Below are positions 1 to 64,000 of a DNA stretch of 64,000 nucleotides, in pieces (position 1 is the stretch's first letter; every line of letters starts with the position of its first letter). The translations under genes and the position numbers were made by a program. The stretch is from positions 1 to 64,000 of the forward strand of contig ONBO01000005.1 of NCBI GenBank assembly GCA_900316125.1, in the 5' to 3' direction. The notes under the pieces were generated by a model that was not told the DNA's origin, did no database searches, and worked only from the letters and a program-made list of their open reading frames with translations. Origin of the DNA: an uncultured Bacteroidales bacterium (GTDB lineage: Bacteria > Bacteroidota > Bacteroidia > Bacteroidales > Paludibacteraceae).

Positions 1-727
1 CCTGAGCGTCATGTTTGAAGTTCTTGGAGCCAAGCGTCACACCCTGATAGAGGGTTACATGATTCCCTATAACACAGGTCTCACCAATAACAACGCCTGT
101 ACCATGGTCTATTGCAAAGTATTCTCCAATTTGTGCTCCAGGGTGTATGTCAATACCAGTCTTTGAATGAGCCAGTTCTGTGATGATGCGTGGTATTACA
201 GGTATTCGCATATCGTGTAGTTTATGGGCAACACGATAGTGTGTCATAGCATTTATCACGGGGTAGCAGTATATTACCTCTCCATAGTTAGGTGCAGCTG
301 GATCATTGTCAAACATTGCTTGAACATCAGTATAAAGCAGTCTTTTTATCTCTGGCAGTGAGTCTATGACCTGCAATGCCAGATGTTCCGCATCCTCATA
401 AATTTGTTGTTTTGTGGTGATTGATTTGTGGTTCTCTCCGAATTGCAGTCCATGGGCTATCTGTTTTGTCAATGGTTTCAGCAGTTCCTCCATATGTACC
501 CCGATGTAGTAGGAACGGATGGTTTCATTGCATTGTCGTTTGTTGAAGTAATCTGGAAATATGATGCTTTTTATCAGAGTTATTATATGCTTAACCTGCT
601 CCACAAGCGGGAGCGGAGCTTGCGTCTGAGGCATCATGCTTACCTCTTGTTCTGTAAGTTTGGACAACAGGTTTACGTTACGCATCAGGGTTTCATTAAC
701 ACTTTTTTCCATAGTTGTAATTTTCAT
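1..727 (-). CDS. cysE: serine O-acetyltransferase, 3' end cut by window edge
   Basis: Reading the minus strand gives an open frame from the ATG at 727 to the window edge. The N-terminal part is helical. The C-terminal part has the left-handed beta-helix hexapeptide pattern and the serine acetyltransferase active-site stretch HSKTGIDIHPGAQIG followed by DHGTGVVIGE. The family transfers acetyl from acetyl-CoA to serine, giving O-acetylserine, the substrate of CysK. The start overlaps the stop of the JAMM gene as ATGA, so translational coupling is likely; a second in-frame ATG lies at 712. It is the last visible gene of the encapsulin sulfur operon and would supply the acceptor for sulfur released there. 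The C-terminal end is not visible. Confidence 0.93.
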   Translation of the reverse strand, partial: MKITTMEKSVNETLMRNVNLLSKLTEQEVSMMPQTQAPLPLVEQVKHIITLIKSIIFPDYFNKRQCNETIRSYYIGVHMEELLKPLTKQIAHGLQFGENHKSITTKQQIYEDAEHLALQVIDSLPEIKRLLYTDVQAMFDNDPAAPNYGEVIYCYPVINAMTHYRVAHKLHDMRIPVIPRIITELAHSKTGIDIHPGAQIGEYFAIDHGTGVVIGETCVIGNHVTLYQGVTLGSKNFKHDAQ

Positions 728-1122
728 AGGTGTGTTTCTTTATCCACAATCTCACCGTTAAGGATACGAAACGAATTCAAGTGAACCCCATCATGGAGTG
801 AGAGTATGGCATAGCGGATGGTTGGGTCATTGGCAAGACGCAGGTCCTCCTGTGACGGACGTGATGGCGATGCTGGGTGGCTATGCCAGTTGGCAAGGAT
901 TTTCAATCCGTTGCCTCGGGCATATTTCAGTGCCGCAAACTGGTCTTTGGGAGCAAAGGAGAAATGCTCAGGTGAGTGATCTATGTTCTCCATCCAGTAA
1001 CTCTCCGTTACTACGTCATCATCCTCACCACTAATACCCAGCAGGTAGCCGCACGTTTCATTTGGAGCATCCTGCCGGGCCTGGTCAATCAATTTTTCAA
1101 TGATTTCTTGTGGTATCTTCAT
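724..1122 (-). CDS. JAMM/MPN+ metalloprotease, Mec/HcyD-like
   Basis: This 132-residue protein carries a full JAMM zinc site: E22, H80-S-H82-P, S90 and D93. Small bacterial JAMM proteins of this kind (Mec+ of Mycobacterium, HcyD of Wolinella, QbsD of Pseudomonas) cut after the C-terminal GG of ThiS-like sulfur carriers, either removing a tail before activation or releasing cysteine after sulfur transfer. The gene lies 3 bp downstream of the MoeB-like gene and two genes after a sulfur carrier whose GG is followed by extra residues, so both roles are open. It overlaps the serine acetyltransferase start. The family call is secure; the exact substrate is inferred from context. Confidence 0.9.
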   Translation of the reverse strand: MKIPQEIIEKLIDQARQDAPNETCGYLLGISGEDDDVVTESYWMENIDHSPEHFSFAPKDQFAALKYARGNGLKILANWHSHPASPSRPSQEDLRLANDPTIRYAILSLHDGVHLNSFRILNGEIVDKETHL

Positions 1123-1125
1123 CTC

Positions 1126-1941
1126 TTAATGCTTCTTTAGGTCGCAAGCGGCCTGTTCGTAATCTATTAGATGGTCTATTGTAGGTTTGCTGCCGCATAT
1201 CGGACATGAATCCCGATGCTTAACAGGTATAGTAATCGTTCGAAACTGCATGGTCTTGGCATCAAAAGTAAGCAACCTGTTAGTGAGCAGCTCTCCCACC
1301 CCAGTAAAATACTTCAATGTTTCAGCAGCCTGTATAGTGCCCAGCATTCCTGCAATTGCTCCCAACACACCAGCCTGGGAGCACGTTGGCACGGCTCCTG
1401 CAGGAGGTGGCTCCTTGAACATGCAACGATAGCATACAGTGCCTGGTAAATGAGTGAAGGTCTGACCGTTGAATCTCAGAATGCCTCCGTGAGAAAAAGG
1501 TTTTCCAGCCAAAACGCATGCATCATTGATGAGAAACTTTACAGGAAAATTATCTGTACCATCAATAATAAAGTCGTACTCCTTGATAATGTCTAAAGCA
1601 TTGGATGCATTCAAAAACTCACAATGAGTCTCAACCTTCACGTCAGGATTGATAGATTTTATCTTCTCCTCAGCACTTTTCACTTTGAGAACCCCTATGT
1701 CTTTTGTGAAGTGGATAATCTGGCGTTGGAGATTGCTTAAATCAACCACATCTGCATCCACAATGCCTATAGTCCCTATGCCTGCGGCAGCAAGATATAA
1801 AGATACGGGGGCTCCTAAACCGCCAGCTCCCACCACAAGCACGCGGGCGTTCATTATTTTCTCCTGGCCTTCCACCCCAACATCTTGCAATAAAATGTGA
1901 CGTGAATATCGCAGAATCTGCTCTTCTGTAAGTTCTATCAT
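1126..1941 (-). CDS. MoeB/ThiF-like sulfur-carrier adenylyltransferase
   Basis: This 271-residue E1-like enzyme has the nucleotide-binding GAGGLG at residues 38-43, zinc-binding pairs C170-x2-C173 and C246-x2-C249, and the conserved cysteine C187 in PTCSQAG. It has no C-terminal rhodanese domain, unlike MoeZ, so sulfur must come from another protein; TusA, the DsrE2-like protein and the desulfurase in the same operon are candidates. The family adenylates the C-terminal glycine of ThiS/MoaD-like carriers with ATP. Its start codon overlaps the carrier stop as ATGA, which fits co-translation and a working pair. ThiF for thiamine is the alternative, but no thiamine genes are near. Confidence 0.9.
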   Translation of the reverse strand: MIELTEEQILRYSRHILLQDVGVEGQEKIMNARVLVVGAGGLGAPVSLYLAAAGIGTIGIVDADVVDLSNLQRQIIHFTKDIGVLKVKSAEEKIKSINPDVKVETHCEFLNASNALDIIKEYDFIIDGTDNFPVKFLINDACVLAGKPFSHGGILRFNGQTFTHLPGTVCYRCMFKEPPPAGAVPTCSQAGVLGAIAGMLGTIQAAETLKYFTGVGELLTNRLLTFDAKTMQFRTITIPVKHRDSCPICGSKPTIDHLIDYEQAACDLKKH

Positions 1942-2150
1942 AGTGTACCTCCTCCCATGAAATAAAGGAAATCAACAATGTCGCCCTCTTTGATTTGCAA
2001 GAAATCCCAATCATTGCGGTCAACGAATTCATCATTCAGTTGCACACTTACCATTTCTGGTTGCTGTACTTTATTCTGTTTAATCAACTCCGTAAGACTG
2101 ATGGGTAATTCAACCTCCTGTGTCTCTCCGTTTAATATTATTTTTGCCAT
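1938..2150 (-). CDS. ThiS/MoaD-like sulfur carrier with C-terminal tail after GG
   Basis: This is a 70-residue ubiquitin-fold sulfur carrier. The family becomes a C-terminal thiocarboxylate on its final glycine after adenylation. Here the protein ends FMGGGTL, so two residues follow the glycines. Extra residues after GG are known in HcyS of Wolinella (alanine) and QbsE of Pseudomonas (Cys-Phe), where a JAMM protease removes them first. A JAMM gene is two genes downstream. The stop codon overlaps the start of the activating enzyme. I read the tail directly: codons atg gga gga ggt aca cta then tga. The function as sulfur donor to CysK or the MetY-like enzyme is inferred from the operon. Confidence 0.88.
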   Translation of the reverse strand: MAKIILNGETQEVELPISLTELIKQNKVQQPEMVSVQLNDEFVDRNDWDFLQIKEGDIVDFLYFMGGGTL

Positions 2151-2153
2151 AAT

Positions 2154-3584
2154 TTATCTTCCTATAATTTTTTTCACTGCAATTACTAATTTGTCTACAT
2201 CTTCGTGCGTATTATACAACGCAAAAGTAGGACGTACACTCATCTCATAACCAAGAGCTCGTAAGGCGGGTTGTGCACAGTGATGACCTGCGCGTACCGC
2301 GATACCCTCCTTGTCAAGCAATGTACCTACCTCTGGTACAGGAATGCCATCCAGTACGAACGATACTACGGAGACACGATTTTGTGGATTGCCTATGAGT
2401 GTCAGACCTGGAATTTGACCAAGTTGTTCGCGGGCATATTCCGTCAGCTGGTGCTCGTGGAGCTCTATGTTATGGATACCTATTTTTTTTACATAATCAA
2501 GAGCGGCTCCCAAACCTATAGCGTCAGCTACATTTGGAGTGCCAGCCTCAAAGCGCGCAGGCGGCACATTGTACTCTGTGCGCTCAATGGTTACATCTTT
2601 AATCATGTTGCCACCACCTTGCCAAGGTTGCATCTTGTCGAGCAGTTCCTTGCGTCCATATACCGCACCTATCCCGTTAGGGCCGTATATCTTGTGTCCG
2701 CTGAATACAAAGAAGTCAGCACCCAGTAGCTGTACATCCACAGGCGTATGTGCTATAGACTGCGCTCCATCAATTAGTACTGGTATGTGATGTGAGTGGG
2801 CAATGTCTATTATGCGTGCTACGTCATTAATAGTTCCAAAGGTGTTATTCACATGACCAACGGACACAAACTTTGTGCGGGACGTTATGATTCGTTCAAA
2901 CTCTGAGAGTATCAAGTCTCCATTTTTATCTGTAGGGATTGCTTTGAGTGTGGCACCCTTCTCCTTACAGATGCGCTGCCAAGGTACAATGTTAGCATGA
3001 TGATCAAGTTCTGAGACAATCACATCGTCACCAGGGGTTAAGAACTGTCGTCCGTATGTCTGTGCTACAAGGTTGATGCCCTCAGTGGTGCCACGTACAA
3101 AGATAATCTCCTCGCTTGAAGCGGCATTGATGAATCTTTGCACCTTTTCGCGAGCCTCCTCGTATGCGTCTGTGGCACGTGCCGCCAATGTATGCGCTCC
3201 TCGATGAATGTTACTGTTATAGTTACGGTAGTAATCAGAAATCTTATCTATTACCTGATTGGGTTTCTGAGTGGTGGCACCATTATCCAGCCACACAAGG
3301 TCATGACCGTTTACCTTCTGCTGCAGCACTGGAAAATCTCGTTTAATCAACTCTGAGTTAAGTGTGTCTGACTCTTCATAGTGCAAGTCACGCAGTTTCT
3401 GAGTCTCAGGGATGCCTATTCCGAAACCCTCTTCCAGCTTTGTAAGGTCCAGGGGCTCGTCAGGCAGAATCTCCTTACGAACTTCCTGTACATCCTCCGG
3501 ACAGTATTTTCTAGCCACCTCCTTTAAAAGATTCAGAGTGTCATCATTTAGACCGTAACCACTTATGTTTTGCAATTCAATCAT
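2154..3584 (-). CDS. SufS-type cysteine desulfurase with N-terminal extension, predicted encapsulin cargo
   Basis: A 476-residue PLP enzyme that removes sulfur from cysteine, leaving alanine and a persulfide. The SufS-like core starts near residue 82. PLP lysine is K298 in FSGHKIYGPNG and the persulfide cysteine is C436 in RAGHHCAQPALR. The roughly 80 residues before the core are an extra, acidic and proline-containing segment not needed for catalysis. Desulfurases encapsulated by Family 2 shells carry N-terminal extensions that direct loading, so this is the likely loading region. The start codon directly follows the encapsulin stop with no gap. No sufBCD genes are visible, which argues against an ordinary Fe-S role. 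Cargo status is inferred; enzyme family is clear. Confidence 0.92.
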   Translation of the reverse strand: MIELQNISGYGLNDDTLNLLKEVARKYCPEDVQEVRKEILPDEPLDLTKLEEGFGIGIPETQKLRDLHYEESDTLNSELIKRDFPVLQQKVNGHDLVWLDNGATTQKPNQVIDKISDYYRNYNSNIHRGAHTLAARATDAYEEAREKVQRFINAASSEEIIFVRGTTEGINLVAQTYGRQFLTPGDDVIVSELDHHANIVPWQRICKEKGATLKAIPTDKNGDLILSEFERIITSRTKFVSVGHVNNTFGTINDVARIIDIAHSHHIPVLIDGAQSIAHTPVDVQLLGADFFVFSGHKIYGPNGIGAVYGRKELLDKMQPWQGGGNMIKDVTIERTEYNVPPARFEAGTPNVADAIGLGAALDYVKKIGIHNIELHEHQLTEYAREQLGQIPGLTLIGNPQNRVSVVSFVLDGIPVPEVGTLLDKEGIAVRAGHHCAQPALRALGYEMSVRPTFALYNTHEDVDKLVIAVKKIIGR

Positions 3585-5024
3585 TTACTTTTCTACTTTA
3601 TTTCTGTGTTGATAGTCATGATAGTATCCCACCTCAACGTTCTCCAATACGGCTATGGCATCATCAGTGAGCGAGGCCAGTGAGAAGTACTTTGTGAGAA
3701 GGTATGATGCAACGCCGAACTTATCGAGGCCCATCAGACGTGCCGACAGAGATGGGGCTATCTCTCCAGGAATGCCGCTCTGGTGCAAACCTATGACACC
3801 CTGATTCTTCTCACCTACTCTTACGAGGATAATATTTGTAGTTCCTACGCCGCGTCCTGTCAGGTATTGTCCTTCCACCTCCACCTTGTCTGACGGAATA
3901 AGTGGAACTCCACGCCATAGTATTACCTTTGTTCCAAACAAGTCAGTTGTAGCAGGAGGAACACCACGCCACGTACATTCACGCTCAAATGCAGCTATTG
4001 CACGTGGATGAGCTATGAAGAAGGCTGGTTCCTTCCATACCAGCGATAGCAACTCGTCAAGGTCATCGGGTGTGGGTGAACCGTAACGTGTGGTGATACG
4101 ATAGGCTGGGTTTACAGCTGACAACAAGCCAAATTTCTTATTATTTATAAGTTCCCATTCCTGACGCTCCTTTATGCTCTCAATAGAGAGGCGCAACTGC
4201 TCCTCCAATTGGTTATAAGGAATATTGTAGAGATCACTTACGCGGGTATGCACACGAACAACAGTTTGCAGCGTATTAAGCGAATACTCAGTTGGATTCT
4301 CCTCGTAATCAATATACGTTTCGGGGATAATGTTGTCCTCTTCATGGCCGCTAACTAAATCAATATGCTTCTCTCCATGGTCATTTACAGTTGCTTTCAG
4401 GCGAAGTTGCTTGTCAACCGCCTTGTTGAATGTCTCTCGGAAGTCTGGAACTTCTTTGATGAACTTCTCCAGTTCCTGAAGTTTCAAGCTGAGGAATACC
4501 GTAGGTGTAATGGCTCTGACAGAAACGGTTGACTCTGCGTCATCTAATAAGTCCGCCTCTCCAAAATACTCTCCGTCTCCCAATAGCGTGATACGTAATT
4601 CCTCTCCATGCGGACCCTTGCTGATAACTTCAGCCTGTCCGTTAGCAACAATAAAGAATTTCTGTTTATCCTTGCCCTCCTCTACAAATAATTTACCAAT
4701 CTCAATCTCCTTGGTTTCAAAAGAGCGGGCGAGCCTATCCACAATCTCATCCTCAAACTCGGAGAACAGAGGGATAGATTTAAGGCTCTTGGCTGAGAAT
4801 GAAGGTACACCGTTAAGATACTGGATTGGTAGACGCTCGCTCTTTCGGAGCTCAACCTTTGTACGGTTTACACGGAATGTGCCGCCACTAACCTGTACCC
4901 ATGGAAGGAGTTTCAATAACAGTCTCGGTGTAATCGAGCCCATCTGTGGGGCTGTCTTGGTTGTTGTTGCCAGTCTTCTGGCTGTAGCAGTGGTAACACT
5001 GCGTTGAAGATTTGAATCTGCCAT
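3585..5024 (-). CDS. Family 2B encapsulin shell protein with cyclic-nucleotide-binding-like domain
   Basis: 479 residues. The N-terminal arm (about 1-75) and the C-terminal part (about 235-479, with AFFIAHPRAIAAFERE, GVPLIPSDKV and GVIGLHQSGIPGE) match the HK97-fold SrpI-like shell proteins. Residues about 78-210 form an inserted cyclic-nucleotide-binding-type domain with the cassette GEYFGEADLL. This layout defines Family 2B encapsulins, which self-assemble into protein compartments. The arginine that normally grips the cyclic phosphate appears to be serine (S165) in the cassette, so canonical cAMP binding is doubtful. The cysteine desulfurase follows immediately and TusA/DsrE2 genes precede it, so the compartment probably holds desulfurase and stored sulfur. 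Start: the ATG at 5024 gives the usual basic, threonine-rich N-terminus. Confidence 0.9.
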   Translation of the reverse strand: MADSNLQRSVTTATARRLATTTKTAPQMGSITPRLLLKLLPWVQVSGGTFRVNRTKVELRKSERLPIQYLNGVPSFSAKSLKSIPLFSEFEDEIVDRLARSFETKEIEIGKLFVEEGKDKQKFFIVANGQAEVISKGPHGEELRITLLGDGEYFGEADLLDDAESTVSVRAITPTVFLSLKLQELEKFIKEVPDFRETFNKAVDKQLRLKATVNDHGEKHIDLVSGHEEDNIIPETYIDYEENPTEYSLNTLQTVVRVHTRVSDLYNIPYNQLEEQLRLSIESIKERQEWELINNKKFGLLSAVNPAYRITTRYGSPTPDDLDELLSLVWKEPAFFIAHPRAIAAFERECTWRGVPPATTDLFGTKVILWRGVPLIPSDKVEVEGQYLTGRGVGTTNIILVRVGEKNQGVIGLHQSGIPGEIAPSLSARLMGLDKFGVASYLLTKYFSLASLTDDAIAVLENVEVGYYHDYQHRNKVEK

Positions 5025-5044
5025 AAATTATTAGTTTTAATTAA

Positions 5045-5269
5045 TTATTTTTTTATTGTAACCTTATGTATTGTGCCCTCCACATGCTCAACAGAGAGAA
5101 CATTGTAACCCTGTTCCTTCGCATTGCGAGGCACGTTGTCGAGGGGCTCGCCTTCTGATAGCAGCACCTCCAGAATATCGCCTGATTGTAGTTTTGATAG
5201 TTCAATCTTGGTCTTGACGAAGGTCATCGGGCAGTGTTCCTTCGTAATGTCTAATGTCTTTGTTGCCAT
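5045..5269 (-). CDS. TusA-family sulfurtransferase
   Basis: A 74-residue TusA/SirA-like protein with the sulfur-carrying cysteine C13 in CPMTFVKTKIEL, the family CPxP-like motif near the N-terminus. TusA proteins accept persulfide from cysteine desulfurases and hand it on. It sits between a DsrE2-like gene (3 bp gap upstream) and the encapsulin gene (20 bp downstream), so it may carry sulfur to or from the shell. In TusA from E. coli the partner is IscS and the end product is thiolated tRNA; here the local partner would be the SufS-type enzyme. Partner assignment is inferred. Confidence 0.88.
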   Translation of the reverse strand: MATKTLDITKEHCPMTFVKTKIELSKLQSGDILEVLLSEGEPLDNVPRNAKEQGYNVLSVEHVEGTIHKVTIKK

Positions 5270-5272
5270 AGT

Positions 5273-5752
5273 TTATATAAATAAAGTTTGTCCACCGTTG
5301 CTTATATTTAGGAACGACGCCACGCCGAGCACGTCTTTCACCTCAGGAATAAAATCCTCCCTTTTGAGACCGAGCACATGCATAGCCATCTCACAGGCAT
5401 AGAGGTTTATGCCAAGAGCCTTGGATGCCTCTACAAGTTCTTCAAGTGTGGCCACATTATTCTTGCGCATCAAGCCCCTGAATATCTTAGGGCCAGCCCC
5501 AAAAAAGTTGAATCGGCTCGTTGGCGTTACCTTGAGACCTCCCATCATAAATCCGAAAATCTTAGTAAGCCAGTTTCCCCCTGTGAAACTGCGTCCCTGT
5601 TTCTTCTTGATGGCGTCAAGCCCCCAGAATGTGAAGAATATATTCACCTCGTAGCCCACGGCTGCCGCACCTGTACCTAATGTAAAAACTGCGGTCAGCT
5701 TGTCAAAATCGCCAGAAAAGGCTATTATACTTAATTTTCTTTGTTCTGCCAT
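5273..5752 (-). CDS. DsrE/DsrF-like (DsrE2 type) sulfur relay protein
   Basis: 159 residues with the DsrE2 pattern: an N-terminal strand ending in FSGDFDKL, a hydrophobic segment VNIFFTFWGLDAI, a glycine-rich loop GFMMGGLKVTP, and a conserved cysteine in NLYACEMAMHVLG. DsrE2-type proteins are often membrane-associated sulfur carriers encoded beside TusA, as here, and are thought to deliver sulfane sulfur. Located 11 bp after cysK and 3 bp before tusA in the same direction. No cofactor site is visible. Whether it brings outside sulfane sulfur to the encapsulin or draws it out cannot be told from sequence. Confidence 0.82.
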   Translation of the reverse strand: MAEQRKLSIIAFSGDFDKLTAVFTLGTGAAAVGYEVNIFFTFWGLDAIKKKQGRSFTGGNWLTKIFGFMMGGLKVTPTSRFNFFGAGPKIFRGLMRKNNVATLEELVEASKALGINLYACEMAMHVLGLKREDFIPEVKDVLGVASFLNISNGGQTLFI

Positions 5753-5763
5753 GTTAGTATTTT

Positions 5764-6696
5764 TTAATTGTTAAACAGCTGAGTTGAGAGATACCGTTCG
5801 CCAGTGTCAGGTAGCAGTACCACTATGTTTTTATTTATATTCTCCGGACGGCGGGCAAGTTTGATGGCGGCAGCCGTGGCGGCTCCGCTGGAGATGCCAG
5901 TAAGCACGCCGTCTCTCTTGGCTAACAGTCGTCCAACGGCAAAGGCCTCTTCATCCTTGATACGCAGAATTTCATCATAGACTGTGGGATCTAGTATTTT
6001 GGGCTGGAAGCCGGCTCCTATACCCTGAATCTTGTGAGGACCTGGCTTCTCACCACTGAGCACTGATGATGAATAAGGCTCCACACCCACAACCTTCAGG
6101 TTTTCATTATAGGCCTTCAGAGTTTGCCCTACACCAGTGATGGTGCCTCCTGTGCCTATGCCTGCAACAAAGATGTCAACATTGCCGTCTGTGTCGCGCC
6201 AAATCTCTTCAGCCGTTGTATGACGATGTACGTCAGGATTGGCGGGATTGTCGAACTGCTGAGGAATATAAGCGTTGCCTATCTTCTCTTTAAGTTCATT
6301 TGCCTTTCGTATGGCTCCTACCATTCCCTCGTAGGCTGGAGTTAGCACGAGTTCAGCCCCAAGTGACTTTAACAGAGTCCGTCGTTCTATTGACATTGCG
6401 TCAGGCATTGTCAGTATAATATGATAACCACGTATGGCAGCTATAAACGCCAATCCTATTCCTGTATTTCCACTTGTTGGCTCTATAATGGTAGCCCCAG
6501 GACGGAGAAGCCCTTTGCGTTCAGCACTCTCAATAAGAGCCAGTGCCGTGCGGTCCTTTACGCTGCGTGCCGGATTCAGATATTCCAACTTGCCAATCAA
6601 CCTGGCTTTTAATTTCAGTTCCTGTACAATTCCGCTTAACTCCACCAGTGGTGTGTTGCCAATTAACTCGATTAGATTATGCGCTATCTGTGCCAT
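5764..6696 (-). CDS. cysK: cysteine synthase (O-acetylserine sulfhydrylase)
   Basis: 310 residues, the usual CysK length. The PLP lysine is K47 in NPARSVKDR, the substrate loop is EPTSGNTGIG, and the phosphate-binding glycine loop is GIGTGGTITGVG. It joins sulfide, or a protein thiocarboxylate in CysM-type variants, to O-acetylserine to make cysteine. The C-terminus is short, without the CysM-like extension of the mycobacterial CysO-dependent enzyme, so sulfide use cannot be excluded. It starts 1 bp after the MetY-like stop and is followed by dsrE2. The serine acetyltransferase at the other end of the operon makes its substrate. Confidence 0.95.
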   Translation of the reverse strand: MAQIAHNLIELIGNTPLVELSGIVQELKLKARLIGKLEYLNPARSVKDRTALALIESAERKGLLRPGATIIEPTSGNTGIGLAFIAAIRGYHIILTMPDAMSIERRTLLKSLGAELVLTPAYEGMVGAIRKANELKEKIGNAYIPQQFDNPANPDVHRHTTAEEIWRDTDGNVDIFVAGIGTGGTITGVGQTLKAYNENLKVVGVEPYSSSVLSGEKPGPHKIQGIGAGFQPKILDPTVYDEILRIKDEEAFAVGRLLAKRDGVLTGISSGAATAAAIKLARRPENINKNIVVLLPDTGERYLSTQLFNN

Positions 6697-6697
6697 A

Positions 6698-7876
6698 TTA
6701 TTCTTTTTTTAGTGCTTGTTCTATGTCTGAAAGGATGTCCTCCGGGGCTTCTAAACCCACGGACAGACGTAAGGTTGTTTGACGTACGTCCATCTGCGCT
6801 AACTGACGCTCTGGGAAAAGCCCGAAGATTGTAGATGCTGGATGGATGGCAAGCGTGCGGCTGTCAAAAAGGTTGGTAGCTCTATGTATGACTCTAAGAC
6901 GGTTCAGAAAACTGAAGCATGCTTCTCTAGATGCAAGGTCTATGGTTAGCATTGCGCCTGCAGTTGGTCCGAACTGCTGTTTCGCAAGATTGTGATAGGG
7001 ATTATCATCAAGCCCTACATAATTCACATGCTCAATGTCATTTACATTTCTGAGTGACTCAGCCAGCCATTGGGCGTTTGCTGCTTGTTTCTGATAGCGT
7101 ACGTATAGAGTTTCCAGCCCGAGGGTCTGCATGTAGGCTGCCTGCGGTGTCATATAAACGCCTAGATTTATCAGCAGGTCATATTTTATACGTTGATTTA
7201 TCTGAGGGAACGTTCCATAGTCTATGATTAGTCCGCCGAGCGATGTACCGCCGCCTGAGATGTACTTTGTACTTGACACCACCTCTATGTCTACACCTAA
7301 AGCTTTCAGGTTTGTTTCTGTAAAAGGGATTGCGGTAGAGTCTGCTATAACAGGAACTCCTTTTTTATGGGCAATCTCCGCTATAGCCTTCAAGTCTGCC
7401 ACTTCCAACTGTGGGTTTGTTATAATCTCCAGAAATACGCAAGCCGTCTGTTCATCGATGGAGTTTTCAACAGTCTCTAAATTTGTGAGATTACGCAGAC
7501 GTGGCTTTACTCCTAAGCGCAGCAGCGTACCGCTGATAAAAGCTAGTGTGTTGCCAAACAAATGGTGTGATGTCACTATGTTCTTGCCATGTGTAACCAA
7601 AGCTAATAGTGCTGTACTGATAGCCGCCATGCCAGAGTTGAACGCTGTTACGTGCGTGGCCTCTGTGAGAGCTTTAACTCTTTGCTCAAAGTTGGTCACC
7701 GTAGGGTTGGATATTCGCGAATAGTCTGGTGCCTTTATGCGGTTGCAGAAGGCATCACTCATGGTCTGAGCATCCTTAAACTCAAATGACACATTGCTAT
7801 ATATAGGTACCGACAGAGACCCGTAAGTATCAGGGCGTGTGTAAGGAGTATGAATGGCTATCGTCTGTTTCTTCAT
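6698..7876 (-). CDS. O-acetylhomoserine sulfhydrylase-like PLP enzyme (MetY/Cys-Met metabolism family)
   Basis: The ATG at 7876 gives 392 residues starting MKKQTIAIHTPY. An in-frame ATG at 7966 lies upstream of the predicted promoter, so I reject it. PLP lysine is K204 in SSTKYISGGG, and YSRISNPT (52-59) is the substrate and PLP-phosphate loop of the family. MetY makes homocysteine from O-acetylhomoserine and sulfide or, in Wolinella, from a carrier thiocarboxylate. The usual His after the lysine motif (GHGT) is Gly here (GGGT). A methionine gamma-lyase or cystathionine-type activity is the alternative. It is the first gene of the encapsulin sulfur operon. Confidence 0.82.
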   Translation of the reverse strand: MKKQTIAIHTPYTRPDTYGSLSVPIYSNVSFEFKDAQTMSDAFCNRIKAPDYSRISNPTVTNFEQRVKALTEATHVTAFNSGMAAISTALLALVTHGKNIVTSHHLFGNTLAFISGTLLRLGVKPRLRNLTNLETVENSIDEQTACVFLEIITNPQLEVADLKAIAEIAHKKGVPVIADSTAIPFTETNLKALGVDIEVVSSTKYISGGGTSLGGLIIDYGTFPQINQRIKYDLLINLGVYMTPQAAYMQTLGLETLYVRYQKQAANAQWLAESLRNVNDIEHVNYVGLDDNPYHNLAKQQFGPTAGAMLTIDLASREACFSFLNRLRVIHRATNLFDSRTLAIHPASTIFGLFPERQLAQMDVRQTTLRLSVGLEAPEDILSDIEQALKKE

Positions 7877-7896
7877 AAAAATTAAGAATGTTTTAT

Positions 7897-7935
7897 GGGT
7901 ACAAAGGTATATGTTATAGACATATCTTCCAAGTA
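7897..7935 (-). promoter_or_regulatory. promoter of the encapsulin sulfur operon
   Basis: On the minus strand TACCTTTG lies at 7909-7902, matching the Bacteroidota -7 element TAnnTTTG, with a weaker TTGG-like -33 element near 7930. Transcription would begin close to 7896, about 20 bases before the chosen start codon. No other promoter is obvious in the operon, where gene gaps are 20 bp or less. Confidence 0.6.
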
Positions 7936-8103
7936 GTTTTTGAATTATGGAAAATAAATCTAACATTAATAAAAAACTAGAATATATATCTAAAACACCT
8001 CTTAAAAAGCAAGTCTAATGGATATATTATCTAAGCAACTCATGAGGCACACTTTTCAAAACTATTTGGGAAAGGTCACGAAAAACAATTTTTGGGGAGT
8101 AAT

Positions 8104-8182
8104 TTCGCAATCCACTGCGAATTTTATTTGTTTTTAGTAAAAACTTACTATCTTTGTAGCAGAAATCGCAGTGTGTTGAGAA
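8104..8182 (+). promoter_or_regulatory. hipB promoter with two flanking operator-like palindromes
   Basis: The -7 element TATCTTTG is at 8149-8156. A perfect palindrome TTCGCA-N6-TGCGAA lies at 8104-8121, about where a -33 element and beyond would sit. A second copy with two differences, ATCGCA-N6-TGAGAA, lies at 8165-8182, just before the hipB start. Equal spacer lengths and matching half-sites suggest the two sites bind the HipB dimer and shut the promoter down. Confidence 0.6.
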
Positions 8183-8184
8183 TT

Positions 8185-8385
8185 ATGACACAGCAAGAGA
8201 TAGGCATAGCAATTAAGCAGAGACGCAAGAAACTGAAGGTAAACCAGCATACGCTGGCAGACCTCTCAGGCGTGGCGGTGAACACAATAGTGGCCATTGA
8301 GCGTGGTGTGGGCAACCCCCATCTGCAAACCATACTTGCCGTACTTGACACTCTTGGGCTAAGAGTTGATTTGCCGTTAAAATAG
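8185..8385 (+). CDS. hipB: HipB-like XRE-family antitoxin/repressor
   Basis: A 66-residue helix-turn-helix protein. The start is the ATG at 8185, just downstream of the promoter; the longer upstream reading crosses the promoter. The HTH is at about residues 17-40 with the SGVAVNTIVAIERG recognition region. HipB proteins bind DNA as dimers, repress their own operon and help hold HipT or HipA inactive. hipS starts 7 bp later. Two palindromes around the promoter are its likely binding sites. Confidence 0.85.
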   Translation: MTQQEIGIAIKQRRKKLKVNQHTLADLSGVAVNTIVAIERGVGNPHLQTILAVLDTLGLRVDLPLK

Positions 8386-8392
8386 TTGAGAT

Positions 8393-8707
8393 ATGAGACA
8401 GTGTAAAGTATATATACACGATGTGGAGGCTGGCATCCTTCAAGAGACAGATGATAGAAAGTATGTTTTCACATACAATCCTAATTATACAGGGGAGGCA
8501 GTCTGCATAGCCATGCCTGTGCGTAGTGAACCTTACTATTCTGACTTCTTGTTCCCATACTTCTTTAATATGCTATCAGAAGGGGAGAACAGAAAAGTTC
8601 AGTCAACATATCTGCATATAGACGAGAATGATGATTTTGGCATAATGCTTGAAACAGCCCAATATGACACCATAGGGGCTGTAACCGTTAAACCAATCCC
8701 ACAATGA
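8393..8707 (+). CDS. hipS: HipS-like antitoxin (HipA N-terminal subdomain as separate protein)
   Basis: 104 residues matching the N-subdomain 1 of HipA, including the VCIAMPVRSEPYYSDFLFPYFFNML stretch (shown only as the region about residues 36-60). In three-gene HipBST systems this piece is a separate protein that inhibits the HipT kinase. The order hipB-hipS-hipT and the 4-bp ATGA overlap with hipT fit that arrangement. It appears intact, although its kinase partner is broken. Confidence 0.85.
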   Translation: MRQCKVYIHDVEAGILQETDDRKYVFTYNPNYTGEAVCIAMPVRSEPYYSDFLFPYFFNMLSEGENRKVQSTYLHIDENDDFGIMLETAQYDTIGAVTVKPIPQ

Positions 8708-9393
8708 TAGAAGTTAAAGTATGTCCCTCAACCCTACAAGAGGGATTCTCCACATATTCACCTATTGCCTGCAGACATCTTTTTGATGGAAAACAGGTAT
8801 CGCACATCATGGACTTCAACAGTCCTGGCTCTGACAGTTCAGGTCAGGAGGCGTACATCAAGCAGGTGGGAAGAATATCTCTCTCAGGGGTTCAGCCTAA
8901 AGCAAGTTTAGTGCTAAGTAAAGATAATAAACTTACTAAACCTTTAGATGGTGAACGCGGTACTTACATCCTAAAGCCTGCTCCGTCATCATACGCCCTG
9001 CTGGAGCGTAAATATTGTCCAGCAAATGAGCACCTCACAATGCAGCTTGCATCACAAGTATATGGTATAGAAACCGCAGCCAACGCCTTATGTTTCTTTA
9101 AGGATGGTGAGGCGGCATATCTGTGCCGGCGCTTTGACATAGGCGGCAACGGAGAGAAGTTCATGCAGGAGGACTTTGCATCGCTGGCTGGACTTACAAC
9201 CGCCAACGGTGGTACAGATTACAAATACAGCAACCTAAGCTATGAGGAGTGCGCCCAGCTTATCAGACAGAATGTGAAAGCTGCTACAATAGAGGTTCTT
9301 AAGTTCTTCCGCATAGTGGTGTTCAACTTCATCACTCTCAATGATGATGCCCACCTGAAAAACTTCTCACTTATAAACCGTGGTGACGGGGAG
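8704..9393 (+). pseudogene. hipT: hipT kinase, 5' part, cut by IS21-family insertion
   Basis: This is the N-terminal 230 residues of a HipT-type serine kinase. It has the glycine-rich loop with the S59-L-S61 autophosphorylation-type motif in ISLSGVQPKAS, and the catalytic loop NDDAHLKN (D215, N220). After codon 230 the frame enters the insertion element and stops within three codons. The metal-binding YD motif is in the separated 3' part, so this fragment should be inactive. Removing the element and one target copy restores a continuous frame of 334 codons, the normal HipT size. The family phosphorylates aminoacyl-tRNA synthetases. Confidence 0.9.
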
Positions 9394-9407
9394 TGCCCAT
9401 AGCGCTC

Positions 9408-9441
9408 AAACAGTGACGTGCGTAGCGGTGCAAACAGTGAC
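9408..9441 (+). repeat. IS21 left-end transposase-binding repeats
   Basis: Two copies of AAACAGTGAC at 9408-9417 and 9432-9441, 24 bp apart. They match the repeats at the other end of the element in inverted orientation and lie the same 14 bp from the element tip. Confidence 0.8.
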
Positions 9442-9502
9442 ATCGGAGACGATGTTTTTCTGTGCAAAACTTTGTTAGTGAAGTTTGCGTTTGCAAATAT
9501 AA

Positions 9503-10237
9503 TTATTTTCTCTTTTTCTGTCTCAAGGACTCTCCCTTTAATTCTATTTTCCCTGCATTATTGGCCACTAATCTGTCCATAATGGCATCGGCTATTGTTT
9601 CGTCTCCAAGGTATTCATACCATTTGCTTATCGGCAGTTGGGAGACTATGATTATAGAGCGTCTTTCATAGCGGTCTTCAAGGATTTGCAGCAGGGCGAG
9701 CCTCGTGTTGGCATCCATCTGTTTAAGCCCGAAGTCGTCCAATATCAAAAGGTCGGCAGTTTCAAGTGACTTTAGCAGCTTCAAGAAGGTGCCGTCTAAT
9801 TTGCTTAAGGCAATCTTGTCTACAAATGTGTTCATGTTAAAGTACAGTGTCTTGAAGCCTAACGTACACGCCTGCCGGCCTAACGCGCATGCCAAAAATG
9901 ACTTCCCGCATCCGCATTTGCCCTGTATCAGCAGATTCTCGTGGCGTCTTATAAACGAGCAATCGGCCAGGGCCGCCAGGTTGTCTTTTGTAAAGTTCCT
10001 TTCCTCGCTGCAGATTACGTCTTCTAGCACCGAGCTATACCTCAGGTGGCTGGTTCTTAGCAGTGACTTCATCTTGCGGTCTTTTCTGTTTAGGATCTCG
10101 GCTTCTGTCATCTGTGCCACTGCCATGTCCAGTGTCGGTCTGTTTTGCACTGACAGATTCAGCATGGCTTCGTATGCAAGAGCCATGCCGTAAAGTTTCA
10201 GCTCCTTAAGTTGGAACAGAGTCTCTTGTGTGTTCAT
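9503..10237 (-). CDS. istB: IstB, IS21 transposition helper ATPase
   Basis: 244 residues of AAA+ type. Walker A is GKCGCGKS near residue 107 and Walker B is DLLILDDFG. IstB binds ATP and DNA and assists the IstA transposase in target choice and strand joining. The start overlaps the end of istA by 32 bp, the usual translationally coupled arrangement. No damage is visible. Confidence 0.95.
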   Translation of the reverse strand: MNTQETLFQLKELKLYGMALAYEAMLNLSVQNRPTLDMAVAQMTEAEILNRKDRKMKSLLRTSHLRYSSVLEDVICSEERNFTKDNLAALADCSFIRRHENLLIQGKCGCGKSFLACALGRQACTLGFKTLYFNMNTFVDKIALSKLDGTFLKLLKSLETADLLILDDFGLKQMDANTRLALLQILEDRYERRSIIIVSQLPISKWYEYLGDETIADAIMDRLVANNAGKIELKGESLRQKKRK

Positions 10238-11813
10238 TTGTTGATAGGTTTAGGGTTATTATTTGGTTAAATGCGGCGGCGCCTCGCACCTCCGTGTTCT
10301 CTGGCGTCTTTGTCACGGCCTTTTCTTCTGATACCTGGTCCAGATTGCTCTTGAGCACGTTATGTACAATCCTGCACGACACTATTGACAGATGGGACAG
10401 CTTCTCGCATGCCTTTTCAAGTCTCTCACTGCCGTATGCCTTCTGAAGGCGTAGTATGCCTTGGCAGCCGTTATAGCTTTGCTGGACATGTTTGGTGCTG
10501 CTTAGCATCTTGCTTATTATGGTCTTGGTGTTCGGACCTATCTTTTCCGCCCGCTCTATGAAGTATGCGGCGTTGTACTCCTTGCTCCTTTGGTAAGCCT
10601 TATGGTTCTCCGGCATGTGTTCGTCAAGAGTTGTGTAGCCTATGTTGTCCGTCATTGTATGGCAGGCGATGCGGTCCAGTCCGCAGTACACCTCTACAAT
10701 CGTGCTGTCCCATACAACGTTGACCATTCTGCCCACATACTGGTATGGCACGCTGTACTTGTGTTTTGCCACCTCTATGTGGTACGTGCTTGTGACCTTG
10801 ACAGTCTTCCTGTGCCTGTAGCGGTAAGGCTGGCATGGAAGTGCGCCCAGACACATCTGCTCCTCATTCGTAAAGAGTTCAAGCCGGCTAGTCCCAGTGG
10901 AGCTGGTAGGTTTTGCGTTAAACTCATCTACAAGCTCCTGTATCCGGCTGTTTAGCTCCGCAAGAGTGTAGTGGGTCTCTTCCCTTATTACTGCATATAC
11001 GGCATTATACACTTTCCTGACGCACCCTTCTACGCACCCCTTGTCCCTGGGATGCCTGACTCGGCTTGTCTCAAGCTCCACGTCATAGTATGCGGACCAT
11101 TCAACTGCGCTTGATGAGAACGTTGGTTCGTAGCGGTCATACCTCTTCACCCACTGCTTCATGTTGTCGCTCTTTACAGTTGACGGGGTGCCGCCTATAA
11201 GTGTGAACATGTCTGACAGTGACGTGAAGAAGTTCTCCATAGAAGCCGTGAACATCGCCTTGGCAAAACAGTACCCGCTGTATGGCAGGACGCAGACCAT
11301 TACAAAAACCGCTGTCCTCGCCTGGGTTTTCTTGTCTGTGACGTACAGCTTGTCGCCTGCAAAATCCACCTGAAGCAGCTCTCCAGGCTTATATTCATTA
11401 TGGTAACTGAGGTTGTGTGCATACTGGTAGTCTCGTATTGCCTTCTTGAACTGCGTGTATCCGTATCCGTCTGGGTACTGCTGTTTGTACGTCTCGTGTA
11501 GCCGCTGGACTGTCATGTACCTGTTTCGGGACAATTGGGCTACGTATTCCGGTATTAGGCTGTCAAGCTCCTTCCTCTGAGTGGACGGCTCCTTGGGAGC
11601 CTTTGTGGTACAAATCAGGCCCTCTATGTCAGTGTCACTCAGTTTACAGACATCCTCAAAAGAGAGATTCTGGGATTGGGCGGCCTGCTCATACTTCCAC
11701 AGGGTGCCGCCTCCTATTTTTAAACGTTTGCAAATGGTGCGCCGAGGTGTGCCTGCGGCAAGCAGCTGGAACATTCTTTTCAATCTGATCATTTGTACAT
11801 TGTTTCTGGCCAT
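10206..11813 (-). CDS. istA: IstA, IS21 DDE transposase
   Basis: 535 residues. An N-terminal helix-turn-helix (about 10-50) is followed by a retroviral-type integrase core. The acidic triad can be placed at LLQVDFAGDK, TVKSDNMKQW and HPRDKGCVEGCV. A C-terminal Mu-type beta domain follows. It recognises the repeated end motifs and moves the element with IstB. The frame is intact. Confidence 0.95.
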   Translation of the reverse strand: MARNNVQMIRLKRMFQLLAAGTPRRTICKRLKIGGGTLWKYEQAAQSQNLSFEDVCKLSDTDIEGLICTTKAPKEPSTQRKELDSLIPEYVAQLSRNRYMTVQRLHETYKQQYPDGYGYTQFKKAIRDYQYAHNLSYHNEYKPGELLQVDFAGDKLYVTDKKTQARTAVFVMVCVLPYSGYCFAKAMFTASMENFFTSLSDMFTLIGGTPSTVKSDNMKQWVKRYDRYEPTFSSSAVEWSAYYDVELETSRVRHPRDKGCVEGCVRKVYNAVYAVIREETHYTLAELNSRIQELVDEFNAKPTSSTGTSRLELFTNEEQMCLGALPCQPYRYRHRKTVKVTSTYHIEVAKHKYSVPYQYVGRMVNVVWDSTIVEVYCGLDRIACHTMTDNIGYTTLDEHMPENHKAYQRSKEYNAAYFIERAEKIGPNTKTIISKMLSSTKHVQQSYNGCQGILRLQKAYGSERLEKACEKLSHLSIVSCRIVHNVLKSNLDQVSEEKAVTKTPENTEVRGAAAFNQIITLNLSTNEHTRDSVPT

Positions 11814-11897
11814 ATCTTTACATTTATTTGTTGAAGTCTATGCAAAGATATGAGGTTAACGCTTTAACCTCACTATACAATTTATGCCAGATTACAT

Positions 11898-12036
11898 GTC
11901 TCTGTTTGGAGCGTTACAATGTCACTGTTTGAAGTGCTACAGCGTCACCGTTTCGAGCGCTATGATGTCACTGTTTGAAGCGCTACAGCGTCACTGTTTG
12001 GAGTGCTACGATGTCACTGTTTCGCCGATACTGTCA
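11898..12036 (+). repeat. six 23-bp tandem repeats at IS21 right end
   Basis: Units begin GTCACTGTTT or close variants at 11898, 11921, 11944, 11967, 11990 and 12013, each exactly 23 bp apart. They are the inverse of the left-end AAACAGTGAC motifs and are probable IstA binding sites. The outermost copy runs into the element tip. Six copies is more than the two at the left end. Confidence 0.85.
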
Positions 12037-12042
12037 GGGGAG

Positions 12043-12357
12043 TACACCCTTGCTCCGGCGTATGACCTTATAAATACAAGCCTGCATCTTAGTATGCCAC
12101 GCATCTTTGCCCTTGACAGAGGTCTCTTTAAAGAGGGTATGCAACTCTCCGATGTCAGAACCGTGCAGCGCAGTGATTTTGAGGAGTTTGGCAAACGTAT
12201 AGGTTTGCCAGAGCGCACCGTAAGAAAAGAGCTTGATTTCTTTGCATCGGAGCAATCGCTTGCCAAGGAACTCATCTACAAGTCCTTCCTCTCAGAAGAC
12301 CTCAAACGCAGCTACTACCTCTCCTACAGCTACCGCAGGAAGATGCTGCAAGACTAA
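12043..12357 (+). pseudogene. hipT: hipT kinase, 3' part beyond the IS
   Basis: The C-terminal 104 codons of the HipT kinase. They begin YTLAPAYDLINTSLH, where the D of the YD motif is the metal-binding residue. The element end supplies an accidental ATG and open frame upstream (from 11884), but the encoded leader is transposon end sequence, so no functional protein is expected. The frame joins perfectly with the 5' part after removal of the IS. Confidence 0.9.
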
Positions 12358-12672
12358 ACACCATCTCCCACATCTTAGAGCATGATTTCTTCGAAGACCT
12401 AAGTCAATTCTGCAAGTCAATTTGAGTAAATTGAAAGAAACTTTTGAGTAAATGTTAACTCTGCAAATAGACAATGAGAATTGTGCTTTGGGGAATTATT
12501 CCTTTGGATTTTGTCAGATTTTGCCAAATCACCGAACGGAATTGCGCCAAATTACCGAATAACGCATAACAGACAGATAACATAATTTCGTGAGTAAACC
12601 AGCGGAATGTGGTAAAAAAAGATAGATTCCGCTGATTTACGCCCAAAAATCAACTTTTTTTGGAGTGAAATA
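12358..12672. other. gene-free gap between hipT remnant and hepT
   Basis: No coding region is convincing. It contains a short direct repeat, GCCAAATCACCGAA (12523) and GCCAAATTACCGAA (12546), 23 bp apart. It also contains an inverted repeat around AACCAGCGGAAT (12598) and ATTCCGCTGATT (12626) that could form a hairpin. It lies between convergent genes, so the hairpin may end transcription. Confidence 0.4.
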
Positions 12673-13017
12673 TTAAAGCTCCCTAAGGTATTTTTCTACC
12701 TGCGTAAGTAATACAGGAAGATCATCTGTTACAACTTCCCATACTACAGTATCATCAACATTGCAGTAATCATGTACCAGATAGTTTCTCATGCCACGGA
12801 CTAATTTCCACGGAGTTTCAGGATGGGAGTCTCTAAACTCTTGAGTTAGAAGATTTGCAGCTTCTCCTATGATGCTGATATTCATTAGAACGGCATAAAA
12901 CATCATGCTATTATGAATAAACACATCATACGTAGACCCCTCAGTATATTGTAGAATCCTATTAATTGCATCTTGAATGTGCAGCAATCTCTCTTTATCT
13001 CTACTTTTTTCTCTCAT
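12673..13017 (-). CDS. hepT: HepT-like HEPN-domain ribonuclease toxin
   Basis: 114 residues from the ATG at 13017. A longer reading from 13056 lies inside the upstream gene and is less likely. The HEPN motif RX4H is seen as RNYLVH followed by DY, the DUF86/HepT signature. HepT proteins are RNA-cleaving toxins neutralised by AMP addition to the tyrosine after the RX4H motif by MntA. The gene overlaps the end of the nucleotidyltransferase gene by 17 bp, the normal MntA-HepT arrangement. Confidence 0.85.
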   Translation of the reverse strand: MREKSRDKERLLHIQDAINRILQYTEGSTYDVFIHNSMMFYAVLMNISIIGEAANLLTQEFRDSHPETPWKLVRGMRNYLVHDYCNVDDTVVWEVVTDDLPVLLTQVEKYLREL

Positions 13018-13306
13018 AAACCAAGATTTTATCTCTGTTAGCAGATTCTTGAGCAAACGGCATGAGATACTTCTCTGATACTAAATCAACATTTCTTCCC
13101 AACATCTCCTTTAGGTCTTCTATCATGCCAAAAAAACGCATACCAATTTTTTGTGAATAATCCAACTGAACAAGCATATCCACATCACTGTCTTCTGTTT
13201 CCTCTCCTCGTGCAAATGAGCCAAACAACCAAACCTTGTTTACTGGTTGTTTAGAGAAATAGCTAGTTAAAACTGGAATAATATTTGTCTGAGTGTTGCT
13301 TGTCAT
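13001..13306 (-). CDS. mntA: MntA-like minimal nucleotidyltransferase antitoxin
   Basis: 101 residues with the motif GS-X10-DXD (GSFARGEETEDSDVD) that binds ATP and metal. MNT proteins of this type AMPylate the HepT partner and so block its RNase activity. It is encoded immediately upstream of hepT and overlaps it. The upstream region is AT-rich with no clear operator. Confidence 0.87.
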   Translation of the reverse strand: MTSNTQTNIIPVLTSYFSKQPVNKVWLFGSFARGEETEDSDVDMLVQLDYSQKIGMRFFGMIEDLKEMLGRNVDLVSEKYLMPFAQESANRDKILVYERKK

Positions 13307-13492
13307 TCTATCTTGACTGCATTAAATATACCTATGGTTGCCACAAAGTTATACAAAAATGGAATACAAATCCATTTTTGTATGAAAAAAATCAAAATTG
13401 AGCCTTTTCTAATCGATCTTACTCTTACTGGTTTGTACAACCCAGACGCTGGCAAAGACCATGACAGCGCAGATGAGTCTGAGCCATGAGAT

Positions 13493-14614
13493 TTACAGGC
13501 ACCTCTTAAAGCGGGTTATGAACTCCTCTGCATCAGCCATACTCAGGCAGAGAGGCGGCAGCAGACGTATAGTGTTTGTACCAGCCACACCTGTAAACAC
13601 CTTCTGCTCAAACAGAAGCTTTGTACGAATCTCCTTGATAGGCTGCTCAAACTCCAGACCTATCATAAGACCGCGTCCACGAACCTCCTTAATACCGTCA
13701 ATCTTCTTAAGTTCCTCTAGCAGGTATGCACCAACCTTAGCAGCATTCTCTATAAGGTTCTCCTTCTCTATGATGTCAAGCACCGCGATAGCACCGGCAC
13801 AGCCAAGATGGTTGCCACCAAAAGTGGTTCCAAGCTGTCCGTACACAGGAGTAAACATAGGAGAAATCAGCATACCGCTCATAGGATAACCGTTACATAT
13901 ACCCTTAGCCACAGTAATAAGGTCAGCCTTGATGCCAGCATACTGGTGGGCAAAGAACTTACCGCTACGGCCGTAGCCAGACTGAATCTCATCAAGAATA
14001 AGCACTGTGTCAGTCTCAGTGCAGACAGCACGCAGAGAGCGCATAAACTCATCATCGGGGACCTGAATACCGCCGATACCCTGAATACCCTCTATAATAA
14101 CAGAAGAGTACTCCTTAGTCTCAAGTGCGCTCTTTACAGCCTCAATATCATTGAGCTCCACAAAGTGAACCTCCAGACCCTCATTAACAGGAGCCACGTA
14201 CTTAGGAATGTCAGTAACCCTTACAGCCGCCGATGTTCTGCCGTGGAATGATTTCTTGAACGCCAGCACCTTGTTTCTGCCGTTATAGAAAGAGGCAAGC
14301 TTGAGAGCGTTCTCATTAGCCTCAGCGCCAGAGTTCACAAGGAAAAGCGAATAGTCATCATATCCGCACACCTTGCCCAAACGGCTGGCGAACTCTCTCT
14401 GCAAACCGTTAATAACGGAGTTAGAGTAAAAGCCAAGCTTTGCCACCTGCTCACTAATGGCCTTTACATACACAGGGTGTGAGTGCCCCACAGAAATTAC
14501 AGCATGACCACCGTAAAGGTCAAGATACTCAGTGCCCTCGCTGTCATAAACATGGCAGCCTTTACCCCTTACAATCTCAATGGGGAAGAGAGGATATACA
14601 TCAAATAATTTCAT
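13493..14614 (-). CDS. argD: acetylornithine/succinylornithine aminotransferase
   Basis: 373 residues of class III PLP aminotransferase. NSGAEANENALK binds the PLP phosphate, DEIQSGYGRSG holds the PLP-ring aspartate and the PLP lysine is in TVAKGICNGYP. The enzyme moves an amino group from glutamate to N-acyl glutamate semialdehyde in arginine synthesis; Bacteroidota often use the succinyl version. It reads away from a promoter at 14854-14861 through a leader of about 230 bases containing an inverted-repeat element. Other arginine genes lie at 17-21 kb. Confidence 0.93.
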   Translation of the reverse strand: MKLFDVYPLFPIEIVRGKGCHVYDSEGTEYLDLYGGHAVISVGHSHPVYVKAISEQVAKLGFYSNSVINGLQREFASRLGKVCGYDDYSLFLVNSGAEANENALKLASFYNGRNKVLAFKKSFHGRTSAAVRVTDIPKYVAPVNEGLEVHFVELNDIEAVKSALETKEYSSVIIEGIQGIGGIQVPDDEFMRSLRAVCTETDTVLILDEIQSGYGRSGKFFAHQYAGIKADLITVAKGICNGYPMSGMLISPMFTPVYGQLGTTFGGNHLGCAGAIAVLDIIEKENLIENAAKVGAYLLEELKKIDGIKEVRGRGLMIGLEFEQPIKEIRTKLLFEQKVFTGVAGTNTIRLLPPLCLSMADAEEFITRFKRCL

Positions 14615-14853
14615 TTCAAGTTGAAAATTGAAAGTTGAAAATTGAAAATTGAAACTTGAGAGTTATTAGTTTTCAGATATTGTTGAACCCATAAGTGTCC
14701 CCGTAGAAAAACCGTCGTGTTTGGAGCTTTCTGACGTTGTTTGAGCGTAGTGAGTTAGGAAGAAAGCGAACATTAACAGGTTTTTCAAGGGAAACAGACC
14801 ACGTCCTGGGTGAAACAATATTTGAAAACTGATAATCTAATTGATTCTGCTCG
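14615..14853 (-). repeat. argD leader with dispersed TTGAAA-type repeat and long inverted-repeat element
   Basis: 14620-14657 is a run of TTGAAARTTGAAAATT units seen also near 21.7, 46.9 and 57.2 kb. 14661-14691 and 14808-14838 form an imperfect inverted repeat of about 30 bp (core GTTTTCAGATATTGTT and AACAATATTTGAAAAC). Inner arms around 14697 and 14779 pair again (TAGAAAAACC with GGTTTTTCAA). It looks like a MITE-type element or a folded leader. Nothing coding is seen. Confidence 0.55.
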
Positions 14854-14905
14854 CAAAGTTACAAATAAACGTCAGTATAAACAAATGAAAAAGTTTGTAA
14901 CTTTG
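14854..14905. promoter_or_regulatory. divergent promoters for argD and the SLC13-type remnant
   Basis: TAACTTTG is present on both strands: minus at 14861-14854 facing argD, and plus at 14898-14905 facing the transporter remnant, whose ATG is at 14929. Both match the Bacteroidota -7 element. Confidence 0.55.
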
Positions 14906-14928
14906 TGAGTTGAAAAGAATCATCTATT

Positions 14929-16313
14929 ATGAGCAAATCAAAATTAATCAGGCTCGCCGCCTGCCTCATACCTGCCATTGTAATATGGCTGCTGCCACTG
15001 AGTTTGTTTGGAGAGCACTTTGCAGTTACAGAGCAACGTATGCTTGCAATTTTTATAATGGCGGCGCTTATGTGGATTTTAGAACCAGTGCCGGCGTGGG
15101 TCACCAGTACGTTCTCCATTTTAGTAATGCTGTTCACAGTCTCAACAGGCGGTATCGGACCACTTGTAGAAGGCATTGATGAGAAGCACATTGTAAGCTA
15201 CCAAAGTCTGCTCGGCTCATACGCAGACCCAATAATAATCCTATTTTTAGGAGGATTTGTAATGGCGCTGGCCGCCTCAGAATCAGGGCTTGACAAGGAT
15301 GTGGCAAACATTCTGCTAAAGCCGTTCAGCCGCAATCCCAAGCTGCTGCTACTTGGCTTTATGCTCACAACTGCGCTGATGTCAATGTTTGTGAGCAACA
15401 CAGCCACCGCCGCCATGATGATAACAATGATAGCACCCGTGCTAAACTCACTGCCTGAGGATGAGAAAGGAAAGACCGCACTGGCGCTCGCCATACCAAT
15501 AGGAGCCAACATCGGCGGAATAGGCACCCCGATAGGCACTCCACCAAACGCCATCGCCCTGAAGTACCTGAATGACCCAGCCGGTCTGAACCTGAACATA
15601 AGTTTTGGACAGTGGACCGCCCTAATGACACCTCTGATGCTCGTTATAGTGTTTGCATCGTGGCTTTTACTGCTCAAACTCTTCCCATTTAAGAACAAGG
15701 AGCTGAAAATAAACATGGACAATGGCGGAAAGAAGCCTATAGAAAAGTGGAAGTACATTACCATCGCCGTTACCATTGTGGTTACCATTCTGCTTTGGAT
15801 GACAGACGGCCTTACAAACCTTCAGATAAGCGTGATTGCCCTGATCCCTATTACAGTGCTCTCTTTTGTGGGCATTTTTACTGGAAAAGACTTACAGAAA
15901 CTGGACTGGAGCGTGCTCTGGATGGTGGCTGGCGGTTTTGCCCTTGGTACTGGCATTATAGACACAGGGCTTGCCAACGATGTTATTAACGCCATTCCGT
16001 TCTCATCACTGTCAGCCATAGGAGTTATAGTAATATCCTGTATTCCTGTATGTTCTACTGTACTTTCAGCAATACTATAATCAAAACAGCCCTGTTCAGC
16101 CATTTTCTGCAGAATATTATAATAGATTAAAGAGTAGGGCTTGCCGCATCATACGCCATGTCACTGCCTATCTCCACCCCACCAAACAGCATAGCATACG
16201 CCACTGGCAAGGTGACAACCAAGCAGATGGCTTTAGTGGGTGTTATAGTGGGCATGTTCTCGCTTGCATTAACATACCTGATACTCTTTACCGCAGGTGA
16301 AAAAATATTATAG
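14929..16313 (+). pseudogene. SLC13/DASS-family anion transporter, broken near the C-terminus
   Basis: The first 383 codons encode a multi-pass carrier with the DASS motif VSNTATAAMM and the second-hairpin region IGTPIGTPPNAIALKYL. The frame stops at 16080. The conserved second SNT motif reads in another frame just before the stop (TFSNTIIKTALFSHF). The C-terminal end (AASYAMSLPISTPPNSIAYATG to KIL) reads in a third frame to the stop at 16313. At least two frame changes and in-frame stops make this a decaying gene rather than one sequencing slip. The family moves dicarboxylates or sulfate with sodium. Confidence 0.85.
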
Positions 16314-16324
16314 GAGGCTTTATT

Positions 16325-17032
16325 ATGGATAAGAAAATTCCTAACATAGTGGTTTTTACGGGAGCCGGTGTTTCCGCCGATAGCGGCATAGCCACGTTCC
16401 GTGACAGTGACGGATTGTGGTGTAACCATAGTGTAGAGGAGGTTTGCACCGCCGAGGCTATGATTTACAACCGCAAGGGAGTGATAGATTTCTACAATGA
16501 AAGGCGTAAGGAGCTGCTTGAAAAGAAACCCAATGCCGCCCATATAGCCATAGCTGCGCTTGAGAGGCATTTTCCTGTGCAGGTTATTACACAGAACGTA
16601 GATGATCTCCATGAGCGTGCAGGCAGTACACATATAACCCACCTTCATGGTGAACTTACCAAGCTCCGCAGCAGCCGTGATGAGAGTGCCATTGTACCCA
16701 TGGAGGGCTGGAAGCAGGAGTATGACGCCCGCCATCCTGACGGCTCACTGCTTCGCCCGTTCATAGTGTTTTTTGGTGAGAGCGTGCCTAACCTAAGCAA
16801 AGCAATTGAAATAACAGAGACTGCCGATATTTTCATAGTGGTGGGTACATCGCTGAAGGTATATCCTGCCGCATCACTGCTGCAATATGTGAGAGCCGGC
16901 GTGCCAGTCTATCTTGTTGACCCTGGCACCCCAGACATTGCGGGCGTGGGAGAGCCCTTCTCATTCATAAAAAAACGAGCCGCCGAGGGTGTCCCGGAGC
17001 TCGTTAACAGGCTTATTAAAGAGTTGTCTTAG
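16325..17032 (+). CDS. cobB: sirtuin NAD-dependent deacylase
   Basis: 235 residues. GAGVSADSGIATFRD binds NAD, TQNVDDLHERAG is the second NAD motif and the catalytic His is in HLHGEL. The usual zinc-binding cysteines between HGE and the FGE motif are missing: residues after HGEL read TKLRSSRDES, and no CxxC is visible. It removes acyl groups from lysines. The start is 12 bp after the transporter remnant stop. Its last 4 bases overlap the convergent argC stop. Confidence 0.9.
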   Translation: MDKKIPNIVVFTGAGVSADSGIATFRDSDGLWCNHSVEEVCTAEAMIYNRKGVIDFYNERRKELLEKKPNAAHIAIAALERHFPVQVITQNVDDLHERAGSTHITHLHGELTKLRSSRDESAIVPMEGWKQEYDARHPDGSLLRPFIVFFGESVPNLSKAIEITETADIFIVVGTSLKVYPAASLLQYVRAGVPVYLVDPGTPDIAGVGEPFSFIKKRAAEGVPELVNRLIKELS

Positions 17033-17997
17033 AACGCTGAGCTTTTAAGGTTCAGACCTGCGTTTTCAGGCAAACCAAACATAAGGTTCATATTCTGGAC
17101 CGCTTGCCCCGATGCGCCCTTCAGCAAGTTATCTATCATGGAGAGCACCATCAGCTTGCCACCGTGCTTCTCAACATGCACAATAGCCTTGTTTGTATTC
17201 ACCACCTGCTTAAGGTCTGGATTTGAGTCCATCACAAATGTGAATGCAGCATTAGCGTAGTAATCTTTGTAGAGTTTGGTGACCTCCTCGATGCTAAGCG
17301 CACAGTCAAGGTGTGACACCACAAATATGCCACGTGCAAAGTCACCACGCACAGGCACAAAGTTTATATCTGCCACGGCACTGCCCTGCACCATTCCAAG
17401 ATTGTACTTAATCTCTATGAGGTGCTGGTGCTCAAACGCCTTATATACTGAGATGTTATTATTACGCCAGCTGAAATGGCTTGTAGCGCCTGGTTTCACA
17501 CCTGCGCCGGTAGAGCCTGTGATACCAGTTACGCTAACCTCGCTTGTAAGCAGGCCGTTAGCCGCAAGAGGCATAAGTCCAAGCTGAATGGCAGTGGCAA
17601 AACAACCAGGGTTGGCAAGCAGGCTGCACCCTTTAATGCGGTCACGGTTGCACTCCGGCAGGCCATACACGTAGCCGCAGCTCTCATCGCGGTAGTCCTG
17701 AGCAAGGTCAACAACCTTCAGTTTCTCAGGGCGTGGGTTCTGAGCCCAGAACTCTGTACTCTTGCCGTGGCCTGAGCACATAAACACCACATCCACAGCA
17801 TTAAGGTCATACTCTGCCGCAAATTCCTGCTCGGTCTCACCAAAGAGACCTTCATGCACACTATAGAGCTTGTTGCCGGCGTTACTTGTACTATGAACAA
17901 ACGCAAGCTCCACATTTGGGTGGTTGATAAGAATTCTTATCAGCTCACCGGCGGTATATCCTGCACCGCCTATAATTCCAACTTTTATCTTATCCAT
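17029..17997 (-). CDS. argC: N-acetyl-gamma-glutamyl-phosphate reductase
   Basis: 322 residues. N-terminal Rossmann GGAGYTAGELIRIL binds NADPH, and the catalytic cysteine is in NPGCFATAIQLGL. It reduces N-acyl-glutamyl phosphate to the semialdehyde, the step before ArgD. It lies 3 bp downstream of the lipoprotein gene and belongs to the argR-GNAT-argG operon. It ends convergent with cobB, overlapping by 4 bp. Confidence 0.95.
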   Translation of the reverse strand: MDKIKVGIIGGAGYTAGELIRILINHPNVELAFVHSTSNAGNKLYSVHEGLFGETEQEFAAEYDLNAVDVVFMCSGHGKSTEFWAQNPRPEKLKVVDLAQDYRDESCGYVYGLPECNRDRIKGCSLLANPGCFATAIQLGLMPLAANGLLTSEVSVTGITGSTGAGVKPGATSHFSWRNNNISVYKAFEHQHLIEIKYNLGMVQGSAVADINFVPVRGDFARGIFVVSHLDCALSIEEVTKLYKDYYANAAFTFVMDSNPDLKQVVNTNKAIVHVEKHGGKLMVLSMIDNLLKGASGQAVQNMNLMFGLPENAGLNLKSSAF

Positions 17998-18000
17998 AAT

Positions 18001-18591
18001 TTATCCAACAGGGTCTGTAAGGTAAGCGCATGACACCCAACCGTAAACCTTCTTACCGTCAGCCTGGAAAGAGATCTTGATCCACTGTGTATTACCTTGT
18101 ACCTCCTCTCCATTCTCCTCAATTTCAATAATTAAAAGGGTTTTCCCTTTTGAGACTTCCCCCACTCTTGATGATGAAACGGATGGTTCCTCTCTGATAT
18201 TAAGAGAGTTAGCTGCTACAACTTTATATCCATACTTTGCCGCACCACATACATTACATTTCCCATCCTCATAAATATGGCCCGTTGCAGGTATATCCTG
18301 TTCCACTTTTGCACCACATACAGCACAAGTACACTCCTCCTTGCCAGCTTCAGAACATTTTGGAGCCACTTTTTGTATGCAAGACTCAGGCGTATGATCT
18401 TCAATCTGTATAACTCTTGTTATCTTGTCTCCGCATATAGAGCATGTACACTCTTTCTCACCTTCCTTAGTACATGTTGCCTCTTTAACTGTACTGCAAG
18501 AGTAATCATGCGTATGTTCTGGAGTCTTCTTTTCTCCACACGATGTTACGGCTATCGCCAACATTGCCAAAAACAAAATTCGTGTTTTCAT
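18001..18591 (-). CDS. lipoprotein with Cys-rich repeats and C-terminal SH3b domain
   Basis: 196 residues. The signal peptide ends in a lipobox with lipidated C18 (AVTSCG). Residues 26-117 hold two and a half copies of a cysteine-rich unit with CxCxxCG ends (C48/C50/C53, C87/C89/C92, C112/C115), each followed by an H-containing linker, looking like a small metal-binding ribbon. Residues 121-196 form an SH3b domain (NSLNIREEPS, GWVSCAYL), usually cell-wall or peptide binding. It sits inside the arginine operon between argG and argC, where a cell-surface protein is unexpected. Function unknown. Confidence 0.75.
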   Translation of the reverse strand: MKTRILFLAMLAIAVTSCGEKKTPEHTHDYSCSTVKEATCTKEGEKECTCSICGDKITRVIQIEDHTPESCIQKVAPKCSEAGKEECTCAVCGAKVEQDIPATGHIYEDGKCNVCGAAKYGYKVVAANSLNIREEPSVSSSRVGEVSKGKTLLIIEIEENGEEVQGNTQWIKISFQADGKKVYGWVSCAYLTDPVG

Positions 18592-18610
18592 AGTATTTGA
18601 TTTTTAAGTA

Positions 18611-19807
18611 TTACTGACGCTCGTTAGGGTGTGCAAGATAGTATGCTCTAAGGGCGGTGGATGTAACCTTTATGAAGCCCTTTGCATCATCGCTGCTCCA
18701 TGCTTTGGCTGTCTCTCCGTACTCACCCAGTTTGTTCTTTACAAGGTCATTTGGAGAGTCAACACCCACTGTCTGGAAGCAGAGCGGACGCAGCTCAAGG
18801 GTAACCTCACCTGTAACATTACGCTGGCTGCTTGTGAGCATAGCCTCTATATCAGGCATCACAGGCTCCAGATACTGGCTCTCATGCAGGAACATTCCAT
18901 ACCAGTTTGCAACCTGGTCCTTCCAGTACTGCTGCCATTTGCTTAGGGTGAATTTCTCAAGGAAACGGTGTGCGCCTATGATAAGCATAGGAGCGGCAGC
19001 CTCAAACCCCACACGACCTTTTATACCTATGATGGTATCGCCCACATGGCAGTCACGGCCGATGCCGTATGCGGCGCCAATCTCTTCTACAGCTTGGATA
19101 GCCTTGATTTTGTCGGTATATTTAACGCCGTTCACGCTGCAAAGCTCTCCCTTTTCAAATCCAAGCGTAAGTATCTCAGGACCCTCCTTAGTAGGGTGTT
19201 TAAGGTATGCGCTCTCTGGCAAACCCTGCTTTGAGTCAAGTATCTCACCACCGCAGATTGAAGTGCCCCATATACCCACGTTGTATGAGTATTTGAGTTT
19301 GGTGAAATCAGCGTAGAATCCGTTCTTATTCAGGTAGTCAACCTCCTCTTGGCGGCTAAGGTTACCGTCGCGGGTAAGAGTAATAATCTCCACGCCTGGG
19401 TACATAACCATAAATGTCATGTCAAAACGTATCTGGTCATTACCTGCTCCTGTAGAGCCGTGGGCAATTGCATCTGCGCCTATCTCCTTGGCGTAGCGTG
19501 CTATGGCTATGGCCTGGAATATACGCTCTGAGCTTACTGATATTGGGTAACAGTTGTTACGCAGCACATTGCCGTAAACCATATACTTGAGGCTCTTCTC
19601 ATAGTACTCCTGAGTAACATCAAGGGTTACATACTCCTTGGCTCCGAGCTTATATGCGTTCTCCTCATTCTTCTTTAACTGCTCTGCACTAAATCCGCCT
19701 GTGTTTGCACATGCGGCATATACTTCATAGCCCTTCTCCTTGGCAAGGTACATAACGGTGTAGGATGTATCCAAACCACCGCTAAATGCAACTACAACTT
19801 TTTTCAT
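18611..19807 (-). CDS. argG: argininosuccinate synthase
   Basis: 398 residues. The N-terminal PP-loop AFSGGLDTSY binds ATP. Family segments such as GSTGAGNDQIRF and the citrulline/aspartate-binding region are present. It joins citrulline and aspartate using ATP to make argininosuccinate. It starts 22 bp after the GNAT gene stop and is followed by the lipoprotein gene. No defect is seen. Confidence 0.96.
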   Translation of the reverse strand: MKKVVVAFSGGLDTSYTVMYLAKEKGYEVYAACANTGGFSAEQLKKNEENAYKLGAKEYVTLDVTQEYYEKSLKYMVYGNVLRNNCYPISVSSERIFQAIAIARYAKEIGADAIAHGSTGAGNDQIRFDMTFMVMYPGVEIITLTRDGNLSRQEEVDYLNKNGFYADFTKLKYSYNVGIWGTSICGGEILDSKQGLPESAYLKHPTKEGPEILTLGFEKGELCSVNGVKYTDKIKAIQAVEEIGAAYGIGRDCHVGDTIIGIKGRVGFEAAAPMLIIGAHRFLEKFTLSKWQQYWKDQVANWYGMFLHESQYLEPVMPDIEAMLTSSQRNVTGEVTLELRPLCFQTVGVDSPNDLVKNKLGEYGETAKAWSSDDAKGFIKVTSTALRAYYLAHPNERQ

Positions 19808-19829
19808 AAAATTCTATATTTAATTATTA

Positions 19830-20468
19830 TTAATTATCCATTGGAAAGCCGTTCGGGAAGCGCCTCTTAATCACTTCAGCGGCTTCGGGGTCTGTGGCAA
19901 GCTCCTCATCGGCGTCACGGACGCTGCGCTCACGCTCCGGGTCATAAAGCATACCAGTACATACGCAGTAACGGCGGCCTGTACGCTCCAGGATGTCATG
20001 GTTTATACAACCCGCACAACCCTTCCAGAAGGTCTCATCGTCTGTAAGCTGGGCAAAGGTCACAGGTATGTAGCCGTGCTCAGTGTTAAGTTTCATGACG
20101 GCGGCGCCCGATGTCAGACTGAATATCTTGGCTTCAGGCCAGCGCATACGGGCGAGCGAGAATGTAACGTGCTTTATACGCTTGGCAAGCCCTAAACCGC
20201 GGAATTTCTCCGGCACTATAAGCCCAGATGTGGTCACGTAGTGCTTTCCTCCCCATGTCTCTATGTAACTGAAACCTGCAAACTCCTCTCCGTAAAGGGC
20301 TATCACAGCCTTTCCCTCACGCATCTTCTGCTTCACATATTCAGGATTGCGCTTGGCTATACCCGTTCCACGCACTTTAGCTGCCGCCTCTATGGTACTC
20401 AGTATGGTATCCACATACTTGATATGGCTCTCATCAGCCACAAAAATTTTAATATCAGAAGATTCCAT
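19830..20468 (-). CDS. GNAT-family acyltransferase in arginine operon
   Basis: 212 residues. The acyl-CoA-binding signature is VPEKFRGLGLAKRI (about 86-99). A cysteine cluster follows (CAGCINHDI, then RYCVCTG). Its fixed place between argR and argG suggests the missing first step of arginine synthesis, N-acylation of glutamate by an ArgA-like enzyme; no argA or argJ is visible here. This assignment is from context and not from motifs specific for glutamate. The extra C-terminal cysteine segment is not typical of small GNAT enzymes. Confidence 0.7.
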   Translation of the reverse strand: MESSDIKIFVADESHIKYVDTILSTIEAAAKVRGTGIAKRNPEYVKQKMREGKAVIALYGEEFAGFSYIETWGGKHYVTTSGLIVPEKFRGLGLAKRIKHVTFSLARMRWPEAKIFSLTSGAAVMKLNTEHGYIPVTFAQLTDDETFWKGCAGCINHDILERTGRRYCVCTGMLYDPERERSVRDADEELATDPEAAEVIKRRFPNGFPMDN

Positions 20469-20498
20469 TTCCTAATGGTGATGCCTCCTGCGCATCCT

Positions 20499-20951
20499 CT
20501 ACAATTCCTCTATTAGTTTTGTAAGTATTCTTGTTATCTCGTCACGTGAGAACCCCTCACGTGGAATTACCAGTATAGTGTCATCACCGGCAATGGTTCC
20601 AAGTATTGCTCCTGTGGTGTCACGGTCTATATCAGCTGCTATGCCGCCAGCATACCCTGACTTGGTTTTAATTACAGCAAGCTGACCCGAGAACTCAAGT
20701 GAATTCACCCCTATGCGTTTAGGCTCTGAACTCTTGGCCTGGAATGAGCTGATAGGCACTATGTATCTGTATTCACCCTGAGCCGTAAGTGTCTTAGATA
20801 TTTTCAGCCTCTTAAGGTCACGTGAAAGGGTTGCCTGTGTAAGGTTGAATCCATTGTCTTTCAATATGTTAAGCAACTCTTCCTGACTTGATACATTGTT
20901 CTCCATACAGAACTGACGTATCAGTTTCATTCTATCAGCCTTGTTCTTCAT
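20499..20951 (-). CDS. argR: arginine repressor
   Basis: 150 residues from the ATG at 20951; a longer reading from 20990 overlaps the promoter. The N-terminal winged helix contains QATLSRDLKRL, which contacts ARG boxes. The C-terminal oligomerisation and arginine-binding domain has GTIAGDDTILVI with the paired aspartates that bind arginine. ArgR hexamers with arginine repress arginine genes. An ARG box lies just upstream of this start, so it likely controls itself and the operon below. The GNAT gene starts 30 bp further on. Confidence 0.93.
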   Translation of the reverse strand: MKNKADRMKLIRQFCMENNVSSQEELLNILKDNGFNLTQATLSRDLKRLKISKTLTAQGEYRYIVPISSFQAKSSEPKRIGVNSLEFSGQLAVIKTKSGYAGGIAADIDRDTTGAILGTIAGDDTILVIPREGFSRDEITRILTKLIEEL

Positions 20952-20954
20952 AAA

Positions 20955-21019
20955 TGAATAAATATTCAGTTTGTTGCAAATTTTGTGCAAAATTATGCAA
21001 AAAAAAGTAGGAAAACAAA
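20955..21019 (-). promoter_or_regulatory. argR operon promoter and ARG box
   Basis: TGAATAAATATTCA at 20955-20968 is a near-perfect palindrome matching the ARG-box pattern. On the minus strand the -7 element TAATTTTG is at 20995-20988 and TTTG is at 21019-21016, 20 bp further upstream. The box lies just downstream of the expected start of transcription, a good place to block RNA polymerase. Confidence 0.7.
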
Positions 21020-21037
21020 GGTTTCCCTACTTTTTTA
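21001..21037 (-). terminator. hairpin terminator of the serine-rich lipoprotein gene
   Basis: AAAAAAGTAGG at 21001 pairs with CCTACTTTTTT at 21026-21036 and inner bases continue the stem. A-rich and T-rich flanks would let it end transcription from either side. It overlaps the -33 element of the argR promoter. Confidence 0.7.
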
Positions 21038-21113
21038 TACTCTTTAATCAATAATTTATTTATACCTGAACGTGTATGAGATCCTTAACTCCGCTCAGGA
21101 TGACGTGCGAATA

Positions 21114-21638
21114 TTATTTAAAAGACTGGAAGAGGCTTGTAAGTGAGCTTACTGCGCTTGCTGTGTTAGCCACTGTATTTGCGGTACCAGCAACAGAAGA
21201 ACCTATGTTCTGGAAGCTGCTGAGATCCATGTTTGTAAGTGATGTAATAGTGTTATCTACATTAGAGTTTGTGATAAGTGATGTAGCGCTTGAAACCATA
21301 CCAAGAGCAAAATCCTTGTAGAAAGCCTTATCCTTATAGTTATCTTTAATCTGAGCTACGCTTGTTGCAAGTGTGGCTGCGTTAAGGATGTTGTTCATGT
21401 TGGTCATATCAAGTTTGCCAGCTGACTTGTAGTTGCTGTAAAGATTCTTGATAGAAGTACCAGCAGAAGCACCAGCCTGACCAGCGGTAGAAGAAGGAGC
21501 ACCAGCAAGAGCGCTCATTACTGTACTGGCGATGTCAGAAGATGATGTAGAAGAAGATGAAGACTTAGATGAGCCACAGCTTGTAAGAGCTACAGCAAAG
21601 ATTGCACACAGTGCAACAGAGAAAAATTTAGTTTTCAT
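21114..21638 (-). CDS. serine-rich putative lipoprotein of unknown function
   Basis: 174 residues. The signal peptide ends in a lipobox (ALTSCG), followed by a serine-rich linker (about residues 22-36) and an alanine/serine-rich helical region. A TAnnTTTG-like -7 element, TATTTTTG, lies at 21694-21687. No domain is recognised. It has its own promoter and terminator, so it is a single-gene unit. Confidence 0.75.
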   Translation of the reverse strand: MKTKFFSVALCAIFAVALTSCGSSKSSSSSTSSSDIASTVMSALAGAPSSTAGQAGASAGTSIKNLYSNYKSAGKLDMTNMNNILNAATLATSVAQIKDNYKDKAFYKDFALGMVSSATSLITNSNVDNTITSLTNMDLSSFQNIGSSVAGTANTVANTASAVSSLTSLFQSFK

Positions 21639-21707
21639 AATTAATATTGTTAAAGTTTATAGTAAACCACTTTATTAAACACACTGCAAAAATAGTAATA
21701 ATTTTTT

Positions 21708-21772
21708 TATCTTTTAACTTTCAACTTTCAATTTTATTCACTTCGTTCATCAACACGTCAACTCTCAACTAA
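21708..21772 (+). repeat. dispersed intergenic repeat copy
   Basis: Contains AACTTTCAACTTTCAATTTT followed by a unit of about 38 bp (starting TTATTCACTTCGTTCATC, ending CTCAACTAA) that recurs exactly at 40189-40226. It lies between the lipoprotein promoter and the antiporter stop. Confidence 0.75.
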
Positions 21773-23950
21773 TTAAATAATTTTTCCATTCATCTCCGTA
21801 ATTCTATCCACCTCACCCTCTTTGAACTGCTCCGGATAGATTACGATGAAGCTGTTGTTCTTGACACGCTTTGAGAGCGTGGTAAGCAGAGTGTCAAAGC
21901 CGTCAGTGTATGACAAACTGTGCTTTCTGGCCGCGATAACAATAAGCAGGTCATTGTCTGCGAGCTCACTGAGAGGCTTGTCAAGAGAGAACTCTGTCTG
22001 AATCTTAAGCACAGGCTGTATGTTTCTGCTGCGCTTGCGCATCTCCCTGCCAAAAGCTGAGAGCACCTCCTTAGGTGCGTTAATCTGCACGCTGGCGCCA
22101 GCCTGTGACGCAATGGTTGAAACACTGTAGCACCACTTGCGGAAACCGCTCTCACGTTCCGCATCGGCGGTGGCAAGGAGAATAATCCTTCCAGTGGTTG
22201 ACAGCGGCTGCACGGAAGAGAGCACATAGACCATTCTGTTCACCTTCTCAAGAATGGTGTCCATCATGGAACCAAACACAGCGTCAGAAATTTTTGACCT
22301 TGGATTGATACCCATTACAGCGTCTGAAATGTTCTTTTCCAGTATCACATTTGTAATACCACTGGCTGTATTGAGGTCATAACGCTTAATCTTTTTCACC
22401 CTATTATCCGATGCAGCTCCAAGGTAGGCCGCCCTCTCAAGCAGCTTGTCTATCTCCTCTGAGTGCTTCTCATCAATTTTATCATACCCCACCACGTTAA
22501 GGGCGTAAATAGGCTGCTTGTACTTGCGGTCATTAAGCAGCACAGCCAGTTCCATAAGCCTCTCCAGTGTGGACGGGTTTGAAACAGAGAGCATTATTCG
22601 CATCTCTGAACGGTACGCCGATGTCCGCTCCAGTTCCGTATTTGAACTTACTGCCAGCTTTTTGGCGGAACGCTCCGTTATAATTGAACTTATAACGCAG
22701 GTGATTAGAATCATGACAACAGTGCCGTTAAGAATCTCCTCTGTAAGAAGCCTTACCTGCGAGCCGGCAGCGGTCACACCCACTATTGTGTTGTACGCTA
22801 ACATCACGGCAGCCAGTGAGCTTGCCGCCTGCGCGTTACTGAGGCCGAATATCATGTTACCCTCCACTCTCTCCATCTTGTATATTAGACGTGTGATGTG
22901 GGCAGCGGCATACTTGGCAAATGTGGCCACCACTGTCATCACAGCCGCCACTAAAAGGGTAAGATGCCCCTTGAACACTATCTCCACATTAATTATCATT
23001 CCCACGCTTATAAGGAAGAACGGAATGAAGATGGCGTTACCCACAAAGTTTATCCTATTCATAAGAGGGGAGCGCTTAGGGATAAGCCTGTTCAGCGATA
23101 TACCAGCCATGAACGCACCTATAATATACTCCACGCCTGCTATCTTGGCAAGGAAGGAGGCTAAGAACACCAGTGCCAGCACAAATATGTACTGAAGGAT
23201 ATCATCGGCGTAGTGTTTGAAGAACCAACGAGCCAGCAGCGGGAATATATACATTACCACAAAGCCGTAGATGCCTATGGATATTATGAATCTTACCCAG
23301 AACATCCACCCCATGCTGCCTTTCACTATCTCAAGCATTATGGCAAGCACAAGAAGTGAGAGTATTACAGCCACCATGGTACCACCCACAGTGATGGTGA
23401 CTGAGCGGGTGCGGCTCACACCAAACCTGGTGACCACAGGGTACGCTATAAGTGTGTTTGAAGCGTACATACTCGCCAAAACCACGGCTGAGTATATTGA
23501 GTATTTAATAAGCTCGCCCTCTGAAGCATCGCCGGATATCCACGTAATGGGCACGCCCCCTGACATCCTAGTGTATATGAAATACATCAGGTACACACTT
23601 GTGAGTATACCCAAAATCATAGGTATGAAGAAGGTGAGCAGACCAAACACAAGACTCTTGTTGCGGTTGTGCAGGAAGTCATTCATGTCCATGTCTATAC
23701 CAGCCACAAACATGATGTAGAGCATTCCCACCTGACCGAACAGGCGGAAACTGCTGTCATGGTCAAGCAGACCGAATCCAAATGGCCCCAGTATCACACC
23801 GGCAAGAATAAGGCCGACGATGTGGGGGATGTGCAGCTTGTTGAAAATCATGGGAGAGAGCAGAATGATTAGCAGCACCAGTGAAAATATCAGCACCGGG
23901 TCTGATATCGGCAAACTAAACATTCCTATAAACTCATCCATGAAATCCAT
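21773..23950 (-). CDS. CPA2-family cation/proton antiporter with C-terminal cytoplasmic domain
   Basis: 725 residues. About 12 membrane segments occupy residues 1-420 with the CPA2 features GPFGFGLLDHDSSF and GVEYIIGAFMAGISLNR. The last 300 residues are soluble and resemble two tandem universal-stress-type domains (repeated beta-alpha pattern, for example MRIMLSVSNPSTLERLMELA). Such proteins exchange Na+ or K+ for protons across the inner membrane. It starts 9 bp after proA in the same direction. Ion choice cannot be read. Confidence 0.85.
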   Translation of the reverse strand: MDFMDEFIGMFSLPISDPVLIFSLVLLIILLSPMIFNKLHIPHIVGLILAGVILGPFGFGLLDHDSSFRLFGQVGMLYIMFVAGIDMDMNDFLHNRNKSLVFGLLTFFIPMILGILTSVYLMYFIYTRMSGGVPITWISGDASEGELIKYSIYSAVVLASMYASNTLIAYPVVTRFGVSRTRSVTITVGGTMVAVILSLLVLAIMLEIVKGSMGWMFWVRFIISIGIYGFVVMYIFPLLARWFFKHYADDILQYIFVLALVFLASFLAKIAGVEYIIGAFMAGISLNRLIPKRSPLMNRINFVGNAIFIPFFLISVGMIINVEIVFKGHLTLLVAAVMTVVATFAKYAAAHITRLIYKMERVEGNMIFGLSNAQAASSLAAVMLAYNTIVGVTAAGSQVRLLTEEILNGTVVMILITCVISSIITERSAKKLAVSSNTELERTSAYRSEMRIMLSVSNPSTLERLMELAVLLNDRKYKQPIYALNVVGYDKIDEKHSEEIDKLLERAAYLGAASDNRVKKIKRYDLNTASGITNVILEKNISDAVMGINPRSKISDAVFGSMMDTILEKVNRMVYVLSSVQPLSTTGRIILLATADAERESGFRKWCYSVSTIASQAGASVQINAPKEVLSAFGREMRKRSRNIQPVLKIQTEFSLDKPLSELADNDLLIVIAARKHSLSYTDGFDTLLTTLSKRVKNNSFIVIYPEQFKEGEVDRITEMNGKII

Positions 23951-23959
23951 TCGGTAGTA

Positions 23960-25201
23960 TTAACTGCGTGTCTGTCCGTTTCCGTTTATGAGCCACTTGT
24001 ATGTGGTAAGTTCTGGCAGGGCCATAGGGCCTCGTGCGTGCAGTTTCTGTGTGCTTATGCCTATCTCAGCACCCATGCCAAACTGAGCTCCGTCTGTAAA
24101 GCTGGTTGGAGCGTTCACGTATACACACGCTGCATCCACTTCCTTCTGGAACTTGACGGCAGATGACTCATTCTCTGTTATAATGCACTCACTGTGCTTT
24201 GAGCTGAAGCGTGCAATATGCTCCAGTGCCTCGTCAAGTGACTCCACGGTCTTAAGACCCATGCGGTAATCCATAAACTCCTTACCAAAGGTGTTCTCAT
24301 TAGCCTTTTCAAGCAGATTATCTGGATATTTGCCCATAAGGAATGTGTATGCCTTAGCGTCAGCCTCTATCACCACATTCTTTTCCGCCAGCGGTTTGCA
24401 AATTTCTGGCAGATCTGACAGGCGTTTGCTGTTTATAATAAGGGTGTCAAGCGCGTTGCATACGCTAACACGGCGGGTCTTGGCGTTTGCAATAATGGCA
24501 GTACCCTTGGCAAGGTCTGCATCGGCGTCATAATAGGCGTGAACCACACCGGCACCTGTCTCAATTACAGGCACTTTGGAGTTCTCACGCACAAACTTGA
24601 TAAGACCTGCACCGCCTCTCGGAATTATAAGGTCCACATAGCCTACAGCATCCATAAGCTCGGCAGTAGCCTCACGGCCGGCAGGCATAAGGGTTATTAT
24701 GTTAGGGTCAAGACCATGAGCCTCAAGCACACCCTTTATGAGTTCAACTATCGCAAAATTTGAATTATATGCGTCTGTACCGCCCTTCAGCACACAAACA
24801 TTACCGCTCTTAAGGCACAGAGAGAATACATCAAAGCTAACATTAGGGCGAGCCTCATATATTATTCCTATAACGCCAAAAGGAACTGAGCGTTTCACAA
24901 GGTGCAGACCGTTAGGCAGTGTGCGCTCCTCCAAAACCTTGTCAAGCGGGCTTGGCAGAGTGGCAACCTTGCGCATGTCAGCAGCTATGCCTTTTATGCG
25001 CTCCTCTGTGAGCATAAGACGGTCATACATAGGGTTTGACTTATCCATCTTAGCCAAATCCTGCTCATTTGCCTTTAACAGCAGAAATGAGGCAGCCTCA
25101 GCGGCATCCGCCACATCAAGCAGCACACTGTTAATATCGTCGCCAGATACACGATTAAGTCTTCTTGAAGCCTCAAGGGCCAGTTCTTTCCAATTTTCCA
25201 T
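23960..25201 (-). CDS. proA: gamma-glutamyl phosphate reductase
   Basis: 413 residues from the ATG at 25201; an in-frame start at 25225 would overlap proB and is less likely. The catalytic cysteine region is [26 protein letters not shown] and the NAD(P)-binding loop [11 protein letters not shown] match the family. It reduces glutamyl-5-phosphate to the semialdehyde for proline synthesis. It lies 11 bp after proB. Confidence 0.95.
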
Positions 25202-25212
25202 AATTTTAACCT

Positions 25213-26292
25213 TTAATTTACCCAAAGATAGTCATAAAGCACCGCTGGACGAAGGCCTTTTTTCCCGATGGATTGAACCATTTTTCTACTATCATACTGA
25301 GCCTTGCCAACACCTACCACACTACCCTCTTTGTCTTTGATATTTATAATATCACCCCTCTCAAAATCACCTTTTACATCAGTTATTCCCACAAACAGAA
25401 TGGATGAAGCCTTGTCAGAGAGGAGCACATCACGGGCGTTGTCATTTATAACAAGCTCACCTTTTGCAAAACTCTCACTATGGGCAATCCACTTCTTTAC
25501 GCTTGAAACCTCACGCTTGCTTGGCAGGAAAACCGTGCATACCTGATCTCCCTCTCCACTGAGCAGCGATGTAAGAATTCCGTCCTTCTTGCCGTTTGCT
25601 ATAATCACGGTGATACCCTCAGCCGCCACCTTACGGGCGATGTTTGTCTTGGTGAGCATACCGCCGCGCCCGAATGAGGACTTGGAGGTCTGTATATACT
25701 TGCTTAAATCCTGGTCCACCGCCACCTCTCTTATGACCTGCGATGCCGGGTCCTTAGGGTCTCCTGTGAATATGCCGTCTATATTGCTGAATATTATCAG
25801 AGCCTCGGCATCCATCATCGTGGCCACAAGACCTGAGAGTTCGTCATTATCTGTGAACATAAGCTCAGTAACAGAGATAGTGTCATTCTCATTAATTATA
25901 GGAATAACCCCATGCTGCAAAAGCTGTGCTATGCAATTCTTCTGGTTAAGGTAGTGGCCGCGTGTGGAAAGGCTCTCCTTAGTGGTAAGCACCTGTCCGC
26001 AGTAGATACCATGCTTTAGGAAAAGCTCATAGTACTCGTTTATGAGCCTTGCCTGCCCTATTGATGAGAATATCTGGCGTGCAGATACAGGATCCGGCTC
26101 TTTCTCCAGTTTCAGCGCACTTCTGCCAGAGGCCACAGCACCTGAGGAGATTAGAATAACCTCAATGCCTGCTGCGTGCAGTGCCGCCACCTGTTCAACA
26201 AGTGACGCCATGCGGTCTGTGTCAAGCGTGCCGTCCTTATGAGTCAGCACATTACTTCCTATCTTTATTGCTATGCGTTTGAAACGGAACAT
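25213..26292 (-). CDS. proB: glutamate 5-kinase with PUA domain
   Basis: 359 residues. The amino-acid kinase domain (about 1-255) has [21 protein letters not shown] and FGRGGMLTK. The C-terminal part (about 275-355) is a PUA domain, common in proline-regulated enzymes. It phosphorylates glutamate with ATP, first step of proline synthesis. Its ATG overlaps the stop of the acyl-CoA synthetase gene by one base and proA follows. Confidence 0.95.
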
Positions 26293-27950
26293 TACTGTTT
26301 GTCTTTATTACGTATCTCCACTCTGCGTATCTTGCCGCTGATGGTCTTTGGAAGTTCATCCACAAACTCCATCACACGCGGATACTTGTACGGAGCGGTC
26401 TCCCTCTTCACATAATCCTGAAGCTCCTTTATAAGAGCCTCGCCAGCCTGAGCCTTGTATGCAGGGGCAAGCACTACAGTGGCTTTAACCACCTGACCAC
26501 GTATAGGGTCTGGAACGGCTGTTATGGCACACTCAACCACAGCAGGGTGTGACACAAGGGCGCTCTCCACCTCAAACGGGCCAATGCGGTAACCTGATGA
26601 CTTGATAACGTCATCATTTCTACCCACAAACCAGAAGTAGCCGTCCTCATCACGCCAAGCCTCGTCTCCAGTGTGATATATGCCGTTATTCCATGCGTCG
26701 TACGTCTTCTGCTCATCCTTTAGATAGCCCTTGAAGAGTCCGCAAGGCTTATCATCGGGGTTGGCCATGATAACAATCTCACCACGTTCACCCACCTCGG
26801 CAGGTTTGCCGTCATCCTTGATAATTGTAACATTGTATGCCGGATTAGGGCGTCCCATTGAGCCTGGCTTTGGCTCCATCCAAGGGGTGGTAAGCACTGT
26901 ACAGGTGGTCTCAGTCTGGCCAAAACCCTCTCTCAACTTAACACCTGTGAGCTTGTAGAACTCCTCATAAACACTCGGGTTAAGAGCCTCACCGGCTATG
27001 CAGCACCACTTGAGTGAAGAGAGGTCATACTTTGTTATATCCTCTTGTATCATAAAGCGGAAGATGGTAGGAGGGGCGCAGAATGATGTAATCTTGTACT
27101 CCTCTATCTTCTTAAGCATGTCAGCAGGGGTGAACTTCTCATGGTCATATACAAATATGGTGGCTCCGGCTATCATCTGTCCGTAAAGTTTGCCCCATAC
27201 CGCCTTGCCCCAGCCTGTGTCTGCCACGGTCAGGTGCAGGCTCTCCTCAGTGAGGTTATGCCAGTAACTGCCAGTAATAATATGTCCGAGCGGATATAGG
27301 AAGTCATGCGCCACCATCTTAGGCTCACCTGTAGTACCCGATGTGAAGAATATCAGCATCACATCTGAGTTCTCATTAACCTTCTCCGGCCTTACAAACG
27401 GTGCGGCGTTCTCAATACCCTTGGTAAAATCTTCAAAACCTTCTGGAATGAGCGGACCCACGGAAATCACATGCTCAAGTGTAGGGCAGTCTGGCTTTGC
27501 CTCAGCCACATGGTCAAGCACAACCTTCTCTCCCACACACACTATAGCCTTGATGTCAGCCTCATGACAGCGGTAAACAATATCCTTGCCTGTAAGCAGG
27601 TGGGTGGCAGGGATGACCACAGCACCAATCTTGTGCAGTGCCAGTATTGAGAACCAGAATTCATATCGGCGTTTAAGAATTAGAAGCACTTTATCACCCT
27701 TACCTATACCAAGGCTCATAAAATATGACGCAGTGCGGTCTGTCTTATCCTTAAGGTCAGCGTACGTAAAATCTATGTGCGCACCGTGGTCATTTGTCCA
27801 GCACATGGCACGCTTTGTGGGGCTCTCAGCAGCCCACGCATCAAGTACATCGTAGCCAAAATTAAAATTCTCAGGAACCTTTATCTTAAAGTTCTGTTCA
27901 AAGTCAGCCTGTGACGTGAACTGAGTCTTTTCTACAAATCTTTCTAACAT
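26292..27950 (-). CDS. AMP-forming acyl-CoA synthetase
   Basis: 552 residues of the ANL family. The P-loop-like motif is [12 protein letters not shown] (about residue 204), the ATP-binding motif is REGFGQTE and the hinge is [15 protein letters not shown]; the catalytic lysine lies in SGKIRR near the C-terminus. It activates a carboxylic acid to its CoA ester via an adenylate. The size fits the medium-chain or aromatic acid type, but the substrate cannot be told. The XRE-cupin gene 3 bp upstream is probably its regulator. Confidence 0.9.
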
Positions 27951-27953
27951 ATC

Positions 27954-28436
27954 CTATAGTATTATTATCATAACCTCTTCAAGTGTTATCTCTTTACCGT
28001 CAATGCTCAGCAGCATCCTGCCCTTCTCCACCAGGTTGAACTCCTGGCCTGGGTGTGAGTTCAGATGCATAGGGGCGTCGCTTGGATCCACTGTAACCAG
28101 GAACGGAGTGGCTTTGGCGCCACGGAATCCGCCTGCAAGATCACGGTACTTGTACGCCTTGCTGCGCTCCACTGATATACCGCCACCCTTGCGGGTTACA
28201 AAATAGGTCTGGGCATGGGTCTCATCGCCGTTAATAAGAACCGCTGTGTCAATGCCAAACACCTGACCCACCTTGCACAGGTAGTTCATTGGTATGTCCG
28301 CATTGCCGCTTTCATATAGATTGTACTGATCTTCAGTAATATCCGTCTTGGCAGCCATCTCAGAGGCGGATATCTCCAGAGCGTCACGCAATCCGTGAAG
28401 TCTCTGAGCAATCTCACTAATCTGCTGATTTATCAT
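27954..28436 (-). CDS. XRE-cupin transcriptional regulator, C-terminus shortened
   Basis: 160 residues. HTH at about 12-65 (SASEMAAKTDITEDQYNLYESG), then a cupin beginning near residue 105 (HPGQEFNLVEKGRML). The frame ends in ITLEEVMIIIL, where relatives continue with the second cupin motif and its histidine (about 25-50 more residues). The second cupin motif is therefore missing, and the stop lies right at the synthetase start. Such proteins regulate adjacent acyl-CoA synthetase genes. The truncation probably affects ligand sensing but leaves the DNA-binding part. Confidence 0.78.
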   Translation of the reverse strand: MINQQISEIAQRLHGLRDALEISASEMAAKTDITEDQYNLYESGNADIPMNYLCKVGQVFGIDTAVLINGDETHAQTYFVTRKGGGISVERSKAYKYRDLAGGFRGAKATPFLVTVDPSDAPMHLNSHPGQEFNLVEKGRMLLSIDGKEITLEEVMIIIL

Positions 28437-28508
28437 AACTTACAGTTTTAGATGTAACAAAATGTTAAAATCAATTTACAAAAAACAGCCGTTTTTGCAT
28501 ATTTGGGA

Positions 28509-28548
28509 CAAAGGTATAAAAATACTTTTAAAAAAATTACTACCTTTG
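28509..28548. promoter_or_regulatory. divergent promoters for XRE-cupin operon and PCMD gene
   Basis: The -7 element TACCTTTG lies on the minus strand at 28516-28509 and on the plus strand at 28541-28548. The two are separated by 24 bp. Predicted starts lie about 65 bp and 10 bp before the respective genes. Confidence 0.6.
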
Positions 28549-28566
28549 CGCCCTATTATTTGATTA

Positions 28567-29535
28567 ATGTACAAAAAGTTAATGTTACGCAAACTATTAC
28601 CAGTTATGGCTGCCGCTATTATAAGCCTTTTAGCGTCAGCGCAGACAGAGCCCATAAAGTATGGTGATTTTGAGAGCTGGACCACACGTGACGTAAAGGA
28701 GTCAGGCCTTATTGGAGGCAATACTAAGACTATCTACGTGGTAGGACCTGACAGGCACATTCCAAAGGACAGCCTTGCACCATACAAATATTCAGAGAAC
28801 ACAATATGGACATCTTCAAATGTGTACGCCAAAGTGGCGGGCATAGTAAAGGCTAGTAATACAGTAAGACCTGAGCCGCGCGGCGACAACGGCACATGCT
28901 GCCGCCTTGAGACAAAGATTGACGGTATCAAGGTGCTCGGCCTCATTAATGTGAACGTCCTTGTTTCAGGCAGTATCTTCTTCGGCCAGACTCTGGAGCC
29001 GATAAAGAGTTCAAATGACCCCTACTGCAATCTTGACTTCGGCGTGCCTTTTAACCGCAAACCAAAAGCCTTAGTACTTGATTACAAGTGTCTTATCTCA
29101 CAGAACAACTTTGTGGAGAAATGGCCGGGCATAGGGCACAAGACCATAGACGGCATACAAGACCAGGCAGAGTTCTGGGTATATCTGCAGAAACGTTGGG
29201 AGGATCCAGACGGCACCATACACGCCCTGCGCATAGGCACAGCCCGTGAGCGTCTTGACCATGACGTGCCGGAGTGGCAGAACGGCCACAGAGTGGAAAT
29301 CCATTACGGCGATATCTCCAAGACAGATTATTTCAAAGCCTATATGGCTCTTAACGGCCCGTACAGAGCCATGAACAGCAAAGGCAAGATTGTCCCTATA
29401 ATAGAGGAGGGTTGGGGCACCGCCCTTGACACCCCTACACACGTCATTGTGATGATAACGGCAGGCAACCAGGGCGCCTTCATAGGCACACCGGGCAACA
29501 CTCTATGGGTGGACAACATTCAATGGGAATTCTAA
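28567..29535 (+). CDS. PCMD-domain secreted protein
   Basis: 322 residues with a signal peptide (cleavage near LLASAQ, about residue 26). The rest fits the PCMD (putative carbohydrate metabolism) domain: the opening KYGDFESW and the closing GNTLWVDNIQWEF are typical. Internal W-rich segments suggest a beta-sandwich. The role of the family is not established; members are common on the surface of Bacteroidota. It starts 14 bp before the reductase gene in the same direction, so it may be co-transcribed with it. An alternative start is at 28582. Confidence 0.75.
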   Translation: MYKKLMLRKLLPVMAAAIISLLASAQTEPIKYGDFESWTTRDVKESGLIGGNTKTIYVVGPDRHIPKDSLAPYKYSENTIWTSSNVYAKVAGIVKASNTVRPEPRGDNGTCCRLETKIDGIKVLGLINVNVLVSGSIFFGQTLEPIKSSNDPYCNLDFGVPFNRKPKALVLDYKCLISQNNFVEKWPGIGHKTIDGIQDQAEFWVYLQKRWEDPDGTIHALRIGTARERLDHDVPEWQNGHRVEIHYGDISKTDYFKAYMALNGPYRAMNSKGKIVPIIEEGWGTALDTPTHVIVMITAGNQGAFIGTPGNTLWVDNIQWEF

Positions 29536-29549
29536 AATAAAATAAAGTT

Positions 29550-30323
29550 ATGCACCTTAGTCTTGAAAATTTCAACTTCCTGCTCTTTATAATGGGCGTA
29601 GTGGGGCTCGTGGTATTCGTATGCCTCTATTTTGTAGAGGCCGGCTACGGCAAAATGATTAGTGAAAAATGGGGCCCTGCCATCAACAACAAAGCAGCAT
29701 GGGTGGTTATGGAGTGCCCAGTGTTCTTTGTAATGCTCTATCTATGGGCCACATCTGAACGCACATGGGAGATAGCCCCTCTGGTTATGTTCCTTATATT
29801 CCAGACCCACTATTTCCAGCGCTCGTTCATATTCCCAATGCTACTTAAGGGCAAGAGCAAGATGCCTATCTTCATCATGCTTATGGGCGTCACCTTCAAC
29901 CTTATAAACGGTTACATTCAAGGCTACTGGATATTCTATCTTTCGCCAGCTGACATGTACACAATAGACTGGTTCCTCACCCCGATGTTTATCATAGGCA
30001 CCTGCATTTTTATAGCAGGAATCTGCATAAACCTGCACTCAGACCACGTTATACGCAATCTGCGCAAGCCTGGTGACACCAAGCACTATCTGCCAAAGGA
30101 TGGAATGTACAAGTATGTATGCTCCGCAAACTACTTTGGTGAGATTCTGGAGTGGCTGGGCTGGGCCATACTCACATGGTCTTGGGCTGGTCTTGTATTC
30201 TTCTGGTGGACATGCGCCAACCTGGTGCCAAGAGCTAATGCCATCTACAAGAAATACAAGGAGGAGTTCGCCGATGAATTTGATGAGAAACGTTTAAAGA
30301 GAGTTATACCATTTATCTATTAA
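29550..30323 (+). CDS. steroid 5-alpha-reductase-family membrane enzyme
   Basis: 257 residues with about six membrane segments. The C-terminal part has the 3-oxo-5-alpha-steroid 4-dehydrogenase pattern: NLHSDHVIRNLRKPGD, a YKYVCSANYFGEILEW motif and the family end KKYKEEF. The family reduces a 3-oxo-4-ene double bond of steroids with NADPH; gut Bacteroidota homologues act on hormones and bile acids. The Old Yellow Enzyme gene follows after 2 bp. The real substrate needs testing; other long-chain enones are possible. Confidence 0.85.
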   Translation: MHLSLENFNFLLFIMGVVGLVVFVCLYFVEAGYGKMISEKWGPAINNKAAWVVMECPVFFVMLYLWATSERTWEIAPLVMFLIFQTHYFQRSFIFPMLLKGKSKMPIFIMLMGVTFNLINGYIQGYWIFYLSPADMYTIDWFLTPMFIIGTCIFIAGICINLHSDHVIRNLRKPGDTKHYLPKDGMYKYVCSANYFGEILEWLGWAILTWSWAGLVFFWWTCANLVPRANAIYKKYKEEFADEFDEKRLKRVIPFIY

Positions 30324-30325
30324 TT

Positions 30326-31555
30326 ATGAGTAAGCTGTTCACCCCCTTTAAGTTAGGGCCTATAACACTGAGGAACAGAACTATCCGTTCCGCTGCATTT
30401 GAGAACATGGCGTATAATAACTCGCCATCAGAGGATTTGTTCAACTACCATACAAGCGTAGCCAAGGGCGGCATTGGTATGACAACCGTAGCCTACTGCG
30501 CAGTTAACAAGAGCGGTGTATCATTTAATGCTCAGCTCTGGATGCGTCCTGAGATTATTCCTGATTTGAAGAAACTCACTGACGCCATCCACGCAGAGGG
30601 TGCCAAGGCAAGCATTCAGCTTGGTCACTGCGGTAACATGACACACTTCTACACCTGTGGTTGCATGCCAGTAGGTGCATCAAGCGGATTTAACCTATAC
30701 TCCCCTACCATTGTACGCGGTCTCAAGGTTCCTGAGATAAAGGCGCTTGTAAAAGACTTTGGCAAGGCAGTGGATATGTGCCGTGAGGCTGGTTTTGACT
30801 GCGTTGAGATTCACGCAGGCCACGGATATCTCATATCCCAGTTTATATCTCCGTACACAAACCACCGCAAGGATGAGTACGGCGGCAGCCTTGAGAACCG
30901 TATGCGCTTTATGAAAGAGGTTCTTGCTGAGGTTATGGAGCACGCCAAGGATGATATGGCTGTGGTTGTAAAGACCAATATGTTTGACGGCTTTAAGAGC
31001 GGTATGCAACTGCCAGACTGCATCACAGTGGCTAAGGAGATAGAGAAGGCCGGAGTGCACGGCATTGTTCTCAGCGCCGGTTTTGTGAGCAAAGCCCCTA
31101 TGCACGTTATGCGTGGCGCAATGCCTCTCAAGACCCTCGGCCATTATATGGACCCATGGCGCTACTGGTGGCTGAAACTCGGATTGAAGATAGCCGGCCG
31201 CCTTATGATACCTACCGTTCCTTTCAAGGAGACATACTTCCTTGAGGATGCCAAGAAGTTCCGTGCAGAAATCAAGTGCCCGCTCGTATATGTGGGTGGT
31301 GTGGTTAGCCGTGCAAACTGCGAGACAGTGCTTGACAGCGGATTTGAGCTTATCCAAATGGCTCGTGTGCTCGTTAATGACCCTGCCTTTGTAAACCACA
31401 TGAAGGAGTCAGATGAGAGCTACCACAGCACCTGCAAGCACTCTAACTACTGCATTGGCCGTATGTACACTCTTGAAATGAAATGCCACCACTGCGTGGA
31501 GAACCTGCCTAAGAAACTCCAGAAGGAGATTGAAGAGGCGGAGAAGAACCTCTGA
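30326..31555 (+). CDS. Old Yellow Enzyme-family flavin oxidoreductase (BaiCD/5-beta-reductase-like)
   Basis: 409 residues, an FMN-binding TIM barrel with LGPITLRNRTIRS at the start, the active-site HAGHGYLISQFISPYTNHR and the EYGGSLENR segment. It lacks the C-terminal FAD and NAD domains of full-length BaiCD. The C-terminus holds four cysteines as C-x6-C and C-x2-C (CKHSNYC, CHHC), which may bind a metal or Fe-S cluster. It follows the 5-alpha-reductase gene by 2 bp, so the two likely act on the same substrate. Related gut enzymes reduce 3-oxo-4-ene bile acids. Function is inferred. Confidence 0.85.
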   Translation: MSKLFTPFKLGPITLRNRTIRSAAFENMAYNNSPSEDLFNYHTSVAKGGIGMTTVAYCAVNKSGVSFNAQLWMRPEIIPDLKKLTDAIHAEGAKASIQLGHCGNMTHFYTCGCMPVGASSGFNLYSPTIVRGLKVPEIKALVKDFGKAVDMCREAGFDCVEIHAGHGYLISQFISPYTNHRKDEYGGSLENRMRFMKEVLAEVMEHAKDDMAVVVKTNMFDGFKSGMQLPDCITVAKEIEKAGVHGIVLSAGFVSKAPMHVMRGAMPLKTLGHYMDPWRYWWLKLGLKIAGRLMIPTVPFKETYFLEDAKKFRAEIKCPLVYVGGVVSRANCETVLDSGFELIQMARVLVNDPAFVNHMKESDESYHSTCKHSNYCIGRMYTLEMKCHHCVENLPKKLQKEIEEAEKNL

Positions 31556-31582
31556 TCAGATAAATTCTAAATATCTTTTATA

Positions 31583-31618
31583 AAAGAAAACCTCTCCAAA
31601 AGTGGAGAGGTTTTCTTT
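31583..31618. terminator. bidirectional hairpin terminator
   Basis: AAAGAAAACCTCTCC at 31583-31597 pairs perfectly with GGAGAGGTTTTCTTT at 31604-31618 across a 6-base loop. A- and T-tracts at the two ends suit both directions. It separates the reductase pair from the minus-strand genes to its right. Confidence 0.85.
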
Positions 31619-31619
31619 G

Positions 31620-32048
31620 TTATATCACCCTTTCAAATGTCATAGGGAACGCAGCCTTGTAGAGAATGGTTCCATCGGCGTTTTCCACCACCTCATCCCA
31701 AGGAGATTGCTCCTCACCGCATATTTCACGGAACTCTTCTGAATTAATCAGAATCTTGCCGTCCTCCTCTTTCCACTCTTTTGATTCTACTGTAAAGAGA
31801 CCGTCAGGTCCAAGCGCCTCCTTCTCCTCATCACTCAGTTCATCCATTGACATTCCCTCTGGTAGCGGAATCTTGTGAATAAACTGTCCGTCTTCTGTAA
31901 ACTCATAGATGGCTGTACCCATCATGCGCTCTTCACTGTCCTCGCTCTCAAGGAACTGCTCACGTGTCTTAATCACTTTTTTTGGAGCATCATTCTCTAT
32001 TTCAATGTACTCCATGGCCTTTAATTGCCATTTACCTAAAAATTTCAT
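31620..32048 (-). CDS. conserved small protein, lipocalin-like in outline
   Basis: 142 residues, acidic, no signal peptide. It begins MKFLGKWQLK and alternates predicted beta strands (AIYEFTEDGQFIHK, TVESKEWKEEDGKI, TILYKAAFPMTFERV), as in small beta-barrel proteins. No catalytic motif is visible. It lies 25 bp after the higA stop in the same direction and may be co-transcribed with it. I do not recognise a function. Confidence 0.6.
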   Translation of the reverse strand: MKFLGKWQLKAMEYIEIENDAPKKVIKTREQFLESEDSEERMMGTAIYEFTEDGQFIHKIPLPEGMSMDELSDEEKEALGPDGLFTVESKEWKEEDGKILINSEEFREICGEEQSPWDEVVENADGTILYKAAFPMTFERVI

Positions 32049-32073
32049 AATTATGTAGTTGTTTGTAAGTTAT

Positions 32074-32433
32074 TCATAATCTCATCATAGTTGCAGGAGA
32101 GATACTGAGTATTCTACAAATTTCACCTGCTACACGTAGAGAGGGCTCTGATTTGCCCGCCACAAAATCACTAATCCTTGAAGGGCTTAGTCCAAGTTCT
32201 ATCGCCAACTGTTTTTGTGTCATGTTCTTCTCTGTCAACGCGTCAGAAATAACTTCTGCTACAGAAGGCTTCTCTATTGGGAAATGCTCTTTCTCGTATT
32301 CTATAACAATATCAGACATCAAAGACAATTCTATTGCCAGTGGATCATTTCTACTTGCATCATCTGTTATAGGAAGAAGTTCTTCGATTCGTTTAAGTGC
32401 AAAGTTGTACTGTTTTTCAGAAATTGCTGTCAT
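32074..32433 (-). CDS. higA: HigA-like XRE antitoxin
   Basis: 119 residues. The helix-turn-helix lies at about 70-115 (MTQKQLAIELGLSPSRISDFVAG). The N-terminal 60 residues are helical and probably contact the toxin. HigA proteins bind HigB and repress the operon. The toxin gene lies 12 bp upstream, the usual HigB-first order. Confidence 0.85.
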   Translation of the reverse strand: MTAISEKQYNFALKRIEELLPITDDASRNDPLAIELSLMSDIVIEYEKEHFPIEKPSVAEVISDALTEKNMTQKQLAIELGLSPSRISDFVAGKSEPSLRVAGEICRILSISPATMMRL

Positions 32434-32445
32434 CTTGTTAAATAA

Positions 32446-32745
32446 TTAAATAGTTGAACAATCTATTTTGTCATAATCCTTGTGAGTGCCTACCCAACGT
32501 ATAAAAACATATCCCATCACAAACTTTATTACTACAACAAGCCTGTATTTGTTTCCATGAATGTTGAAAACATAGTGCTGATTCCCCACATAATCTGCAG
32601 AAGGAAAATCTTCCCTAATTTCATTAAAATTTGCCCATTGTGCATCCTCAACAACCTCATACCACCGTTCAAGGGAAGCTTTAGATTGATTATTCCCTGG
32701 GGCATTATAAAACTCGACCAATTTTCTGTGAGATACAATTCTCAT
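32446..32745 (-). CDS. higB: HigB-like mRNA interferase toxin
   Basis: 99 residues from ATG at 32745; the longer reading from 32790 adds an unusual hydrophobic leader. It matches the HigB family: MRIVSHRKLVEFY at the start, YVFNIHGNKYRLVV in the middle and FIRWVGTHKDYDKID at the end, where the basic and aromatic residues form the RNase site. It is predicted to cut mRNA at the ribosome unless bound by HigA. Confidence 0.88.
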   Translation of the reverse strand: MRIVSHRKLVEFYNAPGNNQSKASLERWYEVVEDAQWANFNEIREDFPSADYVGNQHYVFNIHGNKYRLVVVIKFVMGYVFIRWVGTHKDYDKIDCSTI

Positions 32746-32899
32746 ATCATTTACATGATTTAGCAACAGATAGATAATGCAAAAATACAAATAAATTCTG
32801 GAAAATAAAATTTTTTCCGTGTTTTATCGCGAGTAATCAAACAAGAGGCTGGGGTTCTTACTATATTCAATCGAAATAGAGCATGTTAAAATTTTTTAG

Positions 32900-33225
32900 T
32901 ATCTTTGCAACTGCTGCGTTGTCTTTTATTGTTAAAAGACTGTTAAATAACGTGGCTGACATATTTAAGGCGTTTGCTAACGCTTTGTTTTGACGTTCTG
33001 AAATCCTGGAAAAATTTCAAATTCTCATCAAAAACAAGGCAACGTAAATGTCCCGTAGGTGTGTTATACTCAGAATGACCTATTCTCATACAAATGAGAA
33101 TAGTGTTGTTACGTGTTATACATATCGGCGTGGGGCTATGCGTTGCTCGTTTCGATGGGATGGGCAATTCCAGGAGCCTCAGAACGTGAACCGAGCAATA
33201 GTCTGGGCTTCACGCTTTTTATTTA
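32900..33225 (+). ncRNA. candidate structured RNA, unknown family, with promoter and terminator-like end
   Basis: A -7 element TATCTTTG lies at 32900-32907. Downstream are a perfect 7-bp hairpin GTCTTTT/AAAAGAC (32931-32940 region), GCGTT/AACGC (about 32970-32983), a perfect 10-bp hairpin CTATTCTCAT/ATGAGAATAG (33080-33103), a long pairing ACGTTCTG-AAA-TCCTGGAA (32993-33011) with TTCCAGGA-GCCT-CAGAACGT (33168-33187), and GCGTGGGGC...TGCTCG (33128-33149) with CGAGCA...GCTTCACGC (33192-33215), followed by CTTTTTATTT. The last two pairings interlock like a pseudoknot. No coding frame is convincing. I do not recognise it as tmRNA, RNase P or SRP RNA. Confidence 0.5.
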
Positions 33226-33277
33226 ATTTGAACTAATACGGGGAAATAGAAGTCCTTTCCTTGTCATTTAAATAATT

Positions 33278-35113
33278 ATGACAACTTCTTTAAGGGCTTT
33301 TCTACGCAAGTCAGCATCCTCTACATGGACCATCTTCATTCTTTTAAGTGTTGTGTTGTTCATTAAAATTATGTATTTCCATTGGTTCACATTTCACAGT
33401 GTTTTGTTATCATCTATATATCATAATCCATCAGAATTTTTCAGGTTTTGGGGAGGTAAAGTTGCTCCTATATTGTTTTTAAGCAGTTTTGTCTTTCTAA
33501 CAAAACGTCATTGGTGGACTGTTTTTTTGAACATTATTGTTGATATCTGGATAATCTCTAACGTATTTTATTTTAAAGCTAATGGATTCTTTCTCTCATA
33601 TGAATCTATTAAGTTGATTGACAATATGAGTGGATTTTGGGATTCTTTATATTCATATATGAGTCTGGATATGTTGTTGTACCCTTTTTTAACCATTGTA
33701 TTTTCTATAATTATATACCACTCTAAAAGCGCGCAAAAAACAAGGCCTTTGTTGTTCTGTATTTTTATGACGTGTAGTTTAGTTGTTTCTTTCATTGACA
33801 CTATATTATACAGAGAATTTGAAAAGACATGGAATGGTAGTGGAGTCGGAAAGGAAATAGGAGAAACAATGTTAGCTGGCGAACAATACCATTATTTCTT
33901 CCCATTTGCTCATGTATATTTCTTTGCTAGGGTAGAAACGTGTACAGATTATAATGCATGGTCAAAACTTTATGTTAAAGAACAATCTGTTGTCAGTTTT
34001 TTTCCTGCTATGCTAATTTATAACATATTAAGTCCGTCAGGGGACATAATTGACCTAACAACGGAACAAGAAGAAAAAATAGCTCAAAGGATAAATACAA
34101 CATCTAAGGTATGTACACCGTCAAATAATGTTGTCTTCATATTGTTTGAAAGTCTTGAATCGTGGGCTCTTCATGATGTTGTAGGTTATAATTATATGCC
34201 GTATTTAAGCAATATTATTAATAGAGACAATGTGCTCTACTGTGATAAGATAAAACCACAAGTAGCACATGCAAATTCTGCCGATGGACAACTAATTGAT
34301 GTGACAGGCCTCCTTCCTATAACTGATGGGGCAACATGCAGATTATATGGAGCAAACAAATATCCCAGTTACGCAGAATGTTTTAACTATTCTGCAATAG
34401 TAAATCCTGCTAAAGGGATGTGGAATCAGGAAATAGTTACATACAATTACCAGTTTAAAGAATTGATTGAACCTATTAATGGCAGTGAATGGGGTGGAGA
34501 TAAAGGCTTGTTAGACAATATGTTCAACTATATTGATAGTGTTGGGGAGCCATTTTGCGTGCTAGGAATAACAGTATCATCACATGTTCCCTTTACTAGA
34601 GGGGAAACGCATCCTAAGCATATTATTGATGGAATGCCTCCTATAATGTCCGCATACCTTAACTGTCTTTCTTATACGGATTCCCTTATTGGTGTCTTTA
34701 TCGATAAAGTTAAAGAAACTGATAAATATAGTAATACCACTTTCGTGATATCGGGTGATCATACAATATTGAGGAGTGAGAATAAAGATATCGACAATTT
34801 TGCTAAAGACAACAGAATTGACATGCAAACAACCAAAACATACACTCCGCTCATAATATTATCACCTTTGATAAAGGGTAATATTACAATTAACGAGCCT
34901 TGTTATCAAATGGATATCTACCCAACAATACTAAGTCTGATCAAATGTGATAATTATTATTGGAGGGGATTGGGAGTTAACTTGCTAAAAATAGAAGCAT
35001 TAACTAATAGACAGATAATCGAACAGGATGCCATGAAGCTTTCGGATCTAATTATTCGAAGCAACTATTTTGAACGATACTATACCCATGTATCTGCGGA
35101 TTCTTTACAGTAG
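33278..35113 (+). CDS. LtaS-like sulfatase-fold phosphoglycerol/phosphoethanolamine transferase
   Basis: 611 residues with about five membrane segments (up to residue 180) and an alkaline-phosphatase-fold domain facing the periplasm. Metal ligands fit E291 in [11 protein letters not shown], a serine nucleophile S334 in HANSADGQL and the SGDHT near residue 500. Gram-positive LtaS uses threonine there; here serine takes that place. The family transfers phosphoglycerol or phosphoethanolamine onto sugars or lipids. The gene is visibly more AT-rich than its neighbours, suggesting later arrival. Its end overlaps the convergent rnhB stop by 9 bp. Confidence 0.82.
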
Positions 35114-35680
35114 TCTGAACGTTTTGCGGTGATAGGGGGAGATTCCATGCTCCGCTATCGCCGCACGATGTTTTTTTGTGGGATAGCCCTTGTTAATGTC
35201 CCAGCCGTAGACGGGGTACTCAGCGGCAATGGAGTTCATATAGTCATCACGATATGTCTTGGCGAGCACTGATGCTGCCGCTATTGACATGTATTTGCCA
35301 TCCCCCTTCACTATTGTGTTATACGGTATGCCTGTGGTGTTATAGAAGCGGTTACCGTCAATAATTAGATACTCCGGCTTTACTGAAAGCGCGTTAATTG
35401 CTCTTGTCATGGCAAGAAATGAGGCCTTAAGTATGTTTATGCGGTCTATCTCCTCCGCCGTCACCACTCCAACCGCCCAGGCAATGGCGCTGCTCTCAAT
35501 TATTGGGCGCAGTTCATATCTCTGTTTCTCTGTAAGCTGTTTGGAGTCATTAAGGAGGTCATTGCTGAAATCAGGCGGCAGAATAACTGCGGCGGCATAT
35601 ACGGAGCCTGCCAGACAGCCACGGCCAGCTTCATCACAGCCGCACTCTATCACACCCTCTTTGTAGTATGGTAACAGCAT
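35105..35680 (-). CDS. rnhB: ribonuclease HII
   Basis: 191 residues. The start [14 protein letters not shown] contains the active-site D and E pair; further acidic residues lie in IDGNRFY and VAKGDGKY-like contexts. It removes ribonucleotides from DNA and RNA primers. The start is one base from the stop of the upstream M28 gene, so the two are co-transcribed. Confidence 0.95.
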
Positions 35681-35681
35681 A

Positions 35682-36635
35682 TCAGAACTTATAAATTACA
35701 TTTCCAACCACCTCTCCCACTTTGCCGAGGGTTTCTGCGAATATATTGGCTGGGGTGTCACGCTGCGTATGCCATGTGGCAGGGAATCCTTGCCCTGGAA
35801 CAAAGTGAATTATATCAATGCAGGGAATCCCTGCTATTTTGTTAATGTAGTAGTGATCATCAGTGATGCCTCCGCCTGCTGAGTTCACAAACATATCTCC
35901 GTAGCCTAATCTCTCAGCCTCCTTCCAAACTAAGTCAACAAAGTCCTTGGCATAATAGTCTGAGACTTGATCCCTATAGAACAGAGCGTCAGGGGCGCCC
36001 ACCATATCAAGTAGAATTCCAAAACGGTATCTCTTCCCGCTGTTTTTAACACTTTTCGCCCAATACTGGGAGCCAAGGCAGAAACTGTTCTCCACCTCAC
36101 TCACGCCGTAATCCTCTGCATCAAGGAATATGAAATCCACTCCTGCCTTTATAGAATCCCACTCAATAGTGCGTATAAGTTCCAGCATTACCGCCACACC
36201 GCTGGCACCGTCATTTGCGCCGAGCACAGGCTGCTCTGAGTCCTCTTTAAGAAGCTCCTCGTCGCACCAAGGGCGGCTGTCATAATGTGCAGCCACAAGT
36301 ATACGGTTAACCCGCTCAGGGTGCAAGGATGCTATTATATTTGTGCTTTTCAGTACAGAGCCTTCGTAGGCTTTAAGGTCTGCGGCCTGAAGTGACACAG
36401 TGGCCCCTAATCTCTCAGCAGTGGCGGCTATATACTCCTTGCACTCTTCATGGGCAGGAGTGTTCATGACACGCGCCCCCATGTCTGTCTGGCGTGTGAG
36501 AAAAACATAGCAACTATCAGCGTTAAAGGCCCTATAGCGTGGCTTGCCGCTTGCCGTGTTGCTGTTTTGGCTATCTGTGTTACACGATGCAAGCAGTGCA
36601 ACCGTAACAAACATGAGTGTGATAATCCGTTTCAT
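35682..36635 (-). CDS. M28-family lipoprotein, glutaminyl cyclase-like
   Basis: 317 residues. The lipobox is ALLASC (C18). Zinc ligands fit [23 protein letters not shown] and the TDDHYYI/WHTQRDT histidines. The fold is shared by M28 aminopeptidases and glutaminyl-peptide cyclotransferases; the single-zinc layout with DAED and a conserved Trp near the active site favours the cyclase, which caps N-terminal Gln of exported proteins as pyroglutamate. Location: periplasm or outer membrane. The GT2 gene overlaps its start by 4 bp. Confidence 0.83.
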
Positions 36636-37582
36636 TTTCTAAAAAACGCTATTATAAGTGTGGCAGTCACATAAAAAGGATAGACGATACTTACAGGAAG
36701 AATGTATTGTATCAGCTTTGTTTTTTCAATTTTATATGCCGTTACACCAAGTATAATAAAATCTATAATAATCTTTACAAGCCATATATATAGTAACTGA
36801 GGGAGGAAAATGGCTCCTATTAAGGCAGCTATAAGAGAGGCTTGTATCATAACAGTTATCAAACCTGCGGCTATTATCTCCCAATCTGTATAATTCGGGG
36901 CCTTGCCCGCCCAGCGGGTTCTTTGCCTGATAAACCCTCCAATGCTGTCTGAGCCGTTTGTAACCACTATGGCGCTATTGGAAACTACTGGTGAAATGGG
37001 CAGTTTCTGTTTCTTCATGGCCTCAAGCAGATACATATCTCCGCCGTTGTCAACCCCCTGGGGCATATACTCATTTGCCTTTATATAAGCGTCTTTTGTA
37101 AAGCCTAAATTCGCGCCTCCGCACATTAGAGGGTGACCAAGTGCCGCACTGCCGAGTGTCACAGCCTCAATGCTCAGAAACTCAGTGGCCTGAAGCGGAT
37201 GTGAGTCATCTATCGCCACAGGGCCTATCAGCATAGCTGCACCTGTCTCTTCAAACTTTTTTACCATACATTCCACCCATGTGGCAGGTGGCTGGCAGTC
37301 CGCATCGGTGGTGAGAATAAGGGCGTTACCATTCTCCACTGACATTATTGCCTCCCGCATGGCAGCCTCCTTCCCCACGTGCTCTTTCCTGAGTATATGG
37401 AAATGGCTGAGGCTATGTTCGCTAATGTAGCTTTGAGCCCTGCTGAAGGTGGCATCGACGGAGCCGTCATCTATCAGATAGAAAGAGAAATCACCGTATG
37501 TCTGGGCTTTCATGGCCTCAAGCAGAGCCGTCACGTTTTGCTGCTCATTATAGGCACAGACAATAATGATTGGTCTAATCAT
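36632..37582 (-). CDS. family 2 glycosyltransferase, membrane anchored
   Basis: 316 residues. The nucleotide-binding domain begins IIIVCAYNEQQNV and has DDGSVDAT and the metal-binding TTDADCQPP. The acceptor-site region has RQRTRWAGK, a QxxRW-type motif. Two or three membrane segments lie at the C-terminus. It would add a sugar to a lipid or polysaccharide on the inner face. It overlaps the LysE gene by 4 bp upstream and the M28 gene downstream. Confidence 0.85.
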   Translation of the reverse strand: MIRPIIIVCAYNEQQNVTALLEAMKAQTYGDFSFYLIDDGSVDATFSRAQSYISEHSLSHFHILRKEHVGKEAAMREAIMSVENGNALILTTDADCQPPATWVECMVKKFEETGAAMLIGPVAIDDSHPLQATEFLSIEAVTLGSAALGHPLMCGGANLGFTKDAYIKANEYMPQGVDNGGDMYLLEAMKKQKLPISPVVSNSAIVVTNGSDSIGGFIRQRTRWAGKAPNYTDWEIIAAGLITVMIQASLIAALIGAIFLPQLLYIWLVKIIIDFIILGVTAYKIEKTKLIQYILPVSIVYPFYVTATLIIAFFRK

Positions 37583-38229
37583 ATTGATGCGGTTAGAGAA
37601 TTGCCCGTGAGGGTGAGTATGAGGCTTATCAGGGCTATTACAAATATAAGGGTGCCTGTAATTTTATTGAGAATCCAGAGACCGCGTATATTGAACTTGT
37701 TATGGAAAGTGCTGGCTATAAGCGTTATGGTGAACCACCATGCCGTGGAGCCTGCAAGAACGGCAAGCATGCCAAGAACCACCTCCCACCAGCCTGCCGG
37801 CTCAACCAAAAACTCCATACGGGCGTAGAGACCGAGGAACAGGAATATCATAAGAGGATTGGTTATGGTGAGCGCAAAGGAGGTGAGATACTCCTGGAAG
37901 TAGGTGGTGCTGCTTGTACTCTGGCGCTTGCGCAGCCCTTTTGTAGGGTTCTGGAAAAATATGAATATACCAAACGCCATAATGACAATGGCACCTATAA
38001 GTTGAATCAGGAATTCATGCTGCTGAATAAAGTCCATAACAAAAGAGAGGCCGAAGAGAGCTATCAGGGCATAGACAAAGTCTGAGCTTGCAGCACCCAG
38101 TCCGGAGATAAAACCAGTCTTGCGGCCGTTCTGAAGGGTTCTCTGGATGCACAGAATAGCTATAGGACCTACTGGTGCCGAGGTACAGAGCCCTATAATG
38201 AAGCCTTGTGTTATTGTACTAAGAAGCAT
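37579..38229 (-). CDS. LysE/RhtB-family amino-acid exporter
   Basis: 216 residues from the ATG at 38229; an upstream ATG at 38241 overlaps the -7 element TATCTTTG (38246-38239) and is rejected. Six membrane segments with the LysE start GFIIGLCTSAPVGPIAILC and FISGLGAASSDF. It exports amino acids or related compounds; the substrate is not readable. The divergent lpxH promoter lies 33 bp away. Confidence 0.85.
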   Translation of the reverse strand: MLLSTITQGFIIGLCTSAPVGPIAILCIQRTLQNGRKTGFISGLGAASSDFVYALIALFGLSFVMDFIQQHEFLIQLIGAIVIMAFGIFIFFQNPTKGLRKRQSTSSTTYFQEYLTSFALTITNPLMIFLFLGLYARMEFLVEPAGWWEVVLGMLAVLAGSTAWWFTITLIASTFHNKFNIRGLWILNKITGTLIFVIALISLILTLTGNSLTASI

Positions 38230-38278
38230 ATTGAAACACAAAGATAATAAATCTCATTAAAGAAGACAATTTTTTTTG

Positions 38279-38286
38279 TATATTTG
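38279..38286 (+). promoter_or_regulatory. lpxH -7 element very close to start codon
   Basis: TATATTTG lies at 38279-38286, only 5 bp before the lpxH ATG at 38292. The transcript would have almost no leader. Confidence 0.5.
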
Positions 38287-38291
38287 CACAG

Positions 38292-39062
38292 ATGATAACG
38301 GAAAAGAGAAAAAGATATTTTGTTTCTGACGCTCATTTAGGCAGTCAGGCTTTCAATTTTTGTGACAGGGAGAGAGAGCTGAAACTTGTCAGATTTCTTG
38401 ACTTTGCAAAGGCTGACGCTTCTGACATCTATTTTCTGGGTGACATTTTTGACTTCTGGTATGAGTACAACCACTACGCACCTAAAGGCTTTACAAGGCT
38501 GCTTGGCAAGATGTCTGAACTGGCCGACGGCGGTATAAGACTCCATTTCTTCAAGGGCAACCATGATTTGTGGACCTTCGGCTATCTTGAAAAGGAGATT
38601 GGCATGAAGGTGTACGGAGATTATGACATTCAGGAGTTTGACGGTAAGAAGTTCTTCATCAGCCACGGCGATATGGTGGGTTACCGCCCGCTGTCAGTGC
38701 GCATAATGCAGGCATTTTTCCACAACCGTTTCATTCAGTGGCTCTACAGCACAATTCATCCCTCCATCAGCATGAAATTCGGCCTCTGGTGGTCAAAAAG
38801 CAACCGCCTTGGCCGTCACACCCAGGAGAGTGCTAAATACTTTGGTGAGGACAAGGAGTACCTTGTGCAGTTTGCCAAGGAGACACTCAAGAAAGACCCT
38901 ACAATAGACTTCTTTATATTCGGACACCGCCACGTACTTCTTGACCTGATGCTTAAAGACAAGAAGCGTGTGGTCTATCTTGGAGACTGGATAGACAAAT
39001 ACTCCTACGGCGTATGGGACGGGGAGAACTTTACCTTAGAGTTCTTTGAAGCGGAGGAATAA
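38292..39062 (+). CDS. lpxH: UDP-2,3-diacylglucosamine diphosphatase
   Basis: 256 residues, calcineurin-like phosphatase. Metal ligands in VSDAHLG, FLGDIFDFW, KGNHDLW, ISHGD and FGHRHV. It cuts UDP-diacylglucosamine to lipid X and UMP in lipid A synthesis at the inner membrane. A hairpin terminator and tRNA-Phe follow. The alternative lpxG/lpxI types do not share these motifs. Confidence 0.92.
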   Translation: MITEKRKRYFVSDAHLGSQAFNFCDRERELKLVRFLDFAKADASDIYFLGDIFDFWYEYNHYAPKGFTRLLGKMSELADGGIRLHFFKGNHDLWTFGYLEKEIGMKVYGDYDIQEFDGKKFFISHGDMVGYRPLSVRIMQAFFHNRFIQWLYSTIHPSISMKFGLWWSKSNRLGRHTQESAKYFGEDKEYLVQFAKETLKKDPTIDFFIFGHRHVLLDLMLKDKKRVVYLGDWIDKYSYGVWDGENFTLEFFEAEE

Positions 39063-39063
39063 A

Positions 39064-39096
39064 AAGCCCTGACTTTCTGTTGAAAATCAGGGTTTC
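39064..39096 (+). terminator. hairpin terminator after lpxH
   Basis: AAGCCCTGA (39064-39072) pairs with TCAGGGTTT (39087-39095), followed by T-rich sequence. It also lies just beyond the 3' end of the minus-strand tRNA and can serve it. Confidence 0.65.
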
Positions 39097-39101
39097 TTAT
39101 G

Positions 39102-39174
39102 TGGTGCCACCAGGAATCGAACCGGGGACACAAGGATTTTCAGTCCTTTGCTCTACCAACTGAGCTATGGCACC
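39102..39174 (-). tRNA. tRNA-Phe (GAA anticodon)
   Basis: The minus strand reads GGTGCCATAGCTCAGTTGG at the 5' end, an anticodon loop CTGAAAA giving GAA, and the T arm GGTTCGATTCC. The acceptor stem GGTGCCA pairs with TGGCACC. The mature CCA is not encoded after the discriminator A. Length is 73 nt. Confidence 0.97.
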
Positions 39175-39269
39175 ATTGCGGTTTGCGGGTGCAAAGATAG
39201 TGCAAATGAGAGCAAAAACCAAAAAAAATCAATCTTTTTTACAAAAAAGATAAAAATACTTCTCCAGCA

Positions 39270-40067
39270 CTAGTCCAAATCAGACGCCTTACCTGTGTAT
39301 TGAGGGGTGCGCTTCTCAAGAAATGCGTTAATACCCTCTGCGTAGTCTGCACCTCGGTAAACCTTGTCACGGAATGAGTTAATCTTTTCAAAATTCTCAG
39401 ACGATATCACTGTGGCGGCACGTGACAGTATGCGGAACTGGCGCTTGATGGCGCTTATGGAGAGCACTGAGTTGCGGCGCAGCGGATTCAGGAAACGCTC
39501 CTCAAGCAGCTGCGGGAGCTCCTCAATAGGCGCAATGGCGTTAAGAAGACCTACGTTCAGCGCATCGGTGGCCTGTATAGGCATACCAGTGAAGAACATC
39601 TCACGAGCCTTGTTTATACCAAGCTGGTTAATGAAGTGCATGATACCTGAAGCGTTATAAGGGATACCTATCTTTGCCGGTGTAATGGCGAATGTGGCGG
39701 TGTCAACAGCCACTATCATGTCACATGAGAGGCACAGATCACAAGCACCGCCCCATACAGTTCCCTCTACATACGCAATAACTGGTATTGCCAGATCCTG
39801 AACCTTACGGAGAAGCCTCTCCATTGGCACATTATAGGCAAGCGGGTCATGTCCGTCTGTAGGCAGCTCCTTGATATTGTGTCCTGCACTCCAAACTCCG
39901 TGGCTTATCTGTGACTTAATCACAACTCCCACACATTCATTTTTATACGCAGCATCAAGAGCTTCACGCATCTCTGTGCACAGCTCCTCACTCAGACAGT
40001 TAAGATGCTGTGGGTCCTGCATCTCAATAAAGCAGATTCTGTCTTTAATTTCCGTTCCAATTACCAT
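39270..40067 (-). CDS. scpB: crotonase-fold enzyme, methylmalonyl-CoA decarboxylase-like
   Basis: 265 residues with the crotonase features VWSAGHNIKELP (CoA and oxyanion hole) and EGTVWGGACDLCLSCDMIVA. The SAGHDI-type motif and size resemble ScpB, which turns methylmalonyl-CoA into propionyl-CoA. Bacteroidota make propionate by this general route, which fits, but the rest of the pathway is not near. Enoyl-CoA hydratase is the alternative. A -7 element TATCTTTG lies upstream at 40102-40095. Confidence 0.75.
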   Translation of the reverse strand: MVIGTEIKDRICFIEMQDPQHLNCLSEELCTEMREALDAAYKNECVGVVIKSQISHGVWSAGHNIKELPTDGHDPLAYNVPMERLLRKVQDLAIPVIAYVEGTVWGGACDLCLSCDMIVAVDTATFAITPAKIGIPYNASGIMHFINQLGINKAREMFFTGMPIQATDALNVGLLNAIAPIEELPQLLEERFLNPLRRNSVLSISAIKRQFRILSRAATVISSENFEKINSFRDKVYRGADYAEGINAFLEKRTPQYTGKASDLD

Positions 40068-40094
40068 AGATTTATAAATTTTAATTCAACGATG

Positions 40095-40124
40095 CAAAGA
40101 TAAGAAATTTTATTACTACTTTTG
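40095..40124. promoter_or_regulatory. divergent promoters for scpB-like and polyprenyl synthase genes
   Basis: TATCTTTG is on the minus strand at 40102-40095 and TACTTTTG on the plus strand at 40117-40124. The plus transcript has a leader of about 100 bases that contains a dispersed repeat. Confidence 0.6.
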
Positions 40125-40138
40125 CAACACGCTAAAAC

Positions 40139-40227
40139 AGTTGAGAGTTAGTAATTAAGGAGTTATGTGCAACTTTCAACTCTTAACTTTATTCACTTCG
40201 TTCATCAACACGTCAACTCTCAACTAA
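40139..40227 (+). repeat. dispersed repeat with inverted ends in polyprenyl synthase leader
   Basis: AGTTGAGAGTT at 40139 is the inverse of AACTCTCAACT near 40225, giving an element of about 88 bp with inverted ends. Its right part (40189-40226) is the same 38-bp unit found at about 21735-21772. Confidence 0.7.
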
Positions 40228-40230
40228 AAA

Positions 40231-41190
40231 ATGTCATTATCAGAAATAAAAGCCCCTATCCAAGACTCGTTCCTACTGTTCCAAAGAACTTACAACGATG
40301 TCCTTAACTCTGCAAACCCATCACTTAACATTCTGCTGGAGCATACCAAGCAGAGCCAGGGCAAGCAGATGCGCCCGCTGCTGGTACTTCTTACCGCTGG
40401 AATTTGCGGTGGCATAACACAAAGCACAATACACTCCGCCGTGGCATTAGAGCTGCTGCACGCCGCATCGCTGGTGCATGATGACGTGGTGGATGACAGC
40501 AATGAAAGGCGCGGGATGCCATCTCTCAAAGCCATTTTTAATAACAAGGTTTCAATACTTGGTGGGGACTACATGCTCTCCACCGCCCTGCAGGAGGCTG
40601 CCAAAACAGAAAATGTGGGAGTCTTTAAGACTCTTGCAACCCTTGGCCAACAGCTATCTGAAGGTGAGATATACCAGATGGAGAACACCAAGCATAAGCT
40701 CTTTGATGAGAACGCCTACTTTAACGTGATACGCCATAAGACCGCAGCCCTGTTTGCCGCCTGTGGCAAGATAGGAGCCATAACATCAAACAACACTGAT
40801 ATGGAGAAGGAGCTGAGGGTCACAGCCTTAGGAGAGCAGATTGGGCTCTGTTTCCAAATCAAGGATGATATTTTTGACTTCAACCCTTCTGCCCAAACTG
40901 GGAAAACGGCATGCAAGGACCTGCTTGAGGGTAAGATAACGCTTCCGCTTATCTATGTCTACAATAACGCTGACACTACAGTTAAAACAGCCATTCTTTC
41001 AGCCCTTGACGAGGGCGATGTGAACTACCTGCAGAAGGCTGCCTGGGATATGGGCGGAATAGATTACGCTCAAAAGCGTTTAGAGGCCATGCAGCAGCGT
41101 GCATTTGAAATGGTGGACATATTCCCGCAATCAAGATACACAGCCGCTCTGCGCACTTACATTGACTATATGTCAAAACGCAAGAACTAA
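40231..41190 (+). CDS. polyprenyl diphosphate synthase
   Basis: 319 residues with both aspartate-rich motifs: LVHDDVVDDSNERRG (first) and QIKDDIFDF (second). It condenses isopentenyl diphosphate onto allylic diphosphates; the residues before the first motif suggest a medium or long product, such as the quinone side chain, but chain length cannot be set. The start follows a dispersed-repeat leader. Its last 4 bases overlap the convergent rodA stop. Confidence 0.88.
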   Translation: MSLSEIKAPIQDSFLLFQRTYNDVLNSANPSLNILLEHTKQSQGKQMRPLLVLLTAGICGGITQSTIHSAVALELLHAASLVHDDVVDDSNERRGMPSLKAIFNNKVSILGGDYMLSTALQEAAKTENVGVFKTLATLGQQLSEGEIYQMENTKHKLFDENAYFNVIRHKTAALFAACGKIGAITSNNTDMEKELRVTALGEQIGLCFQIKDDIFDFNPSAQTGKTACKDLLEGKITLPLIYVYNNADTTVKTAILSALDEGDVNYLQKAAWDMGGIDYAQKRLEAMQQRAFEMVDIFPQSRYTAALRTYIDYMSKRKN

Positions 41191-42668
41191 GCCGCCAAAG
41201 TATCCATTCTTTGGGTGTCAAGCTTAATGAAGGTGAACAGCAGGACTGTAAACGCCAGCATTGAGGAGCCTCCGTAACTGAAGAACGGCAGAGGAATGCC
41301 TATTACAGGCAAGATACCAATCACCATACCAATATTGATACAGAAGTGGAAGAAGAATATACAGGCCACACAATAGCCGTATATCCTGCTGAAATTAGAG
41401 CGCTGGCGCTCCGCAAGTTTTATAAGCCGTAATATGAACACCACATAGAGCAGAATCACGGCTGTGGTGCCTACAAAGCCCTTCTCCTCCCCAATTGTGC
41501 AAAATATGAAGTCAGTATGCTGCTCTGGCACATAGTTAAGCTTTGTCTGAGTGCCGTTAAGGAATCCCTTACCTGTGAAACCGCCTGAGCCTATGGCAAT
41601 CTTGGCCTGACGCACATTATATCCGGCTCCCTGAGGGTCATCCTCCAAGCCTAAAACCACCTTTATACGTATCTGCTGGTGCGGCTGCAGAACCTTGTCA
41701 AACGCATAGTCTGAAGCGTAGCAGAGCCCCGCCGTCCCTATGAAGAAGAGCATGATGAGCAGACCAGTGCTGCTTCTCCTTATCACTGAGTAGAGGAAGA
41801 ACATTAACGCACTTGCCACAAAGGAGATTGTTGATATGGCCGTATAAGATATCAATGTAGGCTTCACCATCTTAACTATGAGGCAGGTTGTCCATATTGC
41901 AATATTCACCGCCAGATAGACCTTCAAAAACGCAGAGTTCCTGGTATATCCAATTATCTGGAAAATACCTGTCACCACAGCAAGCAGGAACACTATCATG
42001 TAACCATACTGTTCATGAAGCACCGCATCGGGGTCCTGAGGCAGATTGTTATATCTTATCACAAGCACAAAGAATAGAGCTGTGAGAGCACCGTATATCA
42101 AGAAACCTCCATTAAGACCTTCCCTGTACAGAACAAGAATAAACACAGCAAAAACAAGGGCGGAGCCTGTCTCCTGCTGGGCTATAATGATTAGCATCGG
42201 GAATCCCACCAGAAGGGCTGTGAGCCAGAAATTCTTTGGTTTTCTAATATCATAGCCGTAAGAGCTCATGTATTTTGAAAGCGCCAGCGCGGTGGCGTAC
42301 TTGGCAAACTCTGCCGGCTGAAGCCTGAAACCTCCTATCTGTATCCAGGAGTGGGAACCCTTGACATCGGGGGCCACAAATATGGTGACAATAAGCACCA
42401 GGACCATAAATATGTAGAAGAAGGGCGCTATATTCCCGAAAAACTTGGTGTCAAACACAAGTATGATAATAGCGGCCACAAGAGAGACTCCTATCCAAAT
42501 AAACTGCTGGCCGTGACGCAAGCTCAAATCAAACAATCCGTAATTCTCATAGTCATAGCAGGCGGCGTAAATGGAACACCAGCCGCATATCACCATTAAG
42601 AGCCACATAACAATAGTGGTCCAGTCAAGCTCTCTTAATATGTTCTGCTCTCTTCTCATCTTACTCAC
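41187..42668 (-). CDS. rodA: RodA peptidoglycan glycosyltransferase (SEDS)
   Basis: 493 residues with ten membrane segments. SEDS motifs seen: GSHSWIQIGGFRLQPAEFAKYATAL (positions about 103-128), GYNVRQAKIAIGSGG and the periplasmic loop ending HTDFIFCTIGEE. RodA polymerises lipid II for elongation with PBP2. It starts 8 bp inside the end of mrdA. It is longer than E. coli RodA because of a membrane insertion around residues 195-300. Confidence 0.93.
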   Translation of the reverse strand: MSKMRREQNILRELDWTTIVMWLLMVICGWCSIYAACYDYENYGLFDLSLRHGQQFIWIGVSLVAAIIILVFDTKFFGNIAPFFYIFMVLVLIVTIFVAPDVKGSHSWIQIGGFRLQPAEFAKYATALALSKYMSSYGYDIRKPKNFWLTALLVGFPMLIIIAQQETGSALVFAVFILVLYREGLNGGFLIYGALTALFFVLVIRYNNLPQDPDAVLHEQYGYMIVFLLAVVTGIFQIIGYTRNSAFLKVYLAVNIAIWTTCLIVKMVKPTLISYTAISTISFVASALMFFLYSVIRRSSTGLLIMLFFIGTAGLCYASDYAFDKVLQPHQQIRIKVVLGLEDDPQGAGYNVRQAKIAIGSGGFTGKGFLNGTQTKLNYVPEQHTDFIFCTIGEEKGFVGTTAVILLYVVFILRLIKLAERQRSNFSRIYGYCVACIFFFHFCINIGMVIGILPVIGIPLPFFSYGGSSMLAFTVLLFTFIKLDTQRMDTLAA

Positions 42669-44520
42669 CTATAAGATTTGAGTTTAACATCTTGTCTTCA
42701 AGCCACTTCCTCTTCTCCGGGATGTAACCCTTGAGGTACTTTTCAATAATGAGTGACGCAATAGGAACCGCCCATGTGGCTCCAAAACCGCCATTCTCTA
42801 TATATACCGCAATGGCTATCTTAGGGTTATCCATAGGGGCAAACGCCATGAATATGGAGTGATCCTTGCCATGCGGGTTCTGCGCCGTACCAGTCTTGCC
42901 GCAGAACTGTATGCTGTCTATAATACCTATGCGTGCGGTACCAGCCTGAACAGCACCAAGCATACCCTCCTGCACCACGTCAAAATACTTGGAGTCAACA
43001 TTGGTTTTGTGTTTGGTGCGGTACTTCTCGTCTATCTCCCCGCCTTGCACCCCTTTGAGTATATGAGGTATATAGTAATATCCTTTGTTTGCTATGGTTG
43101 CCGCAAGGTTTGCAATCTGTATAGGGGTGCAAAGTATCTCGCCCTGCCCTATTGATATTGAGATAATGGTGGATGAGTGCCAGCGTCCAGCGCCGTAGTA
43201 CCTGTCATAGAACTTGCGGGAAGGAATACTGCCACCCTTTTCATTAGGGCAGTCAACACCGAGTTTCTTGTTAAATCCGAACGAGGTTACGTCATTGAAC
43301 CAGACGTCATACGCATCGCCGGTGCTCTTGAACTTCTTAGTGCTTCCGTCAAGGAAGTCCCTGAGACCATAGCAATAGTAGGCGTTGCACGAGTGCTGTA
43401 TTGACTGGGCCAGGTCAAGCGGCGATGAGTGGGCATGGCAGCCCAACTTATGATTACCGCCATATATATAGCCTTTATAGCAAGGGAAGGCCGTGTTTTT
43501 AGTTATTATCCCCTCCTGCTGCATAACCAGAGCCTGAACCGTCTTGAATGTGGAGCCAGGCGGGTACATGGCCATAAGCGGACGGTCAAAGAGCGGCTTA
43601 TGACGGTCTTTGAGCAGCTTGGCGTAGTTAGCGGAACGCTCCCTGCCTACAAGAAGAGATGGCTTGTATGACGGTGCGGAGACAAGCGTAAGAATCTCCC
43701 CTGTTGACGGCTCTATGGCCACTATTGAGCCCATCTTGCCGCTCATAAGCTCCTCTGCGTACTTCTGAAGCTCAATATCGAGTGATATGGTAAGATCTGA
43801 ACCTGAAACAGGCAGTTTGTCAAGTTCACCGTCAAGGTACTTGCCCTTTATGTTACCATGAACGTCACGCAGCAGAATCTCATACCCCTTAGTTCCGCGC
43901 AGCAGCTCCTCGTACTTCATCTCAATACCGCTCTGACCACGATAATCGCCACGGCGATAATAATTGTCTGCTTCAAGCTGGTTACGCGTGACCTCACCTA
44001 TTGAGCCTAAAGCCAATGCTGCGTTTTCATACTGGTATTCACGCATAACCCTCTGCTGTGTGGAGACACCAGGGAAACGGAACAGCGTCTCCTGTATTCT
44101 GGCGTAATCCTGCGGACTAAGCTGCGACATGAAGACCTGAGGGGTGTAACGCGAGTATCCCGGATTCTTCTTTTTATCTTTTATAAGCGCAATTCTCTCA
44201 TCAAACTCCTCACGGCTTATATCAAGCAGAGAGCAGAACTGCAATGTGTCAAAATTGACCATTTCACGCAGAATAACCATAACATCATAGACTGGCTTGT
44301 TTGATACAACAAGACGTCCGTCACGGTCATAAATAAGCCCTCGTGACGGATATATAGTCTGTTTTAGGAAGGCGTTACTGTCTGCGCTGTCCTTATATGT
44401 GGAATCAACAACCTGAAGATAAAACAAGCGCAGCACGTAGGTAAGAGCAACCAACACCACAATGGCAACAATAACATATTGCCGGTATCCGAGGTCTTGT
44501 TTTCTTGAACTGTATCCCAC
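42661..44520 (-). CDS. mrdA: penicillin-binding protein 2
   Basis: 619 residues. One N-terminal membrane segment, then a dimerisation region and the transpeptidase with STFK (PPGSTFKTVQ), SCN (IQHSCNAYY) and KTG (CGKTGTAQN). It cross-links peptidoglycan during elongation and works with RodA. It lies 6 bp after mreD and overlaps rodA. Confidence 0.95.
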   Translation of the reverse strand: MGYSSRKQDLGYRQYVIVAIVVLVALTYVLRLFYLQVVDSTYKDSADSNAFLKQTIYPSRGLIYDRDGRLVVSNKPVYDVMVILREMVNFDTLQFCSLLDISREEFDERIALIKDKKKNPGYSRYTPQVFMSQLSPQDYARIQETLFRFPGVSTQQRVMREYQYENAALALGSIGEVTRNQLEADNYYRRGDYRGQSGIEMKYEELLRGTKGYEILLRDVHGNIKGKYLDGELDKLPVSGSDLTISLDIELQKYAEELMSGKMGSIVAIEPSTGEILTLVSAPSYKPSLLVGRERSANYAKLLKDRHKPLFDRPLMAMYPPGSTFKTVQALVMQQEGIITKNTAFPCYKGYIYGGNHKLGCHAHSSPLDLAQSIQHSCNAYYCYGLRDFLDGSTKKFKSTGDAYDVWFNDVTSFGFNKKLGVDCPNEKGGSIPSRKFYDRYYGAGRWHSSTIISISIGQGEILCTPIQIANLAATIANKGYYYIPHILKGVQGGEIDEKYRTKHKTNVDSKYFDVVQEGMLGAVQAGTARIGIIDSIQFCGKTGTAQNPHGKDHSIFMAFAPMDNPKIAIAVYIENGGFGATWAVPIASLIIEKYLKGYIPEKRKWLEDKMLNSNLIGE

Positions 44521-44526
44521 TTGCTC

Positions 44527-45024
44527 CTATCTTTTTGTAATGAGGTAGTAACACAATATGAGCAGTGTGGTGACAATGGTGTTAAGCACTGCCTTGAAAA
44601 TGGTAAACCATGCGCCCGCAAAGGTCCATGCTTCTGCAAAGAAGAGTATCAGATGGTGGAATAGTACAAGCCCTACGGTGTACTTAAGGAATGATGCAAG
44701 ACGCAACCTTCCGAGAGAGGGTTCAACCGCACCCATATCATTATGAGGCATTATAAAACCAAACCAGAAGTCTCTGCCGTATGCCACCGCCACGGTAGCT
44801 GCGATGTGTACACCGGGAGTGTTGCTGAACATATCCACAAAAAGCCCCATTAGGAAAGCAAGTCCCATGGAGGCGTAAATATTAAACCCGATAGGAAGAG
44901 AAAGTATAAAGAGAATGTAGATATACGGGCAAATATATCCCATATAGTCCATATTGCTAAAAATCAGAGCCTGAAGCAATAGCAGGACCACAAACATCAC
45001 CGTTTCTCTAATAACCTTCTCCAT
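44527..45024 (-). CDS. mreD: MreD rod-shape membrane protein
   Basis: 165 residues, five membrane segments and no catalytic motif. The DMFSNTPGVHIAATV segment and its place after mreC fit MreD, a link in the elongasome. The start codon and the mreC stop share one base. Sequence alone is weakly distinctive; position decides the call. Confidence 0.9.
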   Translation of the reverse strand: MEKVIRETVMFVVLLLLQALIFSNMDYMGYICPYIYILFILSLPIGFNIYASMGLAFLMGLFVDMFSNTPGVHIAATVAVAYGRDFWFGFIMPHNDMGAVEPSLGRLRLASFLKYTVGLVLFHHLILFFAEAWTFAGAWFTIFKAVLNTIVTTLLILCYYLITKR

Positions 45025-45872
45025 TACTCCTCTATATCTTTTTGAAGTTTTTTAAGTTCCTCACTATCGCTGAATGATATCACATCCACGTATGAGAGAC
45101 TATAGAATGATGTACTGAGCCTAACCTTTATCCTGTAGAAACTGTCAGAATCCTTAAGTTCAGCCTCAGCCACCTCACCCACTGGAACGCCTTCCGGGAA
45201 GACGTATGAAAAACCACTTGTGTATATCTTCTCCCCTACAGTCACCGTAACATGCCTTGGCACCTCAATAAGGTTTGCGTATGAAGGATTAAGGCCATTC
45301 CATACAAGAGAACCAATAACTTTGGAACTGTCAAGGCGGCAGCTTATGCGTGACATGGAGTTTATTATCGGCAATACAACGCAATAGTGCTCTGACACCG
45401 TAGACACAATGCCTACAACACCCTGACTGCAGATCACGCCCATATCGGGCATTACACCGTCTGACTCTCCCTTGTCAAGGGTTATGAAGTTATCCAGCTT
45501 GTTCACAGAGTTTCCTATCACCTTGGCCGGAATGTGAATAAGACTCTTGGAGCCAAACTGTAAAGAATCTCTTAACGCCTTTACAGTAGCAGAGTCTATA
45601 TATTCTGACAAACGCCTCTCAAGCAAGTCTATCTCATTTTTAAGTTGGCTGTTCTCTTCAGAGAGGTGCTCATTCGCCGATGAGAGAGAAAAGTATGAAG
45701 ATACTGAGTTTGATGCATCAAGAAGGCCGCCTGATACGGAGTTTGAAGTGCTGATAATAGCGTAGCTATGGTACTTGCTGCGCTGCACCATTAAAACCAC
45801 CGCTACTGTTTCAAATATTATGAACAGTAGCAGCGGCGAAATCTTGATTAAAAAACCCAGAAGGTTTCTCAT
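45024..45872 (-). CDS. mreC: MreC rod-shape determining protein
   Basis: 282 residues. One N-terminal membrane segment, then a coiled coil at about 65-100 (NEHLSEENSQLKNEIDLLER), then a periplasmic beta domain (GESDGVMPDMGVICSQGVVG). MreC activates PBP2 and RodA. It starts 1 bp after mreB and its stop overlaps mreD. Confidence 0.93.
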   Translation of the reverse strand: MRNLLGFLIKISPLLLFIIFETVAVVLMVQRSKYHSYAIISTSNSVSGGLLDASNSVSSYFSLSSANEHLSEENSQLKNEIDLLERRLSEYIDSATVKALRDSLQFGSKSLIHIPAKVIGNSVNKLDNFITLDKGESDGVMPDMGVICSQGVVGIVSTVSEHYCVVLPIINSMSRISCRLDSSKVIGSLVWNGLNPSYANLIEVPRHVTVTVGEKIYTSGFSYVFPEGVPVGEVAEAELKDSDSFYRIKVRLSTSFYSLSYVDVISFSDSEELKKLQKDIEE

Positions 45873-45873
45873 A

Positions 45874-46902
45874 TTATCTCATAAGGAATGAGTAGTTGTC
45901 AACGTTCTTAAGTGCCAGACCTGTACCACGAGCCACTGCGTGCAATGGATCATCAGCCACATGGAAAGGAATGTTAACCTTGTCATAGAAACGTTTTGCA
46001 AGGCCGCGCAGCAGGGCGCCACCACCTGTCAGGTGAATACCGTTACGTACGATATCAGCATACAGTTCAGGAGGAGTCTGCTCGAGCGCTGCAAGAATAG
46101 CGGTCTCCATCTTGGTAATTGATTTGTCAAGACAGTGTGCTATCTCCTGATATGATACAGGCACCTCCATTGGCAGGGATGTCATACGGTTAGGACCGCG
46201 TACTACGTAATCCTCTGGAGCCTCCTCGTCATCAAGTTCTGTAAGAGCGGAACCCACATTTATCTTGATAAGCTCTGCAGTACGCTCACCTACCTTGATG
46301 TTGTGAATCTGACCCATGTATTGAACAATATCATCGGTGAGTTCATCACCTGCTATACGAATTGACTTGTTACATACAAGACATCCAAGAGATATTACTG
46401 CAATCTCAGTGGTACCGCCACCTATATCCACAATCATGTGGCCTTCCGGAGCCTCAACGTCAAGACCCACACCCATAGCGGCAGCCATAGGCTCATATAT
46501 CATGTATACGTCACGGCAGCCGGCATGCTCTGTAGAGTCACGTACAGCACGTCTCTCAACCTCAGTACTACCTGAAGGTATGCAGATAACCATCTTAATT
46601 GACGGTGACATAAGGAAGTTCTGCTTTCTGTTGACCATCTTGACCATACCCCTTATCATCTCCTCTGCAGCCTTGAAGTCTGCGATAACACCATCACGGA
46701 GCGGACGTACAGTACGTATGTTACTGTTCTCCTTACCCTTCATCTGCTGTGCCTTCTCACCTATGGCCATAACAGCCTCGCTACGGCTGTCAAGAGCCAC
46801 AATTGAAGGCTCGTCTAAAACAATCTTGCCGTTTTGAATGATTATGGAATTGGCGGTTCCCAAGTCCATTGCCAACTCCTGTGTGAAACTAAATAATCCC
46901 AT
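45874..46902 (-). CDS. mreB: MreB actin-like cell-shape protein
   Basis: 342 residues from ATG at 46902 (MGLFSFTQELAMDLGTANS). A longer reading from 46980 runs through AT-rich repeat sequence and the purH end and is rejected. Actin-fold phosphate motifs: DLGTANSI and DIGGGTTEIAV; adenosine motif GGGALLRGL. MreB filaments guide wall growth. The leader carries a short dispersed repeat (AAGTTGAAAATTAAAAATT, in the genome strand). Confidence 0.95.
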   Translation of the reverse strand: MGLFSFTQELAMDLGTANSIIIQNGKIVLDEPSIVALDSRSEAVMAIGEKAQQMKGKENSNIRTVRPLRDGVIADFKAAEEMIRGMVKMVNRKQNFLMSPSIKMVICIPSGSTEVERRAVRDSTEHAGCRDVYMIYEPMAAAMGVGLDVEAPEGHMIVDIGGGTTEIAVISLGCLVCNKSIRIAGDELTDDIVQYMGQIHNIKVGERTAELIKINVGSALTELDDEEAPEDYVVRGPNRMTSLPMEVPVSYQEIAHCLDKSITKMETAILAALEQTPPELYADIVRNGIHLTGGGALLRGLAKRFYDKVNIPFHVADDPLHAVARGTGLALKNVDNYSFLMR

Positions 46903-46922
46903 TATAAGTTGAAAATTAAAAA

Positions 46923-48443
46923 TTAATGTTTGAAATGTCTGATTCCGGTGATTACCATGGCCATGCCGTTTTTCTCGCAATAGTCAAAGCTCTCCTGGTC
47001 ACGAACTGAGCCGCCAGGTTGAACAACAGCGTTGATACCTGCATTGTGAGCAATCTCCACACAGTCTCCAAACGGGAAGAATGCGTCAGATGCCATTACA
47101 GCGCCGTTAAGGTCCATATTGAACGAACCTGCCTTCTCTATAGCCTGCTTAAGGGCGTCAACTCTTGATGTCTGCCCTACTCCGCTTGCGCATAACTGTT
47201 TGTTTTTAGCCAGAACTATTGAGTTAGACTTGGAGTGCTTAACAATCTTGTTGGCAAAAATCATATCCTCAATCTCAGCATCGGTGGCTGTACGGCTGGT
47301 GACAGGCTTAAAGTCAGCGGCTGTCTCCACGCTGGTGTCACGGTCCTGAACCAACACACCGTTAAGCGCTGTACGGTAAAGCTTCTGCGGCATTGCTGTC
47401 TCCTTCTGAATGAGGATTATGCGGTTCTTCTTCTGTGAAAGCACCTCAAGAGCGTCCATGTCATAATCTGGAGCGATGATAACCTCAAAGAATATCTTTG
47501 TAATCTCATCAGCTGTGGCTTTGTCAACAGGGGTGTTTGTAATAAGCACACCGCCAAATGCTGATACAGGGTCTCCTGCAAGAGCATCCTTCCAAGCCTC
47601 TACAAGAGTTGGGCGTGAAGCCACACCACATGCGTTATTGTGCTTGAGGATGGCAAAGGTCACCTCGTCGAAGTCATTTATAAGATTAACAGCAGCATCT
47701 ATGTCAAGAAGGTTGTTATATGATATCTCCTTGCCGTGTATCTGCTCAAACATATCATCAAACTTACCGTAGAAATAGCCCTTCTGGTGAGGATTCTCAC
47801 CGTAACGGAGAGTCTTGGCTCCATCCATGGCGCTGCGGAATGCAGAACCTTCACCACCGTCAAAATAGTTGAAGATAGCGGAGTCATACAGGCTTGATAC
47901 GGCAAAAGCCTCTTTGGCGAAGAACTTACGCTGTTCCAGTGTTGAAACCGCACCGTTCTCATTAAGCATCTCAATAAGCGGTGTGTACTGAGCCTGTGAA
48001 GCAACAATAATCACATCCTTAAAGTTCTTTGCGGCAGCACGTATAAGTGAAATTCCGCCTATGTCTATCTTCTCAATGATGTCCGCCTCAGGTGCGCCGC
48101 TCTTCACAGTGTCTTCAAAAGGATAGAGGTCTACAATAACCAGATCTATCTCAGGTATCTCATATTGAGACATCTGCTCTCTGTCCTGCTCCAGTTCACG
48201 TCTTCCAAGTATGCCACCGAAAACTTTTGGGTGCAAGGTCTTCACCCTGCCGCCAAGGATTGACGGGTAACCTGTAAGGCTTTCAACTGTCTTGCATGGC
48301 ACTCCAAGACTTTCAATAAAGGAGTGAGTTCCACCTGTAGAGAGAAGCTCAACGCCCTCTTCATGTAACTTTTTGATAATGATGTCAAGGTTCTCCTTGT
48401 GAAAAACAGACACCAACGCGGTCTTGATACGTTTTTGTTCCAT
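46923..48443 (-). CDS. purH: bifunctional AICAR transformylase/IMP cyclohydrolase
   Basis: 506 residues from ATG at 48443; a GTG at 48452 is possible. The N-terminal MGS-like IMP cyclohydrolase domain has LLSTGGTHSFIESLG; the C-terminal transformylase has KHNNACGVAS and SDAFFPFGDCVE. It performs the last two steps of IMP synthesis. A -7 element TAATTTTG lies at 48477-48470, so it heads the purH-mreBCD-mrdA-rodA transcript. Confidence 0.95.
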   Translation of the reverse strand: MEQKRIKTALVSVFHKENLDIIIKKLHEEGVELLSTGGTHSFIESLGVPCKTVESLTGYPSILGGRVKTLHPKVFGGILGRRELEQDREQMSQYEIPEIDLVIVDLYPFEDTVKSGAPEADIIEKIDIGGISLIRAAAKNFKDVIIVASQAQYTPLIEMLNENGAVSTLEQRKFFAKEAFAVSSLYDSAIFNYFDGGEGSAFRSAMDGAKTLRYGENPHQKGYFYGKFDDMFEQIHGKEISYNNLLDIDAAVNLINDFDEVTFAILKHNNACGVASRPTLVEAWKDALAGDPVSAFGGVLITNTPVDKATADEITKIFFEVIIAPDYDMDALEVLSQKKNRIILIQKETAMPQKLYRTALNGVLVQDRDTSVETAADFKPVTSRTATDAEIEDMIFANKIVKHSKSNSIVLAKNKQLCASGVGQTSRVDALKQAIEKAGSFNMDLNGAVMASDAFFPFGDCVEIAHNAGINAVVQPGGSVRDQESFDYCEKNGMAMVITGIRHFKH

Positions 48444-48527
48444 AATAAACACTTTGCAAAATTGTTTTGCAAAATTAAAAAATAGTTGTAACTGAAAGCA
48501 TTACAGAATGCTAAAAAAGTAGTATTG

Positions 48528-49025
48528 TTAATAAGTTTTTCTCCTTTTGTAGGTTACGAAACTATACGGGTAGTGATTTTTCTCATCGGGAGCGTGATTT
48601 TCACTGTAAATAACCTCCCAAATATCACTGTCTATAGTGGGGAAAAACACGTCTGCATCGAAGCAACTGTCTATTTTTGTTATTTCAAGTACATCGGCAT
48701 TCGCAATGGACTGAAAGTAGATTGAAGAACCGCCTATAATAAACACCTTTTCCGTATTGCTACACGAAGCGAACGCATCTGATAAAGACTCAAACACTTC
48801 ACAATTCGCCAAAGAAAGCCCTTTCTGGCGGGAGACTACTATGTTTCTTCTGTTAGGAAGAGCCCCCTTGGGCAGAGAGTCAAATGTCTTTCTTCCCATT
48901 ATAACTGTGTGTGTCTCAGTAAGAGACTTGAAGTGTCTGAGGTCAGCAGGAAGGTGGCAAAGGAGCTGGTTGTCCTTGCCAATGCCTCCATTACGGTCAA
49001 TGGCTGCTATTATTGTAAGTTCCAT
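48528..49025 (-). CDS. folA: dihydrofolate reductase
   Basis: 165 residues. IAAIDRNGGIGKDNQLLCHLPADL, a GRKTFDSLP segment and FIIGGSSIYF are family features. It reduces dihydrofolate made by ThyA, encoded 12 bp upstream in the same direction. The first enzyme motif has the Leu-Pro-Ala-Asp substrate residues. Intact. Confidence 0.95.
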   Translation of the reverse strand: MELTIIAAIDRNGGIGKDNQLLCHLPADLRHFKSLTETHTVIMGRKTFDSLPKGALPNRRNIVVSRQKGLSLANCEVFESLSDAFASCSNTEKVFIIGGSSIYFQSIANADVLEITKIDSCFDADVFFPTIDSDIWEVIYSENHAPDEKNHYPYSFVTYKRRKTY

Positions 49026-49037
49026 TATATTAACATA

Positions 49038-49832
49038 TTATACGGCTACAACTCCTTTTATATGAGGATGCGGGTCATAATCTGTCAGCTGAAAATCCTC
49101 ATACTTGAAGTCAAAAATACTCTTTACATCAGGGTTTATAATCATCTTTGGCAGCTTACGAGGCTCTCTTGTAAGCTGAAGTCTGACCTGCTCAAGGTGA
49201 TTCTTGTATATGTGAGCATCACCAAGGGTATGTACAAAGTCACCAGCCTCAAGGCCGCAAACCTGTGCCATCATCATCAAAAGCAGAGCGTATGAAGCAA
49301 TGTTGAAAGGCACACCTAAAAAGATGTCAGCACTGCGCTGATATAACTGCAAGCTAAGCTTCCCGTTTGCCACATAGAACTGAAAGAAGGCGTGGCATGG
49401 CGGCAGGTTCATGTTGCCAAGGTCAGCAACATTCCATGAACTTACAATTATACGACGTGAGTCAGGATTGTTTTTTATAGTATCCACGGCCTCTGCAATC
49501 TGGTCAATATGTCCGCCGTTATAGTCAGGCCATGAGCGCCATTGGTAGCCGTAGATATGACCGAGAGAGCCGTCTGGGTCCGCCCATTCGTTCCATATTC
49601 TCACTCCATTATCCTGGAGGTACTTGACGTTTGTATCGCCGTTAAGAAACCATAACAGCTCATATATAATAGACTTCAGGTGCAGTTTCTTTGTTGTAAG
49701 CAGAGGGAAACCGTCTGCCATAGAGAAACGCATCTGATGGCCGAAAACACTAATTGTGCCGGTACCGGTGCGGTCTGTCTTCTCTACCCCTTCAGTAAGC
49801 ACCCTGTTCAATAAATCTAAGTACTGTTTCAT
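49038..49832 (-). CDS. thyA: thymidylate synthase
   Basis: 264 residues from the ATG at 49832; the catalytic cysteine is in [11 protein letters not shown] and the folate/dUMP region reads [13 protein letters not shown]. It methylates dUMP with methylene-tetrahydrofolate. The gene starts 5 bp after the stop of the OmpA lipoprotein gene and precedes folA. The intact canonical ThyA means a flavin ThyX is not needed. Confidence 0.96.
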
Positions 49833-49837
49833 AAGAA

Positions 49838-51826
49838 TCAAAACATTTTGTATGTAGTCTTAACAACCTTGAACTCTGTTCTACGGTTTATCTGGTTAGC
49901 AGTCTCCTGCTGATCTTTACCCAACCCTTTAATGAATGTCTCCGTAAGAGGAACTCCAATCTTCAGGAATTTGTACTGACGTACTAAAGCCTTGTCTGGC
50001 ACCACTGGTTCAGACTCACCGTAACCAACTGCGGTCAGGCGGTCTGACTCAATCCCCTTTGATAGAAGATAATCAACCACACTCTTTGCACGCTCTTGTG
50101 AAAGTTTCATATTGGCGTCATCGCTGCCCACATAATCTGTATGCGCCGCTATCTCAATTGTAATGTTTGGATTGTCATTAAGCAGTTTTACAAGCGCATC
50201 CAGACCATTGTTTGACTCAGGCGTAAGCTTGGCGGAGCCAAACTCAAAGAATATGTTATCCATCTTTACAGGCCTAGATACTGATGTAAGTGAAAAATCC
50301 ATTTTGAAATTCTCACTCTTTTCCGCATCGCTGACTGTAAGCTCGTTCTTGGAGTTAAGAAAACCCCTGCATGTGGCCAGGATAACATATTTCGTACTCT
50401 TCTCTATTGGATAAGAGTACGTGCCGTTCTTTTTTGTCTTAATGTTGGCTATAGTGCCGTTATCCCCCACCATCTTGATTACTGCATCACCAAGAGGCTC
50501 TCCCATTGAGTTGGTTACCGTACCTTCAATGTTAAAGGAGAGATGAGGGAGTTCAAAACGATATATGTGGTCATAGTTCTTTCTGTCTCCACGGTTTGAT
50601 GAAAAGTAGCCCCAGTCTCCATCTTTTGAAACCGTTATGCCAAAGTCATCATATCGTGAGTTAATAGGCTGCATCATATTGGAAACAACCCAGGCTACTG
50701 AGTCCTTGTTCTCTGTTAGTTTAGCTGTGAATATGTCAAGACCGCCAAAACCCTCATGGCCGTCTGAAGAGAAGTAGAATGTTCCGTCTGGTGCAAAATA
50801 TGGGAACATCTCATCTCCGGCAGTGTTTATTGACGGACCAAGATTCTGAGGCACGCTCCAGCCGTCGCCCTCCTTGCGAGTGCGCCAAATGTCCTTGCCT
50901 CCTAACGTGCCAGGCATGTCACTAACAAAATAGAGCCACACCCCTTCATTGTCAATGGCGGGATGAGCCACTGTTATGGTGGAGTCTTTCAGAATTTTCA
51001 CCTGCTTAGGCTCACTCCACGCAGCACCGGTACGGTCTGATGAATATATGGCTGCACCTAACGTCTCACCCTTCACCACCTTACTCAAAGTGTAATAGAG
51101 AGTCTGGAAATCAGATGAAAAACTTACTGTACCTTGGTCAAACTCTGATTCTATACCCTCCACTTCCTCCGGAGAATCCCACACTCCCTTCACATTGGTC
51201 TTTGTGGAGAATATGCGGTTATTACGTTGGCCGGTTATCTGACTGTTACGGCTCTTCTTTGCGCCACGGGCCACTCTGGTGCTGTTAAAGTAGAGGACAT
51301 CATCATCCCTGCTGGCAAAGGCAGGGCAAAAATCCGAGTATTTGGAGTTGAAAACCTTGTCTCTAGTAACCACATACCTTGAAGGCTTTTTCCACTCTTC
51401 AAGAGCCTTATTACAAGACTCTATGCCGTTACTTATCACCTCAGAGCTTCCAGTTATCTCCGCCTGCTTCTCGTACATCTTTATAGCCTCCTTGTACTTG
51501 CCGTTTGACCTAAGCACTTCAGCATAAAAGTAGTATACAAGACTGTCCTTGCTGCCAAACTTGACTGCATTCTTGTAAGCAGTCTCCGCCCTCTTGTTGT
51601 TTTCAATAAGCCTGTATGAGTTACCCATCTTATAGGCTACTGAACCCTTAAGAGAACGCTTTTTATTCGGCACATTAGGATATATGCTCCTATACATCTC
51701 TGCGGCTCGGTAGTACTCCCCTAAGGCAAACTTTTTGTCTGCCTTCTGGATACGGGAGTTCAGGCTACAGGAACATAGCACTGCAGCCAGCATTGCAAAA
51801 ATTAGAACCCTTCTGAATGTCATCAC
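49838..51826 (-). CDS. OmpA-family lipoprotein with TPR, PD40 and carboxypeptidase-regulatory domains
   Basis: 662 residues. The lipobox is AVLCSC (C20). Order: TPR-like helices (25-140), PD40 beta-propeller repeats (about 180-420, for example [19 protein letters not shown]), a CarboxypepD_reg-like domain (430-510) and a C-terminal OmpA domain (520-655) that binds peptidoglycan ([17 protein letters not shown] and [18 protein letters not shown]). This layout resembles PorE-type proteins of Bacteroidota, which tie envelope machines to the wall. No other type IX secretion genes are near. It overlaps rprY by 4 bp. Confidence 0.85.
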
Positions 51827-52536
51827 ATTTTTGGCTCAGACGGAGCTACGAGCTTATAACCCTTACCGTGAATATTTATTATCTGAACTTGTGGGTCTCT
51901 TCTAAGAAGTTTTCTCAATTTGGTGATATAAACGTCCATGCTGCGGGCGTTGTAGTAGTTGTCATCAATCCAAATTGTCTTCAGAGTGTAGTTACGCTCG
52001 AGTATGTCATTAAGATTTGTACAAAGAAGATTCATAAGATCAGCCTCTTTGGTGGTCAGTTTTGTAATCTCACCATCCTCTTCAAAGACAAGCTGCTGCT
52101 TCTGTGAATCAAATATGTATTTGCCTAGCTTGTATACAGCCTTCTCAGCCTGCTTCTTGGCTCTTATTCTGCGTAGAATAGCCTCCATTCTGCACAAAAG
52201 CTCCTCCATACTGAATGGCTTGGTTATATAATCATCACAACCATTACGGAAACCCTCAATTATATCATCTTTCAAATTCTTTGCTGTAAGGAATATAATT
52301 GGGGTGTCAGGGCTGATTGACCTGATATCTGACGCCAGCGTGAAACCATCCTTCTCCGGCATCATGACATCAAATATGCAAATATCATACTGGTTTTGCA
52401 AAAATGCCTCATATCCAGCTACTCCGTTTTCACAACGGTCAGTATTATAGCCCTTTACTTGAAGGTACTCACATAATAGCATACCCAGATTCTCGTCGTC
52501 CTCACAAAGAAGGACCTTTACATTTTCTTCACTCAT
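51823..52536 (-). CDS. rprY: OmpR-family response regulator RprY-like
   Basis: 237 residues. Receiver domain with acidic pocket (LLCEDDENL), phosphorylated Asp in CIFDVMMPEKDG and the switch Lys in ITKPFSMEELL. The C-terminal winged helix is of OmpR type. It is encoded 4 bp after the kinase gene. RprX-RprY of Bacteroides is the closest known pair; its targets are not set here. Confidence 0.9.
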   Translation of the reverse strand: MSEENVKVLLCEDDENLGMLLCEYLQVKGYNTDRCENGVAGYEAFLQNQYDICIFDVMMPEKDGFTLASDIRSISPDTPIIFLTAKNLKDDIIEGFRNGCDDYITKPFSMEELLCRMEAILRRIRAKKQAEKAVYKLGKYIFDSQKQQLVFEEDGEITKLTTKEADLMNLLCTNLNDILERNYTLKTIWIDDNYYNARSMDVYITKLRKLLRRDPQVQIINIHGKGYKLVAPSEPKM

Positions 52537-52540
52537 AAGA

Positions 52541-53974
52541 TCAGTGTTTTAATGGTATTGTTATTTCAAATTTTGTTCCAACAGACGGTGTGCTTTCAAC
52601 GGTAATCTTACCCTTGTGCTTAATCACCATTTTCTTAACGTATGCAAGCCCCAGTCCAAATCCCCTCACTTTATGGATATTACCGGTAGGAACCCTGTGA
52701 AATTTATCAAATATCTTGGATATCTGATCACTGGATATTCCTATACCGTTATCCTCTATTGAAAGTGATATAGTGTTCTTGCGCTCGTTCTTATTCCAAG
52801 TTCTCACCTTCAGCCTTATTGGCTCCCCATCCTTGGAGTATTTCACAGCATTGTCAAGCAAATTGTATACTATGTTTGAAAAATGAAGCTCATCAACCTC
52901 CGCCACACACTTCTGAGCCTCAAGAGCGCTCTCTATGCTTCCTTTGCTCCCTAAAACCTTTATTCCAAAATTCTCCACCACCGATGTCACCATCTGGTTA
53001 ATATCAACTGGCTTAAAATTCATAATTGAGCTCTCATTCTCCAGTAGGGAAATCTGCAAAACCTTCTCCACCTGAAAACTCAAGCGTTTGGTTTCATCTG
53101 ATATCACCGATGTAAGATGTTTCCTCATTTTATCGGACTTTGCAACAGAATCGTCACTAAGCATTTGCGACGCCAGTGATATACTTGATATCGGGGTCTT
53201 CAACTCATGGGTGAGATTGTGCATAAAGTCTGTCTTACTCTCCGTAAGTCTGCGCTGACGTATCATAAGGACAATGGCAGAAACAAGCACAGAAAAAAGC
53301 ATCAGTATGGACACTACAGAGAAAAAGTTGATAGGCGCTATAGACTGAAGTATATAACGTCTCTTCTCTGGAAACCAAACCCTCATAAAATTCACTCTAT
53401 GGCTGTAATCACCATTGAATAACATCTGAGAGTAATAACCTTTTGTGTTTATAAGAGAGTCTGACAGGGAGAAAACAGAATCTGAAGAGAAAACATCACC
53501 TTCAAAATCAATAAATACAATTTTAAATGGGGTCTCAACTTTATTGTTATGCAGTTCTCTCTCCAGCAGTTCCTCCACATGGGACACATCAATTCTCTCT
53601 CTCAACGTTTTTCTCGGAGCCTGATTAAACCAACGCATGGCAAGCTCAGTGAACATAACCTTTCTTCTTGCAATAGTCTCTTTTTCAGCTCTCTGCTGTA
53701 CCGTTGATAATGTTCCAATAGAAACAAGCGGAAATGTGTCAGAATCCAGAGTCATATCAGCAGTCTCCTTACCGTATGCCTCATTTATGTAAAAGAGCAT
53801 CTCCTCTTCCTCCAGTATCTTGTTCACCTGATATAGTGAACGTGTCACCGATTCATCAAAATCTGACTCAGTAATATGAAACAACTCTATTGAATACTGA
53901 AGCTGTACTCCAAGTAATACAATGAAGCTGAGCATCATAAATACTGTAAGTATTATAATAGTCCTTCTCTTCAC
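52541..53974 (-). CDS. rprX: RprX-like sensor histidine kinase
   Basis: 477 residues. Membrane segments near 8-25 and about 215-240 flank a periplasmic sensor of about 190 residues. The H box is HELKTPISSISLASQML, N box NLLDNAVKYS, G1 IEDNGIGIS and G2 GFGLGLAYVKK. There is no HAMP signature after the second segment. It autophosphorylates on His and passes phosphate to RprY. Confidence 0.9.
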   Translation of the reverse strand: MKRRTIIILTVFMMLSFIVLLGVQLQYSIELFHITESDFDESVTRSLYQVNKILEEEEMLFYINEAYGKETADMTLDSDTFPLVSIGTLSTVQQRAEKETIARRKVMFTELAMRWFNQAPRKTLRERIDVSHVEELLERELHNNKVETPFKIVFIDFEGDVFSSDSVFSLSDSLINTKGYYSQMLFNGDYSHRVNFMRVWFPEKRRYILQSIAPINFFSVVSILMLFSVLVSAIVLMIRQRRLTESKTDFMHNLTHELKTPISSISLASQMLSDDSVAKSDKMRKHLTSVISDETKRLSFQVEKVLQISLLENESSIMNFKPVDINQMVTSVVENFGIKVLGSKGSIESALEAQKCVAEVDELHFSNIVYNLLDNAVKYSKDGEPIRLKVRTWNKNERKNTISLSIEDNGIGISSDQISKIFDKFHRVPTGNIHKVRGFGLGLAYVKKMVIKHKGKITVESTPSVGTKFEITIPLKH

Positions 53975-54071
53975 CTGTATTACATGTTAATATACAAACG
54001 CAAATATACTACTTTTAACAAATATAATGTTAAAATTTTTAAAATTTTTAACAAAAAAATTTAACATTTGC

Positions 54072-55265
54072 CTATTTACGTGGTTTTGAAGGCTGTTTGC
54101 TTGGGTAATTGCAGTTCTTATTTGTTTGTGATTTCTTAAAATCTCTGAATTTTCCGCCGAAAATTCTATAAGTTCTGTACTCACATTCAATTTCACCGTT
54201 AAAAAGTTTTAAGCTTGATGACGGTTTAAGTCCAAGAGCGTTGAATCCCTCACGGCTGCTTGATATTATATGACATGTAGTGTCAGTGTATTTGTGTTTA
54301 AGCGTAGACCCCATTGCAGAATAGAGTTTTTCCATATCTGCCTTTATACGTTCTCCGTAAGGAGGGTTGGTTACTATGCAGAGAGGTGAAGGAGGCGGGG
54401 TAAGCTCCATAAAGTCTGAAACTGTCAGCTCAATGTTTTTTGAAACAGAAGCCGCCGCAATATTTTTCCTAGCTGTATCAACAGCCGCCCTGTTTATATC
54501 AGAAGCGTAAATCTTGTGTTTGAACTCCACCTCAGATGAGTCATCATTATAAAGTTCATCAAGAAGATCTGCGTCAAAATCGTTCCACTCCTCAAAAGCG
54601 AAGTGTTTTCTGAATATGCCTGGAGCAATGTTACGTGCTATAAGCGCAGCCTCTATAGCTATAGTGCCGCTGCCGCACATCGGGTCCATAAAGTTACTCT
54701 TCCCGTCCCATCCGCTTAGAAGCACAAGCCCGGCGGCAAGAACCTCATTCATAGGCGCAAGTGTCTGCGCCACCCTGTAACCCCTTTTATAAAGCGGTTC
54801 ACCACTACTGTCAAGGCTGACAGTGCAGTTATTGTTAGAAATGTGAAGATTAATGAAAATATCAGGATTAGCAACTGACACATTAGGGCGTTTCCCGTAC
54901 TTTTCATTGAAATAGTCTGCTATTGCATCTTTGGCCTTATATGTGGCAAACCTGGTGTTTGAAACAATATCTGAGTATATTGTCTGTTCTATAAGGAACG
55001 TCTTCTCCACTGGAAATATAGTATCCCACTCTATGCTGCGCACCCCGATGTAAACATCTTCAATATTTGAAACCTTAAAGGATTTTATTGGCACAAGTAC
55101 CCTGAGCGCTGTTCTAAGTGACAGGTTAGCCTTATACAGCAACCTTTTGTCACCACTGAAAGTAACAACACGCCTGCCTGCCTCTATGTTTTTTGCACCT
55201 ATGGCCTTGAGTTCATTTGAAAGAACACCTTCAAGGCCGGCAAATGTCTTGGCTGTAAAATCCAT
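54072..55265 (-). CDS. THUMP-domain class I methyltransferase, RlmL-like
   Basis: 397 residues. An N-terminal THUMP region (about 45-155) binds RNA. The methyltransferase has GSGTIAIEAA for S-adenosylmethionine and the N6-amine motif NPPYGER. RlmL methylates 23S rRNA at m2G2445. The C-terminal RlmK half of the E. coli fusion is absent, as in many single-domain members. A lysine-rich tail ends it. Confidence 0.88.
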   Translation of the reverse strand: MDFTAKTFAGLEGVLSNELKAIGAKNIEAGRRVVTFSGDKRLLYKANLSLRTALRVLVPIKSFKVSNIEDVYIGVRSIEWDTIFPVEKTFLIEQTIYSDIVSNTRFATYKAKDAIADYFNEKYGKRPNVSVANPDIFINLHISNNNCTVSLDSSGEPLYKRGYRVAQTLAPMNEVLAAGLVLLSGWDGKSNFMDPMCGSGTIAIEAALIARNIAPGIFRKHFAFEEWNDFDADLLDELYNDDSSEVEFKHKIYASDINRAAVDTARKNIAAASVSKNIELTVSDFMELTPPPSPLCIVTNPPYGERIKADMEKLYSAMGSTLKHKYTDTTCHIISSSREGFNALGLKPSSSLKLFNGEIECEYRTYRIFGGKFRDFKKSQTNKNCNYPSKQPSKPRK

Positions 55266-55268
55266 AAA

Positions 55269-55667
55269 TTATCCCAATATCATTATAGCCTTCTCCCTTA
55301 CTGAGTAAGGCATCTCTATTTCACGCAGTTGCAAACTCTTAATCCACCCTGCCACATCACTCTCTTTCATTGTCATAAGAACTTCATCAAACATGGCAAT
55401 CTGCTCATCGGTGTAGCTGTCAGGACTTACCCCTTTGAATTGGTCAAGCTCCTCATCATCATAATAGTCAGGCTGGAACTTAGGGTTGTATTTACCTGTC
55501 TTTTCACAAATTTCATGGGCTCCGCAACACTCGCTCTCCTCCATCACAGTTGGTGTTAGCTCACCAACATCTTTATCTGCATTAGAATTTTTACCTGTAA
55601 AACGCCTCAATAGGTATATAACTATACCTGTTACAACAAATATAATTAGTAAAACAACAGTTCTCAT
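55269..55667 (-). CDS. small membrane-anchored protein of unknown function
   Basis: 132 residues. One N-terminal membrane segment (about 4-20), then a soluble acidic part. ECCGAHEICEK has three closely spaced cysteines, possibly metal binding. It lies 3 bp after the THUMP gene start and near DUF4294 in the same direction; this three-gene set recurs in Bacteroidota in my recollection. No function recognised. Confidence 0.65.
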   Translation of the reverse strand: MRTVVLLIIFVVTGIVIYLLRRFTGKNSNADKDVGELTPTVMEESECCGAHEICEKTGKYNPKFQPDYYDDEELDQFKGVSPDSYTDEQIAMFDEVLMTMKESDVAGWIKSLQLREIEMPYSVREKAIMILG

Positions 55668-55677
55668 ATATCAAATT

Positions 55678-56280
55678 TTACAATATACCTGCTTCATAAA
55701 GAGTTATCACCCTCTCTATAATCCTATCCTGCTCTCTTTTTGATGTGTTGAAATCCTCTTTAAGATCAGCACCTACAATTTTTGCAAACACCTGCCACCA
55801 CCATGCCACAAAACCACCTCTAATCTCCTTTATAAGGGCATATCCCGTCTTATCCATCTCACGGTCAATAAGCTTTATCATCATTTTTCCCTGTGACAAA
55901 GTGAACTCCCTCATAGTTGGTTCGTACTTTTTAAGAAGCTGCCTTTCATACTTTTTTGTGTATTTCATGCGCTGCTTCTTATCTGTGATAGTGTCAAACT
56001 TGGCATTTATCATGGCATACTCCTTAGCCACTATCTTAACGTACGGATATACTAGCTTTACATCTCTTACTGTTTTCCAGTAGAACTTCTCCTGCTTCTT
56101 ATTTATAAGTTTTGGATAAACAGGTATTTCTCTGAGCTCCACGTAAGGTATAGTGTCACCCTTGTATACTGTCTGGTTCACCATATAGCCGCCCAGAGCC
56201 TCGCTATATGTTTGTGACACACAATAAACAGGAGTGAGTATTAGTGAAACCAAAAACGCTATGTAAAATTTTTTATTCAT
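55678..56280 (-). CDS. DUF4294 protein
   Basis: 200 residues with a signal peptide (about 1-22). The body is basic and rich in aromatic residues, with KFYWKTVRDVKLVYPYV as the conserved patch of DUF4294. A periplasmic location is expected. It is transcribed from a palindromic divergent promoter (56309-56325). The function of DUF4294 is not known. Confidence 0.85.
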   Translation of the reverse strand: MNKKFYIAFLVSLILTPVYCVSQTYSEALGGYMVNQTVYKGDTIPYVELREIPVYPKLINKKQEKFYWKTVRDVKLVYPYVKIVAKEYAMINAKFDTITDKKQRMKYTKKYERQLLKKYEPTMREFTLSQGKMMIKLIDREMDKTGYALIKEIRGGFVAWWWQVFAKIVGADLKEDFNTSKREQDRIIERVITLYEAGIL

Positions 56281-56308
56281 TTATTCTGCAAAAATAATTT
56301 AATATTCT

Positions 56309-56325
56309 TAACTTTGTCAAAGTTA
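56309..56325. promoter_or_regulatory. perfectly palindromic divergent promoter
   Basis: TAACTTTGTCAAAGTTA is an exact 17-bp palindrome made of two -7 elements sharing one central T. The plus copy faces the outer-membrane barrel gene and the minus copy faces DUF4294. Polymerase could bind on only one side at a time. Confidence 0.6.
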
Positions 56326-56386
56326 GAGCAATATTTTTCCTTTAAACTCCCCTATGCGCTCTTTGTCCTGCCATTTCTAATGGCTG

Positions 56387-57196
56387 ATGAAGAGATTTTT
56401 CCTTTTGCTTATTATTATTTCATTTAATTCCGCCATAACAATGGCGCAGGATGAACTATACCCTTTCCCTTTCTCTGTACCTAATAAAAGCGGTTTTTTA
56501 CCCTCCTCTGAAGCTGTAAACTCCTTATATAAAGATTTTAACTTTACCGCATCCTACACTAATAATCTTTTTCTTTCTCAAATTGGACTTTCCAAAATTA
56601 AATTGGTTTATCCATCTGCTAAAATTAACACTTGCACCTCACTATCTTTTTATGGTTACAGTAACTTTTGGAATTTAAAATCAACCATTGGTTTTTCAAG
56701 ACATTTCAAACCCTACATATCTTTCGGTGTCACTGCTTTCTTTGTTTTCTATAGATTCTCTTTGACTGGAAAAAATCTTTTTACAGCAGGGGTTAACGCA
56801 AGCTTATGCATTTTTCCAACTAAAAAAATTTGTATAGGGGTTTCTGCTGAAAACATAAGTTTTTCCCCTCTTAAATCAGGTGACAGACTATACAGACTGC
56901 CTGTTACATTTAAAATTGGCTTCTCATTAATGATATTGAATAATTTTTCTATATCCCTTGAAGGAAGCAAGGAGTTAAAGAGCCCTTTTCTTATATGCTC
57001 TGGCATTGAATATGCTCCATTAAAACAGTTTGCCTTAAGGTTTGGGGTATCATACCAGACCAATGCCTCCATACTTGCCGGTTTTGGCCTTAGACTTAAA
57101 TCTTTTTTTATTGATTTTGACGCCTTTTACAATTTAGGAAGCGGGATAGGTTGCAGAGCCGCTATTGGATTTAGTAAGTTTTTAATCAAAAATTAA
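56387..57196 (+). CDS. outer-membrane beta-barrel-like protein
   Basis: 269 residues with a signal peptide (cleavage near TMAQ, about residue 20). Alternating strands and closing aromatic residues suggest a beta-barrel. It is clearly AT-rich. The next gene, 10 bp on in the same direction, encodes a helix-hairpin-helix fused to a barrel, so the two probably act together. No domain name is assigned. Confidence 0.7.
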   Translation: MKRFFLLLIIISFNSAITMAQDELYPFPFSVPNKSGFLPSSEAVNSLYKDFNFTASYTNNLFLSQIGLSKIKLVYPSAKINTCTSLSFYGYSNFWNLKSTIGFSRHFKPYISFGVTAFFVFYRFSLTGKNLFTAGVNASLCIFPTKKICIGVSAENISFSPLKSGDRLYRLPVTFKIGFSLMILNNFSISLEGSKELKSPFLICSGIEYAPLKQFALRFGVSYQTNASILAGFGLRLKSFFIDFDAFYNLGSGIGCRAAIGFSKFLIKN

Positions 57197-57206
57197 AAAT
57201 TAAAAA

Positions 57207-59126
57207 TTGAAAGTTGAAAATTATATATTGTTATTATTATTACTTGTTTCCTTTACAAAATTGTTTGGTAGGGAGACGGATATGGTTTTAGGGATGGAGG
57301 AACTTATATATTCTGAAATTTCTGAAGATAACATTGAACTTGCCACATCTGAAATTGAGGTTATGAATGAAACTCTTTCATTTATTGCTGAAAACCCCAT
57401 AAATATTAACACTTCCACAAGAAGCCAGCTTGAAAACCTTACCTTTCTTAAAAGTTCGCAAATAGAGAATCTTATGGAATATCTATTTGACTACGGACCC
57501 ATGGAATCTATATACGAACTAAAACTTGTTGAAGGCTTTGACGCTAACACTATTAGGGAAATTTTACCTTTTATTATAGTTGATAAAATAGCTCCTAAAC
57601 ATAAATTCTCTTTTAAAAATATATTCAAATACGGGAAATCTAATTTAACATTATATGCAGGAGGAACTTTACAGAAAAAAGATGGGTACTTAAATGGTAA
57701 ATACCTTGGAAAACCTTTTAATCTATATTTTAAGTATTACTTTAAACATAGAGATATGAGTTTTGGCTTATTAGGTTCAAAATCAGAAGGAGAGCCATTT
57801 GATTTTCACTATAATAAAGGGTTTGATTTCTACAGTGCCCATATATTTTTTTCAAATATAAATAAACACATTAAAACCATAGCTTTAGGAGACTATAAGA
57901 TGGTGTTTGGACAAGGATTGGTATTTAAATCAAATTCTAATTTTTCAAATACAAGTATAGAAAACACTATAATTTCTAATGATAATGTAAAACCTTCATA
58001 CTCTACTTCAGAAACAGGTTATTATAGAGGAGCAGCAATTCAGATAGGCGGTAAAAAAATAATGTTTTCCCTACTTTCTTCATTTACTTTTTACAATAAG
58101 AATGAAGGGTATCATAGAACAGAAAGTGACTTTGAAAAGAGGTATAAATCTCCTTCCTACATGGTTGGCGCAAATATTAGTTATAATTGGAGATACCTTA
58201 AAATTGGAATATCGGGGTATTATGATTTTTATGACAAATGCTTTAACACTGGAATTGATTATAAATTTAAAATTGGAAAGTTTATTTTTTCTGGAGAAAC
58301 TGCTTTTGATAAAAATTTCAAGTTTGCTACAATCAATTCATTTACTGTGGTTTGTAATGATTATGTATCCCTTTGTACTCTTTTTAGATACTACCCTTCC
58401 GGATATTTTACAAAGTTTGGTAATGCCTATAGTAAAAACTCACATAATGATGAAAAGGGTGTCTATATTGGTGCTTATATTGCTCCTTTTAAGAATTGGA
58501 AAATAGAGACTTACACCGATGTCTACAGAGTGAGTAATATTAACAATAGTTTGAAAAAGCCTTTTACTGGATTCAAATTTAATTTTAAAGCAATTTATAA
58601 TCCTAATGAAAATAATCTTGGATATATAAGATACAGTGTTTTGTGCAAGGAAAAAAAATCCTATATCACTTATAAACACAATATTAATATGAATTATAAA
58701 TTTTCAATTAAAGATAATTTTACCATTAACGCTACTTTATCAGGTTCTATTTACAAAGTGGATTCTCTAAATAATAGTATAAGGTCAACTTACGGATTTT
58801 TAATAAGCTCAAATGGTAATTGGAATTTTTATAAAGGAATTTTTTCCTTAACTGCAGGAGCTGCTTTTTTTGATATTCCTTTATATGATAACTCTATATA
58901 CAACTATGAACCTTCTGTGCACTTTAGATACTCATCGCCGCAATATTACGGAATAGGAGCCAGATTTTTCCTTTTATTAAAGTTTAAGCCTCTTAAAAAT
59001 ATGAATATTGACATTAAAGTAGATAATACCTATTACATAGACCGCAATGAAATAGGCAGTGGAAATGAAAAAATAAAAGGAAATAACAAGACTGTTATAA
59101 ACGGAGTATTTAGCTACAAGTTCTGA
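57207..59126 (+). CDS. ComEA-like helix-hairpin-helix protein fused to outer-membrane barrel
   Basis: 639 residues from a TTG start at 57207, which lies in a TTGAAAGTTGAAAATT repeat; the next ATG would cut off the signal peptide. Residues about 55-125 contain two helix-hairpin-helix-like copies (ENPININTSTRSQLENL and the stretch after FDYGPMESIYELKL), the DNA-binding type found in ComEA. The rest (140-639) is strand-rich and aromatic, a likely outer-membrane barrel ending in KF. dprA follows 400 bp away in reverse. Role in DNA uptake is an inference. Confidence 0.7.
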   Translation: MKVENYILLLLLLVSFTKLFGRETDMVLGMEELIYSEISEDNIELATSEIEVMNETLSFIAENPININTSTRSQLENLTFLKSSQIENLMEYLFDYGPMESIYELKLVEGFDANTIREILPFIIVDKIAPKHKFSFKNIFKYGKSNLTLYAGGTLQKKDGYLNGKYLGKPFNLYFKYYFKHRDMSFGLLGSKSEGEPFDFHYNKGFDFYSAHIFFSNINKHIKTIALGDYKMVFGQGLVFKSNSNFSNTSIENTIISNDNVKPSYSTSETGYYRGAAIQIGGKKIMFSLLSSFTFYNKNEGYHRTESDFEKRYKSPSYMVGANISYNWRYLKIGISGYYDFYDKCFNTGIDYKFKIGKFIFSGETAFDKNFKFATINSFTVVCNDYVSLCTLFRYYPSGYFTKFGNAYSKNSHNDEKGVYIGAYIAPFKNWKIETYTDVYRVSNINNSLKKPFTGFKFNFKAIYNPNENNLGYIRYSVLCKEKKSYITYKHNINMNYKFSIKDNFTINATLSGSIYKVDSLNNSIRSTYGFLISSNGNWNFYKGIFSLTAGAAFFDIPLYDNSIYNYEPSVHFRYSSPQYYGIGARFFLLLKFKPLKNMNIDIKVDNTYYIDRNEIGSGNEKIKGNNKTVINGVFSYKF

Positions 59127-59522
59127 CTATTACATTATATTTCTTTTAAATTTCTTTTTGAAAAAATTCCAATGATTATAATATTAGTGTTAATAAAGTG
59201 AATAAATAAATGAAGATTTTGTTGTGTATTAAAAACAACATGTATTTTCAATAGAAATGAACAAGTTATTAACATTCTAAATATTTATAAATGAGTATAA
59301 TAACTTCTTTATTAACACTCTTTTTTTTTAAGGTTATGTAAATAAAAATATTGTATGAAATTTAAATTTGATGTTAAAAATTAGTGTTGATTAAAAATAA
59401 AAAAATGTGACTTAAAAATTTGATAAATAAAATAAGTTGTATACCAAAACTAATTTTCAAAGTTTAAAATTTAGTTATTAAAAATTTATTATTGCTTTAT
59501 TAACATAGTTATAAACAATTCT
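59127..59522. other. AT-rich gap with DnaA-box-like nonamers
   Basis: The gap is almost all A and T. It contains four exact TTATTAACA nonamers (59196-59188 minus; 59266, 59309 and 59497 plus) and one TTATAAACA (59509). They resemble DnaA boxes (TTATNCACA) with one altered base. No coding frame is convincing. It lies between convergent genes. A replication origin or nucleoid-protein site is possible. Confidence 0.4.
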
Positions 59523-60638
59523 TCATATAAGAGAGAAGAAATTACCTGGTAGTCTTTCTACTATTCCTTTTAGCTCCATCTCTAATAAAATAGAATCTAA
59601 AATGGCTGGATTACTGAATTTTAGAATAATGGAGTCATGATGTATGGTCTTTTCTTTCTCTATAATTTCATAAATTTCCTTTTCATTACTATCCATGTTT
59701 AAATAGTCCATGGCTATATCCTTACCTTTACCATTTGCATTCCATCCCATGAAATATATGAAATCATCAGCATTTTCAATAAGTCCTGCCTTATTGTATT
59801 TTATAAAGTTATTACATCCTTCAGAAAGTCTTTCTCCTACACGTCCTGGAAAGGCGTAAACTTCACGTCCGTATGATATAGCCATTTTAGCAGTAATTAG
59901 AGAGCCGCCGCTGACAGAACTTTCAACTACAACAGTAGCGTCAGCAAGCCCGGCTATTATTCTGTTTCTATTAACAAAGGTAAAAGGAAGAGGTACAACA
60001 TCACTTACCTGTTCTGTTATAACAGAACCATTTGATGCTACCATTTTTCTTGCATAAGGTAGATGTAGGGCAGGGTAGAAGTGGTTAAAACCACCTGCCA
60101 TGACACCTATGGTTGGTAGTCCGGTTTCAAGCGCAGCTTTATGGGCTGTAATATCTATACCAAAGGCAAGTCCGCTTACAATAACAATGTTCTTATCAAA
60201 ATTAGCAAGGTCTTCTATAAACTTTGTACACAGTCTTTTTCCATGATCAGTAGCTTTTCTTGTACCTACAATAGATACTATTTTTGCACTGTTGAGATTA
60301 GTGTCGCCTTTTACGTAAATGATTTTTGGTGCATTACTGCAATAATATAGTCTTTCAGGATATTCCTTTTCTTTTATAAAAATTACTTTAATGTCTGAAT
60401 TAGTAGTGTAATAAAACTCTTTTTCAGCATTTTTAAGTGCTGATTCAAATTGAGATACCAGATAGTCTGCAGTTTCAAGTTTACACTCTAATGCTTCTGA
60501 TAATGAATAGGAATTTTGATTTAATACATTATCAGCTGTTTCAAACTTTTCAATAAGTTTAAGTGTGTTTTCTGTGTTAAGCCCTTCAATTAGGCTCAGC
60601 GCCATCTGCTTTACCGTTTTGTTTGTGTCCATAATCAT
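59523..60638 (-). CDS. dprA: DNA-processing protein DprA
   Basis: 371 residues. The Rossmann-like core contains IVSIVGTRKATDHGK, SGLAFGIDITAHKAAL and VVVESSVSGGSLITAK. The C-terminal part (about 305-371) is a winged helix. DprA loads RecA on incoming single-stranded DNA. The start is uncertain: 60638 or 60632 overlap vanZ, while 60605 is also possible. Its nearness to the HhH-barrel gene supports a DNA-uptake theme. Confidence 0.92.
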   Translation of the reverse strand: MIMDTNKTVKQMALSLIEGLNTENTLKLIEKFETADNVLNQNSYSLSEALECKLETADYLVSQFESALKNAEKEFYYTTNSDIKVIFIKEKEYPERLYYCSNAPKIIYVKGDTNLNSAKIVSIVGTRKATDHGKRLCTKFIEDLANFDKNIVIVSGLAFGIDITAHKAALETGLPTIGVMAGGFNHFYPALHLPYARKMVASNGSVITEQVSDVVPLPFTFVNRNRIIAGLADATVVVESSVSGGSLITAKMAISYGREVYAFPGRVGERLSEGCNNFIKYNKAGLIENADDFIYFMGWNANGKGKDIAMDYLNMDSNEKEIYEIIEKEKTIHHDSIILKFSNPAILDSILLEMELKGIVERLPGNFFSLI

Positions 60639-60993
60639 AAATCCGTAAAAAGGTTATGATGACAAGTGGTAAAGCGGACCCAATTGCATCAGCAATAAAA
60701 TCACCCCAAGAGGCGGTGCGGGGTGGAAAGTAATTCTGCAATATTTCCATTGCTCCTCCAAAGATAGTGGAAATAGAAAATATATAGAAATATTTAGTTA
60801 AAAATTTATCCTTGATTTTTGATTCTTTTATTATAGAGTAGGTTAGTGCTGCATACATTACAAGATGTACAAGTTTGTCAAAATTATCTATAAAAGCAAT
60901 GTTCAAATCCATTTTAGGTGTTTTGAATAGGCTTAAATAGGTTATAACTAGCGCTATTATAATTGAAAACTTATATTTTAATAATTTGCTCAC
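60586..60993 (-). CDS. VanZ-like membrane protein
   Basis: 135 residues with three or four membrane segments. The VanZ core reads NFDKLVHLVMYAAL then MEILQNYFPPRTASWGDFIADAIG. The Bacteroidota function is unknown. Its start overlaps the hemW stop by 4 bp; its end overlaps dprA. Confidence 0.82.
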   Translation of the reverse strand: MSKLLKYKFSIIIALVITYLSLFKTPKMDLNIAFIDNFDKLVHLVMYAALTYSIIKESKIKDKFLTKYFYIFSISTIFGGAMEILQNYFPPRTASWGDFIADAIGSALPLVIITFLRIYDYGHKQNGKADGAEPN

Positions 60994-62081
60994 AGTATTA
61001 TGAAATCTCTGATAATAGCATCGCTGAGAAAAATACCTTTCTCTGTAAGTGAAACTCTTCCATCATGTTTTTTTAGCAAGCCTTCTGAGATGTATTTTTC
61101 AGCAATTATGTTGAAATGGTTAGTGTATTTTAAATTTACATTACTTTCAAGCACACCCTCTTTTGTGCGTAAAGATGTAAGTATAAGCTCATTGAAAATG
61201 TCTCGTTCACTTAGAACCTCTTTTTCAGTATTCCAGTTAATGATATTGCCTGAGATAATCATCTCGTTATTCCAGTGGCGTTCTTTGGTGTTATAAGAGT
61301 GCGCACCGGCTCCAAGTCCCAGATATGGAACTCCTGTCCAGTATGAACTGTTATGCTTTGATCTGAAGCCTTTTTTTGCAAAATTTGATATCTCATAGTG
61401 TTCAAATCCTGCTTTGCTTAATTGTGAGCACAGGTGTTTGAACATATCAAGGCATGTATCATCATCAGGTGCCTTGTCAGCATATCTAAACATCGTGGTA
61501 CCCTCTTCAAATGAAAGATTATAGGCAGAAATATGCTGTACATTAAGGCTTATTGCCTGCTCAACGCTCTCTTTCCAGTTTGCCTCACTCTGGCCAGGGA
61601 TACCATATATAAGGTCAATGCTTATATTGTCATAACCGTTTTCCTGGAGTCTTTTTACTGCTTCTATAGCTGAGAGGGAGTCATGCCTCCTGTTCATAAA
61701 TTTAAGTAGAGTGTCATCAAAACTTTGCACGCCTAAACTCACTCTGTTCACAGTTGTTTTCTTCAACCCCGATATAAAAGAAAAGTCCACATCATCAGGA
61801 TTACATTCAATGGTGAACTCTCTCAATTTATCAAGATTATAGATTGAGGCCAAGGTGTCATATATTTTTTCTATATGGCTATGGTGGAGTAGTGATGGTG
61901 TTCCTCCCCCAATATAGAGAGTGTCAATATCCTTGTCAGTCAGGAAATCCTTCCTTTGAAATGCCTCATTACATATTGAATCAATGTAATGGTCTATATG
62001 GTTTAGAAGGGTAGTGGAGTAGAAGCTGCAGTATGTGCATCTCTTCTTGCAGAAGGGTATATGTACATAGATGCCGCTCAT
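60990..62081 (-). CDS. hemW: HemW radical SAM protein
   Basis: 363 residues. The radical-SAM cluster is C11-x3-C15-x2-C18 (CKKRCTYC) and the heme-related HNxxYW motif is present as KHNSSYWTG, which separates HemW from HemN. It is a heme chaperone using SAM and a 4Fe-4S cluster. It follows the coiled-coil gene by 6 bp. Confidence 0.92.
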   Translation of the reverse strand: MSGIYVHIPFCKKRCTYCSFYSTTLLNHIDHYIDSICNEAFQRKDFLTDKDIDTLYIGGGTPSLLHHSHIEKIYDTLASIYNLDKLREFTIECNPDDVDFSFISGLKKTTVNRVSLGVQSFDDTLLKFMNRRHDSLSAIEAVKRLQENGYDNISIDLIYGIPGQSEANWKESVEQAISLNVQHISAYNLSFEEGTTMFRYADKAPDDDTCLDMFKHLCSQLSKAGFEHYEISNFAKKGFRSKHNSSYWTGVPYLGLGAGAHSYNTKERHWNNEMIISGNIINWNTEKEVLSERDIFNELILTSLRTKEGVLESNVNLKYTNHFNIIAEKYISEGLLKKHDGRVSLTEKGIFLSDAIIRDFIIL

Positions 62082-62087
62082 TCCATG

Positions 62088-62987
62088 CTATTCCAGAATA
62101 AAGCTCTTCTCACCAATAAGGTTGCCGTCTGTGAAGAGTGCAATGGTGTATGTGCTCTCTTTTAGCTGATTATTTACAGTGTAATATATTGTAATATCCT
62201 CTGTTTCTCCGCTAAAATCAAAGTCCTTTTTAGCACTGTATTCAAGGTCCATGCCTTCAAAGAAGAAGTGGTTCTCGCCAGGCGATGTGAGCAGATTCTC
62301 ATCCTTGTCAGTTATCCTCATGTAGATGGTCTTACGCCCTCTCTCTGCAGTAATGTTTCTCAGTATTCTGAAATCAATCTGGAATTTTGCAACTTTCTTT
62401 ATAGAGCGTGCCTTTTTACCCCTGTCATTAAGGGTGCTGAGGGTGATATCGGAGGCTTCAAGAATAGAGGCCATTGTAACCTTCTTGTCAAGTTCCTCAG
62501 CCTGGGCGCGCTGCTCCTCAAGCTCCCTGCTGCGCTCCTCATACTGACGCCTTACCTTCTGGTTCTCACTACGTAGGTTACTGTTAACGGTGTTAAGAGA
62601 GTCAACTCTCTCCACGTATGTCTTAAGTACGCCACGTACAGTTGAAAGCTCTTTTTTAAGCTCTGCAATACGGCGGGTGTTTGTCGCCTTGACAGTTTTA
62701 AGCTCCTGTAAAAGCTGCTGCACCTTCTGCTTCTCCTCATCAATAAGCTTCAGGAGAGAGTCATTGCTTGTATTGATGTAGTAGTCTTCATATTGCTTCT
62801 GCATCTCTTCAAACTCATTGATACTCTGCTGTTTCTCAAATTCCATTACAGCTGTTATCTCCTCTATCTCAGCACTCTGGCTCTCTATTTCACGATGCTG
62901 GAAAAGGAGCATTATTATGGCAATTACAAGTAGGAGGCCTAAAACAGAAAAGGCGCTTATTATGATTATTTTATCTCTTTTTTGCAT
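62088..62987 (-). CDS. inner-membrane coiled-coil protein of unknown function
   Basis: 299 residues from ATG at 62987; a longer start at 63008 overlaps the -7 element TACTTTTG (63015-63008). One membrane segment lies at about 10-30. A long coiled coil (about 40-180) with many E, K and Q follows. The C-terminal third (about 195-299) is a beta-rich domain (IYMRITDKDENLL). It could be an envelope organiser or wall-associated protein. No family is recognised. Confidence 0.75.
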   Translation of the reverse strand: MQKRDKIIIISAFSVLGLLLVIAIIMLLFQHREIESQSAEIEEITAVMEFEKQQSINEFEEMQKQYEDYYINTSNDSLLKLIDEEKQKVQQLLQELKTVKATNTRRIAELKKELSTVRGVLKTYVERVDSLNTVNSNLRSENQKVRRQYEERSRELEEQRAQAEELDKKVTMASILEASDITLSTLNDRGKKARSIKKVAKFQIDFRILRNITAERGRKTIYMRITDKDENLLTSPGENHFFFEGMDLEYSAKKDFDFSGETEDITIYYTVNNQLKESTYTIALFTDGNLIGEKSFILE

Positions 62988-63007
62988 GGTTGCTGTCAAA
63001 TAGGCCA

Positions 63008-63035
63008 CAAAAGTACTTATTTTTTACTACTTTTG
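63008..63035. promoter_or_regulatory. divergent promoters for coiled-coil and ychF genes
   Basis: TACTTTTG is on the minus strand at 63015-63008 and on the plus strand at 63028-63035, 12 bp apart. Each fits the Bacteroidota -7 element. Confidence 0.6.
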
Positions 63036-63062
63036 CACCCTAAATAACTAAAAAATAGAACT

Positions 63063-64000
63063 ATGTCTTTGCAATGTGGAATTGTTGGACTTCCAAATGT
63101 AGGGAAATCCACACTTTTTAACTGTTTGTCAAACGCCAAGGCTCAGGCCGCTAACTTTCCATTCTGTACCATAGAGCCTAATGTAGGTGTAATCACTGTT
63201 CCTGATGAGAGGCTTAATGCTCTTGCTGAGCTGATACATCCGCAGCGCATAGTTCCAACCACAGTGGAGATTGTGGATATAGCAGGTCTTGTAAAAGGCG
63301 CCAGCAAAGGTGAAGGTCTTGGAAACAAGTTTCTTGCCAACATACGTGAAACGGACGCCATAATTCATGTGCTCCGCTGTTTTGATGATGAAAACGTAAC
63401 CCATGTTGACGGCTCTGTAAATCCGGTACGTGACAAGGAGATAATTGACACTGAGCTTCAGCTAAAAGATTTGGAGACAGTTGACAGCCGTATTAACAAG
63501 GTTCAGAAACAGGCTGCCGCTGGTGACAAGGCTTCAAAGGCTGTATATGAGATTCTGCTCAAGTATAAGGATGCTCTTGAGAAGGGTAGGAATGTGCGTA
63601 GCGTTGAGCTTGACAAGGAGCAGAAAAAGATAGTTAAGGATTTGTTCCTTCTTACTGATAAGCCGGTTCTTTATGTTTGCAATGTGGATGAGTCATCAGC
63701 TGTTAAAGGTAATCATTACGTGGATGAGGTGCGTGAGGCTGTAAAGGATGAGAACGCCTCTATTCTGGTTGTGGCAGCCGCTACTGAGGCTGACATCGCT
63801 GAGCTTGAAACATACGAGGAGCGTAAGATGTTCCTTGATGAGATAGGCCTTGAGGAGAGTGGTGTGAGCCGTCTGATAAAGGCTGCATACTCGCTCTTAA
63901 ATCTACAGACATATCTTACTGCAGGCGAGCCTGAGGTTCGCGCCTGGACTTTCCGTAAGGGTTGGAAAGCTCCTCAGTGCGCCGGTGTTATCCACACAGA
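63063..64000 (+). CDS. ychF: YchF/OBG-type ATPase, 3' end cut by window edge
   Basis: 312 residues are visible. The P-loop is GLPNVGKST, G3 is DIAGLV and the G4 position holds NVDE in place of NKxD, a hallmark of YchF that gives ATP preference. A coiled-coil insertion (about 125-205) and the start of the TGS domain (TYLTAGEPEVRAW) follow. It associates with ribosomes and affects stress responses. The ATG at 63063 follows a promoter by about 28 bp. Confidence 0.95.
   Translation, partial: MSLQCGIVGLPNVGKSTLFNCLSNAKAQAANFPFCTIEPNVGVITVPDERLNALAELIHPQRIVPTTVEIVDIAGLVKGASKGEGLGNKFLANIRETDAIIHVLRCFDDENVTHVDGSVNPVRDKEIIDTELQLKDLETVDSRINKVQKQAAAGDKASKAVYEILLKYKDALEKGRNVRSVELDKEQKKIVKDLFLLTDKPVLYVCNVDESSAVKGNHYVDEVREAVKDENASILVVAAATEADIAELETYEERKMFLDEIGLEESGVSRLIKAAYSLLNLQTYLTAGEPEVRAWTFRKGWKAPQCAGVIHT

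Follow-up and report, generated by a model that had tools for sequence, protein, structure and literature searches.

Layout of the Locus

What does an outer-membrane barrel fused to a helix-hairpin-helix (HhH) domain do, and which of its neighbors belong to it? We addressed this question in a 64,000-nucleotide stretch of DNA from an uncultured Bacteroidales bacterium (the window), in which the gene for such a fusion protein (hereafter HhH-barrel) stands between the gene for a smaller barrel (the companion) and dprA (Table 1). A preliminary description had proposed these three genes as a possible DNA-uptake locus. Both of the barrel proteins that it named are real: the HhH domain, matched by HHH_3 (PF12836) with an E value of 2.3e-7, above the Pfam cut-off, is fused to a predicted barrel, and the open reading frame ahead of it encodes a predicted FadL/PorV-like barrel. 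HhH-barrel has a TTG start and a signal-peptide-like N terminus, and a gap of 10 nt separates its start from the stop codon of the companion gene. The third gene is a genuine dprA (TIGR00732, 202.6 bits, above the cut-off) and does follow the pair on the map, but it is convergent, on the opposite strand and 396 nt distant, and it closes a gene run of its own with vanZ and hemW. Thus, these three genes do not make up a single operon. Sites resembling promoters hardly exceeded the level in shuffled sequences, and no terminator-like sites were found. The divergent DUF4294 gene, for which our literature search found no paper, lies within 5 kb of HhH-barrel in 43 of 80 Bacteroidales loci.

Table 1. 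Features of the locus, with their positions in the window
Feature	Positions	Strand	Basis
DUF4294 gene, divergent neighbor	55678..56280	-	Domain match; recurs in Bacteroidales
Companion, a small 269-aa protein with a signal peptide, predicted as an outer-membrane barrel of FadL/PorV-like type	56387..57196	+	ORF, PorV_fam 26.3 bits, AF2, Foldseek
HhH-barrel fusion protein, 639 aa	57207..59126	+	ORF, HHH_3, AF2
HhH domain (HHH_3), residues 62-123 of HhH-barrel	57390..57575	+	HHH_3 match, charge and GxG counts
Barrel domain (predicted), residues 144-639 of HhH-barrel	57636..59123	+	AF2 model, structural matches, conservation
dprA, convergent neighbor, outside the two-gene unit, 371 aa	59523..60638	-	ORF, TIGR00732
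vanZ-like gene and hemW, preceding dprA on the same strand	60586..62081	-	ORFs and profile matches

An Ancient Pair of Barrels Associated with the T9SS

The true unit of the locus is the companion together with HhH-barrel, an ancient pair. Proteins of the HhH-barrel family, ~640 to 700 aa long, are kept across the Bacteroidota and the green sulfur bacteria, with strong matches in 212 of 296 phylum genomes. Each of the 58 green sulfur genomes in the sample carries HhH-barrel; no strong match was found in two large families, f21 (probably Weeksellaceae) and f22 (probably Flavobacteriaceae). Family names are inferred here except for f34, the green sulfur bacteria, where the FMO protein was found in 8/8 genomes of the family among the 13 searched. 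Neighbors were counted in 180 loci (80 from Bacteroidales and 100 from the phylum, including 60 added to test the link to comEC). The companion lies within 5 kb of HhH-barrel in 55/80 Bacteroidales loci and in 73/100 phylum loci spread over 20 of 28 families, and the gap between the two genes has a median of 6 nt (79 loci).

The dominant genomic association of the pair is with the type IX secretion system (T9SS). A strong companion match occurs in 138 of the 151 genomes that have both SprA and HhH-barrel vs. 9 of 61 SprA-negative genomes, 58 of which belong to one family; this count, like the others here, carries no correction for kinship. Among named Bacteroidales genomes, SprA is present in 26/27 with the companion vs. 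3/21 without it. The T9SS gene porD, in divergent orientation, lies within 5 kb of the pair in 56/100 phylum loci from 14 of 28 families (11 above the NCBIfam cut-off), whereas none of 31 control genes exceeds 2/100. Bacteroides luti and a Bacteroidales MAG (L053) carry PorZ (866 and 843 bits) and the companion in one block; in Bacteroides fragilis, the same syntenic block is without both, the T9SS having been lost and HhH-barrel kept. HhH-barrel itself is not a core part of the T9SS, because not one of the 61 SprA-negative genomes is without it and, among the 235 SprA-positive genomes, 84 have no strong match to it.

The 269-aa companion has no Pfam match. Its AF2 model (mean pLDDT 84.7, fair confidence) has a FadL-type barrel fold; its Foldseek matches include FadL and PorV proteins, with PorV among the top ones (8gl6_F, TMq 0.75). 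The PorV/PorQ-family model PorV_fam matches it at a score below the cut-off of 90 bits and weakly matches 35 of 43 companions overall.

Some observations count against a T9SS-linked reading. None of the companion scores listed reaches the PorV, PorQ or PorV_fam cut-off, the best being 79.2 vs. 90 bits. A total of 13 of the 151 genomes with SprA and HhH-barrel, and likewise G344 and G350, are without a strong companion match, while nine green sulfur genomes and one MAG (G367) have a companion and no SprA. In the three such green sulfur genomes with both positions listed, the companion never adjoins HhH-barrel. A reading confined to the T9SS was weakened by comEC neighbors, which then proved to be confined to one family, and it leaves the comEC, dprA and comEA-like neighbors unexplained.

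Does the Locus Take Up DNA?

Taken together, we favor a two-gene outer-membrane module in which an old HhH-barrel channel has a T9SS-linked, PorV-type partner, at a probability of roughly 45%. What, then, would pass through the channel? DNA uptake through HhH-barrel is possible, and among specific cargoes, DNA passed on to ComEC is the leading candidate. As an explanation of the whole locus, a DNA-uptake pore seems unlikely to us; HhH-barrel would pass DNA to a separate ComEA-like protein and ComEC, and the companion would bring a T9SS-exported DNA receptor where a T9SS is present. Its best evidence comes from one family (f19), in which comEC (PF03772 and DUF4131) directly follows HhH-barrel in 4/4 loci, starting -6 to +7 nt from its end; one of these genomes (G042) keeps HhH-barrel and comEC without SprA and the companion. 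Also in its favor, dprA is a close neighbor in two lineages, a ComEA-like gene follows HhH-barrel in one Dysgonamonadaceae MAG (L087), ComEA is among the closest PDB relatives of the HhH domain, and inward-facing strand positions are, by rough estimate, net positive (+14 in the window, mean +9.7). Its occurrence in every green sulfur genome sampled fits as well; Chlorobaculum tepidum is naturally transformable.

Linkage to competence genes is mixed: beside the 4/4 comEC loci of f19 stand, over the whole set, 4/180 loci for comEC, 1/180 for the ComEA-like gene, and 13/180 for dprA within 5 kb (10/80 Bacteroidales and 3/100 phylum loci). The preliminary description had counted dprA as part of the possible uptake locus and had named a lack of dprA linkage in most relatives beforehand as refuting; dprA is indeed unlinked in most of them, and with its convergent orientation and separate gene run it is ruled out as a functional partner. 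The absence of strong matches in f21 and f22 weighs against the pore, as f21 would be the family of the competent Riemerella. DUF5689, a domain of a Riemerella transformation protein, occurs in 137/296 genomes, most strongly in these two families; DUF5689 and HhH-barrel are not exclusive, since they occur together in some genomes of f20 and f23.

Could the HhH domain bind DNA? Binding of the DNA backbone needs GxG hairpins and a basic surface. The window domain has a net charge of -5 and no GxG in either hairpin. Hairpin-1 GxG is absent from all 176 HhH-barrels examined, and hairpin-2 GxG is present in 29 of them, none among the 79 from Bacteroidales. Mean domain charge was -3.6 over 118 barrels in a first, mostly Bacteroidales set; in the wider set, it is -4.6 in Bacteroidales and -1.0, near neutral, in the phylum set, where 29/96 keep the hairpin-2 GxG. 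Proteins of the f40 type retain GIG in this hairpin. The case against DNA binding is, therefore, strong for Bacteroidales and weaker for the deep lineages. HHH_3 also matches 19 of 20 aligned relatives of HhH-barrel, while the window protein scores 16.5 bits against the NCBIfam comE model, below its cut-off of 152, and the same genome has, at another place, a gene for a distinct ComEA-like protein. Of the proposed uptake locus, then, the fusion and the companion stand, joined by comEC in f19; the rarity of dprA linkage, a GxG-less acidic HhH domain and the separate ComEA-like protein tell against it.

The Large Barrel and Other Possible Substrates

The AF2 model of HhH-barrel (mean pLDDT 81.2, fair confidence) has ~24 strands as counted from the DSSP listing. 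Chaperone-usher barrels align over the entire large barrel at 3.6 to 4.0 Å, and ordinary porins reach slightly higher Z scores on part of it only. VIA-align returned no solved relative specific to this barrel, an absence there that excludes nothing. Several long loops are conserved as well as or better than the strands.

In another explanation, quite improbable in our view, the outer-membrane channel transports some other substrate that is large or anionic (a polysaccharide, a glycolipid or a nutrient), and the HhH domain serves protein-protein contact or gating as in GspK. GspK models weakly match the HhH domain, charged barrel residues are conserved (E196, R304, E364, R394, E416, E568 and R586), and AlgE and OprD-type porins are among the top partial structural matches; however, no transport or biosynthesis neighbor recurs in more than 4 of 28 families, the nearest being an ABC-transporter cluster in four. 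That an unrelated barrel, an HhH-like decoration and dprA are mere chance neighbors with no shared function is hardly credible: dprA does behave as a clade-specific neighbor only, but chance adjacency of the two barrels is refuted by the companion's linkage in 20/28 families, set against 31 control genes that each occur in at most 2/100 phylum loci (28 of them in 0/100).

A Proposed Module and Its Closest Known Counterparts

How might the favored module of channel and T9SS-linked partner work? The large protein would be an old, usher-sized barrel of ~24 strands, probably an open channel, whose mouth carries the HhH domain on the periplasmic side, and it would work without a T9SS. The companion, as a T9SS-linked barrel of the PorV/PorQ type, may dock beside it, much as SprA and BamA serve as docks for PorV and BamG, respectively, and may couple it to a T9SS-exported surface protein. 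If so, the surroundings of the T9SS gain a barrel of PorV type and, as its partner, a large barrel. If the channel carries DNA, it fills a gap in DNA passage across the outer membrane of Bacteroidota and green sulfur bacteria. A bolder and rather doubtful extension is that HhH-barrel provides these bacteria, outside the Flavobacterium and Riemerella families, with their missing channel for DNA in the outer membrane; those families would use a different barrel. DNA would go straight to ComEC (one operon in f19), and in T9SS species the PorV-like companion would load a T9SS-secreted DNA receptor, so that secretion and transformation would share one outer-membrane gate.

We found no description of the HhH-barrel fusion in the literature searched. 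A Riemerella transformation screen (PMC8459023) found other genes and describes a different HhH protein, RA0C_RS02645. That protein and ComEA share with HhH-barrel an HHH_3-type domain on the periplasmic side; the ComEA-like proteins are small and have a GIG-containing, basic HhH domain, whereas the window domain is acidic, degenerate and barrel-fused. The FimD and PapC ushers have only ~10% identity to the large barrel and accessory domains not seen in it, but they share the 24-strand scale predicted for it and the whole-barrel alignment (354 to 382 residues in the best). In the Bacteroidota BAM complex (PMC12611786), the FadL-type barrel BamG, of 14 strands, stands next to BamA, a functional barrel of larger size. 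The pairing of a FadL-type barrel with a larger one is alike, and the companion has Foldseek matches to 9n2d_B and 9hiv_F; unlike BamG, its partner is not BamA, and the BamG model matches only 3/43 companions (best E 0.0011). From the PorV/PorQ barrels, including the PorV shuttle on SprA, the companions differ in falling below every curated cut-off listed, in being shorter (~270 aa) and in pairing with HhH-barrel rather than SprA or PorU. They resemble them in the weak family match, the PorV fold, the tracking of SprA and the neighboring porD and PorZ genes.

Genomic context of the barrel pair

How is the locus organized? In the window, part of contig C37 of a 2.07-Mb draft genome, a FadL/PorV-like barrel gene (the companion) precedes a gene whose product joins a helix-hairpin-helix (HhH) domain to a large outer-membrane barrel (the HhH-barrel). 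The preliminary description of an HhH domain fused to a barrel, with a second barrel before it, was borne out by these open reading frames (ORFs) and by an HHH_3 profile match at residues 62-123. Its third putative member of a DNA-uptake locus, dprA, does follow the pair and scores over the NCBIfam cut-off, but it lies convergently in a minus-strand run with vanZ and hemW; we therefore regard the locus as a two-gene unit plus a convergent neighbor. Upstream lies a divergent DUF4294 gene, found ≤5 kb from the HhH-barrel in 43/80 Bacteroidales loci; a text search of the literature for DUF4294 returned no paper.

Coordinates of features in the window and of comEC genes in family f19
Feature	Sequence	Position	Strand	Remark
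Two adjoining ORFs resembling IstB/IstA (IS21-type) pair	window	9506-11813		judged by eye from first residues
DUF4294 gene	window	55678-56280	-	divergent from pair
Companion, 269-aa barrel	window	56387-57196	+	ORF
HhH-barrel, 639 aa	window	57207-59126	+	ORF, ten bases downstream of companion
dprA	window	59523-60638	-	ORF facing the pair
comEC	L135	6965-9049		directly 3' of HhH-barrel
comEC	L141	6774-8765		directly 3' of HhH-barrel
comEC	L223	10998-13097		directly 3' of HhH-barrel
comEC	L224	10942-13026		directly 3' of HhH-barrel

The HhH-barrel is present in 38 of 41 relatives and, by alignment-based search at E 0.001, in 239 of 296 phylum genomes (212 of these at E 1e-20 or better). We read the gene neighborhoods of 180 loci. 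Eighty are named genome contigs (those kept of 148 found), and the other 100 are phylum loci that represent 28 families. The companion lies ≤5 kb away in 55/80 named loci, 73/100 phylum loci, and 20/28 families (uncorrected for kinship), with a median gap of 6 nt across 79 loci (-120 to +60 in 64). Six of 13 genomes examined because their companion was absent or unusual had a strong match elsewhere (G103, G045, G118, G310, G219, and G346). The pair is an ancient module. Two families, f21 and f22, inferred to be Weeksellaceae and Flavobacteriaceae, had no strong HhH-barrel match in the 296-genome search; DUF5689 occurs in most of their sampled genomes.

A cyclophilin-HEAT protein seems recurrent near the pair (L151, L158, and L270; Pfam matches in the first two), its cluster, including L270, spanning 5/28 phylum families, second to porD. 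At three loci (L134, L139, and L166), a PorE/CHU_0125-like OmpA protein sits between the pair and dprA with folD; both proteins tested (L134 and L166) scored under the NCBIfam cut-offs.

Association with the T9SS

Does the pair travel with the T9SS protein-secretion machine? SprA was found in 235/296 phylum genomes, exceeding the cut-off in 234; the window genome also has it. The HhH-barrel is present in each of the 61 genomes that lack SprA, a group dominated by family f34 (58, identified as green sulfur bacteria by FMO protein in 8/8 tested; the others are two f18 genomes and one f19). Among HhH-positive genomes, strong companion matches occur in 138/151 with SprA vs. 9/61 without (uncorrected for kinship); in three of these nine (G102, G307, and G160), for which both places are listed, the two genes are not adjacent. 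Among named Bacteroidales, SprA occurs in 26/27 companion-positive vs. 3/21 companion-negative genomes, again uncorrected for kinship; one of those three has a strong companion elsewhere. Divergent porD lies ≤5 kb away in 56/100 phylum loci and 14/28 families (11 PorD calls in this set exceed the NCBIfam cut-off), whereas each of 31 control genes appears in ≤2/100, 28 of them in none. PorD binds PorW/SprE and helps T9SS efficiency (PMC8754138 and PMC10994853). In Bacteroides luti and a Bacteroidales metagenome-assembled genome (MAG; L053), PorZ lies between rdgB and nadA, and DUF4294 and the HhH-barrel flank the companion; in B. fragilis, this block lacks both PorZ and the companion. These SprA, porD, and PorZ/B. 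fragilis patterns indicate, at the level of gene content, that the companion, but not the HhH-barrel, behaves like a T9SS gene. Passages on T9SS components in PMC5053529 and PMC5445135 mention no HhH-barrel. A SprA-negative Bacteroides MAG (G348) has two HhH-barrel copies (L084 and L089), both adjoined by DUF4294.

Competence genes and the HhH domain

Linkage of dprA to the fusion in relatives proved uncommon (13/180 loci; 10/80 named, 3/100 phylum), and other competence genes were few: comEC at four loci and a comEA-like gene at one (L087, 465 nt downstream). In 4/4 f19 loci, Pfam-supported comEC starts -6 to +7 nt from the HhH-barrel gene end; a crotonase-like gene follows in L135 and L224. 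One f19 genome (G042) lacks SprA and the companion and has HhH-barrel-comEC.

HhH domain net charge averages -3.6 over a first set of 118 barrels (window, -5); in the wider set of 176, the mean is -4.6 for the 79 Bacteroidales and -1.0 for the 96 phylum loci. Hairpin-1 GxG occurs in 0/176 barrels (also 0 in the first set of 118) and hairpin-2 GxG in 29/176, all from the phylum set. HhH domains of small ComEA-like proteins (n = 47; 27 loci in related genomes) average +1.9, with GxG in 23. Given these charges and motif counts, the window domain is unlikely to grip DNA in the ComEA manner, although those of some deep-branching lineages might. The window genome encodes a separate ComEA-like protein (L201) with two HhH domains and a GIG motif; its ComEC is on another contig.

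Predicted structures and comparison with known systems

The companion's AlphaFold model (pLDDT 84.7) is FadL-like with 14-16 strands, and its top matches include FadL and PorV. The HhH-barrel model (pLDDT 81.2) has 24 strands by our count. Chaperone-usher barrels match the whole barrel at 3.6-4.0 Å, while porins give slightly higher Z on only part of it; Foldseek TM-scores are ≤0.46 among the matches listed, and thus no close solved relative was found. For its HhH domain, the PDB gives ComEA and EEPD1 as matches. Several of its long loops are conserved equally to or better than the strands, which is unusual for surface loops. The barrel-interior charge of HhH-barrels was roughly estimated by alternation.

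What might the pair do? In our reading, the large barrel has a T9SS-independent job, and the PorV-type companion, which disappears with the T9SS, would dock on it; we infer both the docking and a client. DNA is the foremost specific candidate cargo. In PMC8459023, a Riemerella screen yielded comEC, dprA, comF, recA, a different barrel (RA0C_RS04915), and an HhH protein (domain at residues 236-301), which we equate with small ComEA-like proteins by architecture only, not by sequence. T9SS products are put at the surface by shuttle proteins (PMC12618676). As PMC10994853 and PMC12611786 describe, there is precedent for FadL-type proteins docking on large barrels: PorV on SprA and BamG on BamA, respectively.
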